Shown here: one piece after another, positions 1 to 64,000 of the stretch
Numbering within the stretch: the first letter of the stretch is position 1
Layout: every line of letters begins with the position of its first letter
Made by a program: the position numbers and the translations under genes
Notes under the pieces: model-generated
Databases searched by the model: none
What the model saw: the letters and a program-made list of their open reading frames with translations, nothing else
Told to the model about the DNA's origin: nothing
Source: Allobrachymonas denitrificans DSM 15123
GTDB lineage: Bacteria > Pseudomonadota > Gammaproteobacteria > Burkholderiales > Burkholderiaceae_C
Direction: 5' to 3'
Assembly: GCF_900110225.1 (NCBI RefSeq)
Contig: NZ_FOCW01000001.1
Coordinates: 1,178,001-1,242,000 of the forward strand
DNA: 64,000 nucleotides

Positions 1-37
1 CGACGTAAATGGTGCCTTTTTCTGGAATCAAGCTCAT
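1..37 (-). CDS. Response regulator, N-terminal fragment (cut by window edge)
   Basis: Only the first 12 codons lie in the window, reading MSLIPEKGTIYV on the minus strand. A start of the form G-T-(I/V)-Y-V, normally followed by V-D-D-D, is typical of FixJ/TodT-type response regulators with a receiver domain and a LuxR-type DNA-binding domain. The ATG overlaps the stop codon of the upstream histidine kinase in an ATGA arrangement (34-37), so the two are translationally coupled and very probably form a two-component pair. The identity beyond 'response regulator' is inference from this start and from the partner gene. Confidence 0.72.
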   Translation of the reverse strand, partial: MSLIPEKGTIYV

Positions 38-2553
38 GATGTGATCGTCTGTGAGTCGCGGGAAACAGGAGTGGTGGGAATCGGCAGCCAGAACGTGAAG
101 CGGCAACCAGTCACCATATTGTCATTGTAGATGTTCTCGGCCATCAATCGGCCCTGGTGCGATTCAACAATGCTGCGGCACAGGTTCAGGCCGATGCCCA
201 TGCCCTCGGCCTTGGTGGTGTAGAAAGCCTCGAACAGGTGGTCCAGCGTCTCCTGCGACAGGCCCGAGCCCTGATCCTCGATGCTGAATTCGATCACCGG
301 GCGATCCTCGCGCACTGCGGTGCTGACGTCCAGCCGCACATGGCGGCGTTCGGCCAGCATGCCTGCCAGATCGATGGCTTCAGCTGCATTCTTGAGCAGG
401 TTGATCAGCACCTGCTCCACCAGAATCTTGTCCACGCGCAGGATGGGCAGGCCGCGTTCCACGCGGTATTGCAGGCGCACGTTGCGACGGCGCATTTCGA
501 TTTCGGCGAGCTCGACCGCTTCCACCACCATGGTTTCGACATCGGCATCCGAGTAGTTCGGCGTGCTGCGCTTCACGAAGGTACGGATGCGCTGGATGAT
601 CTGTCCGGCACGCTGGGCCTGGCGCGAGGTCTTGTCCAGCGCACCCAGCAGCGCCTCCTGGTCGATCTGGCCATTGCGCAGGCGGCTGATCATGCCGTTG
701 CAGTAATTGTTGATGGCGGTGAGCGGCTGGTTCAGTTCATGCGCCACGCTGGAGGCCATCTCGCCCATGGTCACCAGACGGCTGGCGGCCTGCGCACGCG
801 CTTCGTGCTGGGCGCTCTGTTCCTCGGCCTGGCGGCGTGCCGTGATGTCGGTGGCCACGACCAGTTGCGCCAGGCGTCCGTCGACCCATTCCAGATAGCG
901 TGAGCGCACCTCGATCCACTTGCCGAGTCCGGCCAGATAGATCTCGGTATTGTTGCTGGCATCCTGCAGGGCCGTGGTGGGCAGACCTGCCAGGGTGTCT
1001 TCGCCATTGCGCGCCACGCCTTCGACTGGGGCGCCCGGACTGCCGGCCTTGGTCAGCATCTGCATGTGGCCGGCTGCGTTGTCATCCGTGAACCAGTGGC
1101 GGTAGGCCTGGTTGGCAAACAGCAACTCCTTGCTGCCCAGCGGCGCTACCGAGATGCTTACGTCGAGTGCATCGAGCACGCGCGTGAAACGCTCGTAGGC
1201 GTTGGTCAGTTGGCGCTTGATGCGGTTGGGCTCGGTAATGTCCGTCATCGAGGACATCCAGCCCGTTTGCCGTCCGTCAACCCCGATCAGGGGGGACATG
1301 TAGATGCGTGCTTCGAAGGTGGTGCCGTTCTTGCGCAGCACGCGCATCACGTAGCCGCCCTGGGGAATCTGGTCCTGCAAGGTCTTGCTCAGGATGCGGT
1401 GGTGGCGCGTGTGATCGTCCTCATGCCAGAAGGAATAGGGCGGGCGCTGCCCGATCAGTTCCTCGGCGCTCCAGCCGGTCATCTGGCAGAACGCGGAGTT
1501 GACATAGCTGATGCGGCCGTCCAGATCCAGCGCCCGCATGCCGATGACCAGCGAGTTTTCCATGGCGCGGCGGAAGCTGGTTTCGGACAGCAACTCCTGC
1601 TGCGAGCGCTGGCGGCGGCGCAGGTGCAGCCAGTTGGCAATCAGCATCCAGGCCGTGAGCGCACTCAGCGCCAAGACCAGCAGGAACAGGCCGCGATTGG
1701 TCATACTGCCGCTGGCACGGTAGGCACGCAGGTGCAGCGTCAGTACATTGTCGACCGTGGCCAGCGGTGCGTTGTAGACACTGCTGTGCATGGAGGACCA
1801 GAGCTGCCACCAGGCAATCTTTTCGTCGTCCGGGTTCACGCTCTGTCCTGCCACCACGCGCTTGTGTGCGTCCATCAGCGACACGGCGTAGCTGGCGAAC
1901 ACATCGGAGGGAATGGCGTAATACAGCAGGGAAGACAAGTTGTAGCGGGCGTACAGGAAGCTGTCGGGTGCATCACGCTGCCCCAGCGGCAACATGAAGG
2001 CGAGGAAAGCGTCTTCCCCTTCGTGGCGGGTGACCACCACATAGCGGGCTTGCCGGGACTTTCTCACTTCATCGAGCAGCACCTGTTCCTGGGGCAGAGG
2101 CAGCCCCATACCCGGGCGTGGCAGGGGGTAGCCTGCGGTGTCATGCATTTCCTTGGACGCACGCGCCTTGCCATCCAGGTTCAGCCAGGTCACGTCCAGC
2201 ACCTCCGGGTTGTCCAGCGAGAGGAGGGAGACGCGGTCGGCAAAGGCTGCAGGGGATGCCAGTTCCGGTTGCAGCTCGCGCCCGAACTTCTGCAGCTGCT
2301 CCTGACGCTCTGCCAGCCGCAGATTCACGCGCTGGCGCGAATGTTCGCCATCGCGCTGCACGGACTGCTGTTCGGCCTGCATTTCCTCCATGCGCAGGTA
2401 GCTGATGGCTGCCACCACTGCCATGGCAAACAGCAGCACCGCGAGCACCGGAAACAGACCCATGAAACGGTCCTGCCGGTGCGCGGGCAGATCACGCCAC
2501 CACTGCAGCGAGTTCAGGAGTTTCCCGGATCGGGACCAGATGCTGTTACCCAT
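34..2553 (-). CDS. PAS-domain membrane sensor histidine kinase
   Basis: This 839-residue protein has a first membrane segment at about residues 31-52, a roughly 230-residue periplasmic sensor region, and a second membrane segment at about 287-308. Two PAS-like domains follow (about 325-440 and 455-575), then a HisKA domain with phosphoacceptor H605 in VAHELNQPLTAI, and a HATPase domain with the N box (VLINLLKNAAEAI), G1 (DQGSGL) and G2 (GMGIGLNLCRSI) motifs. It should autophosphorylate on H605 and pass the phosphate to the response regulator it overlaps by 4 bp. It is divergent from aceE across 220 bp. Control of pyruvate dehydrogenase is plausible from position but not shown. The ligand is unknown. 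Confidence 0.9.
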   Translation of the reverse strand: MGNSIWSRSGKLLNSLQWWRDLPAHRQDRFMGLFPVLAVLLFAMAVVAAISYLRMEEMQAEQQSVQRDGEHSRQRVNLRLAERQEQLQKFGRELQPELASPAAFADRVSLLSLDNPEVLDVTWLNLDGKARASKEMHDTAGYPLPRPGMGLPLPQEQVLLDEVRKSRQARYVVVTRHEGEDAFLAFMLPLGQRDAPDSFLYARYNLSSLLYYAIPSDVFASYAVSLMDAHKRVVAGQSVNPDDEKIAWWQLWSSMHSSVYNAPLATVDNVLTLHLRAYRASGSMTNRGLFLLVLALSALTAWMLIANWLHLRRRQRSQQELLSETSFRRAMENSLVIGMRALDLDGRISYVNSAFCQMTGWSAEELIGQRPPYSFWHEDDHTRHHRILSKTLQDQIPQGGYVMRVLRKNGTTFEARIYMSPLIGVDGRQTGWMSSMTDITEPNRIKRQLTNAYERFTRVLDALDVSISVAPLGSKELLFANQAYRHWFTDDNAAGHMQMLTKAGSPGAPVEGVARNGEDTLAGLPTTALQDASNNTEIYLAGLGKWIEVRSRYLEWVDGRLAQLVVATDITARRQAEEQSAQHEARAQAASRLVTMGEMASSVAHELNQPLTAINNYCNGMISRLRNGQIDQEALLGALDKTSRQAQRAGQIIQRIRTFVKRSTPNYSDADVETMVVEAVELAEIEMRRRNVRLQYRVERGLPILRVDKILVEQVLINLLKNAAEAIDLAGMLAERRHVRLDVSTAVREDRPVIEFSIEDQGSGLSQETLDHLFEAFYTTKAEGMGIGLNLCRSIVESHQGRLMAENIYNDNMVTGCRFTFWLPIPTTPVSRDSQTITS

Positions 2554-2690
2554 GAAAACGTCGATCGAACAGATTGGAGGCGGCGTGCGCTCGATATTAA
2601 ACGCACATCATGCCAGCCAAGCTTTCCACGCGGCTTACAGGGAACGCCCGATCGGTCATATTTTCTTAATATGAAAATAATGATCATATG

Positions 2691-2719
2691 TTGAAATAGG
2701 GGTTTCCTTGTGAGATACT
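2691..2719 (+). promoter_or_regulatory. Predicted sigma-70 promoter of aceE
   Basis: A -35 element TTGAAA (2691-2696) and a -10 element GATACT (2714-2719) are 17 bp apart, and a TGn extended -10 motif lies at 2711-2713. The predicted start is near 2726, giving a leader of about 48 nt before the aceE ATG. Dyads flank it: ATGATCAT at 2680-2687 just upstream of the -35, and imperfect 7-bp arms around 2719-2738 over the start site. Both are reasonable operator positions for the divergent two-component system or another regulator. Confidence 0.6.
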
Positions 2720-2773
2720 GCGCATGCATTTATGCACAATCCCCTGAGAACCATAACGCTAGGAGACAACACC

Positions 2774-5482
2774 ATGTCAGACGCACAGATGCCAGTGGAC
2801 GGTCACATCATTCCGGATACCGATACACAGGAAACACGCGAGTGGATGGATGCACTGGCCGCAGTGATTGCCAACGAAGGCAAGGAGCGCGCCCACTTCC
2901 TGCTGGAGCACCTGCTGGAAACGGCTCGCCAGCACAGCATGGACATGCCTTTTTCCGCGCACACTGCCTACGTCAACACGCTCGAACCCGAGCAGGAGGC
3001 GCGCAACCCCGGCAACGTCACCATCGAGAAGCGCCTGCGCTCCTTCATGCGCTGGAACGCCATGGCCATGGTGGTGCGCGCCAACCGCCTCAATCCCGCT
3101 GACGGTGGTGACCTGGGCGGCCACATCGGCTCCTTTGCCTCGCTGGCCAGCATGCTGGGCGCCGGCTTCAACCATTTCTGGCACGCCGAGAGCGAAAACC
3201 ACGGCGGTGACTGCCTTTACATTCAGGGCCACAGCGCGCCCGGCATCTATGCCCGCGCCTACCTGGAAGGCCGCCTGAACGAAGACCAGCTCGACAACTT
3301 CCGCCAGGAAGTCGGCGGCAAGGGCCTGTCCAGCTATCCGCATCCGAAGCTGATGCCCAATTTCTGGCAGTTCCCGACGGTGTCCATGGGCCTGGGCCCG
3401 CTGATGGCCATCTACCAGGCGCGCTTCCTGAAATACCTGCATGCCCGCGGCATCGCCAATACCGAAAACCGCAAGGTCTGGGTGTTCCTGGGCGACGGCG
3501 AGATGGACGAAGTGGAAAGCCTGGGTGCCATCAGCCTGGCTTCGCGCGAGAAGCTCGACAACCTGATCTTCGTCATCAACTGCAACCTGCAGCGTCTGGA
3601 TGGCCCCGTGCGCGGCAACGGCAAGATCGTGCAGGAACTCGAAGGCGAATTCCGCGGTTCCGGCTGGAACGTGATCAAGCTGCTGTGGGGCAGCAACTGG
3701 GATCCGCTGCTGGCCCGTGACAAGGACGGCATGCTGCGCCAGTTGATGATGGAAGTGCTGGATGGCGACTACCAGTCCTTCAAGGCCAACGATGGCGCCT
3801 ATGTGCGCAAGCATTTCTTCGGTCGCCACCCCGAAACGGCCAAGCTGGTCGAGCACATGAGCGACGACGAGATCTGGGAACTGCGCCGCGGCGGCCACGA
3901 TCCCCAGAAGGTCTACGCAGCCTTCCACGCTGCCAACGAGCACAAGGGCCAGCCCACGGTGCTGCTGGTCAAGACCATCAAGGGCTTCGGCATGGGCAAG
4001 GCTGGTGAAGGCAAGAACACCGTCCACCAGACCAAGAAGCTGAGCGACCAGGACATCCGCTATATCCGCGACCGCTTCAACATCCCGATTCCGGACAGCG
4101 AGCTGCCCAACATCCCGTACTACAAGCCGGCGGATGACACCCCCGAGATGCAGTACCTGCACGCCCGCCGCAAGGAGCTGGGAGGCTATCTGCCGCATCG
4201 CCGCGCCAAGAGTGACGAGAGCTTCACCGTACCCTCGCTGGAAACCTTCAAAGCCGTGCTCGAGCCCACCGCGGAAGGCCGCGAGATCAGCACCACGCAA
4301 GCGTATGTGCGCTTCCTGACGCAGCTGCTGCGCGACCAGGCCCTCGGCCCGCGCGTGGTGCCCATTCTGGTGGACGAGGCCCGTACCTTCGGCATGGAAG
4401 GCCTGTTCCGCCAGATCGGCATCTACAACCCGGCTGGCCAGAACTACACGCCGGTCGACCGCGACCAGGTGATGTACTACAAGGAGCAGACCGACGGCCA
4501 GATCCTGCAGGAAGGCATCAACGAAGCCGGCGGCATGGCCAGCTGGATCGCAGCGGCCACCAGCTATTCCACGTCGAACCGGATCATGATCCCGTTCTAC
4601 GTCTACTACTCCATGTTCGGCTTCCAGCGCGTGGGCGACCTGGCCTGGGCCGCCGGCGACATGCAGGCGCGCGGTTTCCTGCTGGGCGGCACGTCCGGCC
4701 GTACCACGCTGAACGGCGAAGGCCTGCAGCACGAGGACGGTCACAGCCACATCCTGGCCGGAACCATCCCGAACTGCGTCACCTACGACCCGACCTTCGC
4801 GCACGAAGTCGCCATCATCCTGCACCATGGCCTGAAGCGCATGGTCGAGAAGCAGGACAACGTGTTCTTCTACCTGACGCTGCTGAACGAGAACTACGCC
4901 ATGCCTGGCCTGACTCCCGGCACGGAAGAGCAGATCATCAAGGGCATGTACCTGTGCAAGCCTGGTGCCGAAGGCGTCCAGCAGCGCGTGCAGCTGCTGG
5001 GCTCCGGCTCCATCCTGCGCGAAAGCATCGCAGCGCAGGCGCTGCTGGCCCAGGACTGGGGCATTGCTGCCGATGTCTGGAGCTGCCCGAGCTTCAACGA
5101 GCTGGGTCGCGACGGCCAGGACGCCGAACGCTGGAACCTGCTGCATCCGCTGGAGCAGCCGCGCAAGTCCTTTGTGCAGCAGCAGCTGGAAGGCAGTACC
5201 GGCCCGGTCATCGCCTCTACCGACTACATCAAGGCCTACGCCGAGCAGATCCGTCCGTTCATCCCGGCCGGTCGCAGCTACCGCGTGCTGGGCACCGACG
5301 GCTTTGGCCGCAGCGATTTCCGCTACCGCCTGCGCGAGCACTTCGAGATCGACCGCCACTACATCGTGCTGGCCGCGCTGCGCTCGCTGGCCGATGAAGG
5401 CAAGCTGCCGGTGGCCAAGGTGGCTGAAGCCATCGCCAAGTACGGCATCGATGCCGACAAGATCAACCCGCTGTACGCCTGA
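2774..5482 (+). CDS. aceE: Pyruvate dehydrogenase E1 component (homodimeric type)
   Basis: This is the E1 subunit of the pyruvate dehydrogenase complex. It decarboxylates pyruvate with thiamine diphosphate and acetylates the lipoyl groups of AceF. At 902 residues it matches the single-chain proteobacterial E1 (E. coli 887). The ThDP motif starts at G240-D241-G242 (GDGEMDE) and closes with the NCNLQ segment. I chose the ATG at 2774 because AGGAGA lies 8 nt upstream; an in-frame ATG at 2732 has no comparable site and precedes an unconserved peptide. It is first in aceE-aceF-lpd, with 23 bp to aceF. Confidence 0.97.
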   Translation: MSDAQMPVDGHIIPDTDTQETREWMDALAAVIANEGKERAHFLLEHLLETARQHSMDMPFSAHTAYVNTLEPEQEARNPGNVTIEKRLRSFMRWNAMAMVVRANRLNPADGGDLGGHIGSFASLASMLGAGFNHFWHAESENHGGDCLYIQGHSAPGIYARAYLEGRLNEDQLDNFRQEVGGKGLSSYPHPKLMPNFWQFPTVSMGLGPLMAIYQARFLKYLHARGIANTENRKVWVFLGDGEMDEVESLGAISLASREKLDNLIFVINCNLQRLDGPVRGNGKIVQELEGEFRGSGWNVIKLLWGSNWDPLLARDKDGMLRQLMMEVLDGDYQSFKANDGAYVRKHFFGRHPETAKLVEHMSDDEIWELRRGGHDPQKVYAAFHAANEHKGQPTVLLVKTIKGFGMGKAGEGKNTVHQTKKLSDQDIRYIRDRFNIPIPDSELPNIPYYKPADDTPEMQYLHARRKELGGYLPHRRAKSDESFTVPSLETFKAVLEPTAEGREISTTQAYVRFLTQLLRDQALGPRVVPILVDEARTFGMEGLFRQIGIYNPAGQNYTPVDRDQVMYYKEQTDGQILQEGINEAGGMASWIAAATSYSTSNRIMIPFYVYYSMFGFQRVGDLAWAAGDMQARGFLLGGTSGRTTLNGEGLQHEDGHSHILAGTIPNCVTYDPTFAHEVAIILHHGLKRMVEKQDNVFFYLTLLNENYAMPGLTPGTEEQIIKGMYLCKPGAEGVQQRVQLLGSGSILRESIAAQALLAQDWGIAADVWSCPSFNELGRDGQDAERWNLLHPLEQPRKSFVQQQLEGSTGPVIASTDYIKAYAEQIRPFIPAGRSYRVLGTDGFGRSDFRYRLREHFEIDRHYIVLAALRSLADEGKLPVAKVAEAIAKYGIDADKINPLYA

Positions 5483-5505
5483 TCCGGCGCGAAAGGAGAC
5501 AGACT

Positions 5506-7239
5506 ATGGCAACGATCGAGGTCAAGGTGCCGGATATCGGTGATTTTTCCGATGTGGCAGTGATTGAAGTACTGGTCAAGGCTGGCGACACCGTCAAGGT
5601 GGAGCAGAGCCTGATCACGGTGGAGAGCGACAAGGCCTCCATGGAAATTCCTTCCAGCCATGCTGGCGTGGTGAAGGAAGTCAAGGTCAACCTGGGCGAC
5701 AAGGTGCGCGAAGGTTCCGTGGTGCTGCTGCTGGAAGCAGCCGGCGCGGATGCGGGGCAGGGTGCTGCGGCACCGTCGCCCGCCAATGCCGAGCCGCCCG
5801 TGAGCGGCAGCGAAGTGGTGCCGGGTGCAAGCGAGGCTTCTGCAGCTGCTCGTGCGGCCGATACGGCTGGCGCTGGTGCTGCGCAGGCAGCGACCGGTGG
5901 CAGCGTCGAGGTGCGCGTGCCCGATATCGGCGACTTCAAGGATGTCGCTGTGATCGAGATGTTCGTCAAGCCGGGTGATACGGTGAAGGTCGAGCAGAGC
6001 CTGCTCACCGTCGAGAGCGACAAGGCCTCGATGGAAATCCCGTCCAGCCATGCCGGCACGGTGAAGGAAGTCAAGGTCAACCTGGGTGACAAGATCAACC
6101 AGGGGGATGTGATCGTGATTCTGGAAGCCGCTGCGGGCGCTGCTGCTCCGGCAACTCCGGCCGCGCCTGCGCAAGCCACCGGTGCTCCGGTTCCGGCTGC
6201 CGCCCCGGCTCCTGCTCCAGCAGCACCTGCCGCTGCTGCGGCGGCTGCGACGACGGCGCCAGCCGCTGCGCACAACCCTGCGGCAGCGCCGGCCAGCGGC
6301 AAGCTGCCCCACGCCTCGCCCTCCGTGCGCAAGTTCGCCCGCCTGTTGGGTGTGCCGATCGCCGAAGTCAAGGGCACCGGTCCCAAGGGCCGCATCACGC
6401 AGGAAGACATCCAGGCCTTCACCAAGGCCGTCATGTCCGGTGCCCAGCAGACGCAGGCGCAGGTTGCCAAGGCTCCGGCCGGAGGCGGCGTGACGGGCGG
6501 CGGCGAGCTCAACCTGCTGCCCTGGCCCAAGGTCGATTTCGCCAAGTTCGGCGAGATCGAAACCCAGCCGCTGTCGCGCATCAAGAAAATCTCGGCGCAG
6601 AACCTGTCGCGCAACTGGGTGATGATCCCGGCCGTGACCTACCACGAGGATGCCGACATCACCGACCTGGAAGCCTTCCGCGTGACCCTGAACAAGGAGA
6701 ACGAGAAGGCGGGCATCAAGGTCACCATGCTGGCCTTCCTGATCAAGGCCTGCGTCAAGGCGCTGCAGAAGTTCCCCGAGTTCAACAGCTCGCTGGATGG
6801 CGACAACCTGGTGCTCAAGAAGTACTTCAACATCGCCTTTGCCGCCGACACGCCGAATGGCCTGGTGGTTCCGGTCATCAAGAACGCCGACAAGAAGTCC
6901 GTGTTCGAGATCGCGCAGGAATCCGGCGAACTGGCGAAGAAAGCCCGCGACGGCAAGCTGAGTCCTGCCGACATGCAGGGTGCCTGCTTCACCATTTCCA
7001 GCCTGGGTGGCATCGGTGGCACGTATTTCGCGCCCATCGTCAATGCGCCCGAGGTGGCGATTCTCGGCGTCAACAAGAGCGCCATGAAGCCGGTGTGGGA
7101 CGGCAAGCAATTCGTGCCGCGCCTCACGCTGCCGCTGTCGCTCACGGCCGACCACCGCGTCATCGACGGTGCCCTGGCCACGCGTTTCAACGTCTACCTG
7201 GCGCAGCTGCTGGCTGATTTCCGCCGCGTGGCACTGTAA
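5506..7239 (+). CDS. aceF: Pyruvate dehydrogenase E2, dihydrolipoyl acetyltransferase with two lipoyl domains
   Basis: E2 forms the core of the complex and transfers acetyl groups from lipoamide to CoA. The 577 residues comprise lipoyl domain 1 (lipoylated K43 in ESDKASME), an Ala-rich linker, lipoyl domain 2 (K173 in the same motif), a long Ala/Pro linker (about 205-265), a peripheral subunit-binding domain (about 268-305), and the acyltransferase domain with H550 and D554 in DHRVIDG near the C-terminus. The two lipoyl domains are nearly identical copies 130 residues apart, and a third close copy opens the next gene. Stop and next start are 10 bp apart. Confidence 0.97.
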   Translation: MATIEVKVPDIGDFSDVAVIEVLVKAGDTVKVEQSLITVESDKASMEIPSSHAGVVKEVKVNLGDKVREGSVVLLLEAAGADAGQGAAAPSPANAEPPVSGSEVVPGASEASAAARAADTAGAGAAQAATGGSVEVRVPDIGDFKDVAVIEMFVKPGDTVKVEQSLLTVESDKASMEIPSSHAGTVKEVKVNLGDKINQGDVIVILEAAAGAAAPATPAAPAQATGAPVPAAAPAPAPAAPAAAAAAATTAPAAAHNPAAAPASGKLPHASPSVRKFARLLGVPIAEVKGTGPKGRITQEDIQAFTKAVMSGAQQTQAQVAKAPAGGGVTGGGELNLLPWPKVDFAKFGEIETQPLSRIKKISAQNLSRNWVMIPAVTYHEDADITDLEAFRVTLNKENEKAGIKVTMLAFLIKACVKALQKFPEFNSSLDGDNLVLKKYFNIAFAADTPNGLVVPVIKNADKKSVFEIAQESGELAKKARDGKLSPADMQGACFTISSLGGIGGTYFAPIVNAPEVAILGVNKSAMKPVWDGKQFVPRLTLPLSLTADHRVIDGALATRFNVYLAQLLADFRRVAL

Positions 7240-7249
7240 GGAGCTGAAG

Positions 7250-9133
7250 ATGAGCGAAGTGCAAGTCAAGGTTCCCGATATCGGCGATTTCGCCGAAGTG
7301 GCCGTAATCGAAGTGCTGGTCAAGCCCGGCGACACCATCAAGGTGGAGCAGAGCCTGATCACGGTCGAGAGCGACAAGGCCTCCATGGAGATCCCCTCCA
7401 GCCATGCCGGCGTGGTCAAGTCCCTCGCTGTCCAGTTGGGCGACAAGGTCAGCGAAGGCTCCGTGCTGTTGACGCTGGAAGTGCAGGAGCAGGGCGCTGG
7501 AGACGGCGCCGCCTCGCAGCCCGCTCAAGCCGGTGCCTCCGCCGGTGCGGCAAGTGCTGCATCGCCGGCGGCGTCCCCATCAGCCCCGGTCACAGCCGGT
7601 TCGGCACAGGCTGCGCAAGCCGTTGCTGCGCCGGCCCCGGTTGCCTCCAGCTACAGCGGCCACGTCGACCAGCAATGCGACGTCCTGGTGCTGGGCGGCG
7701 GCCCCGGTGGCTACAGTGCCGCCTTCCGCGCAGCCGACCTGGGTCTGAACGTGGTGCTCGTCGAGCGTTACGCCACCCTGGGCGGCGTCTGCCTGAACGT
7801 AGGCTGCATCCCGTCCAAGGCGCTGCTGCACGTGGCTGCCGTCATGGACGAAGTCGGCCACATGGCCGATCTCGGCGTGGACTTTGGCAAACCCGTGGTC
7901 AATATCGACAAGCTGCGTGGCTACAAGGAAAAGGTGATCGGCAAGCTGACCGGCGGCCTCGCCGCCATGGCGAAGATGCGCAAGGTGACCGTGGTGCGCG
8001 GCTACGGCGCCTTCGTCAGCCCCAACCATGTGCAGGTCGAGGAAACCACCGGCACCAGCCAGGAAAAGACCGGCAACACCACCACCATCGGCTTCCAGAA
8101 GTGCATCATCGCGGCCGGCAGCCAAGCCGTGCGTCTGCCCTTCATGCCTGAAGATCCGCGTGTGGTGGACAGCACCGGCGCTCTGGCCCTCAAGGAAGTG
8201 CCCAAGCGCATGCTGATCCTCGGTGGCGGCATCATCGGTCTGGAAATGGGTACGGTGTACAGCACGCTGGGCGCCCGTCTGGACGTGGTGGAGATGCTCG
8301 ACGGCCTGATGCAGGGCGCCGACCGCGACCTGGTCAAGGTCTGGCAGAAGATGAACGCCCATCGTTTCGACAACATCATGCTCAAGACCAAGACGGTGGC
8401 TGCCAAGGCGACCGACGCGGGTATCGAGGTGACGTTCGCGCCAGCGGAAGAGGGGGGTCAGGTGCCGGCTCCGCAAACCTACGATCTGGTGCTGCAGGCT
8501 GTGGGGCGCAGTCCCAATGGCAAGAAGATCGCTGCCGACAAGGCGGGCGTCTCTGTCAGCGACCGCGGCTTCATCCCGGTCGATGTGCAGATGCGCACCA
8601 ACGTGCCGCACATCTTTGCCATTGGCGACATCGTGGGCCAGCCCATGCTGGCGCACAAGGCGGTGCATGAGGCGCATGTGGCCGCCGAAGTCATCGCCGG
8701 TGAACTCAAGGGCGACAAGGATCTGGCCGCGGCCGCATTCGACGCCCGCGTGATCCCCAGCGTGGCTTACACCGATCCCGAAGTGGCCTGGGTGGGCCTG
8801 ACCGAGGAGCAGGCCAAGGCCCAGGGCATCAAGGTCAGCAAGGGCCTGTTCCCGTGGTCGGCCTCGGGCCGTGCCATTGCCAATGGCCGCGACGAAGGCT
8901 TCACCAAGCTGCTGTTCGACGAGGAAACCCATCGCATCGTCGGTGGAGGCATCGTGGGCACGCATGCCGGTGACATGATCGGCGAGATTGCCCTGGCCAT
9001 CGAGATGGGCGCCGATGCTGTCGATATCGGCAAGACCATCCATCCGCATCCGACGCTGGGCGAAAGCATCGGCATGGCTGCGGAAGCGGCGCACGGCAGC
9101 TGTACCGATCTGCCGCCGCAGAAGCGCAGATAA
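7250..9133 (+). CDS. lpd: Dihydrolipoamide dehydrogenase (E3) with N-terminal lipoyl domain
   Basis: E3 reoxidises dihydrolipoamide on AceF with FAD and NAD+. The 627-residue product is longer than ordinary E3 (about 475) because residues 1-80 are a lipoyl domain (K43), followed by an Ala/Pro linker to about 140. The E3 part shows the FAD fingerprint GGGPGGYSAAFRAAD, redox cysteines C181 and C186 (GGVCLNVGCIPSK), an NAD-binding GGGIIGLEMG segment, and the H600/E605 pair in HPHPTLGE. The lipoyl-E3 fusion is a known betaproteobacterial and neisserial arrangement. The ATG at 7250 follows AAGGAG at 7238-7243; the reading frame is open upstream within aceF but lacks that site. Confidence 0.96.
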   Translation: MSEVQVKVPDIGDFAEVAVIEVLVKPGDTIKVEQSLITVESDKASMEIPSSHAGVVKSLAVQLGDKVSEGSVLLTLEVQEQGAGDGAASQPAQAGASAGAASAASPAASPSAPVTAGSAQAAQAVAAPAPVASSYSGHVDQQCDVLVLGGGPGGYSAAFRAADLGLNVVLVERYATLGGVCLNVGCIPSKALLHVAAVMDEVGHMADLGVDFGKPVVNIDKLRGYKEKVIGKLTGGLAAMAKMRKVTVVRGYGAFVSPNHVQVEETTGTSQEKTGNTTTIGFQKCIIAAGSQAVRLPFMPEDPRVVDSTGALALKEVPKRMLILGGGIIGLEMGTVYSTLGARLDVVEMLDGLMQGADRDLVKVWQKMNAHRFDNIMLKTKTVAAKATDAGIEVTFAPAEEGGQVPAPQTYDLVLQAVGRSPNGKKIAADKAGVSVSDRGFIPVDVQMRTNVPHIFAIGDIVGQPMLAHKAVHEAHVAAEVIAGELKGDKDLAAAAFDARVIPSVAYTDPEVAWVGLTEEQAKAQGIKVSKGLFPWSASGRAIANGRDEGFTKLLFDEETHRIVGGGIVGTHAGDMIGEIALAIEMGADAVDIGKTIHPHPTLGESIGMAAEAAHGSCTDLPPQKRR

Positions 9134-9159
9134 GCGCTTTCAGCGTCAGCAACGAGAAG

Positions 9160-9190
9160 CGCCGGTAGCTGCAAGGCCACCGGCGTTTTT
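9160..9190 (+). terminator. Rho-independent terminator after lpd
   Basis: A 7-bp perfect stem (CGCCGGT at 9160-9166 with ACCGGCG at 9179-9185) is followed at once by five Ts. It lies 26 nt after the lpd stop and ends the aceE-aceF-lpd transcript. Confidence 0.85.
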
Positions 9191-9220
9191 CTTGCCCACG
9201 GCACAGAAGGCAGGCAACAA

Positions 9221-9245
9221 AAAAGCGACCACTGGGGTCGCTTTT
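9221..9245. terminator. Bidirectional terminator between lpd and the NlpC/P60 gene
   Basis: Perfect 10-bp arms, AAAAGCGACC (9221-9230) and GGTCGCTTTT (9236-9245), surround a 5-nt loop. The A-tract and T-tract at the ends make it work in both directions, serving the convergent lpd (+) and NlpC/P60 gene (-). Confidence 0.88.
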
Positions 9246-9272
9246 CTCATGAAGAAGTTGTGTGGCAGGTCG

Positions 9273-9854
9273 TCAGTTGCCCACCTGCGAGGCGATGTCG
9301 AACGCCGTCTTGGTGGTAATCGTGCTGGCGATGCCTTCGCTACCTGGAACACGGCGGGCGCCGTTGAAGCGGGAAGACCAGTAGCTGCCGTCCATGCTCT
9401 CCACGCGCACGCGCGCACCGGAACGGGGGGCGTGGATGAACTTGCCATCACCCACGTAGATGCCAACGTGGCTGAAAGCGCGGCGCATGGTGTTGAAGAA
9501 AACCAGATCGCCCGGACGCAGTTCCGAACGGGAGATGCTCTGGGTCGCTGCAGCCTGATCGGCAGCGCGACGGGGCAGCACCTTGCCCAGCGTCTTTTCG
9601 TAGGTGGCGCGGACAAAGCCGCTGCAGTCAAAACCCGATTCTGCCGAAGTGCCCCCGTAGCGATACGGCACACCGATGAAACCCATGGCCGTGCTGACCA
9701 GGTCGGATGCGGTGTTGCGGACGTTCTGTCCTACGTGCTGGATCTGGGACCCGATCCTGCCTTCCTGCAGAAAGCTGTCGAGTTCATCGGAGGGGGAAGC
9801 ATGGGCCGCTGAGGCGAATAGACCCACGAACAGGAGGGCTGACAATTTCTTCAT
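9273..9854 (-). CDS. NlpC/P60-family cell-wall peptidase, exported
   Basis: This is a 193-residue secreted cysteine peptidase of the NlpC/P60 family, expected to cut D-glutamyl-diaminopimelate-type bonds in peptidoglycan stem peptides. The N-terminus MKKLSALLFVGLFASAAHA is a classical signal peptide with cleavage after AHA. The catalytic cysteine is C77 in FDCSGFVR, and the partner histidines lie in HVGIYVGDG and IHAPRSG. I chose the ATG at 9854 because the signal peptide begins there; the frame extends to 9902 but would bury it. No strong Shine-Dalgarno is visible. The gene is monocistronic, with the shared terminator downstream and a palindrome at 9881-9902 upstream. Confidence 0.9.
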   Translation of the reverse strand: MKKLSALLFVGLFASAAHASPSDELDSFLQEGRIGSQIQHVGQNVRNTASDLVSTAMGFIGVPYRYGGTSAESGFDCSGFVRATYEKTLGKVLPRRAADQAAATQSISRSELRPGDLVFFNTMRRAFSHVGIYVGDGKFIHAPRSGARVRVESMDGSYWSSRFNGARRVPGSEGIASTITTKTAFDIASQVGN

Positions 9855-9880
9855 GGGTGCGTAGTTTATCGGACATGTAG

Positions 9881-9902
9881 GTGAAATCCGACACGGTTTC
9901 AC
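9881..9902. promoter_or_regulatory. 22-bp imperfect palindrome upstream of the NlpC/P60 gene
   Basis: Outer arms GTGAAA and TTTCAC with inner CCG and CGG pair at 9 of 11 positions, centred about 37 bp upstream of the ATG at 9854. The size and position suit a dimeric repressor or activator site in the 270-bp gap between this gene and the divergent isochorismatase gene. Nothing else convincing is seen in the gap; CATAAT at 10083-10088 may be a -10 for the plus-strand gene. Confidence 0.4.
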
Positions 9903-10124
9903 AGAAATAACCGACTTTTACCGGCTTTTTTGTATCAAAAGACCAGAAATTCCTGAAACAAGCCTGACAGTGCCGATTTTTGTCAATGTGTCGTCAGTGT
10001 TTGTGCTATATGCGCGCAGTGTCTGGCGCCGGTAAGGGATATCGTCAGCATGCCGGGCAGGGCAGTGCCATCAAAAGCGGCCCATAATCGAATGGATACC
10101 CCATAGACAACAAAGGATGCCCTC

Positions 10125-10727
10125 ATGCTGCTCAATCTCGAAGAATCCCAGCTCGTACTGGTTGACTACCAGGAACGCCTGATGCCCTTCATCCATGAGG
10201 CCAACATGGTGCTGCAGAACGCGATCCGCCTCGGCAAGATTGCCCGTATGCTGCAGGTGCCCGTGTGGGGCACCGAAGAAAACCCCTCGCGCCTCGGCCC
10301 CAACGCGCCCGAGGTGCGTGACCTGTGCGACAAGACGCTCTCCAAGATGTATTTCGGCGCCTGCGAAGATGGCCTGTCCGATGCGCTGCGCCCGCCGGCA
10401 CGCCCGGTTTCCGGCAATGCACGCAGTCTGCCACGCCACCTGCAGAAGAGCATCGAGAAGCCGGCCGAGCGCAACACCATCGTGATCGCCGGCTGCGAAG
10501 CACACGTCTGCCTCATGCAGACAGCCCTGGGACTGATCGAGGACGAGTTCGACGTCTGGGTAGTGACCGATGCCTGCAGCTCCCGCACCGAGCGTAACCG
10601 TGATGCCGGATTCGACCGCCTGGCCACGGCCGGTGCAGAACTTGTGACCACGGAAATGGTGGCGTTCGAATGGTTGCGCACGGCCGAACATCCGCAGTTC
10701 CGCGACGTGCTCGCGCTCATCAAGTGA
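10125..10727 (+). CDS. Isochorismatase-fold cysteine hydrolase (YcaC-like)
   Basis: This 200-residue protein belongs to the isochorismatase-like hydrolases, whose catalytic triad is visible as D14 (LVDYQ), K74 (SKMYF) and C129 (GCEAHVC). The cysteine places it with amidase/nicotinamidase-like and YcaC-type hydrolases rather than true isochorismatases, which lack it. The substrate is unknown. An AAGGA site lies before the ATG. It is probably transcribed alone: prpE begins 146 bp downstream with its own leader. Confidence 0.87.
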   Translation: MLLNLEESQLVLVDYQERLMPFIHEANMVLQNAIRLGKIARMLQVPVWGTEENPSRLGPNAPEVRDLCDKTLSKMYFGACEDGLSDALRPPARPVSGNARSLPRHLQKSIEKPAERNTIVIAGCEAHVCLMQTALGLIEDEFDVWVVTDACSSRTERNRDAGFDRLATAGAELVTTEMVAFEWLRTAEHPQFRDVLALIK

Positions 10728-10873
10728 CCGAGAAAACCGGAGGTCTAGGGACTAACCCGGTTTCTGTCCCGGAGTGCGGCTGACAGGGCCGTTTCCCTCT
10801 GGTGTGTCAGCAGCGCGCAAGAAAATATGTCACATAATGCTGCAATATAAAAATACGGATGCAAGGAGCCCTC

Positions 10874-12808
10874 ATGCAAAGTTACGCAGACTTTCATCAA
10901 CAATCCCTGAGTGACCGGGATGCCTTCTGGGCCGAACAGGCCAAGCGCATCGATTGGGAAACGCCTCCGCAGCAAATCTGCGATTACAGCAATCCCCCGT
11001 TCGCACGCTGGTTTGTTGGTGGCAAGACCAACATCTGCCATAACGCCGTCGATCGTCATGCTGCCCAGCGTCCCAATGACGCCGCACTGATCGCCGTTTC
11101 CACCGAAACCAATACCGAAAAGACCTACAGCTTTGCCGAGCTGCAGCGTGAAGTCGAGCGCATGGCCGCCACGCTGCTGGATCTGGGCGTGCAGCAGGGC
11201 GATCGTGTGCTGATCTACATGCCCATGATTGCCGAAGCCTGCTTCGCCATGCTGGCCTGCACGCGTATCGGTGCCATTCATTCGGTGGTGTTCGGCGGCT
11301 TTGCTTCCGGCTCGCTGTCCACGCGCATCGATGATGCACAGCCCAAGGTCATCGTGAGTGCCGACGGTGGCTCGCGTGGCGCCAAGCCCGTGCCCTACAA
11401 GCCGCTGCTGGACGAAGCCATCAACCTGGCTCAGCACAAGCCGGCAGCCGTGCTTCTGATCGACCGTGGCCTGACGCCCATGAACCTGGTTGAAGGTCGC
11501 GACGTGCTGTGGGGCGACATGCGCGCCAAGCACATGGATGCCCAGGTGCCGTGCGTCTGGCTGGATTCCACGGCTCCCAGCTACACCCTGTACACCAGCG
11601 GCACTACCGGCAAGCCCAAAGGCGTGCAGCGTGACACCGGTGGCTATGCCGTGGCACTGGCGACCAGCATTCCCTACATCTACGGCGGCAAGCCGGGCGA
11701 AACCTTCTTCTCCACCAGCGATATCGGCTGGGTGGTGGGCCACAGCTACATCATCTATGGCCCGCTGCTGGGCGGCATGGCCACCATCATGTACGAAGGC
11801 CTGCCCACGCAGGGCTTCGACCACCAGCCCGATGGCGGCATCTGGTGGCGTCTGGTCGACAAGTACAAGGTCAGCGTCATGTTCAGCGCGCCCACTGCCA
11901 TCCGCGTGCTCAAGAAGCAGGATCCGGCGCACCTGACCAAGCATGACCTGTCCAGCCTCAAGGCCCTGTTCCTGGCCGGCGAGCCGCTGGATGAGCCCAC
12001 CGCCAAGTGGATCTCCGACGGCCTCAACGGCAAGCCCATCATCGACAACTACTGGCAGACCGAAACCGGCTGGCCGATTCTGGGCATCTCCAACGGCATC
12101 GAAGGTGTGGAAAAGAACCAGCCGCGCTTCGGCAGCCCGGGCTTCCCCACCTACGGCTACAACGTGCGCCTGGTGGACGAGGCTACCGGCCTGGCTGTCG
12201 AGGGCGACGATGCCAAGGGTGTGCTGGTGGTCGAAGGCCCGCTGCCTCCCGGCTGTCTGCAGACCGTGTGGGGCGATGACAAGCGTTTCGTCAGCACGTA
12301 CTGGAACAAGATGGAAGACGCCGCCACCGGTGAAGGCCGCTGGGTGTACAGCACCTACGACTGGGCGCGCCGTGATGCCGATGGCTACTACTTCATCCTG
12401 GGCCGTACCGACGACGTGATCAACGTGGCCGGCCACCGCCTGGGCACGCGCGAAATCGAGGAAAGCATCGCCGCGCATCCCAACGTGGCAGAAGCCGCCG
12501 TGGTGGGTGTTGCCGACGACGTCAAGGGACAGGTTGCACTGGCTTTCGTCACTGCCAAGTCCTCCGAAGGCCTGGATACTCCTGAAGGCATCAAGAAGAT
12601 GGAGCAGGAAATCATGCGCCAGGTCGATGGCGACCTGGGTGCGGTGGCACGTCCTGCACGCGTCATGATCGTGACTGCGCTGCCCAAGACACGCAGCGGC
12701 AAGCTGCTGCGCCGTGCATTGCAGGCCGTGGCCGAAGGCCGCGATCCCGGAGACCTGACCACGATCGATGACCCGTCTTCGCTGATGGCCATCAAGAGCA
12801 TGGTCTGA
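10874..12808 (+). CDS. prpE: Propionate-CoA ligase
   Basis: This ANL-superfamily acyl-CoA synthetase (644 residues) activates propionate to propionyl-CoA through an acyl-adenylate. Visible motifs are the P-loop-like YTSGTTGKPKGV, the YWQTETGWP aromatic/adenylate motif, and the catalytic lysine K610 in PKTRSGKLLRR. The opening FARWFVGGKTN and CHNAVDRH segments match PrpE more than acetyl-CoA synthetase. I use the ATG at 10874 because AAGGAG sits 6 nt upstream; an ATG five codons earlier overlaps that site. It stands alone, away from other methylcitrate-cycle genes, and ends at a strong hairpin. Acetate may be a secondary substrate. Confidence 0.9.
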   Translation: MQSYADFHQQSLSDRDAFWAEQAKRIDWETPPQQICDYSNPPFARWFVGGKTNICHNAVDRHAAQRPNDAALIAVSTETNTEKTYSFAELQREVERMAATLLDLGVQQGDRVLIYMPMIAEACFAMLACTRIGAIHSVVFGGFASGSLSTRIDDAQPKVIVSADGGSRGAKPVPYKPLLDEAINLAQHKPAAVLLIDRGLTPMNLVEGRDVLWGDMRAKHMDAQVPCVWLDSTAPSYTLYTSGTTGKPKGVQRDTGGYAVALATSIPYIYGGKPGETFFSTSDIGWVVGHSYIIYGPLLGGMATIMYEGLPTQGFDHQPDGGIWWRLVDKYKVSVMFSAPTAIRVLKKQDPAHLTKHDLSSLKALFLAGEPLDEPTAKWISDGLNGKPIIDNYWQTETGWPILGISNGIEGVEKNQPRFGSPGFPTYGYNVRLVDEATGLAVEGDDAKGVLVVEGPLPPGCLQTVWGDDKRFVSTYWNKMEDAATGEGRWVYSTYDWARRDADGYYFILGRTDDVINVAGHRLGTREIEESIAAHPNVAEAAVVGVADDVKGQVALAFVTAKSSEGLDTPEGIKKMEQEIMRQVDGDLGAVARPARVMIVTALPKTRSGKLLRRALQAVAEGRDPGDLTTIDDPSSLMAIKSMV

Positions 12809-12821
12809 CACCAACAGGGCA

Positions 12822-12843
12822 GGCAGACCGGCAACGGTCTGCC
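12822..12843 (+). terminator. Strong hairpin after prpE
   Basis: Perfect 9-bp arms GGCAGACCG and CGGTCTGCC enclose a GCAA tetraloop 13 nt after the prpE stop. No T-tract follows, so it may stop RNA decay or act with Rho rather than as an intrinsic terminator. The remaining 225 bp to sucA must hold the sucA promoter, but I see no confident -35/-10 pair. Confidence 0.55.
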
Positions 12844-13068
12844 TTGCGGCCAGCGTTGCATCACGGGCAAAGTAAGCGCGTGGTCAGTCAAACGGTGGCA
12901 CAATACTCGCCTGACTTGTGAGGTTGCACTCCCCAGTTTGGCGCAACGCATCCGCGTTCCGCACATCCTTCCCAGTCACTGTCGCATCCGCCAACCGGTT
13001 CAGCCGTGTCGCGGAAGGTTTTCCCAACCAGCTAATGTGCCCTGAAGGGGCACGGAGGTAAGCGCAAG

Positions 13069-15942
13069 ATGAGCGATTCATCGATTTTCAAGGCCTATCA
13101 GGGCAACACGTACCTGTTCGGCGGCAACGCTCCGTACGTCGAGGAGATGTACGAGAACTATCTGGCCAACCCTGGCAGCGTGCCGGACAGCTGGCGCGAG
13201 TATTTCGACAACCTGCAGCACCTGCCTGCGGTCGACGGCACCAACAGCCGCGACATTCCGCACATGCCGGTGATCAATGCATTTGCCGAGCGTGCCAAGC
13301 AGGGCGGTACCCAGGTGGTGTTTGCCAACCCCGACGTCGAGCTGGGCCGCAAGCGCACTGCCGCGCAGCAGCTGATTGCTGCCTACCGCAACTCCGGCAC
13401 CCGCTGGGCCGATCTGGATCCGCTCAAGCGCAGCGAGCGTCCCGACATTCCCGAACTGGATCTGGCGTTCTACGATTTCACCGATTCCGATCTGGAAACG
13501 GTGTTCAACACCAGCAACACCTTCTTCGGCAAGGAACGCATGGCACTGCGTGACTTGCTGAACGCCCTGCGTGAAACCTACTCCGGCACCATTGGCGCCG
13601 AATTCATGCATACCAGCGACTTCAACCAGAAGCGCTGGTGGCAGCAGAAGCTGGAGTCTTCGCGCGGCAAGCCCCAGTTCAACACCGAGAAGAAAAAGCG
13701 CATCCTTGATCGCCTGACGGCAGCCGAGGGCCTCGAGCGTTTCCTGCACACCAAGTACGTGGGCCAGAAGCGCTTCTCGCTGGAAGGCGGCGAGAGCTTC
13801 ATCGTGGCCATGGACGAACTGATCAACCAGGCCGGCGCCAAGGGCGTGCAGGAAATCGTGATCGGCATGGCTCACCGCGGCCGTCTGAACGTGCTGGTCA
13901 ACACGCTGGGCAAGATGCCGCGTGACCTGTTCGCAGAATTCGACCACACCGCCCCCGAAGACCTGCCCAGCGGCGACGTGAAATACCACCAGGGTTTCAG
14001 CTCCGACGTCTCCACCGAAGGTGGCCCGGTGCACCTGAGCCTGGCGTTCAACCCGTCCCACCTCGAAATCGTCAACCCCGTGGTGGAAGGCTCCGTGCGC
14101 GCCCGCATGGACCGCCGCAAGGATCCCCAGGGCAAGCAGGTGCTGCCCGTGCTGGTGCACGGCGATGCCGCCTTTGCCGGCCAGGGTGTGGTCATGGAAA
14201 CGCTGGCACTGGCCGAAACGCGTGGCTACCACACCGGCGGTACCGTGCACATCGTCATCAACAACCAGATCGGTTTCACCACCTCCGATCCGCGCGACAG
14301 CCGTTCCACGCTGTACTGCACGGATGTGGTCAAGATGATGGACATCCCGGTGCTGCACGTGAACGGTGATGATCCGGAAGCCGTGGCACTGTGCATGCAG
14401 TGGGCCATGGAATACCGCAGCGAGTTCCGCAAGGACGTGGTGCTGGACATCGTCTGCTACCGCAAGCTGGGCCACAACGAGCAGGATACCCCCATGCTCA
14501 CCCAGCCGCTGATGTACACCAAGATCGCCAAGCATCCCGGCACGCGCAAGCTGTACGCCGACAAGCTGTCTGCCCAGGGCATGGGCGAGACGCTGGGCGA
14601 CGACATGGTCAAGGCCTACCGCGCCGCCATGGATGAAGGCCGCCACACGGTCGACCCGGTGCTGAGCCACTTCAAGAGCAAGTACGCCGTCGACTGGACG
14701 CCCTATCTGGACAAGAAGTGGACCGATGCCGGTGACACTGCCATTCCGGTCACGGAATGGAAGCGTCTGGCCGAGCGCATCACCACCGTTCCCGAGAACT
14801 TCAACGTGCACCAGCTGGTCAAGAAGGTGCTGGATGACCGCGCCGCCATGGGCCGTGGCGACATTCCGGTGGACTGGGGCATGGGCGAGCACATGGCGTT
14901 TGCCTCCCTGGCTGCCAGCGGCTTCCCGGTGCGTCTGTCCGGCGAGGATTGCGGTCGTGGTACCTTCACGCACCGTCATGCCGTGCTGCATGACCAGAAG
15001 CGCGAGAAGTTCGACGAGGGCATCTACATCCCGCTGCAGAACATCTCCGAGAACCAGGCTCCGTTCGTCGTGATCGACTCCATCCTGTCCGAAGAGGCAG
15101 TGCTGGGCTTCGAATACGGCTACGCCTCCAACGACCCGCAATCGCTGGTGATCTGGGAAGCCCAGTTCGGCGACTTCGCCAACGGTGCCCAGGTCGTGAT
15201 CGACCAGTTCATCGCCTCCGGCGAAGTGAAGTGGGGCCGCGTCAACGGCATCACGCTGATGCTGCCGCACGGCTATGAAGGCCAGGGCCCGGAACACAGC
15301 TCGGCCCGCCTGGAGCGTTTCATGCAGCTGGCCGCCGACGCCAACATGCAGATCGTGCAGCCGACCACGGCCAGCCAGATCTTCCATGTGCTGCGTCGCC
15401 AGATGGTGCGCAACCTGCGCAAGCCGCTGATCATCATGACGCCCAAGTCGCTGCTGCGCAACAAGGATGCCACGTCGCCGCTGTCCGAGTTCACCAAGGG
15501 CTCGTTCCAGACCGTCATCCCCGAGCAGAACGCCGACGTGCAGAACAAGGCCGACAAGGTCAAGCGCGTGCTGGTGTGCTCCGGCAAGGTGTACTACGAC
15601 CTGGTCAAGAAGCGCGAAGAGCGCAAGGATCACGACGTCGCCATCCTGCGTGTGGAACAGCTCTATCCGTTCCCGCACAAGGCGTTTGCGACCGAACTCA
15701 AGAAGTACCCCAACCTCCAGGAAGTGGTGTGGTGCCAGGACGAGCCGCAGAACCAGGGCGCCTGGTTCTTCGTGCAGCACCAGATCTTCGAGAACATGGC
15801 TCCGGGCCAGAAGCTGGGCTATTCCGGCCGCGCCGCCTCTGCCTCTCCGGCAGTGGGTTACGCGCACCTGCACCAGGATCAGCAGAAGTCGCTGGTCGAA
15901 GGTGCCTTCGCCCGCCTCAAGGGCTTCGTGCTGACCCGCTGA
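13069..15942 (+). CDS. sucA: 2-Oxoglutarate dehydrogenase E1
   Basis: E1 of the 2-oxoglutarate dehydrogenase complex (TCA cycle) decarboxylates 2-oxoglutarate with ThDP and succinylates the lipoyl group of SucB. It has 957 residues (E. coli 933). Conserved segments include the N-terminal GGNAPYVEEMYENYL, the GMAHRGRLNVL active-site region, and the ThDP motif from G365-D366-A367 to N398-N399-Q. A strong GGAGGT lies ahead of the ATG. It opens the operon sucA-sucB-lpd-zapE, with 47 bp to sucB. Confidence 0.97.
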   Translation: MSDSSIFKAYQGNTYLFGGNAPYVEEMYENYLANPGSVPDSWREYFDNLQHLPAVDGTNSRDIPHMPVINAFAERAKQGGTQVVFANPDVELGRKRTAAQQLIAAYRNSGTRWADLDPLKRSERPDIPELDLAFYDFTDSDLETVFNTSNTFFGKERMALRDLLNALRETYSGTIGAEFMHTSDFNQKRWWQQKLESSRGKPQFNTEKKKRILDRLTAAEGLERFLHTKYVGQKRFSLEGGESFIVAMDELINQAGAKGVQEIVIGMAHRGRLNVLVNTLGKMPRDLFAEFDHTAPEDLPSGDVKYHQGFSSDVSTEGGPVHLSLAFNPSHLEIVNPVVEGSVRARMDRRKDPQGKQVLPVLVHGDAAFAGQGVVMETLALAETRGYHTGGTVHIVINNQIGFTTSDPRDSRSTLYCTDVVKMMDIPVLHVNGDDPEAVALCMQWAMEYRSEFRKDVVLDIVCYRKLGHNEQDTPMLTQPLMYTKIAKHPGTRKLYADKLSAQGMGETLGDDMVKAYRAAMDEGRHTVDPVLSHFKSKYAVDWTPYLDKKWTDAGDTAIPVTEWKRLAERITTVPENFNVHQLVKKVLDDRAAMGRGDIPVDWGMGEHMAFASLAASGFPVRLSGEDCGRGTFTHRHAVLHDQKREKFDEGIYIPLQNISENQAPFVVIDSILSEEAVLGFEYGYASNDPQSLVIWEAQFGDFANGAQVVIDQFIASGEVKWGRVNGITLMLPHGYEGQGPEHSSARLERFMQLAADANMQIVQPTTASQIFHVLRRQMVRNLRKPLIIMTPKSLLRNKDATSPLSEFTKGSFQTVIPEQNADVQNKADKVKRVLVCSGKVYYDLVKKREERKDHDVAILRVEQLYPFPHKAFATELKKYPNLQEVVWCQDEPQNQGAWFFVQHQIFENMAPGQKLGYSGRAASASPAVGYAHLHQDQQKSLVEGAFARLKGFVLTR

Positions 15943-15989
15943 TGGGCCGCTGGTAATTACTTCAAAGATTCAAGAGAAAGAACAAGATC

Positions 15990-17249
15990 ATGGCTATCGT
16001 AGATGTGAAAGTTCCGCAGCTGTCCGAGTCCGTTGCCGAAGCAACCATGCTGCAGTGGAAGAAAAAGCCCGGCGAGGCCGTCGCCGTTGATGAAATCCTG
16101 ATCGAGATCGAGACCGACAAGGTCGTGCTCGAAGTGCCCGCCCCCGCAGGCGGCGTGCTGGCCGAGATCATCGAGCAGGACGGTGCCACGGTTACCGCCG
16201 AGCAACTGATTGCCCGTATCGACACCGAAGGCGTGGCTGGTGCCGCTCCGGCCGCTGCTGCTCCGGCAGCCGCACCCGCAGCGCCTGCTGCTGCAGCTCC
16301 AGCTGCTCCTGCCGCCGCTGGTGGCAGCATGGCCGGCGTTGCCATGCCCGCAGCTGCCAAGCTGATGGCCGACAACAACCTGGCTGCCGGTTCCGTGCCG
16401 GGTACCGGCAAGGATGGCCGCGTCACCAAGGGCGACGTGCTGGGTGCCGTGGCTGGCGGTGCCAAGGCCGCTCCTGCTGCCGTCATCCCGACCGGCGTGC
16501 CGACCTCTGCACTGCCGCAGGCTGCCGCTCCGGCCCCCAACCTGGGCGACCGTCCGGAACAGCGCGTGCCGATGACCCGCCTGCGTGCCCGCGTGGCCGA
16601 GCGTCTGCTGCAGTCCCAGTCCACCAACGCCATCCTGACGACGTTCAACGAAGTCAACATGGCGCCCGTGATGGAAATGCGCAAGAAGTTCCAGGAGAAG
16701 TTCGAGAAGGAACACGGCGTCAAGCTGGGCTTCATGAGCTTCTTCGTCAAGGCTGCCGTGGCCGCCCTGAAGAAGTACCCGGTGCTGAACGCCTCCGTGG
16801 ACGGCAATGACATCGTCTACCACGGCTACTTCGACATCGGTATCGCCGTGGGCAGCCCGCGTGGTCTGGTGGTGCCGATCATCCGTAACGCCGACCAGAT
16901 GAGCTTTGCCGACATCGAGAAGAAGATTGCCGAATTCGGCGTCAAGGCCAAGGACGGCAAGCTGGGCATCGAAGAGATGACCGGTGGTACCTTCTCCATC
17001 TCCAACGGTGGCGTGTTCGGTTCCATGATGTCCACCCCGATCATCAACCCGCCGCAATCCGCCATTCTGGGCGTGCACGCCACCAAGGATCGTGCTGTCG
17101 TCGAGAACGGCCAGATCGTGGTGCGTCCGATGAACTACCTGGCCATGTCCTATGACCACCGCATCATCGACGGCCGCGAAGCCGTGCTGGGCCTGGTCAC
17201 CATGAAGGAAGCGCTGGAAGATCCGGCTCGCCTGCTGTTCGACATCTAA
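15990..17249 (+). CDS. sucB: 2-Oxoglutarate dehydrogenase E2, dihydrolipoyl succinyltransferase
   Basis: This is the succinyltransferase core of the complex, 419 residues. It has one lipoyl domain (K44 in ETDKVVLEV), an Ala/Pro linker, a subunit-binding domain (about 118-153, [13 protein letters not shown]) and the acyltransferase domain with H390 and D394 in [10 protein letters not shown]. Unlike AceF it has a single lipoyl domain, as expected for SucB. A hairpin with a T-run follows 16 nt after the stop, so expression of the downstream E3 may be partly uncoupled. Confidence 0.97.
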
Positions 17250-17265
17250 GCCATTGCATGGCATC

Positions 17266-17292
17266 AAACGGGTGGCACTGCCGCCCGTTTTT
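17266..17292 (+). terminator. Intrinsic terminator/attenuator inside the suc operon
   Basis: The stem CGGGTGGC (17269-17276) pairs with GCCGCCCG (17280-17287) with one G-U, around a 3-nt loop; AAA precedes it and TTTTT follows. It lies between sucB and lpd, only 24 nt before the lpd start, so it should reduce E3 transcription relative to E1/E2. Confidence 0.75.
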
Positions 17293-17315
17293 GTAATTGA
17301 CAAAAGGATTTGATC

Positions 17316-18743
17316 ATGTCCCAACAATTCGACGTCGTCGTCATCGGTGCCGGCCCCGGCGGTTACATTGCAGCCATTCGCGCTGCGCAACTGGGCAAGA
17401 AGGTTGCCTGTATCGATGAATGGAAAAACGCCAAGGGCGGCGCAGCCCCCGGCGGCACCTGCACCAACGTGGGTTGCATTCCGTCCAAGGCGCTGCTGCA
17501 GAGCTCCGAGCACTACGAGCATGCCGCGCATCACTTCGCTGACCACGGCATTTCCGTCAAGGGCCTGTCCATGGACGTGGCCAAGATGATTGCCCGCAAG
17601 GACGAGGTGGTCAAGCAGAACAACGACGGTATCCTGTACCTGTTCAAGAAGAACAAGGTCACCTTCTTCCACGGCCGTGGTTCCTTCGTGAAGGCAGTTG
17701 AAGGCGGCTACGAAGTGAAGGTTTCCGGCGACAAGGAAGAAACCATCACCGGCCAGCACGTCATCGTGGCGACCGGCTCCAATGCCCGTCCGCTGCCGCA
17801 GGCTCCGTTCGACGAGGAAAACATCCTCTCCAACGATGGCGCACTGCGCATCGGCGCTGCTCCCAAGAAGCTGGCAGTGATCGGTTCCGGCGTGATCGGC
17901 CTGGAAATGGGTTCCGTGTGGCGTCGCCTGGGGGCTGACGTGACGATCCTGGAAGGCCTGCCCACGTTCCTGGGTGCAGTCGACGAGCAGATCGCCAAGG
18001 AAGCCAAGAAGGCTTTCGACAAGCAGGGTCTGAAGATCGAGCTGGGCGTGCAGGTGGGCGACATCACCACCGGCAAGAAGGGCGTGAGCATCGCCTACAA
18101 GAACGCCAAGGGCGAAGACCAGAAGCTGGATGCCGACAAGCTGATCGTGTCCATCGGCCGCGTGCCGAACACCAACGGCCTCAACCCCGAAGCCGTGGGC
18201 CTGCAGCTGGACGAGCGCGGTGCCATCGTGGTGGACGGCGACTGCAAGTCCAACCTGCCCAATGTGTGGGCCGTGGGTGATGTGGTGCGTGGTCCGATGC
18301 TGGCGCACAAGGCAGAGGAAGAGGGCGTTGCCGTGGCCGAGCGCATTGCCGGCCAGCATGGCCACGTGGACTTTGCCCTGGTGCCCTGGGTCATCTACAC
18401 CAGCCCCGAAATTGCCTGGGTTGGCCGTACCGAGCAGCAGCTCAAGGCGGATGGCGTGGCCTACAAGGCCGGCACCTTCCCGTTCATGGCCAACGGCCGT
18501 GCACGTGCGCTGGGTGACACCACCGGCATGGTCAAGTTCCTGGCCGATGCCACCACGGATGAAATCCTGGGCGTGCATATCGTCGGCCCGATGGCGTCCG
18601 AACTGATCGCCGAAGCCTGCGTGGCCATGGCCTTCCGCGCCAGCAGCGAAGACATCGCCCGCATCTGCCACGCTCACCCGAGCCTGAGCGAATCCACCAA
18701 GGAAGCGGCCCTGGCGGTCGACAAGCGTACGCTGAACTTCTGA
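17316..18743 (+). CDS. lpdA: Dihydrolipoamide dehydrogenase (E3) of the 2-oxoglutarate complex
   Basis: This is a second, conventional E3 of 475 residues without a lipoyl domain. The FAD fingerprint GAGPGGYIAAIRAAQ, redox pair C49/C54 (GGTCTNVGCIPSK) and catalytic H454/E459 (HAHPSLSE) are present. It oxidises dihydrolipoyl groups on SucB. The ATG at 17316 follows AAAAGGA; a TTG two codons earlier is less likely. Its TGA shares its last base with the ATG of zapE. It should not be confused with the lipoyl-fused E3 at 7250. Confidence 0.95.
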   Translation: MSQQFDVVVIGAGPGGYIAAIRAAQLGKKVACIDEWKNAKGGAAPGGTCTNVGCIPSKALLQSSEHYEHAAHHFADHGISVKGLSMDVAKMIARKDEVVKQNNDGILYLFKKNKVTFFHGRGSFVKAVEGGYEVKVSGDKEETITGQHVIVATGSNARPLPQAPFDEENILSNDGALRIGAAPKKLAVIGSGVIGLEMGSVWRRLGADVTILEGLPTFLGAVDEQIAKEAKKAFDKQGLKIELGVQVGDITTGKKGVSIAYKNAKGEDQKLDADKLIVSIGRVPNTNGLNPEAVGLQLDERGAIVVDGDCKSNLPNVWAVGDVVRGPMLAHKAEEEGVAVAERIAGQHGHVDFALVPWVIYTSPEIAWVGRTEQQLKADGVAYKAGTFPFMANGRARALGDTTGMVKFLADATTDEILGVHIVGPMASELIAEACVAMAFRASSEDIARICHAHPSLSESTKEAALAVDKRTLNF

Positions 18744-19861
18744 TGTCGGATGCGTTGAAGGACGGACCGGTCGCGCGCGTCTACCAGCGGGAGCTGGCCG
18801 CGCGCGGCTTCCAGAGTGATCCGGCACAGCTCCGCGCCATTGCGGCGCTGGAGCGTTGTGCCGACGAATGGACCCATTACAAGAGCAAGCGTTCCAGCAA
18901 GCTCAAGAAGATGTTCAACAACCCGCCAATTCCGCGCGGGGTCTACATGTATGGCGGCGTGGGTCGCGGCAAGAGCTTCCTGATGGATTGCTTCTTCGAA
19001 GCCGTGCCGATCAAGCGCAAGACACGCCTGCATTTCCACGAATTCATGCGCGAGGTGCATCGCGAACTCGGCAAGCTGCAAGGCACCGAGAACCCGCTGG
19101 ACGCACTCGGCAAGCAGATGGCCAGGCGCTTCAAGCTGATCTGCTTTGACGAATTCCATGTGGCTGACGTGACCGACGCCATGATCCTGCACCGCCTGCT
19201 GGTGGCGTTGTTCGAGAATGGCGTGGGCTTTGTCACCACCTCCAACTTCAAGCCGGATGACCTCTATCCCAATGGCCTGCACCGCGATCGCATCCTGCCC
19301 GCGATCGCTCTGCTGAACCAGCGGCTGGAGGTTCTGAATGTCGATAACGGCACCGACTATCGCCAGCGCACGCTGGAAAAGCTGCATCTGTACCTGACGC
19401 CGCTCACGCCCGAAACCGATGCCGAACTGAACGCGGCCTTCGACAAGCTGGTAACCGGCAAGGACGAAGAACCGGTGTTCCATCTGGCTTCGCGCCAGAT
19501 TCAGGCGCGCCGCCGAGCGGGTGATGTGATCTGGTTCGACTTCCGCGAGTTGTGCGGCAAGCCGTGTTCGCAGAACGACTACCTCGAGGTCGCGACGGAG
19601 TTCCATACCGTGGTGTTGTCCGGCGTTCCCGAGATGAACGAGAGCATGGCCTCGATTGCACGCCGTTTCACTCTGCTGGTGGACGTGCTGTACGATAGGC
19701 GGGTAAAACTTGTGATCTCCGCGGCCGTGCCGCCCGCACAGCTCTACACCAAGGGCATGCTGGCCCATGAGTTCGTGCGTACGGTGTCCCGGCTGGAAGA
19801 AATGCAGTCGGCCGAATACCTGGCGCTGGAGCATCGCGCGGTGGATATTTCCCTGACCTGA
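18743..19861 (+). CDS. zapE: Cell-division ATPase ZapE (AFG1-like)
   Basis: This 372-residue P-loop ATPase of the AFG1/ZapE family is known to act on the Z-ring during division under stress. Walker A is GGVGRGKS and Walker B is LICFDEFHV; the YMYGGVGRGKSFLMD and TTSNFKPDDLYPNGLHRDRILPAI segments are family hallmarks. The start overlaps the lpd stop by one base, so it is translationally coupled to the suc operon, a common Burkholderiales arrangement. Confidence 0.93.
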   Translation: MSDALKDGPVARVYQRELAARGFQSDPAQLRAIAALERCADEWTHYKSKRSSKLKKMFNNPPIPRGVYMYGGVGRGKSFLMDCFFEAVPIKRKTRLHFHEFMREVHRELGKLQGTENPLDALGKQMARRFKLICFDEFHVADVTDAMILHRLLVALFENGVGFVTTSNFKPDDLYPNGLHRDRILPAIALLNQRLEVLNVDNGTDYRQRTLEKLHLYLTPLTPETDAELNAAFDKLVTGKDEEPVFHLASRQIQARRRAGDVIWFDFRELCGKPCSQNDYLEVATEFHTVVLSGVPEMNESMASIARRFTLLVDVLYDRRVKLVISAAVPPAQLYTKGMLAHEFVRTVSRLEEMQSAEYLALEHRAVDISLT

Positions 19862-19874
19862 GGCATTTTCCTGC

Positions 19875-20342
19875 ATGCATTGTTTTCGGCACATTCCGGC
19901 CCGGTCCTGTCTGGCAGCAGTCGGGCTGGTGGCGCTGGCCTTTCTGGCTGGCTGTACCCCTCCCAAGCTGCCGACCCTCGAGGCAACGGTGGAGGAGGTT
20001 CCTTTTCTCGGGCAGCAGCTGACGCAGGAGCAGATTGCCGAATGGCGTGACAAGGTGGCGCAGCACCGTGCGGCCATCGAAGCGCGCCATGCAACGGAAA
20101 AGGTGGAGTGCTATCAGCGCTTCTTCGTCAACCGCTGTCTGGCAGAGAGCCGCACGGCTTACCGGCTTGAGGAAAGTGTGCTGCGCAAGCAGGATCTGGA
20201 ACTCAACCGTCAGGAACGCCTGCTGAAGGAAATTGATCGCCAGCTGCGCATCCAGCAGAATGCGCAGGATGCCGCGTCGGCTGCCGCTGCCCTGACCGTT
20301 CCCCCGGCGGCTGCGCCTGCCGCTTCGGCTCCTCCGCGTTGA
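19875..20342 (+). CDS. Small putative lipoprotein of unknown function
   Basis: A 155-residue protein with a signal peptide and lipobox FLAGC, lipidated on C27. The mature part is charged and probably helical or coiled-coil (about 45-135), with two further cysteines in ECYQRFFVNRC that could form a disulphide in the periplasm. An Ala/Pro tail follows. It lies 13 bp after zapE and may be co-transcribed. I do not recognise a functional family. Confidence 0.75.
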   Translation: MHCFRHIPARSCLAAVGLVALAFLAGCTPPKLPTLEATVEEVPFLGQQLTQEQIAEWRDKVAQHRAAIEARHATEKVECYQRFFVNRCLAESRTAYRLEESVLRKQDLELNRQERLLKEIDRQLRIQQNAQDAASAAAALTVPPAAAPAASAPPR

Positions 20343-20400
20343 ACGGACAGGCGCTCCCCGGGCAGCGGTCGCTCCGCACATTATTGTTCTCTTTCCTCTC

Positions 20401-21108
20401 ATGGCCGACATCACCACCCATTACCAGGACCACAGCTTGCTGATTCGCGTCAGCGACGCCATCCATGGGGCTTCGGCCCCGGAACTGTTCGTCAATCTGG
20501 TCGAGATCCTGAGTGAGGCCGAACGCAGCGAGGATGTCCGCAGCATTGTGTTGGCAGGGTACCAAGGCTTTCTGCCTACACTGGAGTTGCCGGCAGCGCT
20601 GTCGGCGGCCGATGCGCAGGCCTGGATCGAAGGCTGGCACTCCGTGCTGGATGCAGTGGATACGGGCAGCAAGCCGGTGACAGCCGTGCTGGAGGGGGGT
20701 GTCTCTGCCATGGGGTTCGCACTGGCGCTGGCCTGTGAGCGCGTTGTGGCCAGCCGGTCGTTGCGCCTGCTGCTGGAATCGGGGCAGAACGGAGTGGGGT
20801 CCGGCCTGAGCTGGTTTCTGGGTCAGCGGGTTCCGCAGGCTCTCGCGAGCCAGATCCTGTTCGGCAGCGTGGCGCCGGTGCAGCCCGAGCGTCTGTTGCA
20901 GGCAGGCCTGGTGGGCATGTTGACGGAGCAGGGCGAAGCGCTGGATCATGCCTTGGCCGATGCTGCCTGCCTGAACCGGCATGCGCCGCAAACCGTGCAA
21001 CTGGCACGTGAACTGCTGCGTCAGGCGCCGACCCAATCCCTGCACGCCCAGCTGGAGGCAGAGCGCCACTTGCTGTGGAAGCTCCAGCGCCAGTCATCCG
21101 GCCGCTGA
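20401..21108 (+). CDS. Divergent enoyl-CoA hydratase/isomerase (crotonase-fold) protein
   Basis: The 235-residue protein follows the crotonase fold: the segment GGVSAMGFALALACERVVAS matches the oxyanion-hole helix region. The first oxyanion motif, normally (G)xFxAGADL, is replaced by GYQGFLPTLELP. Of the two usual catalytic glutamates only one candidate (in LLLESGQNGVG) is seen. It is therefore either a catalytically altered member or a structural homologue. Its stop overlaps the ATG of the next helicase gene by one base, so the two are translationally coupled, which is odd for a lipid-metabolism enzyme. Confidence 0.75.
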   Translation: MADITTHYQDHSLLIRVSDAIHGASAPELFVNLVEILSEAERSEDVRSIVLAGYQGFLPTLELPAALSAADAQAWIEGWHSVLDAVDTGSKPVTAVLEGGVSAMGFALALACERVVASRSLRLLLESGQNGVGSGLSWFLGQRVPQALASQILFGSVAPVQPERLLQAGLVGMLTEQGEALDHALADAACLNRHAPQTVQLARELLRQAPTQSLHAQLEAERHLLWKLQRQSSGR

Positions 21109-23255
21109 TGTCCGATTGTTTGACACCGGCAGGGAGCAACTCCGGACAAGAAGTGGCGCAGAGCACACTGGAACAGCAGGTGCTGGACTTTTTTGCGCCT
21201 GGCGGGCCATTGGCCGAGCATGACCCTCATTATCGCGAGCGTAGCGGGCAACGGCACATGGCGCTGGCGGTCGCGCGCGCCATCGTGGAACACGATGCAC
21301 TGGTAGTCGAGGCGGGCACGGGGGTTGGCAAGACCTTCGCCTATCTGGTGCCGGCATTGCTGGCCGGTGAGCGCGCGCTGGTTTCCACGGCAACCAAGAC
21401 CCTGCAGGACCAGCTGTTCACACGGGATCTGCCCTATCTGGCCAATCTGCTCGGCTTGCCGCTGCGGCTGGCCCTGCTGAAAGGGCGGGGCAGCTATTTA
21501 TGCCTGCACCGGCTGCATCAGGCGAGACATACGGTCCTGCGCTCCGATGGCGCCTTGCTTCACACCATCAGCCGCATCGAACGGTTCGCGCAATCCACCC
21601 GCACGGGTGACCTGTCGGAGCTGGAAGGGCTCGACGAACGCTCTCCGGCCATCCCGCTGGTGACCTCCACGCGTGACAACTGCATTGGCAGCACCTGCGA
21701 TCACTTCAGGCAATGTCACGTCAATGTGGCCAGGCGCGAAGCTCTGGCGGCGGATGTGGTGGTCGTCAATCACCACCTGTTTTTTGCCGATCTGGCTGTG
21801 CGCGAATCGGGCATGGCTGAGCTGTTGCCCTCCGTGCATACCGTGATCTTTGACGAGGCGCATCAACTGAACGAGATTGGCACCCAGTTCATGGGCATGC
21901 AGCTGGGCAGCGGTCATGTGCTCGATCTGTGTCGTGATCTGCTGGCGACCGGGATGCAGTCGGCACGCGGTCTGGCGGACTGGCAGACGCTGGCACGCCA
22001 GCTTGAGCAAGCGGCGCGTGAACTGCGCCTGGTGGTGGGCCAGCGCCCTGCAGGCACCAAGCTGCGTTGGACGGAGTCCGTGCCGGATACGCTGAACCCC
22101 GACGAATGGCCGGGCGCGCTGCGGGCACTGCGTACTGCACTCGAGGATGCGGCTTCGGCTCTGGACATGATGTCCGAACTCGGCCCGGATTTCGTGCGCC
22201 TGCATCAGCGGGCCACCGCCATGCAGGAACGCATCGATCTGTTCCAGCAACCCTGCCCGCCAGATGCCGTGCGTTGGCTCGACGTTTCGGCTCAGCTGCG
22301 TCTGGTGCAATCTCCGCTCGATATTGCAGAGACGGTTCGCACGCGGATGCTCAAGCGCAAACAGTTGCCTGTTCAGGAGAGGGAGCCGGAATCCGCCTGG
22401 GATGAACCTCAAGTAATACATGAAGTTCAATCCGAGAAATTACATGATGATCATCGCATAAAACAGGGTAGAACCTGGATTTTTACCTCTGCGACGCTTG
22501 GTGATGAACCTCAATTGCGCTGGTTTACCGAGCCGTGCGGCATGCAGGATGTCGCAACGCTGCAGGTGGAAAGCCCGTTTGCCTACGCTACCCACGCCTC
22601 GGTCCATGTTCCCCCTGATTTGCCTCTGCCCAATGCGCCAGAGCATCCGGCCGCCGTGGCCAGGCTGGTGGCGGAGGCTGCCAGCCAGATTGGCGGCCGT
22701 ACGCTGGTGCTGACCACGACCTTGCGCAGTCTGCGTGTTATCGGCGAGGCGCTGCGACGCCGTTTCGAGGGCGGTGACAGCATCGAGGTGCTGGTGCAGG
22801 GAGAGTCGACCAAGCGTCGCCTGATAGAGCGCTTCCGTCTGGGCGACGATGAGGGACGCCTGCCTGGATGCATCCTGGTGGCGTCAGCCTCCTTCTGGGA
22901 AGGGGTGGATGTGCCGGGAGACGGCCTGCAACTGGTGGTGATCGACAAGCTGCCGTTCCCGCCACCGCAGGACCCCTTGGTGGAAGCGCGTTCGCGCCGG
23001 CTGGAGCTGGAAGGACGCAGCCCGTTCCGTGATTATTTTCTGCCGGAAACGGCCGTGATGCTCAAGCAGGGAGCAGGGCGACTGATCCGGCGCGAAAACG
23101 ATACCGGGGTCCTGATCGTGTGCGACCGGCGCCTGCTGCAGATGAGCTATGGCAATCGCCTGCTCAAGGCATTGCCGCCCATGCGCAGGCTTGCCAGCCG
23201 CGAAGAGCTGGATGCCGCGCTGCAGGCCATGGCCTGCAGGCACGGGAAGGACTGA
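21108..23255 (+). CDS. DinG/YoaA (XPD-type) Fe-S DNA helicase
   Basis: This 715-residue superfamily 2 helicase has Walker A at residues 68-76 (EAGTGVGKT) and a DEAH box at 249-252. The XPD/DinG 4Fe-4S cysteine pattern lies between them: one Cys in GSYLCLHR, then DNCIGSTC and FRQC. Helicase motifs WIFTSATL, SFWEGVDVPG and the C-terminal QGAGRLIRR complete domain 2. It should unwind 5'-3' in repair or R-loop/G4 processing. The start at 21108 overlaps the previous stop (TGATG). A patch at 22401-22490 is far AT-richer than the rest of the gene. It converges on bamD with no spacer. Confidence 0.9.
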   Translation: MSDCLTPAGSNSGQEVAQSTLEQQVLDFFAPGGPLAEHDPHYRERSGQRHMALAVARAIVEHDALVVEAGTGVGKTFAYLVPALLAGERALVSTATKTLQDQLFTRDLPYLANLLGLPLRLALLKGRGSYLCLHRLHQARHTVLRSDGALLHTISRIERFAQSTRTGDLSELEGLDERSPAIPLVTSTRDNCIGSTCDHFRQCHVNVARREALAADVVVVNHHLFFADLAVRESGMAELLPSVHTVIFDEAHQLNEIGTQFMGMQLGSGHVLDLCRDLLATGMQSARGLADWQTLARQLEQAARELRLVVGQRPAGTKLRWTESVPDTLNPDEWPGALRALRTALEDAASALDMMSELGPDFVRLHQRATAMQERIDLFQQPCPPDAVRWLDVSAQLRLVQSPLDIAETVRTRMLKRKQLPVQEREPESAWDEPQVIHEVQSEKLHDDHRIKQGRTWIFTSATLGDEPQLRWFTEPCGMQDVATLQVESPFAYATHASVHVPPDLPLPNAPEHPAAVARLVAEAASQIGGRTLVLTTTLRSLRVIGEALRRRFEGGDSIEVLVQGESTKRRLIERFRLGDDEGRLPGCILVASASFWEGVDVPGDGLQLVVIDKLPFPPPQDPLVEARSRRLELEGRSPFRDYFLPETAVMLKQGAGRLIRRENDTGVLIVCDRRLLQMSYGNRLLKALPPMRRLASREELDAALQAMACRHGKD

Positions 23256-24086
23256 TTACCAGAGTTTCCAGAAGGACTTGCGCTGCGCGGCGTAGCCTTT
23301 TTCGAGATAGCGGCTTTCCGGGAAGTTCTGGGCCAGCACGCGCTGGGCATCGTCACGGGGCTGCTCCAGACCCAGACGGTCGTAGGAACTCATCAGGATG
23401 GCCAGTGCCTCTTCCTGGGCAGGGGTGCCCTGGTAATTGCTGATGGTGGATTGGGCACGGTTGGCAGCGGCCACATAGGCGCCGCGCTTGAAGTAGTAGG
23501 AGGCAATCGCCACTTCCGACTTGGCCATGGCATTGACGATGTACGTCATGCGCTTGCGGGCGTCAGCCGAATAGCGGGAATCGGGGAAGCGCGTGACCAG
23601 TTCGCGGAAGGCCTCGAACGAGTCCTTGGCGGCCTGCATGTCTCGCTCGGCCAGATCCTGCGTGCTCAGGAAGGTCAGCCAGCCTTCCTTGTTGTTGAAG
23701 TTGACCACGCCCTTCATGTACATGGCGTAGTCCAGCGCCGGACTGGAGGGGTTGAGGCGGATGAAGCGGTCAAGCGTGGCACTGGCTTCGGCAATGTCGC
23801 CATTCTGGAATTGCGCATAGGCCTTTTCCAGTTGGGCTTGCTGGGCCAGCGGCGTACCCGCCGCGCGACCTTCCAGGATGTCGTAAAGCGGGATGGCCTG
23901 GTCGAGCGAGCCGGAACTGCTCTCGCTGCGGGCTTCGCTGTAGATCTTGTTGGGGCTCCAGCTGGAGGTTTTCTCCTGCAGTGTGGGCGGAGAGGAGCAT
24001 GCGGACAGCAGCACTGCCATGCAGCCGGCCAGCAGGGCCGGACGGTAAACGCGGGATAATGAACCGGTATGCATTGTTTTTTGCAT
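23256..24086 (-). CDS. bamD: Outer-membrane assembly lipoprotein BamD (ComL)
   Basis: This essential BAM-complex lipoprotein helps insert beta-barrel proteins. The signal peptide ends in lipobox LLSAC, lipidated on C30, followed by TPR-like repeats (YSEARSESSSGSLDQAIPLYD, LEKAYAQFQNGDIAEA, and so on) through about 270 residues. The frame is open to a TTG at 24110; I prefer the ATG at 24086, though an ATG at 24074 is equally compatible with the signal peptide and neither has a good ribosome site. A consensus promoter lies just upstream. Confidence 0.92.
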   Translation of the reverse strand: MQKTMHTGSLSRVYRPALLAGCMAVLLSACSSPPTLQEKTSSWSPNKIYSEARSESSSGSLDQAIPLYDILEGRAAGTPLAQQAQLEKAYAQFQNGDIAEASATLDRFIRLNPSSPALDYAMYMKGVVNFNNKEGWLTFLSTQDLAERDMQAAKDSFEAFRELVTRFPDSRYSADARKRMTYIVNAMAKSEVAIASYYFKRGAYVAAANRAQSTISNYQGTPAQEEALAILMSSYDRLGLEQPRDDAQRVLAQNFPESRYLEKGYAAQRKSFWKLW

Positions 24087-24121
24087 GGAATAGGGCTTTG
24101 TGGCAGTCAAGTACTCGAACG

Positions 24122-24149
24122 ATTATAGCCAGCTCCCTGTCACTGCTAA
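24122..24149 (-). promoter_or_regulatory. Predicted sigma-70 promoter of bamD
   Basis: Read on the minus strand, TTAGCA (24144-24149) and a perfect TATAAT (24122-24127) are separated by 16 bp. The predicted start is near 24115, about 29 nt before the preferred ATG. The divergent rluD starts about 90 bp away. Confidence 0.65.
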
Positions 24150-24209
24150 GCCATGAATTTGCAAGCGTTTGCGGGACTGCCCGCAGGGCCCGGAAAGACG
24201 GGTTGACGC

Positions 24210-25310
24210 ATGCAAGGCCGGGGTGGTTCCATGCCTCCGATACGGATTTTTCCCTTGCTTCCTGATCTGAATGACCCGGTCGACGAGACCACCTTGCCAG
24301 GCACGGCAGGAGGCGACGAGCCTTCGCTGGATGCCGAGGAAGAAACGCGCGAACTTCAGGTGGATGCTGCCTCAAGCGGACAGCGCCTGGACCGCTTCCT
24401 CGCTGGTACCGTCACCGAGTTTTCGCGCAGCTATCTGCAGCAGCTGATCGAAGCCGGACTGCTGACCCGCAATGGTCAGCCCTGCAGCAAGGCGGCCACC
24501 AAGCTGCGCGCGGGGGATCGGCTGGCACTGGTATTGCGCGCCACGGCCCAGTCGCAGGCCTTTGTCGCGCAGGACATCCCGCTGGACATCGTCTACGAGG
24601 ACGCCCACCTGGCCATCGTGAACAAGCCGGCAGGCATGGTGGTGCACCCGGCCGCCGGCAACTGGAGCGGCACCTTGCTGAACGCACTGCTGCACCGCTA
24701 TGCGGAAGCGGCCCAGGTGCCGCGTGCCGGCATCGTGCACCGGCTCGACAAGGATACGAGCGGGTTGATGGTGGTGGCGCGTGACCGCAGCACCATGGAT
24801 CGCCTGGTGGGGCAGATTGCGGCACGCGAGGTCAAACGCGAGTACTGGGCGTTCGGACAGGGACACTGGAAACGGGGCTCGGAACAGGTCTGCAGCGTGG
24901 ACGCTGCCATCGGACGCGATCCGCGCAACCGCCTGCGCATGGCAGTGGTGGATTTGTCGCATCAGGCAGGCAAGACGGCGCGCACCGATATCCGTCTCGT
25001 GGGCAACAGCACGGCGCAAGGACATAAGGCCTGCTGGGTGCATTGCCAGCTGCACACCGGGCGTACCCACCAGATCCGGGTGCATATGCAGCATCTGGGC
25101 CACCCCTTGCTGGCCGATGCCACTTATGGCGGCGCCGCGGCCTGGGGCATGCAGCGGCAGGCCCTGCATGCCTTCCGCCTCTCGCTCACGCATCCGGTCA
25201 CGGGGCAGCCCTTACAATGCGTGGCACCTTTGCCTGCCGACATGCATGCAGCGCTGCTGGCCATGGGGCTGCAGCCCCTGGCTCCCGACTCCCTGATCGC
25301 CCATCCATGA
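24210..25310 (+). CDS. rluD: 23S rRNA pseudouridine synthase RluD
   Basis: RluD-type pseudouridine synthase (366 residues) for helix 69 of 23S rRNA. It has an N-terminal S4 domain ([13 protein letters not shown] through about 115) and the catalytic domain with D180 in [15 protein letters not shown]. The ARTDIRLV and [12 protein letters not shown] motifs are also present. The first about 48 residues are acidic and unconserved; an alternative ATG at 24231 would drop seven. The stop overlaps the scpB start (ATGA), so translation is coupled. Confidence 0.92.
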
Positions 25311-26089
25311 ACTCCGCACAAGCCAAACGCATCCTCGAGACCGCGCTGATCTGTGCGCAGCAGCCCTTGACGCTGCGCGACATGCGCACGCTGTTCGAGG
25401 ACGCCCTGGGCGCCGACACGCTGCGCCAGTTGCTGCATGAACTGGCCCAGGAGTGGGAGCAGAAGGGCGTGGAACTGGTCTGTGTGTCCAGCGGCTGGCG
25501 TTTTCAGAGCCGGCCCGAGATGCGCCCGTTTCTGGATCGTTTGCATCCCGAAAAACCGCCGCGCTACACGCGTGCCACGCTGGAAACGCTGGCCATCATT
25601 GCCTACCGCCAGCCGGTCACGCGCGGCGACATCGAGGACATTCGCGGCGTCACGGTCAATTCGCAGCTGATCAAGCAGCTGGAAGACCGTGGCTGGATCG
25701 AAACCATCGGCTATCGCGAGACGGCCGGGCGTCCCGCCTTGCTGGCTACCACGCGCCAGTTTCTGGACGACCTGGGGATCGCATCGCTCGACCAGCTGCC
25801 GGCGCTGGAGGATATCGACCAGAGCGCGGTGTTTGCCCAGCTGGACTCCCTCGAAAGCCCCCAGCCAGCTGGCGAACAGGTTGCAGGCGCTGCGCAGGAC
25901 CAGCCAGAACTCGACATGCCTGTGGTGGCTGCGCCAATCGAGGGCCTTACGCAAGCGCCGGAAGTTGCTCCCGGGGCCGATGCAGGCGACAATACGCCAC
26001 TACAGCAATTTGCAACTCCGGTGCCGGACCGTTCGCCTGCCGCGCCGATGTCCCCCGATTCCGGGGTGGCCGACGCAGAGTCGGCCTGA
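25307..26089 (+). CDS. scpB: Chromosome segregation and condensation protein ScpB
   Basis: ScpB is the winged-helix kleisin partner of the SMC-ScpAB complex. The conserved core is residues 1-165 ([52 protein letters not shown]). Residues 166-260 form a low-complexity acidic/Pro-rich tail. The start overlaps the rluD stop by 4 bp. scpA is not adjacent, but scpB next to pseudouridine synthases is a common arrangement, matching rluD and rluB here. Confidence 0.92.
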
Positions 26090-26240
26090 TTTCCTTTTCT
26101 GTTGCCTCGTTGCCCATCCTGATGCAGCCAGGCCAGGCCTTATCTTCTCAGCAAGTGAATGCCGGTCGTTCCGGATTTGCCCGCCCGATTTTCTGTGACT
26201 GTCCCTGTGGCCTTGGCCGCATGGATTTCCATTTGTTTTC

Positions 26241-27614
26241 ATGACCATGACTTCCACTTCCTCGCAACACCCCGATCCGCAACCGAACGAGGAGGGCGGC
26301 CGCCCTGCGGACGCCGCTGGCGACGCGAATCCGGCTGGTGACAAGCCGCGCCGCCGTCCGGCGCGCAAGCCTGTGTCGGCTTCTGCTGGCGCGCGGGGTC
26401 GCGGCAAGCCGCGTCAGCCGAGCGAGCGTCGTGCCCCCGAGGCGGAAGTGCCTGCGCAGGAAAAGCAGCTGCCGACTCCGGAACAGAGCCATGCGGAGGG
26501 CGAACAGCCTGAAGACCTGTTTGCAGCCGTCGTGTCCGGCGAATTCGACAGCAGCGACGAGGGGGAGGCCGAGCGCCCCGCCAAGCGTGTACTGTTGCCG
26601 CAGCCGGATGCTCCCAAGCTGCACAAGGTGCTGGCCCAGGCCGGCCTGGGTTCGCGCCTGGAAATGGAGCAACTGATCACCGAAGGCCGCATTTCCGTCA
26701 ACAACGAGCCGGCGCACGTGGGTCAGCGCATCCAGTTTGGCGATGTGGTCAAGATCAATGGCAAGCCGATCCGCCTGCGCATTGCACCGCCGCCGCCGCG
26801 CGTGATTGCTTACCACAAGCCGGTGGGCGAACTGGTCACGCATGACGATCCGCAGAACCGTCCCACGGTGTTCCGCAAGCTGCCGCGCCTGCCCCAGGGC
26901 AAGTGGCAGTCTGTCGGCCGCCTGGATCTGAACACCGAAGGCCTGTTGCTGATCACCAGCTCCGGCGAACTGGCCAACCAGCTGATGCATCCGCGCTTCG
27001 GCCTGCAGCGCGAGTACGCCGTGCGCGTGCTCGGCGCCCTGAGTGACGAGGAAAAGCAGACCCTGCTGGATGGCGTGCAGCTGGAGGACGGCCCGGCACA
27101 GTTCGGCAGTGTCGAGGAGGGCGGTGGCGAAGGCGCCAACTGCTGGTACCGCGTGACGATCTCCGAAGGCCGCAACCGCGAGGTGCGCCGCATGTTCGAG
27201 GCAGTCGGCCATGCCGTCAGCCGCCTGATCCGTATCCGCTACGGCGCCATGGCGCTGCCGCGCAACCTGCGCCGCGGCCACTGGATCGAGCTGGGTGACC
27301 GCGACGTCAAGGCGCTGATGGCCCTGGTCGGCATGAAGGATCCGGGCCGCGCCGTGCAGGAGCGTCAGGAAGTGCAGACGCGCCGTCGCAGTCCTGACCG
27401 CGGTGGTGCCGGCAAGAAGCGCCCGTCGCTGCCGTCTGCAGGCCGCGCGTCGTCTGCGCCGGGGCGTTCTCCCCGTTCCGTCTCCCAGCCCGATCCCATG
27501 CAGACCTCCTTTGGCTACATGGATGGTCGCGGAGCCGGCCGTGGCGGCAAGGGCGGCGGTGGCCGCAGCGCTCCCGGTGGCTGGATGGGGCAGGGCAGCA
27601 AGCGCCGCAAGTAA
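26241..27614 (+). CDS. rluB: 23S rRNA pseudouridine synthase RluB-type with long disordered tails
   Basis: RsuA/RluB-family pseudouridine synthase (457 residues). The S4 domain begins near residue 123 ([14 protein letters not shown]) and the catalytic segment is [13 protein letters not shown] with the family aspartate; [13 protein letters not shown] is a later signature. The core is flanked by about 115 residues of basic/acidic low complexity at the N-terminus and about 80 Gly/Arg/Ser-rich residues at the C-terminus, likely disordered RNA-binding extensions. The 151 bp before it contain no other gene. Confidence 0.9.
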
Positions 27615-27754
27615 TCCCGCAATCCGTCGCGCAAGTCCCGTCCTTTGGCACTTGCGCGCGCTAAAATACAACGTTTGCACATGCAGGGAGGCAGAGGCCG
27701 CCGTGCGTGTGCAAATCATCCACGAATCCTCATAACCGACCCACAGGAAATACC

Positions 27755-28180
27755 ATGGCAATCGAACGCACGCTCTCCATCATCAAGCCCGACGCAGTGG
27801 CCAAAAACGTTATCGGCCAGATCTACGCCCGCTTCGAAGGCGCCGGCCTGAAGGTCATCGCTGCCAAGATGGCGCACCTGTCCCGCGGCGAAGCCGAGCA
27901 GTTCTACGCTGTGCACAAGGAGCGTCCCTTCTTCAAGGATCTGGTGGACTTCATGGTTTCCGGTCCCGTCATGATCCAGGTGCTGGAAGGCGAAGGCGCC
28001 ATTGCCAAGAACCGTGAGCTGATGGGCGCTACCGATCCCAAGAAAGCCGACAAGGGCACCATCCGCGCCGACTTCGCCGACAGCATCGACGCCAACGCCG
28101 TGCACGGCTCCGACGCCCCCGAAACTGCTGCTGTGGAAGTGTCCTTCTTCTTCCCGGGCATGAACGTCTACTCCCGTTAA
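27755..28180 (+). CDS. ndk: Nucleoside diphosphate kinase
   Basis: NDK (141 residues) moves the gamma-phosphate from ATP to NDPs through phosphohistidine H117 in NAVHGSD. The N-terminal [12 protein letters not shown] and the full length are typical. A ribosome site ACAGGAA precedes the ATG at 27755. It opens the ndk-rlmN-pilW-rodZ-ispG-hisS run, with 15 bp to rlmN. A TAAAAT at 27662-27667 may be its -10, next to an 8-bp inverted repeat (27629-27636 with 27650-27657). Confidence 0.96.
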
Positions 28181-28195
28181 TCGGAGTTCGCGACC

Positions 28196-29344
28196 ATGAC
28201 CACTGCCATCAACCTGCTCGACTTCGACCTCGAAGGGCTGGTGGCGTGGTGCGGCCAGCTGGGCGAGAAGCGCTTCCGCGCCACCCAGCTGTTCCGCTGG
28301 ATCCACCAGAAGGGTGTGTCCGACTTTGCGCAGATGAGCGACCTGGCCAAGTCCCTGCGCGAAAAACTGGCCGGTGTGGCGGTCGTGGAGCCGCTGCCCG
28401 TGGTGTCGCAGCACATGTCTGCGGATGGCACCATCAAATGGCTGTTCGACGTGGGAGACGGCAACGCCGTCGAAACCGTCTTCATCCCCGAAACCGATCG
28501 TGGCACGCTGTGCGCTTCTTCGCAGGCGGGCTGCGCGGTGGGTTGCCGCTTCTGTTCCACCGGACACCAGGGCTTCAGCCGCAACCTCACCACTGGCGAA
28601 ATCATGGCGCAGCTGTGGTTTGCCGAACATTTTCTGCGCAAGCACCTGCAGACAGACGAGCGCGTCATCTCCAACGTGGTGATGATGGGCATGGGCGAGC
28701 CGCTGCAGAATTACGGCGCGCTGGTGCCTGCGCTGCGCACCATGCTGGATGACCATGGCTACGGCCTGTCGCGCCGCCGTGTGACGGTATCCACCTCGGG
28801 CGTGGTTCCGATGATGGACCGCCTGTCGCAGGATTGCGCCGTGGCGCTGGCGGTGTCGCTGCATGCACCCAACGATGCGCTGCGCGACCACCTGGTGCCG
28901 CTCAACCGCAAGTATCCGCTGGCCGAGCTGATGCAGGCCTGCCAGCGCTATCTGGATTTCGCTCCGCGCGATTTCATCACTTTCGAATACTGCATGCTCG
29001 ATGGCGTCAACGACCAGCCCGAGCATGCGCGCCAGCTGATCGAGCTGGTCCGCACTTCAGGCAAGGGCGCCTGGTGCAAGTTCAACCTGATTCCCTTCAA
29101 CCCCTTTCCGGCATCGGGCCTCAAGCGCTCCTCCAATGCTGTGGTGCAGGAGTTCGGTCGCCTGCTCAACGAGGCAGGCATTGTCACCACGGTGCGCAAG
29201 ACACGCGGGGATGACATCGATGCCGCCTGCGGTCAGCTTGCGGGCGATGTGAAGGATCGTACCCGCGTCGAGCAGCGCATCGTGCTGCAGCGCAAGGCGG
29301 ATACGGCGTTGAAAGCAACGGACGAGGGTGTCCGTGGCAGCTGA
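28196..29344 (+). CDS. rlmN: Dual-specificity 23S rRNA/tRNA adenine C2-methyltransferase RlmN
   Basis: This radical-SAM enzyme (382 residues) methylates A2503 of 23S rRNA and A37 of some tRNAs. The 4Fe-4S/SAM motif is C113-x3-C117-x2-C120 ([11 protein letters not shown]), with [11 protein letters not shown] and VSLHAPND downstream; the methyl-carrier cysteine should be near the C-terminal DIDAACGQL. The next gene starts inside its 3' end (17-bp overlap). Confidence 0.95.
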
Positions 29345-30038
29345 CAGTCTGTTGCGTCGAATTTCCAGCCGCTGGTCCGGCGTGTTGCTGTGGCTGGCCG
29401 TGGCAGCGCTGGCCTGGGGTCTTGCAGGCTGCGGCTCTGCCGGGGTGCAGGCTTCTACTTCGGATACCAATGCCCAACAGCGTGCCCGCTTGCGCATGGA
29501 GCTGGCCATGGGCTATTTCCAGAACGGGCAGACCTCAGTGGCTCTGGAGGAAGTCCAGCAGGCACTGGCAGCCGACTCCCGCTACGGGCCAGCCTACAAT
29601 CTGCACGGCCTGATTTTGCTGCAACAAGGGGATCGCGCCGGCGCCGAGCGAAGCTTTCGCCGGGCAGTCGACCTTAACCGGCATGACGCAGACGCGCGGC
29701 ATAATCTGGGTTTGCTGTTGTGCGAGCAGGGCGAGCAAACAGAGTCCGCGCAGCAATTTGCACAGGCACTGACCGAGCCGGCCTATGCCAACAGGTTCCG
29801 TACGCATCTTGCAGCCGGCACTTGTGCCTTGAAGGCGGGACAGGTGGCGCAGGCCGCCAGCCATGCACGTGCAGCCAACGAGCAGCAGCCCAGTGCGGCT
29901 TCCCTGTGGCTGGGCATGCGCGCTGAACACCAGCTGGGTCATGCGCAGGCCGTATCGGCCTACGCTCGCCGCCTGCAGCAGCAGTTTCCGGATTCTGCAG
30001 AAATGCAGCGTTACCAGCGCAAGGCCTGGAACGATTAA
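29328..30038 (+). CDS. pilW: Type IV pilus biogenesis lipoprotein PilW/PilF-like (TPR)
   Basis: A 236-residue TPR lipoprotein. The signal peptide ends in GLAGC with C35 lipidated. TPR units start near residue 58 ([26 protein letters not shown], then [26 protein letters not shown], and so on). PilW/PilF proteins pilot PilQ secretin assembly. The start is GTG inside rlmN, so the genes are coupled; this order (rlmN-pilW-rodZ-ispG) is conserved in beta- and gammaproteobacteria. Confidence 0.87.
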
Positions 30039-30055
30039 CGACACAACGACGCACC

Positions 30056-30952
30056 ATGAATCAAGCAGTGAAAGCTTCCTACCAATTCGATGCGAGCCAG
30101 ACGCCTGGCCAGATGCTGCGCGGCCTGCGTGAGCATGCGGGTGTGGAACTCGAAGTGCTGGCGGCAGCGCTCAAGGTGCCTCCGCAGAAGATCGACGCTC
30201 TGGAGCAGGACAATCTGACGTCGCTGCCTGCGTATTTTGCCCGTGGTCTGGCAGCCAATATCTGCCGCTACCTGGAGGCAGACCCGCACCCCGTGCTGGC
30301 CAAGATGCCGGATGGCAAGCCGCGCATTGCGACGGATGATGAATCCATCAACGCGCCTTTCAGCCCGCATCGCTTTGGCTCGGGCATGCGTTCCGGTGGC
30401 GTCCCCGCCTGGGCGCTGGCAGGCGCAGGCCTGCTGGCAGTGGGTGCGCTGGTGCTGTTCCTGTATCCCACGCTGAGCAGCAAGCTGGGCGGCGCGTCTA
30501 GCGCCGCCAGTGCAGCCTCTGCGGTGGATGCAGCGTCGGTTCAGACGACTCCTGCGGATGGTGCTGCGACCAATCTGCAGGCGCAACCGGCAGCGCCTTC
30601 CAACTTGCAGCCGGCTCCCGCTGTGGCTCCGTCCAATCTGCAACCGGCTCCTGCTGCTCCTGCCGCTTCAGCGCCCGATGCTGCAGCGAGTGCTGTGGCT
30701 GCTGCGCCAGCCGGTGAGGGCCTGACGTTCCGCGCCGTGGGGGAAACCTGGGTGCAGGTGCGTTCTCCAGCGGGCAAGACCCTGTATGAGCGCACGCTTA
30801 AGGCAGGTGAGAGCGAGCAGGTGGCGATCGCTGCCTACCCGGTGCGTGTCACCATCGGCCGTGCCGAGAACGTGCAGCTCACCGACCGTGGACAGCCCTT
30901 CGACATGGCCAGCGTGGCCTCGATCGGCGTGGCACGTTTTGAACTCAAGTGA
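30056..30952 (+). CDS. rodZ: RodZ-like cytoskeletal membrane protein
   Basis: 298 residues: an N-terminal helix-turn-helix (about 17-80, [22 protein letters not shown]), a single membrane segment (about 117-138), a Pro/Ala-rich periplasmic linker with two adjacent SNLQPAPA repeats, and a C-terminal beta domain of the DUF4115 type. RodZ links MreB filaments to the elongasome. It is 17 bp after pilW and 14 bp before ispG. Confidence 0.88.
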
Positions 30953-30966
30953 ACCGGAGTCCCGTC

Positions 30967-32235
30967 ATGTTGTTGACCAGTGATCCCGTACCGGTCTCTA
31001 CACCCGCGCGCCACTCCACCCTGCAAGCCGTGGTGCGCAACGGCGAACGTGTGGTGACCATCGGCGGCGACGCACCGGTGCGTGTGCAGTCGATGACCAA
31101 TACCGATACGGTGGATGCCATCGGCACTGCCATTCAGGTCAAGGAGTTGGCCCAGGCTGGCTCGGAGCTGGTGCGCATCACCGTCAATACGCCCGAGGCG
31201 GCTCAGGCTGTGCCGTATATCCGCGAGCAGCTGGACCGCATGGGTATCGACGTTCCGCTGATCGGAGATTTTCACTATAACGGCCATCGTTTGCTGACGG
31301 AATTTCCCGATTGCGCGCAAGCCCTTTCCAAATACCGCATCAACCCCGGCAACGTGGGCAAGGGCGACAAGAAGGACAAGCAGTTTGGCCAGATGATCGA
31401 AGCCGCCATGCGCTGGGACAAGCCGGTGCGCATCGGCGTGAACTGGGGCAGTCTGGATCAGGAGCTGCTGGCCGGCATGATGGACGAGAACAGCCGTCGC
31501 AGCGAGCCCTGGAGCGGCCAGCAGGTGATGTATGAAGCCCTGATGGCTTCGGCCATCGGCTCCGCCGAGCGTGCCGTCGAGATGGGCATGCCGAAGCACC
31601 AGATCCTGCTGTCCTGCAAGGTCAGTGGCGTGCAGGATCTGATTGCCGTCTACCGCGCTCTGGCGCAGCGTTGCAACTACCCGCTGCACCTCGGCCTGAC
31701 CGAGGCAGGCATGGGCACCAAGGGGACCGTGGCCTCCACGGCAGCGCTGTCCGTGCTGTTGCAGGAGGGCATTGGCGACACCATCCGCGTATCGCTGACG
31801 CCGCAACCCGGCGAATCGCGCACGCAGGAAGTGGTGATTGCCTCCGAAATTCTGCAGGCACTCGGTCTGCGCACTTTTGTTCCGAGCGTCACGGCCTGTC
31901 CGGGCTGTGGCCGCACTACCAGCAGCACCTTCCAGGAGCTGGCCAAGCAGATCGACGACTTCCTGCGTGCGCAGATGCCGGTCTGGCGCGAGCAGTATCC
32001 CGGCGTGGAAACCATGAAAGTGGCCGTGATGGGCTGCATCGTCAATGGACCTGGCGAGAGCAAGCATGCCGATATCGGCATCAGCCTGCCCGGCACCGGC
32101 GAGGCGCCTGCAGCTCCCGTCTATATCGACGGCGAGAAGGCGCTCACGCTGCGCGGGGAGGGCATTGCTGCCGAGTTCCAGCAGCTTGTCAACCGTTATA
32201 TCGAAGACCGTTTCGGCGCCAGCAGCGCCCAGTAA
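30967..32235 (+). CDS. ispG: 4-Hydroxy-3-methylbut-2-enyl diphosphate synthase
   Basis: IspG (GcpE) performs the penultimate step of the MEP isoprenoid pathway with a 4Fe-4S cluster. Ligands C311 and C314 ([10 protein letters not shown]) and C357 ([10 protein letters not shown]), plus the following glutamate, are visible. It is 422 residues from the ATG at 30967, which has CGGAG 7 nt upstream; a GTG at 30949 overlapping the rodZ stop is possible but less likely. Its isoprenoid output feeds the squalene genes hpnCDE 5 kb downstream. Confidence 0.95.
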
Positions 32236-32295
32236 CCCGCCGGCATGGCCTGATGTGCGCAGCAGCGCGCCAGAGCCGGCCGCAATGCATACACC

Positions 32296-33585
32296 ATGGC
32301 TGAAAAAATTACCGCAATCAAGGGAATGAACGATGTGCTGCCGCCGCAGTCGGCGCACTGGGAATGGTTGGAGCAACAGGTGCGCGACGTAATGGCGCGT
32401 TTTGCCTACCGCAACATTCGCACCCCCATTGTCGAGCCTACCGGCCTGTTCGTGCGCAGCCTCGGCGAGGTGACCGACGTGGTCGAGAAGGAGATGTATT
32501 CCTTCGAGGACAAGCTCAACGGCGAGGCGCTGACGCTGCGCCCGGAAAACACTGCCGGCGTGGTGCGCGCCGTGGTCGAGAACAACATGCTGTACGAGGG
32601 CGGCAAGCGCCTGTACTACATGGGCCCCATGTTCCGCCATGAGCGTCCGCAACGTGGCCGCTACCGCCAGTTCCACCAGATCGGCGCCGAGGCGCTGGGC
32701 TTCTCCGGCGCGCACGTCGATGCCGAGTTGATCCTGCTGGCGCACAGCCTGTGGCAGCAGCTGGGTGTGCAGGACGTGCGTCTGGAAATCAACAGCCTGG
32801 GTCAGCCGGACGAGCGCAAGGCGCACCGCGAGGCGCTGATCCGCCATTTCGAGGCCCACGCCGAACTGCTGGACGAGGACGGCAAGCGCCGCCTGCACAG
32901 CAACCCGCTGCGCATTCTGGACACCAAGAACCCGGCCATGAAGCCGGTGGTCGAATCCGCACCGCGCCTGCTCGACTTTCTGGGTGAAGCCTCGCTGCAG
33001 GCTTTCGAGACGCTGCAGGCCATCCTGCACAGCAACGGCGTGGCGTTCACCATCAACCCGCGTCTGGTGCGCGGGCTGGACTATTACAACCTGACGGTGT
33101 TCGAGTTCATCACCGAAAGCCTGGGTGCGCAGGGCACCATCTGCGCTGGCGGCCGCTACGATGGCCTGATCGAGCAGGTGGGCGGCAAGCCGGCCCCGGG
33201 CGTGGGCTGGGCCATGGGCGTGGAGCGCGTGCTGGAATTGTTGAAGGAGCAGAATCTGCTGCCCGGGGTTCCGGTGCCGGATGCCTATGCGGTGATCCCC
33301 GACATGGCCAGCCTGCCGGTGGCCATGCAGGCGATCCAGCAACTGCGCATGGCCGGCGTGGCGGTGCAGATGCATGCCAGTGCCACGGCCGAACTGGGCA
33401 GTTTCAAGTCCCAGTTCAAGAAGGCCGACGGCAGCGGGGCGCGTTACGCCCTGGTGTTCGGTGCCGACGAAGTAGCCGAAGGCTGCGTCACCGTGAAATC
33501 GCTGCGTGACGGCGCTGGCGCCCAGGTGAAAAAACCGCTGGCCGAAATTGCACAGTGGGCGAACAGCCTACAATCATCCGATTGA
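32296..33585 (+). CDS. hisS: Histidyl-tRNA synthetase
   Basis: Class II aminoacyl-tRNA synthetase (429 residues) charging tRNA-His. Motif 2 is [19 protein letters not shown]; the histidine-binding signature [13 protein letters not shown] and the GGRYDGL segment are present, followed by the anticodon-binding domain (about 330-429). It sits 60 bp after ispG and 56 bp before yfgM in the conserved hisS-yfgM-bamB-der order. Confidence 0.96.
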
Positions 33586-33641
33586 CGCGTGGGCAGGCAC
33601 AGGCCCGGCCACGACATTTTTGACAGGACGCTCGAACAAGC

Positions 33642-34448
33642 ATGGCGATTCAGATTCAGAACCTCGACCTGGAAGAACAGGAACAACTCGACAAGATCAA
33701 GCACTTCTGGGAGCGCTGGGGCAACCTGATCAGCGGTGTGCTGATTGTGGCGCTGCTGGGCTTTGCCGGCTGGCGCGGCTACGACTGGTACCAGTCGCGT
33801 CAGGCTGGCCAGGCGTCGGCGCTGTTCGACCAGGTGCAGGCCAATGCAGAGGCGGGTGACACGGCCAAGCTGGTCAACAGCCTCAAGGCCATGCAGGACA
33901 GCTACAAGTCCACCACCTATGCCCAGCAGGCCAATCTGCTGGCAGCCAAGGTGTTCTTCGAGAAAGGACAGCTGGATCAGGCGCGTGATGCCCTGACCGC
34001 TGCGGCTGCCTCGGGCACCGACAAGGGTCTGCAGAGCCTGGCCAGGCTGCAGCTCGCTTCCGTGCTGACGCAACAGAAACAGTACGACCAGGCGGTGCAG
34101 CAGCTGTCGTCCGACATCCAGCCAGAATTCGCCGCGCTGGCGGCAGACCGTCTGGGTGATGTGCAGACGCTGCAAGGCAAGAATACCGAGGCTGTGGCCT
34201 CCTATACCAAGGCTTTCAAAGGGATCGAGGCGGGCCAACCTTATCGCCAGATGGTGGCCATGAAACTCACCGCCCTGGGCGTGGATGTGAGCACCATCGA
34301 TCCTTCGTTCGGCAAGGAAGCACAGGTGGAAGAGGCAGCTGCCAGCACCGATGTGCCGGCCAGCCCTGCTGCTGATGACGCAGCTTCCGTCCCGGCAGCA
34401 GCTCCCAGTGCCGCTGCTCCTGCCAGCGCTCCGGCCTCTGCCGGCTGA
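33642..34448 (+). CDS. yfgM: YfgM-family periplasmic TPR protein
   Basis: 268 residues with a short cytoplasmic start (LEEQEQLDKIKHFWERWGN), one membrane anchor (about 29-47), and periplasmic TPR-like repeats to about 205. A low-complexity Ala/Pro tail follows. YfgM associates with the Sec translocon and periplasmic chaperones such as PpiD in E. coli. Its place between hisS and bamB is the family's usual context. Confidence 0.88.
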   Translation: MAIQIQNLDLEEQEQLDKIKHFWERWGNLISGVLIVALLGFAGWRGYDWYQSRQAGQASALFDQVQANAEAGDTAKLVNSLKAMQDSYKSTTYAQQANLLAAKVFFEKGQLDQARDALTAAAASGTDKGLQSLARLQLASVLTQQKQYDQAVQQLSSDIQPEFAALAADRLGDVQTLQGKNTEAVASYTKAFKGIEAGQPYRQMVAMKLTALGVDVSTIDPSFGKEAQVEEAAASTDVPASPAADDAASVPAAAPSAAAPASAPASAG

Positions 34449-34486
34449 TCGCCCACGATTTCCGACCATTTTCTGAAGGAGACAGC

Positions 34487-35635
34487 ATGATGTCGCGTCG
34501 CTCCCTGAAATCCTCTTCCGGCCGCTGGCTGCTGGCATCCTGCACCGTGGCCGCACTGGCAGCCTGCTCCGGCAGCAAGGCGCCGCCGCCGTCGCCGCTG
34601 CAGGCCAATCCGGCGACCGTGCAGACGGGCGTGGCGTGGACGCAGAAGCTGCCTGCCGAAGTGAACTTCCCGCTGCAGGTCGCCACGGTCGGCAACGAGA
34701 TTGTGGTGGCCGACTCGCGCGGCAACGTGCAGGCCATGCAGGCAAACAGCGGTGCCATGCTGTGGCAGGCATCCGTCGGCAAGGGCATCAGCGCCGGCGT
34801 CGGCAGCGACGGCACGACAGCCGCCGTGGTGACGGATCGCAACGAGCTGGTTGCCCTGCGTGCCGGCAAGGAACAGTGGCGCATCCCGCTGGATACGCGT
34901 GTCTATACGGCACCGCTGGTTGCTGGCGGCCGCGTGTTCGTGCTGGGCGCGGATCGTAGCGTGTCTGCCTACGACGGTGGCAACGGCTTCCGTCTGTGGA
35001 CCCAGAAGGCGCGTGCCGCAGACGATGGCCTGGTACTGCGTCAGGGCTCGCTGCTGACAGCGGCAGGCGGCGCGCTGCTGGCCGGCGTGTCCGGCCGCGT
35101 GGTGGCGTTCAATCCCGATAACGGCACCCCCTTGCTGCAGCTGAATGTGGCCAGTGCGCGAGGCGGCACCGACGTTGCCCGCATGGGCGATGTGCTGGCT
35201 CCGGCATCGCGTGAAGGCGGCAGCCTGTGCACGCGTACTTTCCAGGCTGGCGTCAGCTGTGCCTCCCTGGCGGGTGGCAACACCCTCTGGAGCCAGCCGA
35301 GCACGGGCTCTACCGGCATTTCCGGCGACGCGCAGATCGTGGTGGGCAGCGACGATTCCGGCAACGTGGTGGCCTGGGAGCGTGCCAGTGGCAATCCCGC
35401 GTGGGCCAACAGCACGCTACGCTACCGTGGCCTGAGCGCTCCCCTGGTGGCCGGCAATGCCGTGCTGGTGGGTGACGCACAGGGCTATGTGCATGTGCTG
35501 GCACGCCAGAATGGTGCGCTGGCCAACCGTGTGGCCACGGATGGTGCACCGATCCGCGTCGCGCCGGTGCTGGCCGGCAGTTCGGTCATTGTTGTGGGCA
35601 GCAAGGGCACCGTCACCGCCATTCAAGCCCGCTGA
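34487..35635 (+). CDS. bamB: Outer-membrane assembly lipoprotein BamB
   Basis: This beta-propeller scaffold of the BAM complex has 382 residues. The signal peptide ends in lipobox LAAC, lipidated on C27. The rest consists of repeating blades of the PQQ/Kelch-like type (VVADSRGNVQAMQANSGAMLWQ, FVLGADRSVSAYDGGNGFRLW, and so on). AAGGAG precedes tandem ATGs at 34487 and 34490. Together with bamD at 23.3 kb, two of the four BAM lipoproteins are in this window. Confidence 0.93.
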   Translation: MMSRRSLKSSSGRWLLASCTVAALAACSGSKAPPPSPLQANPATVQTGVAWTQKLPAEVNFPLQVATVGNEIVVADSRGNVQAMQANSGAMLWQASVGKGISAGVGSDGTTAAVVTDRNELVALRAGKEQWRIPLDTRVYTAPLVAGGRVFVLGADRSVSAYDGGNGFRLWTQKARAADDGLVLRQGSLLTAAGGALLAGVSGRVVAFNPDNGTPLLQLNVASARGGTDVARMGDVLAPASREGGSLCTRTFQAGVSCASLAGGNTLWSQPSTGSTGISGDAQIVVGSDDSGNVVAWERASGNPAWANSTLRYRGLSAPLVAGNAVLVGDAQGYVHVLARQNGALANRVATDGAPIRVAPVLAGSSVIVVGSKGTVTAIQAR

Positions 35636-35650
35636 TCCTGATTGTTTGTC

Positions 35651-36991
35651 ATGAAACCTGTTATTGCCCTCGTCGGGCGGCCCAATGTGGGCAAATCCAC
35701 GCTGTTCAACCGGATGACCAAGTCGCGCGATGCGATCGTGGCCGATTTTGCCGGCTTGACGCGTGACCGCCACTACGGCAATGGCCGCCAGGGCCGCCGC
35801 GAGTACATCGTGATCGATACCGGCGGTTTCGAGCCCGACGCTGGCGATGGCAGCATCTTCCGCGAAATGGCGCGTCAGACGCAGCAGGCAGTGGCCGAAG
35901 CGGATGTCGTGCTGTTCATCGTGGATGCGCGTGCCGGCTTGTCGGCGCAGGATCATGACATCGCCAATTACCTGCGCCGCCTGGGCAAGACCAGCATTCT
36001 GGTCGCCAACAAGGCCGAGGGCATGAAGGAAGGCCAGCAGCTGGTCGACTTCTATGAACTGGGACTGGGCGAGGTCTATCCCGTGTCCGCAGCCCACGGC
36101 CAGGGCATCCGCAGTCTGGTGGATTTTGCGCTGGACAGTATCGGCATCCCGGAGCCGGACGACGATCTGCCAACCGAAGACGAAGGCATCATCAAGCTGG
36201 CCGTGGCCGGCCGTCCGAACGTGGGCAAGTCCACGCTGATCAATACCTGGCTGGGTGAGGAGCGCCTGGTGGCGTTCGATCTGCCCGGAACCACGCGCGA
36301 TGCCATCAGCGTTCCCTTCGAACGCAACGGCCAGAAGTTCGAGTTGATCGACACTGCCGGTCTGCGCCGCAAGGGCAAGGTGTTCGAGGCGATCGAGAAG
36401 TTTTCGGTGGTCAAGACGCTGCAGGCGATCGAGTCTGCCAACGTAGTGCTGCTCCTGCTGGATGCCACACAGGGTGTGACGGATCAGGATGCGCATATTG
36501 CCGGCTTCATTCTGGAAACTGGCCGCGCTGTGGTGGTGGCCATCAACAAATGGGATGCCGTTGACGAATACCAGCGTGAGCTGGTGCTTCGCTCTGTGGA
36601 AACGCGCCTGGCATTTCTCAAGTTCGCGGCACTGCATTACATCTCCGCGAAGAAGCGCCAGGGCCTGGGCCCGGTATGGCAGTCCATCATCCAGGCACAT
36701 GCAGCCGCCAACATCAAGATGTCCACGCCGATGCTGACGCGTCTGCTGCACGAAGCCGTGCAGTTCCAGGCACCCAAGCGTTCGGGCATGTTCCGTCCCA
36801 AGCTGCGCTACGCGCACCAGGGCGGCATGAACCCGCCGGTGGTGGTGGTGCATGGCAACTCGCTGGAACACGTGACCGATGCCTACAAGCGCTATCTGGA
36901 AGGGCGTCTGCGCAAGCAGTTCAACCTGATCGGCACGCCGCTGCGCATCGAGATGAAGACTTCCCACAATCCGTACAAGGACAAGGAATAA
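35651..36991 (+). CDS. der: Ribosome-assembly GTPase Der (EngA)
   Basis: Der has two tandem GTPase domains and a KH-like C-terminal domain for 50S assembly. Both P-loops read GRPNVGKST (residues about 9-17 and again near 190), both switch regions (DTGGFEP and DTAGLRRKG) are present, and NKWD appears as the second G4. It has 446 residues from the ATG at 35651. A TTG three codons upstream is not preferred. Confidence 0.95.
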
Positions 36992-37031
36992 GCGGAGCTT
37001 GTTCCGGGGCGTGGATTCTTTGTGTGCCACG

Positions 37032-37050
37032 GCTCGCGTGAGTCGCGAGC
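37032..37050. terminator. Hairpin between convergent der and hpnE
   Basis: Perfect 7-bp arms GCTCGCG (37032-37038) and CGCGAGC (37044-37050) with a 5-nt loop, plus an alternative pairing with flanking CGGCTC/GAGCCG. It sits midway between the der stop and the hpnE stop. The T-tract is weak, so intrinsic termination is only probable. Confidence 0.45.
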
Positions 37051-37097
37051 TTGAGCCGCATTGCTGGAAGGGCTTCTGAATGTTTCGTGCCTGACGA

Positions 37098-38504
37098 TCA
37101 GGGCGCGGACGTGGCCAAGGCTGCAGCCGCGGCAAGTCCGCTTCGCACGGCTCCCTCCAGCGTAGCCGGGTAGGGGCCTTCGACATAATCTCCGCAGGCA
37201 TGTAATCCGGGAGCGACGCTGGCCGGTGGCCGTTGCAGGGCGGGGCTGCAGACAAAGGTGGCGCGCCGGTCAATCAGCGTGGCGATGATGTCCAGGTTTT
37301 TCAGGCCCAGTTGTTCCTGAGCCTGCAGGCGGATGGCCTGTTCCAGCGTTTCCCGTTCCAGATCGCAGCAACTGGTGACGAAGGCAAGCAGGCGGGCCGT
37401 GCGGCCCGCTGGTGTCGGCCGCAGTCGATCCTTGTGGCAGAACACGAACTGCGCCGGGCGTTCAGGCGTGTCGCGCAGGGCCTGCATGGGGGGCAGATTT
37501 TCGGCGGCGTTTTCGCACCAGGCATAGGTGGTGGCGATGGGCATATGTTGCAGCGATTGCGCCATGGCTGACCACGATGGGGAGATGCCGCTGGTCAGGC
37601 GCGCTGCCTCGCGTGCAGGAGCCGCCAGAATGACTTGATGAAACTGGGGCAGAGGCAGGGTATCGTCATCTGCCGCGCAATCCAGGTGCCAGTTCCCGTC
37701 CCCGGTTCGCGTCAGGTACCGCACGCGCAAGCCGCAGTGGACCGAGGCGCCCTGGTCCCGCAGCCAGCGCGTGGCTGGCCGGGGCAGCAGGTCTCCCAGC
37801 GGCGTGCGCGCAATCAATACATCGGAGCCCCCCCGTTCGGCCAGCAAAGCATCCTGCATCACCCGCAGGAACACGGCGCCGCTGGTGTTTTCCGGCAAGC
37901 TGTTGAAGGCAGACACGCAAAGAGGGGTGACGAGATCCTGCAGGATACGGGGATGCAGCCCGCGGCACGCGTCGAGCACGGAGGCTGAATCAGGGGCCTT
38001 GAAGCCTTGCCACTGCCAGCGCGCCGCCGTGCGCAGCAGTGAAAAACGTTCCCGCCAGTTCCATCCGCCTGCGTTGACAACGGCGCGCAGCACATCGATC
38101 TGGGGATGGCCTGCTGGAGACGGCATGGCAAGGCCGGCGCCATCGGGCGTGCGCAGGTCAAGCGGCAGACGCAGCAGCGCATCGTGCAGGTTGACGCCAA
38201 GCTCCTGCATCAGCTGCAGGCAGGCACTGTAGGCACCGATCAGGATGTGCTGGCCATTGTCCAGCTGCAGCCCATCGGGCAAGCTCACATTCCGTGCGCG
38301 TCCACCGGGTTCGGCTGCAGCCTCGAACAGGGTGACTGCATGGCCCGCGCGTGTGGCGGCAACCGCCGCAGCGCAGCCCGCCCAGCCGGCACCAATCACG
38401 GCAATCCGCTGGCGGGCAGAAACGGCTGTCGACAATCTGGTGCCCTCGGCATCAGCGAGCGCGGGAGCTGCCTCGGTGAGCTGCGGATTCTCTGCAGGCC
38501 TCAT
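37098..38504 (-). CDS. hpnE: Hydroxysqualene dehydroxylase HpnE
   Basis: FAD-dependent amine-oxidase-fold enzyme (468 residues) that reduces hydroxysqualene to squalene, the last step of the HpnCDE route. The Rossmann fingerprint is VIGAGWAGCAAAVAATRAGH...LFEAAAEPGGRA near residues 35-70, and the C-terminal FAD contact region is HACGDYVEGPYPATLEGAVRSG. It lies 6 bp after hpnD in the same operon. Confidence 0.9.
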   Translation of the reverse strand: MRPAENPQLTEAAPALADAEGTRLSTAVSARQRIAVIGAGWAGCAAAVAATRAGHAVTLFEAAAEPGGRARNVSLPDGLQLDNGQHILIGAYSACLQLMQELGVNLHDALLRLPLDLRTPDGAGLAMPSPAGHPQIDVLRAVVNAGGWNWRERFSLLRTAARWQWQGFKAPDSASVLDACRGLHPRILQDLVTPLCVSAFNSLPENTSGAVFLRVMQDALLAERGGSDVLIARTPLGDLLPRPATRWLRDQGASVHCGLRVRYLTRTGDGNWHLDCAADDDTLPLPQFHQVILAAPAREAARLTSGISPSWSAMAQSLQHMPIATTYAWCENAAENLPPMQALRDTPERPAQFVFCHKDRLRPTPAGRTARLLAFVTSCCDLERETLEQAIRLQAQEQLGLKNLDIIATLIDRRATFVCSPALQRPPASVAPGLHACGDYVEGPYPATLEGAVRSGLAAAAALATSAP

Positions 38505-38510
38505 GCCTTG

Positions 38511-39374
38511 TCAGATGCGATGGGCGCCAAGCGCCTGCACTTTCCACGCCAGCCAGAACTTGCGCAGCGGGGTGAGGCTGATGCGCTGGTGCAGTACCTG
38601 AAAGTTTTCCTGCTCGATCTCGCGCAGCAGGGTGCGGTAGATGCTGGCCATCATCAGACCGGGCTTCTGGGCGCGGCGGTCAGCAGCGGGAAGCAGGGCG
38701 AGGGCCTTGTCGTAATACTGGTGGGCGCGCTGGGCTTGGTAGCGCATCAGTTCGACGAACTCGGGGCTGTATTCGCGCGCCAGAATGGCGCTGGCCTTGA
38801 CACCGAAGTGCTGCAGATCGCTGATCGGCAGGTAGATGCGGCCGCGCATGGCATCTTCGCCCACGTCGCGAATGATGTTGGTGAGCTGCAGCGCCAGGCC
38901 GAGCTGGTGCGCGTAGTCGGTGGTCTGTGGCTGCGTCTGGCCAAAGATGCGTGCAGACACTTCGCCCACCACGCCGGCAACCAGATGGCAGTAGCGCTGC
39001 AGGCCGGCAAAGTCCAGATAGCGCGTCTGTTGCAGGTCCATCTGGCAACCTTCGATCACGGCCATCAGATGGCGCTGCTCGATACCGAAGGCCGGCGCAT
39101 GCGGCATCAGGGCCTGCAGTACCGGATGCGAGGGCTTGCCGGCAAATGCCTGCCGGACCTCGTTCTGCCACCATGCCAGCTTGGTCTGTGCCACGCCGGG
39201 ATCCATCACTTCATCCACCACGTCGTCCACCTCGCGGCAGAACGCGTAGAAGGCCGTGATGGCCGCCCGTTTCTGGGCGGGCAGGAACAGGAACGCATAG
39301 TAGAAGCTGCTGCCGGAGGAAGCGGCTTTTTGCTGGACGTACTGCTGGGGCGTGGCGGGGGTGGACTCGGACAT
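38511..39374 (-). CDS. hpnD: Presqualene diphosphate synthase HpnD
   Basis: A trans-prenyltransferase (squalene/phytoene synthase family, 287 residues) that joins two farnesyl diphosphates to presqualene diphosphate. The aspartate motifs are D50-D51-V-V-D54 (REVDDVVDE) and DVGEDAMRGR. The ATG at 39374 starts the conserved part; the frame continues upstream to 39530 into unconserved sequence overlapping hpnC. The gap to hpnC is 143 bp. Confidence 0.92.
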   Translation of the reverse strand: MSESTPATPQQYVQQKAASSGSSFYYAFLFLPAQKRAAITAFYAFCREVDDVVDEVMDPGVAQTKLAWWQNEVRQAFAGKPSHPVLQALMPHAPAFGIEQRHLMAVIEGCQMDLQQTRYLDFAGLQRYCHLVAGVVGEVSARIFGQTQPQTTDYAHQLGLALQLTNIIRDVGEDAMRGRIYLPISDLQHFGVKASAILAREYSPEFVELMRYQAQRAHQYYDKALALLPAADRRAQKPGLMMASIYRTLLREIEQENFQVLHQRISLTPLRKFWLAWKVQALGAHRI

Positions 39375-39517
39375 GGTGCGCTTGGTGAGAGTGGCGGCTA
39401 TTGTCCCATGCAAATGGGGTGGGGGCGTGACGGAGCCTGTTCGGTAGACTTTTGTGGAGCGGCGCCGGGCAGTGTTCGCTCCTCGGCCACCATGCGACCC
39501 AAGGTCAGGGAGTGGGT

Positions 39518-40387
39518 CTAACCTGGACACTGCAGGCTTCGCAGCAGCATCCGCACGCCATCCAGTGCGCCGATGCGGGGCCGCTTCCGGAATGCGTCCG
39601 CTCCGAGTTGCGCGGTCTTCTCGCCGATGCGCAGGCCACCCTGCATCACCAGCCGCAATTCCCAGGCGGCCTTGCGACCTGCCACGCGGGCCACGGCATC
39701 CGGCAGGGGGACGCCCTGCAACATCAGTGAGCGTGCCCGTGCCAGCAAGGCATCGAGCAGGGCAGCTCGATGCGCTGCGGGGGCCTGCATCGGTGAGCGG
39801 GCATCCACACCATGTGCGCTGGACAGATCCTCCGGCAGGTAATAGCGTCCGCGTGCCACATCCACAGAGATGTCTTGCCAGAAGTTGAACAACTGAAGGG
39901 CGGTGCAGATGGCATCGCTCTGCTGCATGGCGGCTTCGGAGCGCACGCCATACAGGTGCAGCATCAGGCGTCCGACCGGATTGGCTGAATAGTGTGCGTA
40001 ATCCAGCAGGTCGTCATGTCTGGCATATACCGCACCGGCTTCGGAGTGCCGGATGTCCCGCTCGAATGCAGTGAGCAGATCGTGCAGCAGGGCGGTGGGC
40101 AGGGCATGCCGCATGATGGCCTGCTGGAGCGGCGCCATGATGGTGAACCACGCGCCATCGGAGGGATAGGGGCGCAAATCACAGGCAAGCGTGAGCGCCT
40201 CGCGATAGCGCTGCAACTCTGCCAGCCGCGCAGAAGCTGTCGCTTCACCTTCATCGGCAATGTCGTCTGCCGTGCGGGCGAAATGGTAGGTGGCCGCAAC
40301 AGCCGGACGCAACGGCTTGGGGCATAGCAGACTCGCCACCGGAAAATTCTCGTAATGCGTGACGGGCGGCGGGGCTTTGGATGGCAC
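39518..40387 (-). CDS. hpnC: Hydroxysqualene synthase HpnC
   Basis: Second member of the squalene/phytoene synthase family (289 residues), converting presqualene diphosphate to hydroxysqualene. Motifs D41-D42-I-A-D45 (TADDIADE) and D172-x3-D176 (WQDISVDVARGR) are present. It begins the hpnC-hpnD-hpnE operon. No squalene-hopene cyclase is in the window, so hopanoid synthesis itself cannot be confirmed here. Confidence 0.91.
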   Translation of the reverse strand: MPSKAPPPVTHYENFPVASLLCPKPLRPAVAATYHFARTADDIADEGEATASARLAELQRYREALTLACDLRPYPSDGAWFTIMAPLQQAIMRHALPTALLHDLLTAFERDIRHSEAGAVYARHDDLLDYAHYSANPVGRLMLHLYGVRSEAAMQQSDAICTALQLFNFWQDISVDVARGRYYLPEDLSSAHGVDARSPMQAPAAHRAALLDALLARARSLMLQGVPLPDAVARVAGRKAAWELRLVMQGGLRIGEKTAQLGADAFRKRPRIGALDGVRMLLRSLQCPG

Positions 40388-40535
40388 GGAAGTTCTGGCG
40401 AAACTGGGTAAAACAGGGGCGGCAAGGCAGATTTCTGCGCGTAGGCCCTGATTTCGGGCGTTTTGCCAGCTAAAATCGCATGTTACCCGTTTTCGGAGGC
40501 TTGGCCGTGAGGCTGCGCGTCATCCGGAAACGCAA

Positions 40536-40622
40536 GCGCGGGTGGCGAAATTGGTAGACGCACCAGGTTTAGGTCCTGACGCCAGCAATGGTGTGGGGGT
40601 TCGAGTCCCCCCCCGCGCACCA
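40536..40622 (+). tRNA. tRNA-Leu (anticodon TAG)
   Basis: An 87-nt class II tRNA: acceptor GCGCGGG pairs with CCCGCGC, the anticodon loop TTTAGGT gives anticodon TAG, and the long variable arm, T-loop TTCGAGT and encoded CCA are present. It is divergent from hpnC. A TAAAAT at 40471-40476 may be its -10. Confidence 0.95.
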
Positions 40623-40637
40623 CAGATTCATTTCATG

Positions 40638-40664
40638 GCAAGCCGGCATTCCGGTGCGGCTTGC
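40638..40664 (+). terminator. Hairpin between tRNA-Leu and tig
   Basis: Arms GCAAGCCG (40638-40645) and CGGCTTGC (40657-40664) pair perfectly over 8 bp. There is no good T-run, so it may define the tRNA 3' end or sit in the tig leader. Confidence 0.45.
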
Positions 40665-40690
40665 ATTTGCCTGATCAAAGGAACACACCC

Positions 40691-42001
40691 ATGTCCGTGA
40701 ACGTCGAAACCCTGGAAAAGCTGGAACGCAAGATCACCCTGTCCGTCCCCGTCAAGGACGTGCAGGATGAAGTGACCAAGCGCCTGCAGCGTCTGGCCCG
40801 CACCGTCAAGATGGACGGCTTCCGTCCCGGCAAGGTGCCGCTGAGCGTGGTGGCCAACCAGTACGGCCCCGGCGTGCAGTATGAAGTGATCAACGACAAG
40901 GTCGGCGAAGCCTTCTTCAAGGCCGCTACCGAAGCCGATCTGCGCGTGGCCGGCCAGCCCTCCATCAGCGAGAAGGAAGGCGCTGCCGAGGGCGAGATGC
41001 TGTTCGACGCCGTGTTCGAGGTGTACCCCGAAGTGCAGTTCAAGGACCTGGCCGAAGCCGAAGTCGAGAAGCTGACCGCTGAAGTCGACGACGAGGCCGT
41101 CGAGCGCACCATCGACATCCTGCGCAAGCAGCGCCGCACCTTCAGCCAGCGCGGCAAGGACGAGCCTGCTGTGGACGGCGACCGCGTGACCGTGGACTTC
41201 GAAGGCAAGATCGACGGTGAAGTGTTCGCCGGCGGCAAGGCCGAAGACTTCCAGTACCTGGTGGGCGAAGGCCAGATGCTGGCCGAGTTCGAAGACGCCG
41301 TGCGCGGCATGAAGATTGGCGAGAGCAAGACCTTCCCGCTGGCTTTCCCCGAGGACTACCATGGCAAGGACGTGGCCGGCAAGACCGCCGACTTCCTGGT
41401 GACCGTGAAGAAGCTGGAAGCCGCACACCTGCCCGAAGTGAACGACGAGTTCGCCAAGCAGCTGGGCGTGGCTGAGGCCACCGTGGACGGCCTGCGCGCC
41501 GACATCCGCAAGAACCTGGAGCGCGAGGTCAAGTACCGCGTGCTGGCCCGCAACAAGACGGCCGTGATGGACGCACTGGTTGCCAACGCCGAGCTGGACC
41601 TGCCCAAGGCCAGCGTGCAGGCCGAGATCAACAACATGGTGGCCAACGCCCGTGCCGACCTGAAGCAGCGCGGCATCAAGGACGCCGACAAGGCTCCGAT
41701 CCCCGGCGATCTGTTCAAGGACCAGGCCGAGCGCCGCGTGCGTCTGGGCCTGATCGTGGCCGACCTGGTGCGTGCCAACAACCTGCTGGCTACGCCCGAA
41801 CAGGTGCAGGCTCACGTGAGCGAGCTGGCTGCCAGCTACGAGAAGCCCGAGGACGTGGCCCGCTGGTACACCGGTGACCAGCAGCGCATGGCCGAGATCG
41901 AAGCTGTCGTGACCGAGAACAACGTCACCGACTTCGTGCTGGGCAAGGCCAAGGTCAGCGAGAAGAAAGTCAGCTTCGACGAACTGATGGGCCAGGCCTG
42001 A
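40691..42001 (+). CDS. tig: Trigger factor
   Basis: Ribosome-associated chaperone and prolyl isomerase (436 residues). The N-terminal ribosome-binding signature is seen as DGFRPGKVPLSVV (residues about 40-52), the FKBP-type PPIase domain lies at about 155-245 (DGDRVTVDFEGKIDGEVF), and the C-terminal helical arm follows. The ATG at 40691 has AAGGA 8 nt upstream. The downstream order clpP-clpX-lon is the classical proteostasis cluster. Confidence 0.96.
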   Translation: MSVNVETLEKLERKITLSVPVKDVQDEVTKRLQRLARTVKMDGFRPGKVPLSVVANQYGPGVQYEVINDKVGEAFFKAATEADLRVAGQPSISEKEGAAEGEMLFDAVFEVYPEVQFKDLAEAEVEKLTAEVDDEAVERTIDILRKQRRTFSQRGKDEPAVDGDRVTVDFEGKIDGEVFAGGKAEDFQYLVGEGQMLAEFEDAVRGMKIGESKTFPLAFPEDYHGKDVAGKTADFLVTVKKLEAAHLPEVNDEFAKQLGVAEATVDGLRADIRKNLEREVKYRVLARNKTAVMDALVANAELDLPKASVQAEINNMVANARADLKQRGIKDADKAPIPGDLFKDQAERRVRLGLIVADLVRANNLLATPEQVQAHVSELAASYEKPEDVARWYTGDQQRMAEIEAVVTENNVTDFVLGKAKVSEKKVSFDELMGQA

Positions 42002-42017
42002 TCTTTCAGGCTCCATG

Positions 42018-42036
42018 GCTCCCGCATGGCGGGAGC
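42018..42036 (+). terminator. Hairpin after tig
   Basis: Perfect 8-bp arms GCTCCCGC and GCGGGAGC with a 3-nt loop, 16 nt after the tig stop. No T-tract follows, so it may protect the tig mRNA or act as a leaky terminator before the clpP promoter. Confidence 0.5.
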
Positions 42037-42060
42037 AGGGCACACCGGCCTGCCGGCGGG

Positions 42061-42090
42061 CTTGCAGTCTGCCGCGCAGGCCTTATTTAT
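42061..42090 (+). promoter_or_regulatory. clpP: Possible sigma-32 heat-shock promoter of clpP
   Basis: CTTGCAG (42061-42067) and CCTTATTTA (from 42081) are 13 bp apart, resembling the sigma-32 pattern CTTGAAA-N13-CCCCATnT with several mismatches. A sigma-70-like CATAAT lies at 42107-42112 without a good -35. Heat-shock control of clpP is known in other proteobacteria; the site here is tentative. Confidence 0.35.
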
Positions 42091-42180
42091 TGGGCATCAT
42101 TCCAGCCATAATGGGACGCTGTACGGCAGGCCGACGTGTTTGCCGGTTTCTGGCGCCCAATCACTTACCGGAGTTCATGC

Positions 42181-42813
42181 ATGCAAAATACGCGCAACAG
42201 TGCCCTTGATACCCAGGCTCTCGGCCTTATCCCGATGGTGGTGGAGCAGTCCGGCCGGGGCGAGCGCTCGTACGACATCTATTCCCGCCTGCTCAAGGAG
42301 CGCGTGGTGTTTCTGGTTGGTCCGGTGAACGACCAGACCGCCAACCTGGTGGTGGCGCAGCTGCTGTTCCTCGAGAGCGAGAACCCGGACAAGGACATTT
42401 CCCTGTACATCAACTCCCCGGGCGGTTCGGTGAGTGCCGGCATGGCCATTTACGACACCATGCAGTTCATCAAGCCCGATGTGTCCACGCTGTGCATGGG
42501 CATGGCGGCCAGCATGGGCGCCTTCCTGCTGTCCTCCGGCACCAAGGGCAAACGCTTCTCGCTGCCGAATTCGCGCGTGATGATCCACCAGCCGCTGGGC
42601 GGCGCCCAGGGCCAGGCGACGGATATCGAGATCCACGCCCGCGAGATCCTGCGCCTGCGCAAGGACCTGAACCAGATCCTGTCCGAGAACACCGGCCAGC
42701 CGCTGGAGAAGATCGAGCGCGATACCGAGCGTGACTACTTCATGGCCGCCCATGAAGCCAGGGAATACGGTCTGGTCGACCGTGTGATCAAGCATCGCGG
42801 TGAGGCCGCCTGA
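42181..42813 (+). CDS. clpP: ATP-dependent Clp protease proteolytic subunit
   Basis: Serine peptidase of the ClpXP/ClpAP machine (210 residues). Catalytic S111 (GMAASMGAF) and H136 (MIHQP) fall at the same positions as in the E. coli precursor. GGAG sits 9 nt upstream of the ATG at 42181; an overlapping out-of-frame ATG 4 bp earlier (ATGCATGC) is not used. The reading frame upstream is unconserved. Confidence 0.96.
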
Positions 42814-42823
42814 TGCCGGTTTT

Positions 42824-42857
42824 TCGGGTGGGCCGCGCTTTGGTGCGGCGAACCCGA
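42824..42857 (+). terminator. Intercistronic hairpin clpP-clpX
   Basis: The nested stem TCGGGT/ACCCGA with GCCGC/GCGGC spans 42824-42857, 11 nt after the clpP stop. A T-run precedes rather than follows it, so it probably acts as an mRNA-stability or partial termination element. Confidence 0.45.
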
Positions 42858-42885
42858 TCTACCACAATACTGTGTAAATCCTGAT

Positions 42886-42906
42886 GGTTAGAAAACGTTT
42901 CTAACC
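42886..42906. promoter_or_regulatory. Perfect 9-3-9 palindrome directly upstream of clpX
   Basis: Arms GGTTAGAAA (42886-42894) and TTTCTAACC (42898-42906) are perfectly complementary around ACG, ending 14 bp before the clpX ATG. It abuts TACAAT (42907-42912), a good -10, so it would cover the promoter core. It looks like an operator for a dimeric regulator that I cannot name. Confidence 0.6.
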
Positions 42907-42920
42907 TACAATCGCGTTCC

Positions 42921-44198
42921 ATGACTACCAAAAAAGAAGCCCCCAGCAAGACCATGCACTGTTCCTTCTGCGGCAAGACGCAGGATGAGGTCGACAAGAT
43001 GGTGTCGGGCAGCTACGGCGGTCAGTCCGTGTTCATCTGCAACGAGTGCATCTCGCAGTGCAACGAGATCCTGGAAGAGGATGCCAGCCAGGCCACTGCA
43101 GCCACCCCGGCCGGTGAGCAGCTGCCCACGCCGGCGCAGCTCAAGGAAAACCTCGATAGCTACGTGATTGGCCAGGAAGCGGCCAAGCGCACGCTGGCCG
43201 TTGCCGTGTACAACCACTACAAGCGCCTGATGCACAAGGAGCAGCTCGGCAAGGACGATGTGGAGCTGAGTAAGAGCAACATCCTGCTGATCGGCCCCAC
43301 GGGCTCCGGCAAGACGTTGCTGGCGCAGACCATGGCGCGCATGCTGAACGTGCCTTTCGTGATGGCTGATGCCACCACGCTGACCGAAGCCGGCTACGTG
43401 GGTGAGGACGTCGAGAACATCATCACCAAGCTGCTGCAGAGCTGCGAATACGATGTGGAGAAGGCCCAGCGCGGCATTATCTACATTGACGAGATCGACA
43501 AGATTTCGCGCAAGTCCGACAACCCTTCCATCACGCGCGACGTATCGGGCGAGGGTGTGCAGCAGGCACTGCTCAAGCTGATCGAAGGCACCATGGCCAG
43601 CATTCCGCCACAGGGCGGGCGCAAGCACCCGAACCAGGACTTCCTGCAGGTGGATACCACCAACATGCTGTTCATCTGCGGCGGTGCGTTTGCCGGCCTG
43701 GAAAAGGTGATCGAGCGCCGCACGGCAGGCAGCGGTATCGGCTTTGGCGCCGAGGTGCGCAGCAAGGAAAACCGCACGCTGAGCGAGATCTTCCAGAACA
43801 TCGAGCCGGAAGACCTGATCAAGTACGGCCTGATTCCCGAACTGATCGGCCGCATGCCGGTGGTGACCGCGCTGGCCGAGCTGGATGATACGGCGCTGGT
43901 GAAAATCCTGACCGAACCCAAGAACGCACTGGTCAAGCAGTACGGCAAGCTGTTCCAGATGGAAGGCGTGGAGCTGGAAATCACCCCCAAGGCGCTGCAG
44001 GCGATTGCCCGCAAGGCCATGGAGCGTAAGACCGGTGCGCGCGGCCTGCGCTCCATCCTGGAGCAGGCGCTGCTGGACACCATGTTCGAGCTGCCTGGCA
44101 TGCAGAACGTGGAGAAGGTGGTCGTCGACGAATCCGTCGTCAACGAAGCCAAGCCGCCGATGCTGGTGTACCGCAACAAGGAAAAACAGCAGGCCTGA
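42921..44198 (+). CDS. clpX: ATP-dependent Clp protease ATP-binding subunit ClpX
   Basis: AAA+ unfoldase (425 residues) feeding ClpP. The N-terminal zinc-binding domain uses C14, C17, C40 and C43; Walker A is G125-T132 (GPTGSGKT), Walker B is IIYIDEIDK, and the pore and sensor motifs follow. The start fits the family N-terminus, yet no Shine-Dalgarno is visible in the 14 nt upstream. With a -10 at 42907-42912 the mRNA could be almost leaderless. Confidence 0.96.
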
Positions 44199-44224
44199 GT
44201 CTTCAGGCCTGCATGAGTGACTGG

Positions 44225-44251
44225 ACAACCGGCTCCTCGTGAGCCGGTTGT
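44225..44251 (+). terminator. Strong hairpin after clpX
   Basis: Perfect 11-bp arms ACAACCGGCTC and GAGCCGGTTGT with a 5-nt loop, 26 nt after the clpX stop. The following sequence has few Ts, so termination may need Rho. It separates clpX from the heat-shock promoter of lon. Confidence 0.65.
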
Positions 44252-44388
44252 CGTATCCGGACCCGGCAGTGTGCAAAGCGACACGGTTGCAGGGGCTTTG
44301 AATGATGAATGCCGACGCCTTCTGGCGCTTTGTGGGACAGTCGGCTTGCAGGACGTGACCTCGGTGCCTGTGGGCGACCGTCGCGCCG

Positions 44389-44416
44389 CTTGAAAAGAGG
44401 GCCCCAGGCCCCATAA
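44389..44416 (+). promoter_or_regulatory. lon: Sigma-32 heat-shock promoter of lon
   Basis: CTTGAAA at 44389-44395 is a perfect -35 for sigma-32 (RpoH), and CCCCATAA at 44409-44416 matches its -10 at almost every position; the spacer is 13 bp. The predicted start is near 44423, giving a leader of about 30 nt. lon is a known RpoH-controlled gene in E. coli. Confidence 0.85.
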
Positions 44417-44452
44417 CTGGCTCTCCAGCCCCTTTTGTGAAAGAAGTTCGAG

Positions 44453-46909
44453 ATGTCTGACTTTGTCTACCTGCCCCCCGAGAGCGTGGAACTGCCCATG
44501 CTTCCCCTGCGGGATGTGGTGGTGTTCCCGCACATGGTGATCCCGCTGTTCGTGGGACGCGCCAAGAGCATTGCTGCGCTCGAAGCCGCCATGGAAGCAG
44601 GCCGCTCGGTCATGCTCGTGGCCCAGAAAACCGCGGCCCAGGACGAGCCCGCCATCGACGATATGTTCGGTACCGGCTGCGTTGCTTCCATCCTGCAACT
44701 GTTGAAATTGCCTGACGGCACCGTGAAGGTGCTGGTGGAAGGCCGCCAGCGCGCCCAGGTGCAGGCCATTGCCGAAGGCGAAAAATACTTTACCGCGACC
44801 GTGCTGCCCGCTGCGGCCGACACTGCGGTTGCCGAAGAGCTGCCGCGTGATGCCCAGAGCGAGATCGAGGCGCTGCGCCGCGCGCTGATGCAGTCCTTCG
44901 AGCAGTACGTCAAGCTCAACAAGAAGATCCCGCAGGAAATCCTGGCGTCCATCACCAGCATCGACGATGCGGGCCGTCTGGCCGACACCATCGCCGCGCA
45001 TCTGCCGCTGAATCTGGAAGACAAGCAGGAAGTGCTGGAGAAGATGGACATCCAGCAGCGTCTGGAACTGCTGTTTGGCCAGCTTGAGCATGAAGTCGAC
45101 ATTCTCAACGTCGACAAGCGCATCCGTGGCCGCGTCAAGCGCCAGATGGAAAAGAACCAGCGCGACTTCTACCTGAACGAGCAGGTCAAGGCGATCCAGA
45201 AGGAGTTGGGGGATGGCGAAGAGGGCGCCGACCTGGACGAGCTGGAGCGCAAGATCAAGGCAGCGCGTATGCCCAAGGCTGCGCTGACCAAGGCCGAGGC
45301 CGAGCTGAAGAAGCTCAAGCTGATGTCGCCCATGTCGGCCGAGGCTGGCGTGGCGCGCAACTATCTGGATGTGCTGGTCAGCCTGCCCTGGAGCAAGAAG
45401 ACCAAGGTCAAGCAGGACCTGGCTGAGGCCGAACGCATCCTGAACGAGGACCACTACGGCCTGGAGCGCGTCAAGGACCGCATCCTGGAATACCTTGCCG
45501 TGCAGCAGCGCGTGGACAAGGTGAAGGCGCCGATCCTGTGTCTGGTTGGCCCCCCGGGCGTGGGCAAGACCTCGCTGGGCCAGTCCGTGGCCAAGGCCAC
45601 CGGCCGCAAGTACGTGCGCATGGCGCTGGGCGGCATGCGTGACGAGGCAGAGATCCGCGGGCACCGCCGTACCTATATCGGTGCTCTGCCGGGCAAGGTG
45701 CTGCAGAACCTGAGCAAGGCCGGCACGCGCAACCCGTTGTTCCTGCTGGATGAGATCGACAAGCTGGGAGCGGATTTCCGTGGCGACCCGTCGAGCGCGC
45801 TGCTGGAAGTGCTGGATCCGGAGCAGAACCATACCTTCAGCGATCACTACGTCGAACTGGATTTCGACCTGAGCGACGTGATGTTCGTGGCGACGTCCAA
45901 CTCCATGAACATTCCGGCCGCGCTGCTGGACCGCATGGAAGTGATCCGCCTGTCCGGCTATACCGAGGACGAGAAGGTCAACATCGCCGCGCGTTACCTG
46001 CTGCCCAAGCAGATGACCAACAACGGCGTGAAGGACGAGGAACTGGAGATCACCGAAGATGCGGTGCGTGACATCGTGCGTTACTACACGCGCGAAGCTG
46101 GCGTGCGCGGACTCGAGCGCGAACTGTCCAAGATCTGCCGCAAGGTGGTGAAGGCGGTTCAGCTCAAGCAGGTGAGCGACAAGGTGGTGGTGACGGCCGA
46201 GAACCTGAACGACTATCTGGGCGTACGCCGCTTTACGTATGGCCGTGCGGACGAAGCCAGCCGTATCGGGCAGGTGGTGGGCCTGGCCTGGACCGAAGTC
46301 GGCGGCGACCTGCTGACCATCGAGTCGGCCATCATGCCGGGCAAGGGTAATATCCTGCGTACCGGCTCGCTGGGCGATGTCATGAAGGAATCGGTGGAAG
46401 CCGCGCGCACCGTGGTGCGCAGCCGTGCCGCACGCCTGGGCATTACCGACGAGGTGTTCGAGAAGAAGGACATCCACATCCACGTGCCGGATGGCGCCAC
46501 GCCCAAGGATGGCCCGAGTGCCGGTGCCGCGATGACGACGGCGCTGGTGTCTGCGATTACCGGTATTCCGGTGCGCAGCGATGTGGCCATGACCGGCGAG
46601 ATCACGCTGCGTGGCGAGGTGACCATCATCGGCGGCCTGAAGGAGAAGCTGCTGGCGGCCCTGCGTGGCGGCATCAAGAAGGTCATCATCCCCGAAGACA
46701 ACGTGAAGGATCTGCAGGAAATTCCGGCCAACGTGAAGGAAGGCATGGAGATCATTCCGGTCAAGTGGATCGACCAGGTGCTGGCGATTGCGCTCGAGCG
46801 CGAACCGTATCCGCTGGAAATGGCGGGCGCTCCCGGCGTGCCGATCGATCCGGTCGCTGCTGCTCCGGTGAAATCTACGCGGGCCAAGCGTCAGGCTACG
46901 AAACACTGA
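44453..46909 (+). CDS. lon: ATP-dependent protease Lon
   Basis: Lon (818 residues) degrades misfolded and regulatory proteins. It has the N-terminal substrate-binding domain ([22 protein letters not shown]), an AAA+ module with Walker A at 366-373 (GPPGVGKT) and the [10 protein letters not shown] Walker B, and a protease domain with the catalytic dyad S689 (DGPSAGAAM) and K732 (GGLKEKLLA). The C-terminus is a short basic tail. It is transcribed from its own heat-shock promoter, 254 bp after clpX. Confidence 0.97.
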
Positions 46910-47007
46910 TTTTTCGGTATATAATCTAAGGCTTCGGTGGTGCAGAAATGTTCGCCGAAGCGTAGTTGAGATGTGAGTGGCATCACACTGCAAAAAATCA
47001 GAAAGAC

Positions 47008-47037
47008 TTGAAAAACTGGCTGATTTCTTGTTATAAT
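47008..47037 (+). promoter_or_regulatory. Predicted sigma-70 promoter of tRNA-Gly
   Basis: TTGAAA (47008-47013) and a perfect TATAAT (47032-47037) are 18 bp apart; the start would fall a few bases before tRNA-Gly. A second TATAAT at 46920-46925, after lon, has no clear -35. Between them lies a GCTTCGG/CCGAAGC inverted repeat (46931-46937 with 46955-46961). Confidence 0.7.
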
Positions 47038-47048
47038 CTCAGCTTCAC

Positions 47049-47124
47049 GCGGGAATAGCTCAGTTGGTAGAGCGCAACCTTGCCAAGGTTGAGGTCGCGA
47101 GTTCGAGCCTCGTTTCCCGCTCCA
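47049..47124 (+). tRNA. tRNA-Gly (anticodon GCC)
   Basis: 76 nt: acceptor GCGGGAA pairs with TTCCCGC, D-loop AGTTGGTA, anticodon loop TTGCCAA giving GCC, T-loop TTCGAGC and an encoded CCA. It has its own promoter and terminator. Confidence 0.96.
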
Positions 47125-47132
47125 TATTCGAA

Positions 47133-47160
47133 GGGGAAGCTCAAAAAGCTTCCCTTTTTT
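47133..47160 (+). terminator. Rho-independent terminator after tRNA-Gly
   Basis: GGGAAGC and GCTTCCC pair over 7 bp around TCAAAAA, followed by six Ts. It separates tRNA-Gly from tRNA-Cys. Confidence 0.88.
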
Positions 47161-47195
47161 GTCCAGCCTGTGGTTGGGCAATCGGTACCAGTCAA

Positions 47196-47269
47196 GGCGC
47201 GATAGCAAAGCGGTTATGCAACGGATTGCAAATCCGTCTAGCCCGGTTCGACTCCGGGTCGCGCCTCCA
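47196..47269 (+). tRNA. tRNA-Cys (anticodon GCA)
   Basis: 74 nt: acceptor GGCGCGA pairs with TCGCGCC, anticodon loop TTGCAAA giving GCA, T-loop TTCGACT and an encoded CCA. No clear promoter of its own is seen; readthrough from tRNA-Gly is possible. Confidence 0.95.
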
Positions 47270-47288
47270 GAAATACCACAGCAAATTC

Positions 47289-47322
47289 AAGCACTTAGAG
47301 TCGCAAGGCCTAGGTGCTTTTT
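47289..47322 (+). terminator. Rho-independent terminator after tRNA-Cys
   Basis: AGCACTTAG (47290-47298) pairs with CTAGGTGCT (47310-47318) with one mismatch, followed by a T-run reaching 47322. Confidence 0.75.
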
Positions 47323-47358
47323 CTTTGTCTGGCGGTCTGCGCAAGTGACCACTCGACT

Positions 47359-47379
47359 AGACGGATTTGGAATCCGTCT
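47359..47379. repeat. tRNA anticodon-arm-like dyad downstream of tRNA-Cys
   Basis: Perfect 9-bp arms AGACGGATT and AATCCGTCT flank TGG. The core ACGGATT...AATCCGT echoes the tRNA-Cys anticodon arm 138 bp upstream (ACGGATTGCAAATCCGTCT). No acceptor or T arm surrounds it, so it is at most a tRNA fragment or a recombination scar. Confidence 0.45.
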
Positions 47380-47459
47380 CCGAATCGCTTTGCTACTGTT
47401 GCAAAGAAAGTGACAGGCAGCGCCGGACGCGATGCTGCCAGTCCTGCCGATTGTGAGAA

Positions 47460-47693
47460 TCAGGCTACGCTGGTTTCGCGCAGCGCCATCTCTTTCAATT
47501 CACGCAGGGCCTGTTGAAAAGGCTTGCTCAGTTCAGGCATGCCGGTGCTGCCCGGAAAGTCGAGCAGGGTGGCTTCCATTTCGGCGTAGGTCTGGGCGGG
47601 ATTGTCGCAACGTTCCATCAGGCAGTCGGCTGCGGCGAATGCGATGGCTTTCCAGGTAGCGAGCTGGTAGTGCAGGTCTTTGTTCTCTTGCAT
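47460..47693 (-). CDS. Small hypothetical protein (77 aa)
   Basis: A 77-residue, mostly helical, soluble-looking protein beginning MQENKDLHYQLATWK, with two cysteines (ADCLMERCD). I do not recognise the family. It lies between the tRNA terminators and paaX on the minus strand. The ribosome site is weak. Two nested inverted repeats lie in its upstream region (47701-47740), CCCAG/CTGGG outside and CTTGAA/TTCAAG inside. Confidence 0.5.
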   Translation of the reverse strand: MQENKDLHYQLATWKAIAFAAADCLMERCDNPAQTYAEMEATLLDFPGSTGMPELSKPFQQALRELKEMALRETSVA

Positions 47694-47753
47694 GATGACA
47701 CCCAGGGACTTGAAAGGGGTTCAAGCACGATTCTGGGTATATTGCGTGTCATC

Positions 47754-47775
47754 TTTATGACTGCGTTGTCATAAA
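47754..47775. promoter_or_regulatory. Perfect 8-bp inverted repeat between paaX and the 77-aa gene
   Basis: TTTATGAC (47754-47761) and GTCATAAA (47768-47775) flank TGCGTT. It may end the paaX transcript (no T-tract) or be an operator for the downstream small gene. Another GTGTCAT lies 7 bp to the left. Confidence 0.45.
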
Positions 47776-47789
47776 CCACACCCCGAATT

Positions 47790-48758
47790 TCAGGGGGCCG
47801 GGCGCAGATGGTTCTGGAACGGATCTTCTGTCTGGAAACGCTGGTACAGCAGCGGTTGTGCCGCAGGCACATGGCCGTTGGCGCATTGCAGGTGCTGGTC
47901 CAGATGGCGTTCGGACGGCTGCAGCAGACGGCGGTAGAACTCGCGGCACATCAGGCGGGCTTCGTTGCCGGGCCAGTCATGGGGCAGCAGTTCTGCGGGG
48001 AGTTCCGGGTCACGCAGCAGCAGGCGGCGGTATTCGTGGATGAGCACCGTGCGCAGCAGGAAGGCGGTTTCGTCCGGAATCACGTCACCCAAGTGCTGGC
48101 GCAACGATTCGATCAGCGGACGGTAACGTGCCACGAACTCGGCGTAGTCGTTGCCCAGCTGCTCCAGGTTCCAGGCGCGCAGCACCATGTCGACATCGCG
48201 CGCCGAATTGCCGAAATGGTTTTCCACGGCGAGCAGCGGCATCAGTTCATGCAGCAATTCGCCCATGCCGTCGGCCATGAGGGCGTCGGAGGCGGCGTCC
48301 AGATCAGCGCTGGGATGGATGAAGCAGTCGGTGCCGAGCAGGCCGAAGCCTTGCCAGAACAGGGCGCGGCGCAGCTGGTCGCGCTGGCGTCCGGCAATGT
48401 CACCCACCACCAGCATCAGGCGCCAGCGGCGATCCCAGACCGGGGTGCTGGAGGCGTAGATGTGGCGGGCGGCATCTTCGATGCGCTGCTGGCCGGCGGG
48501 GGTAAGCAGGTAGTCGGCGCGGCGGCCGTGGGCTTCGGTACGTAGCCAGCCATCCTGGGCCAGACGGAAGACCGTGGTGCGGATCAGGCGTTCGCCGACA
48601 CCCAAAGGCTCCAGCAGGCGGATCAGGCTGCCCAGCCAGATGCGTCCGCCACGCGGATGGATCGCATCACCGAAAGCAGAGATGATGAGCGATCCGGCGC
48701 GGATACGGCGTTGCTGGCTGAAGGCGTCGAGATGGGCCTGAATGAGGGTGGCGGGCAT
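47790..48758 (-). CDS. paaX: Phenylacetate catabolism repressor PaaX
   Basis: GntR-like winged-helix repressor (322 residues; E. coli 316) that in known systems leaves DNA on binding phenylacetyl-CoA. The DNA-binding region spans about 20-90 (GSLIISAFGDAIHPRGG, RTTVFRLAQDGWLRTEAHGRR), and the PaaX central and C-terminal domains follow (FWQGFGLLGTD, IPDETAFLLRTVLIHEYRRLLLRDPELP). It is separated from iclR by 54 bp that contain a perfect TATAAT, so it may have its own promoter. It should control the divergent paaN operon, and possibly the diiron pair. Confidence 0.92.
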   Translation of the reverse strand: MPATLIQAHLDAFSQQRRIRAGSLIISAFGDAIHPRGGRIWLGSLIRLLEPLGVGERLIRTTVFRLAQDGWLRTEAHGRRADYLLTPAGQQRIEDAARHIYASSTPVWDRRWRLMLVVGDIAGRQRDQLRRALFWQGFGLLGTDCFIHPSADLDAASDALMADGMGELLHELMPLLAVENHFGNSARDVDMVLRAWNLEQLGNDYAEFVARYRPLIESLRQHLGDVIPDETAFLLRTVLIHEYRRLLLRDPELPAELLPHDWPGNEARLMCREFYRRLLQPSERHLDQHLQCANGHVPAAQPLLYQRFQTEDPFQNHLRPAP

Positions 48759-48787
48759 GCGGCGGGTTCCGCTGGGTCAAATACGCA

Positions 48788-48793
48788 ATTATA
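48788..48793 (-). promoter_or_regulatory. paaX: Predicted -10 of a paaX-specific promoter
   Basis: TATAAT on the minus strand lies 30 bp upstream of the paaX ATG, inside the 54-bp gap after iclR. The -35 17 bp upstream (GTAAAA) is poor, so use may depend on an activator. Confidence 0.45.
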
Positions 48794-48812
48794 GGAAGGC
48801 CGACGCAGCGTT

Positions 48813-49649
48813 TTACCCGCCCGGGATCGCGTCGATGTGGTTGAGGCGCGAGGCCTGTGCGTCCGGCTGTGTGGAGCCTAGCTGGCGGGACAGTGCCTGG
48901 GCCGCTTCGCGCAGCGCGTGCATGGCCATGCTGTCTTCACCCAGATCGCTCATGCCGACAATGCCCACAACCACCATCACCATGGTGATTTCGTTGCGGA
49001 AATTGAACACCGGTGCGCCCAGCGCCTGCACGCCGCCGGCAAAGTAATGCTCGCCGATGGCCACGATGCCTTTTTCGCGGATCTCTGCCAGACGCTGCTG
49101 CACATCGGCCATGGTCTGAATGGGCGCGTCAGCGGGCTGGCGGGCGAGTTCGGCCTGGATCAGGGCAGAGGTACGGCGCTCCGGCAGCCAGGCCGAAAAC
49201 ACCAGACCGCTGGCGCTGTTGAGCAGTTCCACGCTCACGCCGGTGACCACGTTGACCGTGATCGGGCGGCGCGGGCGTTCCCAGCGCACGATGACCGGGC
49301 CGTTGGCGCTCCAGACGGCGAGGGCGGTGGTTTCGTTGATCTGGTTGCGCAGGCGCGAGATGGCTTCCAGGCCCAGACGGATGCGGTCGATGCGGTTGAC
49401 GGCGGCCAGACCAATGTTGAGTGCAAAGGGGCCCAGGTCGTAATGCGAGGTGGCCGGGTCCTGGATCACCATGCCGGCGCGGATCAGGCTGACGAGGTAG
49501 CGGTGTGCCTTGGCCGGGGGCATGTCGGCCTGCAGGGCGATATCCTTGAGCATCATCGGCCCCTGGCTGTTGACCAGCACGCGTGCTACTGACAGTCCGA
49601 TTTCCAGCGACTGCACGCCGTTCTTGCTGTCCTTGTCTGGCTGGATCAT
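48813..49649 (-). CDS. IclR-family transcriptional regulator
   Basis: An IclR-type regulator of 278 residues. The winged HTH (LSVARVLVNSQGPMMLKDIALQADMPPAKAHRYLVSLIRAGMV) is followed by the ligand-binding domain (GPFALNIGLAA through about 255). IclR proteins often govern aromatic or acyl-CoA pathways, which suits this locus; the effector is unknown. The ATG at 49649 has AGGAG 9 nt upstream; the frame is open to 49694 but that region is occupied by a terminator hairpin, so the upstream start is unlikely. Confidence 0.88.
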   Translation of the reverse strand: MIQPDKDSKNGVQSLEIGLSVARVLVNSQGPMMLKDIALQADMPPAKAHRYLVSLIRAGMVIQDPATSHYDLGPFALNIGLAAVNRIDRIRLGLEAISRLRNQINETTALAVWSANGPVIVRWERPRRPITVNVVTGVSVELLNSASGLVFSAWLPERRTSALIQAELARQPADAPIQTMADVQQRLAEIREKGIVAIGEHYFAGGVQALGAPVFNFRNEITMVMVVVGIVGMSDLGEDSMAMHALREAAQALSRQLGSTQPDAQASRLNHIDAIPGG

Positions 49650-49668
49650 GAAGTGGCTCCTGACTGGC

Positions 49669-49703
49669 AAAAAAGCGGTGCGGTGCAGACGCACCCCACC
49701 GCT
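49669..49703 (-). terminator. Rho-independent terminator/attenuator before iclR
   Basis: Read on the minus strand, AGCGGTG/CACCGCT and the inner GGTGC/GCACC form a long stem with a 4-nt loop, followed by five to six Ts. It lies after the reductase stop and only about 20 nt before the iclR ATG, so it both ends the diiron/reductase transcript and sits in the iclR leader. Confidence 0.85.
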
Positions 49704-49745
49704 GAAGGGGGACGGGCCGTCCCCGGATGCTGGATCTGAACGGCC

Positions 49746-50801
49746 TCAGTTGGCCGTGTTCAGCAGGTGGGAGGCATCGGCCACCGTGGGTTGTTGCTGC
49801 GCAAAGAACCCTTCAGTGTAGATCATGCCGTCCTGCGCGCCGAGTGCCTTGACGGCATTCACGCAAGTGGCAACAAACTCCGGGCTGCCGGCTGCGAAGA
49901 TGGTGTGCTTGGACAGGTCGGGGAACAGGCCGGGCAGCACCTCGTTGACGCGACCTTGCAGGAAACCGTCCTTCTGTTCGCGCGTGAGGGTGACCTTGTA
50001 GTCGAAGTTGCGGTGCTTGGTGCGCCACCAGGCCATCATGCCGTGGCCATACACATCGGGTTCGGTACGGGCGGAGAACAGCAGGGTGACCGGCTTGCGG
50101 AACCCGCGGCGCAGGGCGGTTTCGGCCAGCGCCATGATGGGAGCCAGACCGGTTCCGGCTGCCAGGCACAGAATCGGAGTGTCGACCGCCGGGTCGCCGA
50201 TGAAGGTGCCGTAGGGGCCGGAGAGCTTGACGTTGTCGCCGATGGTGAGGGTGTCATGCACCCACTGGCTGGTCGGGCCGTCGTCGGAGCGGGCGATCTG
50301 CAGTGTGAGTTCGCCATCGGGACGCGGGGCGTTGGCGATGGAGAAGGCACGTGCCGGGATGGCATCGTTGCCCGGACCCAGGGTGACATACTGGCCGGGC
50401 CAGTAGCGCAGCGGCTTGCCGACCGGGCGCAGGCGCAGTTCGACCACGCGCGCGGCAACGACGCGCTTGTCGACCACGACGAAGAGGGCGTTTTCGCGCG
50501 GAGGGAACAGCTTGGGCTTGGCGTCTTCCGTGCCCCATTCGATTACCAGTTCGTCGGAAATCGGCTTGGCCATGCACATCAGGCCGAAGCCCTGGCGGCG
50601 GTCTTCCTGCGACAGGGCCATGTCCAGCACCATGCCCTGGTCGAACTGGCCGGACAGGACCTTGACCTTGCACTCGCCACAGGCGCCGGCACGGCAGTTG
50701 TTGGGCAGGGCGAAGCCCGCCTTTTCCAATGACATGAGCACGGTGTCGCCATAGGCGCACTCGACGGATTTGCCGGAAGGCTGCATCACGATGCGGGCCA
50801 T
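49746..50801 (-). CDS. 2Fe-2S/FAD/NAD(P)H oxidoreductase, oxygenase electron-transfer component
   Basis: A 351-residue reductase of the MmoC/BenC/TmoF layout. The N-terminal plant-type ferredoxin has C36, C41, C44 (NCRAGACGEC) and C76 (MCMAKP); the FAD domain has RAFSIANAP (about 150-158); the NAD(P)H domain has the GTGLAPIMA loop and the AAGSPEF segment. This order (ferredoxin first) is opposite to PaaE, where the 2Fe-2S domain is C-terminal. AGGAGA lies 7 nt before the ATG. It follows the diiron gene by 147 bp on the same strand and is its obvious electron donor. Confidence 0.9.
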   Translation of the reverse strand: MARIVMQPSGKSVECAYGDTVLMSLEKAGFALPNNCRAGACGECKVKVLSGQFDQGMVLDMALSQEDRRQGFGLMCMAKPISDELVIEWGTEDAKPKLFPPRENALFVVVDKRVVAARVVELRLRPVGKPLRYWPGQYVTLGPGNDAIPARAFSIANAPRPDGELTLQIARSDDGPTSQWVHDTLTIGDNVKLSGPYGTFIGDPAVDTPILCLAAGTGLAPIMALAETALRRGFRKPVTLLFSARTEPDVYGHGMMAWWRTKHRNFDYKVTLTREQKDGFLQGRVNEVLPGLFPDLSKHTIFAAGSPEFVATCVNAVKALGAQDGMIYTEGFFAQQQPTVADASHLLNTAN

Positions 50802-50881
50802 GTGTGTCTCCTGAATGTTTTCTGGTTATCGTCTGCTTGTGGGGGTTTTCGGGTGCACTCCCAGGGGAAGCGCACCGGGAA

Positions 50882-50929
50882 ACCGCCGTGGGGCGGTAGT
50901 ACAGGCAGGCCGCGCTTGCACACGGCCTG
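50882..50929 (-). promoter_or_regulatory. Two hairpins between the diiron gene and its reductase
   Basis: ACCGCC/GGCGGT (50882-50887 with 50892-50897, loop GGTG-type) and CAGGCCG/CGGCCTG (50906-50912 with 50923-50929). Neither has a T-tract. They lie in the 147-bp gap and could stabilise the upstream oxygenase message or reduce reductase expression. Confidence 0.45.
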
Positions 50930-50948
50930 ACCGGCAATTTTCCGGAAA

Positions 50949-51977
50949 TCAGAACACCGGAATGATGTCTTCCATGTCGATGTCGGACACTTCCTGGCCG
51001 GTGATGCCGACTTCGGGGATGGCGGGGAACGGAATGTTGTAGCGGTCCAGCACACCCTTCAGGTTCAGCATGGCGTTCTTCCAGTTTTCCAGCTTGGCTT
51101 CGTAGGTGGGGATGCCGAAACCGGCCATGCGCGCCACTTCCTCGGCTTCACGCTGGTTGGCGATGAAGTCTTCGGGCAGGTCCCAGAATTCCATCGGGGG
51201 CTCGAACAGCACGGCGGACAGGAACAGGTAGCCGGCGCGGATCTGCTTGGTGACCACGGCCTTGGTTTCCTCGGCGATCTTGGGATAGTCGCGCTCCATC
51301 ACGGCCATGCAGATGGCCATGTGGCGGCCTTCGTCGCGGCCGATGTTCTTGAAGCCTTCCTTGAACACGGCCTCGCGGCTGTTCTCGTACATCTGCTTGA
51401 AGATGGTGGCGGCAGCGATTTCGCCCATCAGGAAGGAGCTGAACAGCACGGCCAGGGAGTACTTCGGCACGGCCTGCTTGTAGCCGGTCCAGTAGCGGGA
51501 GCCGTTGAAGTACAGCCACTTGGTGTTCTTCTGCAGGCGCTTGCCCAGTTCGGTCTTGGGCTCGTAGGTGATGGGGTCGGGATGGCCCAGCAGCTTGGTG
51601 ATGGCCAGGCCGCACATGATTTCGTGGTTCTGCTCGTCGCGCTGGACGGAGAAGAAACACTTGCGCACGGGATCTTCCTCATGCACTTCGTAGGTCTTGA
51701 TCAGGGCTTCGGCGAACACCGGCGGCGCGGAGGCGTCGAACACGGAGAGCAGGGTCCACCAGTAGGCGATGGCTTCGCGCTCTTCCCAGGAGTAGCTGTC
51801 CACGTCCAGCGTGTCCCAGGGCAGTTTTTCGGGTTCCCAGTTCTCGCGCAGGGCGGCTTCCCACACTTCCTGCAGCTTCTTGGTGTGCGATTCCCAGGAC
51901 AGGGGGTACACGTTGGGTTGTTCGATCTCGGGCGGAAATTCCATCTTGTCCGCAAAGCGTTCCTTATGGCTGGCCAT
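50949..51977 (-). CDS. Ferritin-like (R2-like) diiron oxygenase of unknown specificity
   Basis: This 342-residue all-helical protein carries two E...ExxH units: E90, E115, H118 and E186, E216, H219 (segments RDEQNHE and RDEGRHM), the 4-Glu/2-His set of dinuclear-iron oxygenases. The E186-E216 spacing is slightly shorter than in methane monooxygenase-type subunits. It is not PaaA, whose sequence and context (paaABCDE) differ, nor a canonical R2 with its Asp first ligand. AAAAAC-rich AT sequence and GAGGAGA precede the ATG. It is divergent from paaN and followed by a matching reductase, so a two-component monooxygenase acting in or beside the phenylacetate pathway is the best inference. Substrate unknown. 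Confidence 0.8.
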   Translation of the reverse strand: MASHKERFADKMEFPPEIEQPNVYPLSWESHTKKLQEVWEAALRENWEPEKLPWDTLDVDSYSWEEREAIAYWWTLLSVFDASAPPVFAEALIKTYEVHEEDPVRKCFFSVQRDEQNHEIMCGLAITKLLGHPDPITYEPKTELGKRLQKNTKWLYFNGSRYWTGYKQAVPKYSLAVLFSSFLMGEIAAATIFKQMYENSREAVFKEGFKNIGRDEGRHMAICMAVMERDYPKIAEETKAVVTKQIRAGYLFLSAVLFEPPMEFWDLPEDFIANQREAEEVARMAGFGIPTYEAKLENWKNAMLNLKGVLDRYNIPFPAIPEVGITGQEVSDIDMEDIIPVF

Positions 51978-52334
51978 GTCTCATCTCCTCAAGGGTGGTT
52001 GGTACGGTGCAATGCCAGCCTGGACTGGCTGGTCTGGAAAAACTATAACACACGAAAAATAAAAACAATCGAAATGTGTATCACGTTGGTAGAAAACTGG
52101 AGCAATTCGCTCGGTTTTCAGCACATTGAAGAGAACGTGATAATGATCTATCCACATGATTTATCGATAGATTTACGCCATTCTTGCTTCTTTCGGAATG
52201 CATTCCACTAATCGTAAACCCTAGTGTGGTTTGGTGCAATTGATACTATAAAATCCGCTTCAACAACGATTCGTGTAGCACAACAAGTGCCAAACCCGCA
52301 GCGCCAGACAGCTGCTGAACTGGAGACGACAACA
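51978..52334. promoter_or_regulatory. Divergent AT-rich control region between the diiron gene and paaN
   Basis: No gene is seen in these 357 bp. Perfect 9-bp arms TATCACGTT (52079-52087) and AACGTGATA (52134-52142) enclose a second dyad, GAAAAC/GTTTTC with inner GAGC/GCTC (52092-52119). A minus-strand TATAGT (52042-52047) is a likely -10 for the diiron gene; TATAAA at 52247-52252 is a possible -10 for paaN. GATTCGTG (52268-52275) matches the core of the PaaX operator as I recall it, and lies just downstream of that -10, a position suited to repression. Confidence 0.6.
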
Positions 52335-54002
52335 ATGAGCCATCCCCTGTACGAGAAGCACAAGGCCACGCTGGAAGCAGGCCTCAAGGCCTTTGGCGAG
52401 CGCAGCTACTGGTCTGCCTATAACGAGATGCCCAGCCCCAAGGTCTATGGCGAGGATGCTCCGGCTGCCGGCAAGCAGGCGTTTGACGCGCTGCTGGGCA
52501 AGCAGTTCGAGCTCGATCAGCCGGGCAGCAATGGCTGGCAGGGCAGCGAAAAGTCTCCTTACGGCTCTGAACTGAACGTGCAATACCCCGCCTGCGACGT
52601 GGATACGCTGGTGGCGGCTGCCGAGAAGGCGATGGAATCCTGGCAGGCGCTGGGCCTGGAAGGCCGCACCGGTGTCTGTCTGGAAATGCTGGAGCGCCTG
52701 AACAAGCAGAGCTTCGAGATTGCCCATGCGGTGATGCAGACGACCGGCCAGGGCTGGATGATGGCGTTTCAGGCCGGCGGCCCGCACGCGCAGGATCGCG
52801 GCCTCGAGTCCGTAGTGGCGGCGCACCAGGTGCAGATGCTGTCTGCGCCCAACGCGCACTGGGAAAAGCCGCAGGGCAAGAACCCGCCGCTGGTGATGAA
52901 GAAGCACTTCGAGCTGGTCGGCAAGGGCGTGGGCGTGGTGATCGGTTGCGGCACCTTCCCGACCTGGAACACCTACCCGGGCCTGTTTGCTGCTTTGGCA
53001 ACCGGCAACGCCGTGATCGTCAAGCCGCACAGCAACTCCATCCTGCCGGCTGCCATCACCGTGCGTACCATGCGCGAGGTGCTGAAGGAGCAGGGCGTTG
53101 ATCCCAACCTGGTGAGCCTGTGCGTGACCAGCGGCCATGCCGACACGCAGAAGCTGGTGACGCATGCCGGCGTGCGTTCGGTGGACTTCACCGGCGGCAA
53201 CCACTTCGGCCACTGGCTGATCGACAACTGCAAGCAGGCTACCGTGTACGCCGAAATGGCCGGCGTGAACAACGTGGTGATCGACTCCACCGATGCCTAC
53301 AAGGCCATGCTGCGCAATCTGGCATTCACGCTGTCGCTGTATTCCGGCCAGATGTGCACCACTCCGCAGGCGATTCTGGTGCCGGCCGGCGGCATCGAGA
53401 CGGACGAAGGCCACAAGAGCTACGACGATGTCTGCAATGACCTGGCCAAGGCCGTTAGCGGCTTCCTGTCCAAACCCGAAGTGGCGCATGCGGTGCTGGG
53501 CGCGATCCAGTCCGGTGCCACGACCGACCGCATCAACGAAGCGGCGGCCGGTGTGCATGGCCGCGTGATTCTGGCGCCGCAGAAGCTGGAGAACCCCGAG
53601 TTTCCGAATGCCGTGGTCAGCACGCCGGTGCTGGTGGCGGTGGATGCGGCCGACGAGAAGGCCTACATGGAAGAGCGCTTCGGCCCGATCAGCTTTGTGG
53701 TGAAGACGGCGGATACAGCCGCCTCTGTTGCGCTGTCCGAGCGTCTGGTGCGCGAGTGCGGCGCGCTGACGGTGAGCGTGTATTCCACCAGCCGTGACGT
53801 CATCAACGCCATGATCAAGGCGACGCAGCGTTCCAAGGTGGCGCTGTCCATCAACCTGACGGGTGGCGTGTTCGTGAACCAGTCGGCAGCGTTCTCCGAC
53901 TACCACGGCACCGGTGGCAACCCGGGTGCCAACGCTTCCTATACCGATCTGGGCTTTGTGGCCAACCGTTTCGTCGTGGTGCAATACCGCGAGCATGCGT
54001 GA
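52335..54002 (+). CDS. paaN: Phenylacetate-pathway aldehyde dehydrogenase PaaN
   Basis: An ALDH-fold protein of 555 residues. The catalytic cysteine is C341 (YSGQMCTTPQ) and the general base region is YAEMAGVNNVV. It corresponds to the dehydrogenase part of E. coli PaaZ (681 aa), which oxidises the open-chain 3-oxo-5,6-dehydrosuberyl-CoA semialdehyde, but lacks the C-terminal MaoC-type oxepin-CoA hydrolase domain. That hydrolysis must be supplied elsewhere. The ATG at 52335 follows GGAG; the frame is open upstream into the control region. It is first in the operon, 7 bp before paaG. Confidence 0.9.
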   Translation: MSHPLYEKHKATLEAGLKAFGERSYWSAYNEMPSPKVYGEDAPAAGKQAFDALLGKQFELDQPGSNGWQGSEKSPYGSELNVQYPACDVDTLVAAAEKAMESWQALGLEGRTGVCLEMLERLNKQSFEIAHAVMQTTGQGWMMAFQAGGPHAQDRGLESVVAAHQVQMLSAPNAHWEKPQGKNPPLVMKKHFELVGKGVGVVIGCGTFPTWNTYPGLFAALATGNAVIVKPHSNSILPAAITVRTMREVLKEQGVDPNLVSLCVTSGHADTQKLVTHAGVRSVDFTGGNHFGHWLIDNCKQATVYAEMAGVNNVVIDSTDAYKAMLRNLAFTLSLYSGQMCTTPQAILVPAGGIETDEGHKSYDDVCNDLAKAVSGFLSKPEVAHAVLGAIQSGATTDRINEAAAGVHGRVILAPQKLENPEFPNAVVSTPVLVAVDAADEKAYMEERFGPISFVVKTADTAASVALSERLVRECGALTVSVYSTSRDVINAMIKATQRSKVALSINLTGGVFVNQSAAFSDYHGTGGNPGANASYTDLGFVANRFVVVQYREHA

Positions 54003-54009
54003 GGACGGC

Positions 54010-54804
54010 ATGGACTACCAGAACATTCTCTACAGCGTGCAGGACGGCGTCGCCCGCCTGACGCTGAACCGCCCCGACAAGCTCAACAGCTTCACCGGTG
54101 CCATGCATGCGGAAATCCGCCATGCGCTGGACCAGCTGGAGCAGGACGCCAGCGTGCGCGTGCTTCTGCTGACCGGCGCCGGCCGCGGCTTCTGCGCCGG
54201 CCAGGATCTGGCTGACCCGGACATGAATGCCGGCGAAGGCAAGATGGCCGACCTGGGCGCCGTGGTGGAGCGCAACTACCGTCCGCTGATCCTGCGTCTG
54301 CAAAACCTGCGCGTGCCGACCGTGGCTGCCGTGAACGGCATCGCTGCCGGCGCGGGGGCTTCGGTCGCACTGGCCTGCGATCTGGTGATTGCCACGCAGT
54401 CTGCCTCCTTTCTGCAGGCCTTCAGCAAGATCGGTCTGGTGCCGGATACCGGCGGTACCTGGTTCCTGCCGCAACGCGTGGGCATGGCGCGTGCCATGGG
54501 CCTGGCGCTGCTGGCCGAGAAGCTGTCTGCCCAACAGGCGGCCGACTGGGGCCTGATCTGGGCTGCCGTGGCTGACGATGAATTTGCGGCGCACGTCGAC
54601 AAGCTGCTGCAGATGCTGGCCCAGGCACCGACCAAGGCGCTGGTGCGCACGCGTCAGGCCATGCATGCGGCACCCGGCCACACACTGGAGCAGCAGCTGG
54701 CCATGGAGGGCGGCTTCATGCGCGAACTGGGCTGGAGCCACGACTACAACGAAGGTGTGGCTGCCTTCATGGCCAAGCGCGCGCCGCAGTTCAAGGGGGA
54801 ATGA
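54010..54804 (+). CDS. paaG: 1,2-Epoxyphenylacetyl-CoA isomerase
   Basis: Crotonase-family enzyme (264 residues) that turns ring-1,2-epoxyphenylacetyl-CoA into the oxepin and also shifts double bonds later in the pathway. FCAGQDL (oxyanion hole) and D146 in GLVPDTGGTW, the PaaG-type acid in place of the hydratase glutamates, are seen. Its presence implies that an aromatic epoxidase exists in this organism. The stop overlaps an ATG (54801) just ahead of paaH. Confidence 0.92.
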   Translation: MDYQNILYSVQDGVARLTLNRPDKLNSFTGAMHAEIRHALDQLEQDASVRVLLLTGAGRGFCAGQDLADPDMNAGEGKMADLGAVVERNYRPLILRLQNLRVPTVAAVNGIAAGAGASVALACDLVIATQSASFLQAFSKIGLVPDTGGTWFLPQRVGMARAMGLALLAEKLSAQQAADWGLIWAAVADDEFAAHVDKLLQMLAQAPTKALVRTRQAMHAAPGHTLEQQLAMEGGFMRELGWSHDYNEGVAAFMAKRAPQFKGE

Positions 54805-54806
54805 CG

Positions 54807-56333
54807 ATGGCGGCATTGCCTCTGCAGAGGGTGATCGGCGTGGTGGGGACCGGTGCCATGGGCGCCGGCATTGCCCAGGTGGCTGCGGCTGCCGGCCATC
54901 CGGTGCGCCTGTTCGACAATCGCGCCGGTGCGGCCGGGCAGGCCGTGGACGGCATCCGCCAGCAATTCGACAAGCTGGCCGCCAAGGGTAAGCTGTCGCA
55001 GGAGGATGCTGCTGCGGCTTCCGGTCGCCTGACGGCTGTGGAAAGCCTGCAGGAGCTGGCGGATTGCGGTCTGGTCGTGGAAGCCATTGTCGAGAAGCTG
55101 GAAGCCAAGCAGGGCCTGTACAGCGAACTCGAAGGCATCGTGGGGCCGGATTGCATTTTCGGCACCAACACTTCTTCCATTTCCGTGACGGCGATCGGCT
55201 CCGCGCTCAAGCGCCCGCAGCGTCTGGCCGGCATGCACTTCTTCAATCCGGCTCCGCTGATGAAACTGGTGGAGATCGTTTCCGGGCTGGCGACGGATGC
55301 CGCAGTGGCGCAGACCCTGTTCGACACCGCGACTGCCTGGGGCAAGCGAGCCGTGCATGCCAAGTCCACGCCCGGCTTCATCGTGAACCGTGTGGCGCGT
55401 CCGTACTACGCCGAGGCGCTGCGTCTGGTGCAGGAGGGCGCTGCCGATCACGCCACCATCGATGCCGTGATGCGCGATGCCGGTGGCTTCCGCATGGGCC
55501 CTTTCGAGCTGATGGACATGATCGGCCATGACGTGAACTTTGCCGTCACCAGGTCGGTGTGGAGCGCCTACTTCTACGACAAGCGTTTCCAGCCCTCCTT
55601 GCTGCAGCAGGAGCTGGTGGAGGCGGGTTTTCTGGGCCGCAAGAACGGCCGGGGCTTTTTTGACTACGCCGAAGGCGCAGTCCGCCCCGAAGCGCAGGCT
55701 TTTGCAGCCATGCGTGCGCCGGCAAGCGTGGCGATTGTCGGTGAAACACCGGCCGCCGAAGGGCTGGCGCAGCGCCTGCATCTGCAGGGCATCGACTTCT
55801 CGCGCAAGCCGGCCAACGGCGATGGGCGTATTGCCGAGGCGGGTGAGGCAGTGATCTATCTTACGGACGGCCGCACTGCCGCCCGTCGCGCAGCGCAGAA
55901 CGGCATCGAGAACACCGTGCTGATTGATCTGGCGCTGGATTACACCCAGGCCAAGCGCGTCGCGCTCACGGCAGCCCCAAGCACCCGCGAGCAGGCGGTG
56001 CAGGATGCCGTCGGCCTGTTCCAGGCAGCCGGCCTTGTGGTGTCGCCGCTCAAGGACATTCCGGGCCTGGCCGTGATGCGAACCGTGGCCATGCTGGCCA
56101 ACGAAGCCGCCGATGCCGTCAACCAGGGTGTGTGCAGCGCCGGCGACGCCGATGCCGCCATGCAGCTGGGCGTGAACTACCCGCGCGGCCCCTTGCTGTG
56201 GGCAGAGCAGGTTGGCCTGCCGGCGGTGCGCGACACCCTGGCCCATCTCGGAAACATTTACGGCGAGGATCGCTACCGCATTTCCCCGCTGCTGCAGCAA
56301 CGTATCGATGAAGGAAGGAAGTTCCATGAGTAA
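54807..56333 (+). CDS. paaH: 3-Hydroxyadipyl-CoA dehydrogenase
   Basis: NAD-dependent 3-hydroxyacyl-CoA dehydrogenase (508 residues) acting on 3-hydroxyadipyl-CoA. The N-terminal fingerprint is GVVGTGAMGAGIAQ, catalytic H144 lies in MHFFNPAPLMKLVE, and two C-terminal 3HCDH domains follow. I start at 54807, six bases after a GGGGGA ribosome site; the ATG at 54801 overlaps the paaG stop and would sit against that site. The next gene overlaps its end by 8 bp. Confidence 0.92.
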   Translation: MAALPLQRVIGVVGTGAMGAGIAQVAAAAGHPVRLFDNRAGAAGQAVDGIRQQFDKLAAKGKLSQEDAAAASGRLTAVESLQELADCGLVVEAIVEKLEAKQGLYSELEGIVGPDCIFGTNTSSISVTAIGSALKRPQRLAGMHFFNPAPLMKLVEIVSGLATDAAVAQTLFDTATAWGKRAVHAKSTPGFIVNRVARPYYAEALRLVQEGAADHATIDAVMRDAGGFRMGPFELMDMIGHDVNFAVTRSVWSAYFYDKRFQPSLLQQELVEAGFLGRKNGRGFFDYAEGAVRPEAQAFAAMRAPASVAIVGETPAAEGLAQRLHLQGIDFSRKPANGDGRIAEAGEAVIYLTDGRTAARRAAQNGIENTVLIDLALDYTQAKRVALTAAPSTREQAVQDAVGLFQAAGLVVSPLKDIPGLAVMRTVAMLANEAADAVNQGVCSAGDADAAMQLGVNYPRGPLLWAEQVGLPAVRDTLAHLGNIYGEDRYRISPLLQQRIDEGRKFHE

Positions 56334-56778
56334 CAACACGGCCGAGCAGCAGCTCGCACTGGCTGTGGCCGAGGCCATGTGGTCGCGCGACCAGGCGGCT
56401 CAGGCACTGGGCATGGCGATTGTCGAGGTGCGCCCCGGCTACGCCGTGCTGACGATGAAGGTGCGCCCCGACATGGTCAATGGCCACCACATCTGCCATG
56501 GCGGCCTGATTTTCACGCTGGCCGACACCGCCTTTGCCTACGCCTGCAACAGCTACAACCACAACACCGTGGCATCGGCCTGCCATATCGATTTCCTGTC
56601 GCCGGGCAAGGAAGGCGACCTGCTGGAGGCAGAGGCCGTCGAACGCTCACTCTCCGGCCGCACCGGTGTCTACGACATCACCGTGCGCGTGGCTGGCGGC
56701 AAGACCGTGGCGCTGTTCCGCGGCAAGAGTTACCGCATTCAGGGCGAAGTGATCGCCGGGCTGCAACAGGCCGGTTGA
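56326..56778 (+). CDS. paaI: Hydroxyphenylacetyl-CoA thioesterase PaaI
   Basis: Hotdog-fold thioesterase (150 residues) that releases CoA from stalled or wrongly oxidised phenylacetyl-CoA derivatives. The active-site helix HHICHGGLIFTLADTAFAYAC carries D67 and the conserved HGG. An AAGGAAGG site precedes the ATG, which overlaps the paaH 3' end by 8 bp. Confidence 0.9.
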   Translation: MSNNTAEQQLALAVAEAMWSRDQAAQALGMAIVEVRPGYAVLTMKVRPDMVNGHHICHGGLIFTLADTAFAYACNSYNHNTVASACHIDFLSPGKEGDLLEAEAVERSLSGRTGVYDITVRVAGGKTVALFRGKSYRIQGEVIAGLQQAG

Positions 56779-56815
56779 GCCTGGGCCCACCAAACAACAA
56801 GGATGGAGGAGAACC

Positions 56816-58138
56816 ATGACTGTCAAGCAACCCCAACCCGGCGATCTTGAACCGATCGAGACCGCCAGCCGTGACGAAATCGCGGCCCTGCAGTTCCAGC
56901 GTCTGCAGTGGACCGTGCGCCATGCCTACGAGAACGTGCCGCACTACAAGCAGGTGTTCGACGAGGCAGGCGTGCATCCGGACGACCTGAAGACCCTGGC
57001 CGACCTGGCCAAGTTTCCCTTCACCACCAAGAAGGACCTGCGCGACAACTATCCCTTCGGCATGTTTGCCGTGCCGCGCGAGCAGATCACGCGCTTGCAT
57101 GCCTCTTCCGGTACGACGGGCAAGCCGACGGTGGTGGGTTACACCAGGAATGACATCAACAACTGGGCAGATCTGGGTGCGCGTTCCATCCGTGCCGCTG
57201 GTGGCCGTCCGGGCGACATCTGCCATATCTCCTACGGCTACGGCCTGTTTACCGGTGGCTTGGGCGCGCACTATGCGGCCGAGCGCGCCGGCTGTACCGT
57301 GGTGCCCATGTCGGGTGGCCAGACCGAGAAGCAGGTGCAGCTGATCCAGGACTTCAAGCCGGACATCATCATGGTGACGCCGTCCTACTCGCTGGTGATT
57401 GCCGAAGAGTTCGAGAAGATGGGTATCGACCCGGCGGAATGTTCGCTCAAGGTCGGCATCTTCGGTGCCGAGCCGTGGGGCGAGGGCATGCGTGCCGAGA
57501 TCGAGAAGAAGCTGGGTCTGGATGCGGTGGACATCTACGGCCTGTCCGAAGTGATGGGTCCCGGCGTGGCCAGCGAGTGCATCGAGAGCAAGGACGGCCC
57601 GGTGATCTGGGAAGACCATTTCTATCCCGAGATCATCGATCCCGATACCGGCCGCGTACTGCCGGACGGCGAGCTGGGTGAACTGGTGTTCACCTCGCTG
57701 ACCAAGGAAGGCATGCCCGTGATCCGCTACCGCACGCGCGACCTGACGCGCCTGTTGCCGCCCACTTCGCGCTCCTTCCGCCGCATGGGCAAGATCACCG
57801 GCCGTTCCGACGACATGCTGATCATCCGCGGCGTGAACGTGTTCCCAACGCAGATCGAGGAGCAGATCCTGCGCGACAAGCGTCTGGCCGGCAACTACCA
57901 GCTGGTGGTGAGCCGTGACGGCCACATGGACAACCTGGAAGTGCGTTGCGAACTGCAGCGCGATGCTGCCGACCTGCCCGATGCCGATGTGCGAGACATT
58001 GTCAAGCAACTGCAACATCACATCAAGACACTGATCGGGGTCTCGACCAAGATCACCGTGATGCAGCCGGATGGCATTCCGCGCACGCTGACCGGCAAGG
58101 CCGTGCGCATTCTGGACCAGCGTTCCAAGGAAAGGTAA
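56816..58138 (+). CDS. paaK: Phenylacetate-CoA ligase
   Basis: ANL-family ligase (440 residues) that commits phenylacetate to phenylacetyl-CoA, the inducer that releases PaaX. Motifs: SSGTTGKPTVVGYT (P-loop), YGLSEVMGPGVA, and the C-terminal RTLTGKAVRI with the catalytic lysine. GGAGGAGA sits before the ATG. It lies 37 bp after paaI and 6 bp before paaJ. Confidence 0.95.
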   Translation: MTVKQPQPGDLEPIETASRDEIAALQFQRLQWTVRHAYENVPHYKQVFDEAGVHPDDLKTLADLAKFPFTTKKDLRDNYPFGMFAVPREQITRLHASSGTTGKPTVVGYTRNDINNWADLGARSIRAAGGRPGDICHISYGYGLFTGGLGAHYAAERAGCTVVPMSGGQTEKQVQLIQDFKPDIIMVTPSYSLVIAEEFEKMGIDPAECSLKVGIFGAEPWGEGMRAEIEKKLGLDAVDIYGLSEVMGPGVASECIESKDGPVIWEDHFYPEIIDPDTGRVLPDGELGELVFTSLTKEGMPVIRYRTRDLTRLLPPTSRSFRRMGKITGRSDDMLIIRGVNVFPTQIEEQILRDKRLAGNYQLVVSRDGHMDNLEVRCELQRDAADLPDADVRDIVKQLQHHIKTLIGVSTKITVMQPDGIPRTLTGKAVRILDQRSKER

Positions 58139-58144
58139 TCCGCC

Positions 58145-59350
58145 ATGGCACAGGCTTTCATTTGCGACGCCATCCGCACGCCCATCGGGCGTTACGGCGG
58201 GGCACTGGCATCGGTGCGTGCCGACGATCTGGCGGCACTGCCGATCAAGGCGCTGCAGGAGCGCAATCCCGGCGTGGACTGGACGGCAGTGGATGACATC
58301 ATCTACGGCTGCGCCAACCAGGCCGGCGAAGACAACCGCAACGTGGCGCGCATGGCGGGGCTGCTGTCCGGCCTGCCGATCGAGGTGCCGGGCACCACGG
58401 TCAACCGCCTGTGTGGCTCCGGCATGGATGCCGTGGGCCTGGCTGCGCGTACCATCAAGGCGGGCGAGGCCGGCCTAATGATTGCTGGCGGCGTGGAGAG
58501 CATGTCGCGCGCGCCCTTCGTGATGGGCAAGGCGGAAAGCGCCTTCTCGCGCAGCGCGCAGATCTACGACACCACCATCGGCTGGCGTTTTCCCAACCCG
58601 GTACTGAAAAAGCTGTACGACACGCATTCCATGCCGCAGACGGCGGACAACGTGGCGCAGGACTTCAACATCTCCCGCGAAGACCAGGATGCCTTCGCCG
58701 TGCGCTCACAGCAGCGCTGGGCCGCAGCCGATGCAGCAGGGCGTTTCGATGCCGAGCTGATTCCGGTGGCGATTCCGCAGAAGAAGGGCGATCCCAAGAT
58801 GTTCACGCGGGACGAGCACCCGCGCCCGGAAACCACGCTGGACATGCTGGCCAGGCTCAAGGGCGTGAACGGCCCGGACCTGACGGTCACCGCAGGCAAT
58901 GCCTCCGGCGTGAACGACGGCGCCTGCGCGCTGCTGGTGGCGTCTGAAGAAGCCGCAGGCCGTTACGGCCTCAAGCCCATCGCCCGCGTGGTCGGCATGG
59001 CCACCGCCGGCGTAGCGCCGCGCATCATGGGCTTCGGCCCGGCGCCTGCCGTGCGCAAGGTACTCGGCCAGACAGGCCTGAGCCTGGACCAGATGGACGT
59101 GATCGAGCTGAACGAAGCCTTTGCCGCACAGGCGCTGGCCGTGCTGCGCGATCTGGGCCTGCCGGACAACGCCGGCCATGTGAATCCCAACGGCGGTGCC
59201 ATCGCCATCGGCCACCCGCTCGGCATGAGCGGTGCGCGCCTGGTGACCACCGCCGCCTACGAGCTGCAACGACAGGGCGGCCGCTACGCCCTGTGCACCA
59301 TGTGTATCGGAGTGGGGCAAGGCATTGCCCTGATTATCGAACGCGTTTGA
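58145..59350 (+). CDS. paaJ: 3-Oxoadipyl-CoA/3-oxo-5,6-dehydrosuberyl-CoA thiolase
   Basis: Thiolase (401 residues) closing the pathway to acetyl-CoA and succinyl-CoA. Nucleophile C90 in [22 protein letters not shown], and second cysteine in [10 protein letters not shown] are present. PcaF of the beta-ketoadipate pathway is a close paralogue; the operon context favours PaaJ. Confidence 0.93.
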
Positions 59351-59379
59351 CCAGAGAAAACCAACCAAGGAGACAGAAG

Positions 59380-60621
59380 ATGATGACCAAGCACACCCTC
59401 AAGACCGGCGGCTCGCTGGCAGTTACAGCCCTGATGCTGGCCGGCGCCGCCATGCTCACGGCCTGCAATTCCAAGGAAGCCAGCAAGCCCGCAGAAGGCA
59501 CCAGCGCTGCAGGCGGCGCTCCGGCTGCCACCGGCGGCGATGCCAACGGCCCGATCAAGATCGGCTCCGTCCTGTCCGTGACCGGCCCGGCGTCTTTCCT
59601 GGGTGATCCGGAACTGAAAACCCTGCAGATGTACGTCGAGGACATCAACAAGCAGGGCGGCGTGAACGGCCGCCAGCTGGAGCTGGTGCACTATGACGAC
59701 GGCGGCGACGCCAACAAGGCCAACAGCTTCGGCAAGCGTCTGATCGAGGACGACAAGGTCGACGTGATCGTCGGCGGCACCACCACCGGCTCCACCATGG
59801 CCATCGCTCCGCTGGTCGACAAGGCTGGCGTGCCCATGATCTCGCTGGCCGGCGCCGTGGTGATCACCCAGCCGACGCAGAAGTGGCTGTTCAAGACGCC
59901 GCACACCGACCGCATGGCTGCCGAGAAAGTCTTCGAAGACATGAAGAAGCGCGGCATCACCAAGATCGGCCTGCTGTCCGAGACCAGCGGCTTCGGCCAG
60001 TCCGGCAAGAAGGAAACCGAGGGTGTGGCAGCCAAGTCCGGCATCGAGATCGTGGCCAATGAAACCTATGGTCCCAAGGACACGGACATGAGCGCCCAGC
60101 TCACCAAGATCAAGGGCACGCCGGATGTGCAGGCCGTGCTGATCTTCGGTCTGGGCCAGGGCCCGGCTGTGGCCACCAAGAACTACCGCCAGCTTGACAT
60201 CAAGCAGCCGCTGTACCAGTCGCACGGCGTGGCTTCCAACGAGTTCCTGAAGCTGGCTGGCGACGCTGCCAACGGCGTGCGCATGCCTGCTTCCCCGCAG
60301 CTCGCTCCCGAAGCCCTCAAGGCCGACGACAAGCAGAAGCCCGTGGTCGAGGCTTACAACAATGCCTTCCGCGCCAAGTGGAACCAGGAACCCTCCGCCT
60401 TCGGTGGCCACGCCTATGACGGCCTGCTGATGGCCGTGGAAGCCATCAAGACGGCTGGCGGCACCGACAAGGCCAAGGTGCGTGATGCCATCGAGAACAC
60501 CAAGGGCTTCGTGGGTACCGGTGGCGTGTTCAACATGTCTGCCGAAGACCACAACGGCCTGGACCTGTCCGCATTCAAGATGCTGGAGGTCAAGGACGGC
60601 AAGTGGACGCTGGTCGAGTAA
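59380..60621 (+). CDS. Liv-type ABC transporter substrate-binding lipoprotein
   Basis: A 413-residue periplasmic binding protein of the branched-chain amino acid (type I) class, IGSVLSVTGPASFLGDPELKTLQMYVEDIN and so on. Unusually its signal ends in LTACNS, a lipobox with C29, so it is probably anchored rather than free in the periplasm. An AAGGAGA site lies before tandem ATGs at 59380 and 59383. It follows paaJ by 29 bp and, with the permease and ATPase genes downstream, suggests uptake of phenylacetate or a related aromatic acid. Amino acid transport remains possible. Confidence 0.85.
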   Translation: MMTKHTLKTGGSLAVTALMLAGAAMLTACNSKEASKPAEGTSAAGGAPAATGGDANGPIKIGSVLSVTGPASFLGDPELKTLQMYVEDINKQGGVNGRQLELVHYDDGGDANKANSFGKRLIEDDKVDVIVGGTTTGSTMAIAPLVDKAGVPMISLAGAVVITQPTQKWLFKTPHTDRMAAEKVFEDMKKRGITKIGLLSETSGFGQSGKKETEGVAAKSGIEIVANETYGPKDTDMSAQLTKIKGTPDVQAVLIFGLGQGPAVATKNYRQLDIKQPLYQSHGVASNEFLKLAGDAANGVRMPASPQLAPEALKADDKQKPVVEAYNNAFRAKWNQEPSAFGGHAYDGLLMAVEAIKTAGGTDKAKVRDAIENTKGFVGTGGVFNMSAEDHNGLDLSAFKMLEVKDGKWTLVE

Positions 60622-60686
60622 TCAGCTGATCCCCGTGGGCGCGGCGTGAGTTGCGTCCCTGATCCGGGATCGCAGCAGCGGGGCAG

Positions 60687-60704
60687 GGCACTGGCTGCAG
60701 TGCC
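60687..60704 (+). promoter_or_regulatory. Hairpin between the binding protein and downstream genes
   Basis: GGCACTG and CAGTGCC pair perfectly over 7 bp around a GCTG loop in the 162-bp gap before the crotonase gene. There is no T-run. Such elements commonly stabilise the abundant binding-protein mRNA relative to the permease genes. Confidence 0.4.
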
Positions 60705-60783
60705 TGGCCTCCCGGCTGCGCATCCCCCCGATTTCCGGGCCTGGCGTGTTGCGCGCATGGCCCACCGATTTTCGACAAGAGTT

Positions 60784-61572
60784 ATGTACCAGACCCTTGA
60801 CATCGAGCGGCAGGGCGCTGTCGCCACGCTCTGGATGAACCGTCCGGACGTGTTCAACGCCTTTGACGAACAGCTGATCGCCGATCTGCATGCTGCCTGC
60901 ACCGCACTGGATGCCGATGACAGCGTGCGCATCGTCGTGCTGGCTGGCCGCGGCAAGCATTTCTCGGCCGGCGCCGACCTGAACTGGATGAAGCGCGCCT
61001 CCGGCTACACCGAGGCCGAGAACCGCGCCGATGCGCTGCGTTTTGCCGGCATGCTGCGTGCGCTCTCCGGCATGCGCAAGCCGACCATTGCCCGCGTGCA
61101 AGGCGCTGCGCTGGGCGGCGGCACCGGCCTGACGGCGGCCTGCGACATGGCCATCGCCAGCGAGGACGCCAGCTTTGCCACCTCCGAAGTCAAGTTCGGC
61201 ATCATCCCTGCCGTGATCAGCCCCTATGTGCTGCGTGCCATTGGCCCGCGCCATGCGCTGCGCTATTTCCAGAGCGCCGAACGCATCGGCGCCCGCCGCG
61301 CGCTCGAGATGGGTCTGGTGGGTGAGGTGGTGCCGCTGCAGGATCTGGACGCCGCCGTGCAGAAGCTCGCTGACACGCTGCTGACCTGCGGCCCTGGCGC
61401 ACAGTTCGCGGCCAAACAGCTGGTCGGCGCCGTCAACGCGCGCCCGATCGACGACGCCACTACCGAGGAAACCGCGCGCCGCATCGCGGCCCAGCGCGCC
61501 ACCGAAGAAGCCAAGGATGGCATCACCGCCTTCCTCGACAAACGCCCACCGCAGTGGATGGCGCAAGCCTGA
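60784..61572 (+). CDS. Enoyl-CoA hydratase/isomerase (LiuC-like crotonase)
   Basis: Crotonase (262 residues) with HFSAGADLNWMKR, close to methylglutaconyl-CoA hydratases (LiuC), and the GAALGGGTGLTAACD and SEVKFGIIPAVISPYV segments that carry catalytic glutamates. In this place it could be PaaF (2,3-dehydroadipyl-CoA hydratase), which is otherwise missing from the cluster, or the hydrolase partner lacking from PaaN. The ATG at 60784 has only a weak site; an ATG nine codons earlier (60757) is possible. Confidence 0.82.
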   Translation: MYQTLDIERQGAVATLWMNRPDVFNAFDEQLIADLHAACTALDADDSVRIVVLAGRGKHFSAGADLNWMKRASGYTEAENRADALRFAGMLRALSGMRKPTIARVQGAALGGGTGLTAACDMAIASEDASFATSEVKFGIIPAVISPYVLRAIGPRHALRYFQSAERIGARRALEMGLVGEVVPLQDLDAAVQKLADTLLTCGPGAQFAAKQLVGAVNARPIDDATTEETARRIAAQRATEEAKDGITAFLDKRPPQWMAQA

Positions 61573-61606
61573 ACTGCAGGACCCACCGACCCAAGGGAGA
61601 CCCATC

Positions 61607-62479
61607 ATGGCAGAGTTCCTGCAGTACCTGTTCTCGGGCATCACCGTAGGATCCACCTACGCGCTGGCTGCCCTAGGCTTCACGCTGATCTACAACTCCA
61701 GCAACGTCATCAACTTCGCGCAGGGTGAATTCATCATGCTGGGCGGCATGCTGGCGGTGTATTTCACCAACGCAGGCCTGCCGCTGCCGGTGGCATTCAT
61801 TCTGGCCATCCTGATTCCGGCCATTGTCGGAATCGTGATGGAAAAAGTCACCATCGAACCCGTGAAGGGCGCCGAGACGGTGACGCTGATCATCATCACC
61901 ATCGGCGCTTCGCTGTTCATCCGCGGCCTGATCCAGGTCTGGCTGGGCAAGGGCACCTTCAGCCTGCCGGCCTTCTCTGGCGACAAGCCGATCTACATCC
62001 TGGGCGCCGCCATCCAGCCGCAGAGCCTGTGGGTGCTGGGCGTCACCGCCATCGTGGTAGTGGCCCTGTGGTACTTCTTCAACCGCACGCTGTCCGGCAA
62101 GGCCATGCTGGCCACATCCGTCAACCAAACGGCGGCCCAACTGGTGGGCATCAACACCAGCAAGGTGCTGTTCGTCAGCTTCGCGCTGTCTGCCGCGCTG
62201 GGCGCACTGGGCGGCATCCTGCTGACGCCGGTGACCATGACGTCCTACGACGTCGGCATCATGCTTGGCCTGAAAGGCTTCGTGGCAGCCGTGGTGGGCG
62301 GTCTGGGCAATGGCCTGGGCGCTGTCGTCAGCGGTCTGCTGGTCGGCATCCTGGAATCCATGGGCGCCGGCTACATCTCCTCGGCCTACAAGGACGCGAT
62401 TCCGTTCATCCTGATCCTGCTGGTGCTGTTCTTCATGCCGCGTGGCCTGTTTGGCGGCAAATCTACCGACCGGGTGTAA
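61607..62479 (+). CDS. livH: Branched-chain/aromatic ABC transporter permease LivH-like
   Basis: Inner-membrane permease (290 residues) with about eight hydrophobic segments and family signatures GITVGSTYALAALGFTLIYNSSNVINFAQG at the N-terminus and GLKGFVAAVVGGLGN near residue 225. It pairs with LivM. GGGAGA precedes the ATG; livM starts 3 bp after its stop. Confidence 0.92.
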   Translation: MAEFLQYLFSGITVGSTYALAALGFTLIYNSSNVINFAQGEFIMLGGMLAVYFTNAGLPLPVAFILAILIPAIVGIVMEKVTIEPVKGAETVTLIIITIGASLFIRGLIQVWLGKGTFSLPAFSGDKPIYILGAAIQPQSLWVLGVTAIVVVALWYFFNRTLSGKAMLATSVNQTAAQLVGINTSKVLFVSFALSAALGALGGILLTPVTMTSYDVGIMLGLKGFVAAVVGGLGNGLGAVVSGLLVGILESMGAGYISSAYKDAIPFILILLVLFFMPRGLFGGKSTDRV

Positions 62480-62482
62480 ATC

Positions 62483-63421
62483 ATGCGCAAGACATCCATG
62501 TACATCTCCCTGGGAGTCCTGGCGCTGGCGCTGGCGATTGCTCCCTTCGTCATCAGCAACGCGTTCTATCTCGATCTGGTGATCCGCATTTCCATGAACG
62601 CCATCGTGGTGCTGGGCCTGAACCTGCTGGTCGGCTTTGCCGGGCAGATCAGCCTGGGCCATGCCGGCTTCCTCGGCATCGGTGCCTACGCCTCGGCGGT
62701 GCTGCCCACGCACTTCGGCTGGCATCCCTTGCCGGCCATGCTGGCTGGCGCCGTGATCTGCGGCCTGCTGGCTGCGGCAATCGCCCGTCCGATCTTCCGC
62801 CTCAAGGGCCACTACCTGGCCATGGCGACGCTGGGCCTGGGCATTCTGGTCAACATCGTGCTGCGCAATGAGTCCCAGCTCACGGGCGGTCCCGATGGCA
62901 TGCCGCTGCCGACCATGGGCCTGTTCGGGCTGGAGCTGAGCAGCGACCGTCACTGGTACTGGGTGGTTGCGATCTTCCTGGTCGTCAGCGTGTGGGCGTC
63001 GCTCAACCTGATCGACTCCCCGTTCGGACGCGCGCTGCGTGCCCTGCATGGCTCCGAAGTGGCCTCCCGCGTGGTGGGCGTGAACGTGGTGCGCTACAAG
63101 GTCACCATCTTCACCATGTCGGCGGTGTTCGCCAGCATCATGGGCAGCGTGATGGCGCACTACGTCGGCATGGTCACGCCGGGTTTCGCCGACTTCTTCC
63201 ACTCGATCGAACTGATCACCATGGTGGTGGTCGGCGGCATGGCCTCGGTCTGGGGTTCCCTGCTGGGCGCTGCGCTCCTGACGGCATTGCCACAGGCGCT
63301 GGCCACCTTCGAAGGCTGGGAAACCGTCATCTTCGGCGCGATCCTGATGCTGTTCATGATCTTCCTGCCCAAGGGCATCGTCCCGACGCTGGCCAGCAAG
63401 TTCGGCAAGAAAGGCGACTGA
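62483..63421 (+). CDS. livM: Branched-chain/aromatic ABC transporter permease LivM-like
   Basis: Second permease subunit (312 residues), with LNLLVGFAGQISLGHAGFLGIGAYASA near residue 45-70 and the VVGGMASVWGSLLGA signature near 250. It is part of the same transporter as the lipoprotein and livH, 2 bp before livG. Confidence 0.92.
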   Translation: MRKTSMYISLGVLALALAIAPFVISNAFYLDLVIRISMNAIVVLGLNLLVGFAGQISLGHAGFLGIGAYASAVLPTHFGWHPLPAMLAGAVICGLLAAAIARPIFRLKGHYLAMATLGLGILVNIVLRNESQLTGGPDGMPLPTMGLFGLELSSDRHWYWVVAIFLVVSVWASLNLIDSPFGRALRALHGSEVASRVVGVNVVRYKVTIFTMSAVFASIMGSVMAHYVGMVTPGFADFFHSIELITMVVVGGMASVWGSLLGAALLTALPQALATFEGWETVIFGAILMLFMIFLPKGIVPTLASKFGKKGD

Positions 63422-63423
63422 CC

Positions 63424-64000
<577 letters not shown>

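Follow-up and report, generated by a model that had tools for sequence, protein, structure and literature searches.

A pair of adjacent genes in the window (the whole 64-kb stretch of DNA analysed) probably encodes a two-component diiron phenylacetyl-CoA oxygenase, most likely one that forms the ring-1,2-epoxide, controlled by PaaX and acting either as the sole candidate for this step or as an additional one. In the scheme that we infer, which extends to substrate, epoxide product, metal identity, electron flow and PaaX binding, electrons supplied by NAD(P)H would travel within the reductase via FAD and the N-terminal 2Fe-2S domain and end at the diiron site (D81, E115, H118, E186, E216, H219), which would activate O2 and put one atom into the ring. 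The ring-1,2-epoxide formed from phenylacetyl-CoA would be isomerised by PaaG, after which a hydratase and PaaN would open the ring. Some bacteria, that of the window among them, would have the PaaX-controlled pair as sole candidate, and others would hold it beside PaaABCDE. Searches of open-access literature showed neither a description of the pair nor a phenylacetate growth test of a paaA-less strain carrying it. The pair and the surrounding genes are:

47790..48758, minus strand, PaaX repressor of phenylacetate genes (TIGR02277, 284.6 bits, cut-off 264.55)
48813..49694, minus strand, IclR-family regulator (PF01614/PF09339)
49746..50801, minus strand, NAD(P)H oxidoreductase component, 351 aa, Fer2-FAD-NAD order, a BenC/MmoC-like architecture (Pfam/NCBIfam)
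50949..51977, minus strand, putative diiron oxygenase component with an R2/R2lox-like ferritin fold, 342 aa (ORF, conservation and AlphaFold2 model; ligand roles predicted)
52335..54002, plus strand, PaaN of the aldehyde dehydrogenase family, named by NCBI for the ring-opening step (TIGR02288, 851.5 bits, cut-off 578.75)
53998..54804, plus strand, PaaG, 1,2-epoxyphenylacetyl-CoA isomerase (TIGR02280, 378.2 bits, cut-off 345.15)
54801..56333, plus strand, PaaH, 3-hydroxyacyl-CoA dehydrogenase (TIGR02279, 671.7 bits, cut-off 669.4)
56326..56778, plus strand, PaaI thioesterase (TIGR02286, 169.8 bits, cut-off 118.9)
56816..58138, plus strand, PaaK phenylacetate-CoA ligase (TIGR02155, 722.2 bits, cut-off 646.3)
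58145..59350, plus strand, 3-oxoadipyl-CoA thiolase, PaaJ/PcaF (TIGR02430, 718.8 bits, cut-off 597)
59380-60621, plus strand, substrate-binding protein, likely uptake gene of the paa cluster (start codon chosen by hand)
60733-61572, plus strand, enoyl-CoA hydratase family gene, likely part of the paa cluster (family scan; start codon chosen by hand)
61604-62479, plus strand, LivH-type permease, likely uptake gene of the paa cluster (start codon chosen by hand)

The earlier note had described a 342-aa ferritin-like protein followed on the same strand by a ferredoxin-first reductase, divergent from paaNGHIKJ, and both open reading frames are present as described, with 147 bp between them. The IclR-type regulator and PaaX, the latter above its NCBIfam cut-off, come after the pair. 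The substrate-binding protein (59380-60621) and LivH (61604-62479) are named by sequence likeness. No MmoB-like neighbour of the pair is recognised among the window ORFs of at least 100 aa, as judged from the ORF list. In the reductase, Pfam places Fer2 at residues 7-80, FAD_binding_6 at 118-200 and NAD_binding_1 at 213-313. Its scores are 115.5 bits against PaaE (TIGR02160, cut-off 420.8), with the Fer2 domain N-terminal (7-80) and not C-terminal, 138.6 bits against BenC (cut-off 430), 119 bits against MmoC (cut-off 500) and 26.8 bits against the BoxA model, where 459.2 is required. For the diiron protein, no match to PaaA_PaaC (PF05138) is listed at E<=1. The reductase lies far below the PaaE cut-off, and the pair has no detected sequence kinship to PaaABC(D)E. 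A profile-profile comparison of the diiron protein against PaaA and PaaC detected nothing either, but carries no information, since its positive control, PaaC with PaaA, was also weak (probability 7.6%).

At least 528 stretches coding for relatives of the diiron protein were found in the scan, and locus and genome counts out of 80 refer to the best 80 of these. The pair is not a chance arrangement, because 83-92% identity is kept in the 80 loci and the reductase follows the diiron gene in 79, the 80th stretch (L072) ending inside the diiron gene. At least one paa gene occurs in 73 of the 80 stretches, and in seven there is none near the pair. PaaN is encoded in 57 loci, PaaG in 59 and PaaX in 44, while an IclR-like gene, in some cases just 32-33% identical, occurs in 26; the best 80 stretches also hold matches to the substrate-binding protein (44), LivH (47) and the hydratase (17). 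Forty of the 80 also conserve a hemerythrin-like sequence. For some pairs with no paa enzymes nearby, family scans of neighbouring genes showed no evident alternative pathway. With about 4-10 genes scanned each, the neighbours were aat, ProQ, a DUF and an aldehyde dehydrogenase under named cut-offs at L082 (Achromobacter), and CobD/CbiB, arginine genes, a thiolase of BktB type and others at L087 (Pseudothauera); at L047, L066 and L095 a single neighbour or a few were scanned.

A class-wide draw of 369 genomes gave the window's own genome as sole match at E<=1e-10, and an order draw of 200 gave, besides the own genome, three close and two remote relatives. On two Variovorax plasmids, remote relatives (about 52% identity) lie beside a gene of the indolepyruvate:ferredoxin oxidoreductase family and have a different ligase and thiolase set, one of them being also beside PaaN above the cut-off; judged by these gene families, the context is an arylacetyl-CoA setting. 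On Vitreoscilla filiformis pVF1 the pair has a full paa cluster nearby, as well as genes of homoprotocatechuate type. A Nonomuraea relative (49%) has no reductase or paa match within 25 kb.

The window's genome (2.71 Mb, 21 contigs, 99.99% complete) contains PaaK, PaaG, PaaH, PaaI, PaaJ, PaaN and PaaX, and has 0 matches to PaaA_PaaC in a PF05138 search that, as a control, finds matches in 4 of 14 named genomes. The lack of paaABCDE that the earlier note saw in the cluster extends, for PaaA/PaaC, to the genome. Two relatives (G111, G172) show the same divergent arrangement and likewise have no PaaA/PaaC match in the genome. Among the 80 close-relative genomes, which were counted irrespective of completeness and of which 56 have titles that say MAG, a real PaaA/PaaC match is missing from 36 and present in 44. 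The latter figure derives from tallies of 27 and 19 above the PF05138 cut-off, from which G264 (28.9 bits) and the short G276 (70.7 bits) were taken out, with fragmented genes (G201) counted as present. Absence is found in 11 of the 24 pair genomes without "MAG" in the title. No PaaA was found in the pair carriers Castellaniella defragrans and Dechloromonas denitrificans, while Zoogloea or Dechloromonas isolates are examples of strains with both systems. PaaA/PaaC also accompanies the pair in G038 and with V. filiformis pVF1.

In a family draw of 150 genomes, the pair occurs in 27 (the contig-end partial G318 is counted, the weak 25-bit match G405 is not). PaaG is above the cut-off in all 27, against 56 of the 150 overall (Fisher 1.7e-14), and of the 46 genomes that hold both PaaG and PaaN, 26 carry the pair, versus 1 of the 104 others. 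Thirteen of the 27 lack PaaA when short PaaA-like matches (E 1e-19 to 1e-27) and weak PF05138 matches in frames of about 480-500 aa are left uncounted, and 12 of these 13 are at least 96% complete. Fourteen genomes have PaaG and PaaN but lack both PaaA and any short PaaA-like gene, and 12 of them carry the pair. A simple replacement hypothesis, with the pair commoner where PaaA is missing, is not supported: PaaA is absent from 13 of 27 genomes with the pair vs 11 of 29 without it among the 56 with PaaG (p 0.59), and from 12 of 26 vs 5 of 20 among those with PaaG and PaaN (p 0.22). A split with p 0.011 was reached only after short PaaA-like genes were set apart, post hoc. Of the expected co-occurrence with paaG/paaN in genomes without paaA, the first half stands, as the pair tracks PaaG and PaaN, but it is not significantly commoner without PaaA. 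On the pair's tree (quick method without bootstrap, midpoint root; L072, with no reductase in its stretch, left out) parsimony requires 19 changes of the PaaA label, of which 10 or more lie on well-supported branches; the label is also more clustered than in shuffles (mean 26.5 changes, 2 of 500 as low).

The new evidence here is a PaaX-operator-like repeat that precedes the diiron gene across loci. The E. coli PaaX site is given as TGATTC-N27-GAATCA (PMC9493321), and PaaX is described as responding to phenylacetyl-CoA. Two predicted sites lie in the window:

52241..52280, no strand, PaaX-operator-like inverted repeat TGATAC-N28-GTAGCA with 1 mismatch, on the paaN side of the divergent promoter region between paaN and the diiron gene
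52044..52083, no strand, degenerate second operator-like site TGATAC-N28-GTTATA (diiron strand) with 3 mismatches, about 70-110 bp before the diiron gene

The first is the only site in the 64-kb window with at most one mismatch to the self-complementary pattern YGATAC-N27/28-GTATCR; the second is weak by itself, but relatives conserve the equivalent position well. Upstream of the diiron gene, sites with at most one mismatch are found in 68 of 79 loci versus 0.2 expected, spacing-dependently, for a pattern refined on the same loci, many of which are close kin (L080, with <200 bp upstream, is left out). The remaining 11 upstream regions have 2 mismatches (six) or 4-5 (five). Of 130 operator-like sites over 1.42 Mb, 113 lie in the upstream stretches of 360 bp. 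The repeat also precedes three Achromobacter pairs whose stretch holds no paa gene, and in the same three genomes a similar site with 1 mismatch precedes paaA. In Pseudothauera and Parazoarcus, a site with at most one mismatch is missing both at the pairs and at paaA, and the stretch fetched for Paraburkholderia paaA has none, though the pair there has one. By these predicted sites, whose pattern was derived from these loci, the pair would belong to the PaaX regulon.

The earlier note had left two options, an alternative phenylacetyl-CoA epoxidase or an oxygenase feeding another aromatic (or amine) into the pathway. The former is better supported, because of paa synteny and PaaX-type sites, and because of the co-occurrence with PaaG/PaaN and the many genomes with the pair as the only candidate found. 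The label changes on the pair's tree and the arylacetyl-CoA setting of the Variovorax relatives also speak for it, whereas the seven loci with no paa gene near the pair, the 11 upstream regions with two or more mismatches and the Nonomuraea relative speak against it. Calling the pair an alternative on the ground that paaABCDE is lacking oversimplifies, since PaaA/PaaC occurs in 44 of the 80 genomes and PaaA absence shows no significant excess. That coexistence would suit a pair that oxygenates other arylacetyl-CoA esters (e.g. hydroxy- or methyl-phenylacetyl-CoA) or an inducer-linked aromatic and feeds PaaG/PaaN, with PaaABCE handling phenylacetyl-CoA where present, as would the Variovorax relatives, with their different ligase/thiolase set and arylpyruvate-type oxidoreductase, and the Vitreoscilla pair near both a full paa cluster and homoprotocatechuate-type genes. 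We consider this possible but unlikely: it would leave 36 of the 80 genomes, and the window's own, with paa genes, often PaaK, PaaG and PaaX-type control, and no phenylacetyl-CoA epoxidase found, and PaaX is described as phenylacetyl-CoA-responsive.

Alternatively, the pair could be a peripheral oxygenase that makes phenylacetate or a precursor from an amine, an alcohol, a styrene-like compound or another substrate, with the paa genes downstream. Peripheral genes can belong to the PaaX regulon, so shared control would fit. This reading is nonetheless improbable, as paaA-less genomes would be left without a known ring oxygenation step and the usual neighbours are paaN (57 of 80) and paaG (59 of 80). 

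On balance we lean towards a second, evolutionarily separate two-gene R2-like phenylacetyl-CoA epoxidase that replaces PaaABCDE in dozens of mostly betaproteobacterial genomes, which paaA/paaC markers would miss. Where both systems occur, the pair and PaaABCDE may serve different oxygen levels.

From the ligand list of the earlier note, E115, H118, E186, E216 and H219 are retained, but E90 is not conserved among relatives, being S or R in 5 of 8 aligned sequences, and E in one remote relative (L014) and P in the other. D81 is the likelier first metal ligand because it is invariant in alignments of 8 and of 44 sequences, with E in both remote relatives, while E90 is variable; the likely set is thus D81, E115, H118, E186, E216 and H219. 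The diiron protein is above no Pfam or NCBIfam cut-off, and no bacterial multicomponent monooxygenase hydroxylase model of Pfam is listed at E<=1. AurF (PF11583) matches at E 3e-4 and 20.5 bits, under the cut-off of 29.6, and the R2-like ligand-binding oxidase model (NF006200) at 12 bits (cut-off 194). Searched against the PDB, the single sequence found nothing at E<=1 and the profile only noise (best E 0.15). The AlphaFold2 model has a mean pLDDT of 79.2. VIA-align, on which the fold statement mainly rests, relates it to R2lox (Z 19.7), VlmB (Z 18.5) and RNR R2 (Z 18-19), the R2lox/RNR R2 fold being predicted over residues 19-326 with 9-14% identity in structural alignments; Foldseek gave nothing at E<=0.001 (best E 1.5e-3). 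PaaA and BoxB chains are absent among the best 50 fold matches listed, which excludes nothing. The model fits the R2/R2lox ferritin-like fold class, a helical bundle whose putative ligands, invariant here, are paired ExxH motifs and carboxylates. The profile and structure comparison proposed earlier yielded a predicted R2-like fold, but no family assignment above a cut-off (AurF, R2lox, PaaA_PaaC). The R2lox/VlmB/R2 fold class includes reported hydroxylases and N-oxygenases, which speaks for the oxygenase reading. The R2lox top fold matches and the hemerythrin-like sequence in 40 of 80 stretches could instead suggest an oxidase of R2lox type, a protein that handles oxygen or peroxide, or a safety enzyme of the pathway that deoxygenates epoxides. 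Such a role is very improbable, since the dedicated reductase at 79 of 80 loci and retention of the pair without PaaA argue for substrate turnover.

Epoxidation of the aromatic ring of CoA esters is known for PaaABCE and BoxAB. If the pair is a phenylacetyl-CoA epoxidase, a compact R2-like enzyme would be a new solution to this hard reaction, and paa clusters without a recognisable epoxidase would be explained. In a 2026 survey (PMC13186573), PaaA and PaaC are proposed as robust markers, and only ligases co-located with PaaABCDE were kept; that marker proposal would then need qualifying.

Like PaaABC(D)E, the pair combines a putative diiron oxygenase with a 2Fe-2S/FAD/NAD(P)H reductase, and the same pathway step and PaaX-type control are proposed for it, but it has a single catalytic protein instead of PaaA, PaaB and PaaC, and its reductase is ferredoxin-first. 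The benzoyl-CoA 2,3-epoxidase BoxAB is also a two-component diiron epoxidase of an aryl-CoA ester; BoxB differs from the diiron protein in being longer and in its weak PF05138 match (frames of about 480-500 aa, presumed to be BoxB). With R2lox and RNR R2 the diiron protein shares the predicted fold and the likely Asp/Glu, ExxH, Glu, ExxH ligand pattern, and it differs from them in its dedicated reductase and paa context. The N-oxygenases of the AurF/VlmB type are likened to it by a weak AurF match and the VlmB fold match, but residue 212 is I where AurF has an extra His. Finally, the reductase shares the Fer2-FAD-NAD architecture of BenC/MmoC-type reductases, but its diiron partner gives no match to Rieske or multicomponent-monooxygenase models.

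The earlier note had placed two reading frames in tandem, one for a 342-aa diiron protein and one for a 351-aa reductase, and ORF calling and translation confirmed both. Divergent from this pair are the genes for PaaN, PaaG, PaaH, PaaI, PaaK and a 3-oxoadipyl-CoA thiolase, each above its NCBIfam cut-off; downstream lie an IclR gene and then PaaX. The features concerned are:

48813-49694, IclR-type regulator between the pair and PaaX (best match BhcR, 82 bits, cut-off 350)
49746-50801, minus strand, reductase gene of the pair
50949-51977, minus strand, diiron protein gene of the pair
52044-52083, degenerate putative PaaX-type site near the diiron gene (3 mismatches)
52241-52280, putative PaaX-type site on the paaN side, the only one in the window with at most one mismatch

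A profile search of the whole genome, which is 99.99% complete, gave no match to PaaA_PaaC, the model for the textbook phenylacetyl-CoA epoxidase. Elsewhere it encodes one domain of the MaoC hydratase type, which may serve to hydrolyse the oxepin.

Among 84,980 species genomes scanned, at least 592 stretches were found, 528 of them coding for a relative of the diiron protein. Of the best 80 among these 528, kept as the close set, 79 have the reductase gene behind the diiron gene. PaaG is matched in 59 of the 80 stretches, PaaN in 57, PaaK in 49, PaaX in 44 and PaaA in 21; under stricter settings 73 carry at least one paa gene and 7 none. Because short contigs are frequent among the stretches, the counts of paa genes are lower bounds. 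Of the 73, 62 have a core enzyme (PaaG, N, K, H or J), 7 PaaX alone, and the remaining 4 PaaA or PaaZ, with or without PaaX. The IclR-type regulator, which falls under all named-family cut-offs, has matches in 26 of the 80 loci. Just past the window's end (L096:6158-7522, about 64157-65521 on the window's scale), a single ORF joins a hemerythrin domain to the LivF-type ABC ATPase of the transporter encoded behind the paa genes. Similar hemerythrin sequence is found in 40 of the 80 stretches, and an oxygen-binding protein adjoining an oxygenase cluster is curious.

Whole-genome searches of the 80 found real PaaA/PaaC in 44 and none in 36 (assembly completeness not given), including 11 of the 24 genomes with non-MAG titles. 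When the presence of PaaA is mapped by parsimony onto a tree of the pairs from 79 loci and the window, it switches 19 times, and at least 10 of these switches fall on well-supported branches; MAG contigs gone missing may inflate the number. The pattern indicates that PaaABCDE was repeatedly gained or lost beside the pair, or that the pair was transferred between genomes.

Co-occurrence was also examined within a single family, the one to which genome G111 belongs, using 150 genomes. The pair is present in 27, all of which have PaaG above cut-off, compared with 56 of the 150 overall. PaaG and PaaN occur together in 46 genomes, and 26 of these have the pair, versus 1 of the 104 others. PaaA is absent from 13 of the 27 pair genomes; since 12 of these 13 are at least 96% complete, the absence is not, as a rule, an assembly gap. 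The pair and PaaA show no significant anticorrelation, PaaA being lacking in 13 of 27 genomes with the pair versus 11 of 29 without (p 0.59) and, among PaaG+PaaN genomes, in 12 of 26 versus 5 of 20 (p 0.22). When short PaaA-like genes, some of them directly beside PaaG, are treated as another epoxidase, the pair is found in 12 of the 14 PaaG+PaaN genomes that are left versus 14 of 32 otherwise (p 0.011), a grouping chosen post hoc with the data already seen. In four genomes without PaaA (G315, G345, G287 and G187), a short divergent PaaA_PaaC-like protein adjoins PaaG. These proteins are about 260-310 aa long (E 1e-20 to 1e-27), some frames containing one stop, and are perhaps a third epoxidase type.

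PMC9493321 gives TGATTC-N27-GAATCA as the PaaX site of E. coli. When the 360 bp before the diiron gene were scanned with its arms, near matches were in excess and a variant emerged, YGATAC/GTATCR. With a spacing of 27 or 28 and at most one mismatch, the variant occurs in 68 of 79 loci (45 perfect) against 0.2 expected from dinucleotide shuffles, an exact expectation that is optimistic because the pattern had been tuned on these very loci, many of them closely related. At any other spacing between 20 and 35 the count is 0-11 loci. In the 80 stretches taken together, 113 of 130 such sites fall inside the pair-upstream regions, which make up 2% of the bases; a site lies less than 200 bp from the diiron start in 67 loci, and more than 250 bp away, towards the divergent gene, in 45. 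Sites also precede pairs with no paa enzymes nearby, in 3 Achromobacter and 2 Paraburkholderia loci. Beside the latter pairs (L047, L055) there is only a PaaX gene, and these may perhaps be a separately regulated module. The paaA of the same 3 Achromobacter genomes has a 1-mismatch version, and no site with at most one mismatch was seen at paaA of Paraburkholderia (the same genomes as L047 and L055), Pseudothauera and Parazoarcus in the stretches fetched. What carries more weight here is that the signal depends on spacing and that it recurs at unlinked pairs.

Further afield, two Variovorax plasmids (L008, L009; of three Variovorax records found) carry pairs at about 52% identity, flanked by CoA-ligase, thiolase and hydratase genes and an ABC transporter. 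The cluster is conserved between both and includes a PaaK-like CoA-ligase, a glycolate-oxidase-like FAD protein and a protein of the indolepyruvate:ferredoxin oxidoreductase family; PaaN is above cut-off in one of the two. As IorAB is described in PMC9765128 as converting phenylpyruvate directly to phenylacetyl-CoA, the wider family appears to occur where an arylacetyl-CoA ring may need opening, and the cluster is possibly an undescribed pathway of this kind. Plasmid pVF1 of Vitreoscilla filiformis has a complete paaABCDE/paaZ cluster followed by the pair, its diiron gene annotated as ‘hypothetical protein’. A Nonomuraea relative has no reductase or paa match within 25 kb, and none of the nine neighbouring ORFs scanned is telling.

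An AlphaFold2 model of the diiron protein, built from 44 aligned sequences (mean pLDDT 79.2), best matches R2-like ligand-binding oxidases (Z 19.7, rmsd 3.0, 245 residues), followed by RNR R2 proteins (Z 18-19) and the azoxy synthase VlmB (Z 18.5), where matches less than 1 Z apart count as tied; a Foldseek search returned only E-values above 0.001. In alignments of 8 diverse and 44 close sequences, D81, E115, H118, E186, E216 and H219 are invariant. E90, which the earlier note listed in place of D81, is not conserved, being S or R in 5 of the 8 diverse sequences, and because of this D81 replaces it in the proposed ligand set. In two remote relatives (about 25% identity) the D81 position is E, and position 90 is E in one and P in the other. 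Judging from family roles, electrons would pass from NAD(P)H through FAD and 2Fe-2S to the diiron site, which would activate O2 and place one oxygen into the phenylacetyl-CoA ring at C1-C2. PaaG would then give oxepin-CoA, to be processed by a hydratase and PaaN, then PaaH and PaaJ. Where genomes keep both enzymes, our guess is that oxygen affinity or substrate range differs.

No description of the pair was found in the open-access literature searched. A 2026 survey (PMC13186573) puts forward PaaA and PaaC as robust markers; it retained ligases only if co-located with PaaABCDE and mentions some configurations without PaaABCDE. In Pfam and NCBIfam profile searches the 342-aa protein falls below every family cut-off, with AurF as its top Pfam match (20.5 bits, cut-off 29.6) and 21 bits against a cut-off of 90 for its top NCBIfam match. 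The 351-aa protein is a reductase with the domain order Fer2-FAD-NAD and is nearest to BenC (138.6 bits, cut-off 430), whereas it reaches only 115.5 bits against PaaE (cut-off 420.8). We take the pair to be a diiron oxygenase of two components that belongs to an already known pathway but not to the PaaA/PaaC family.
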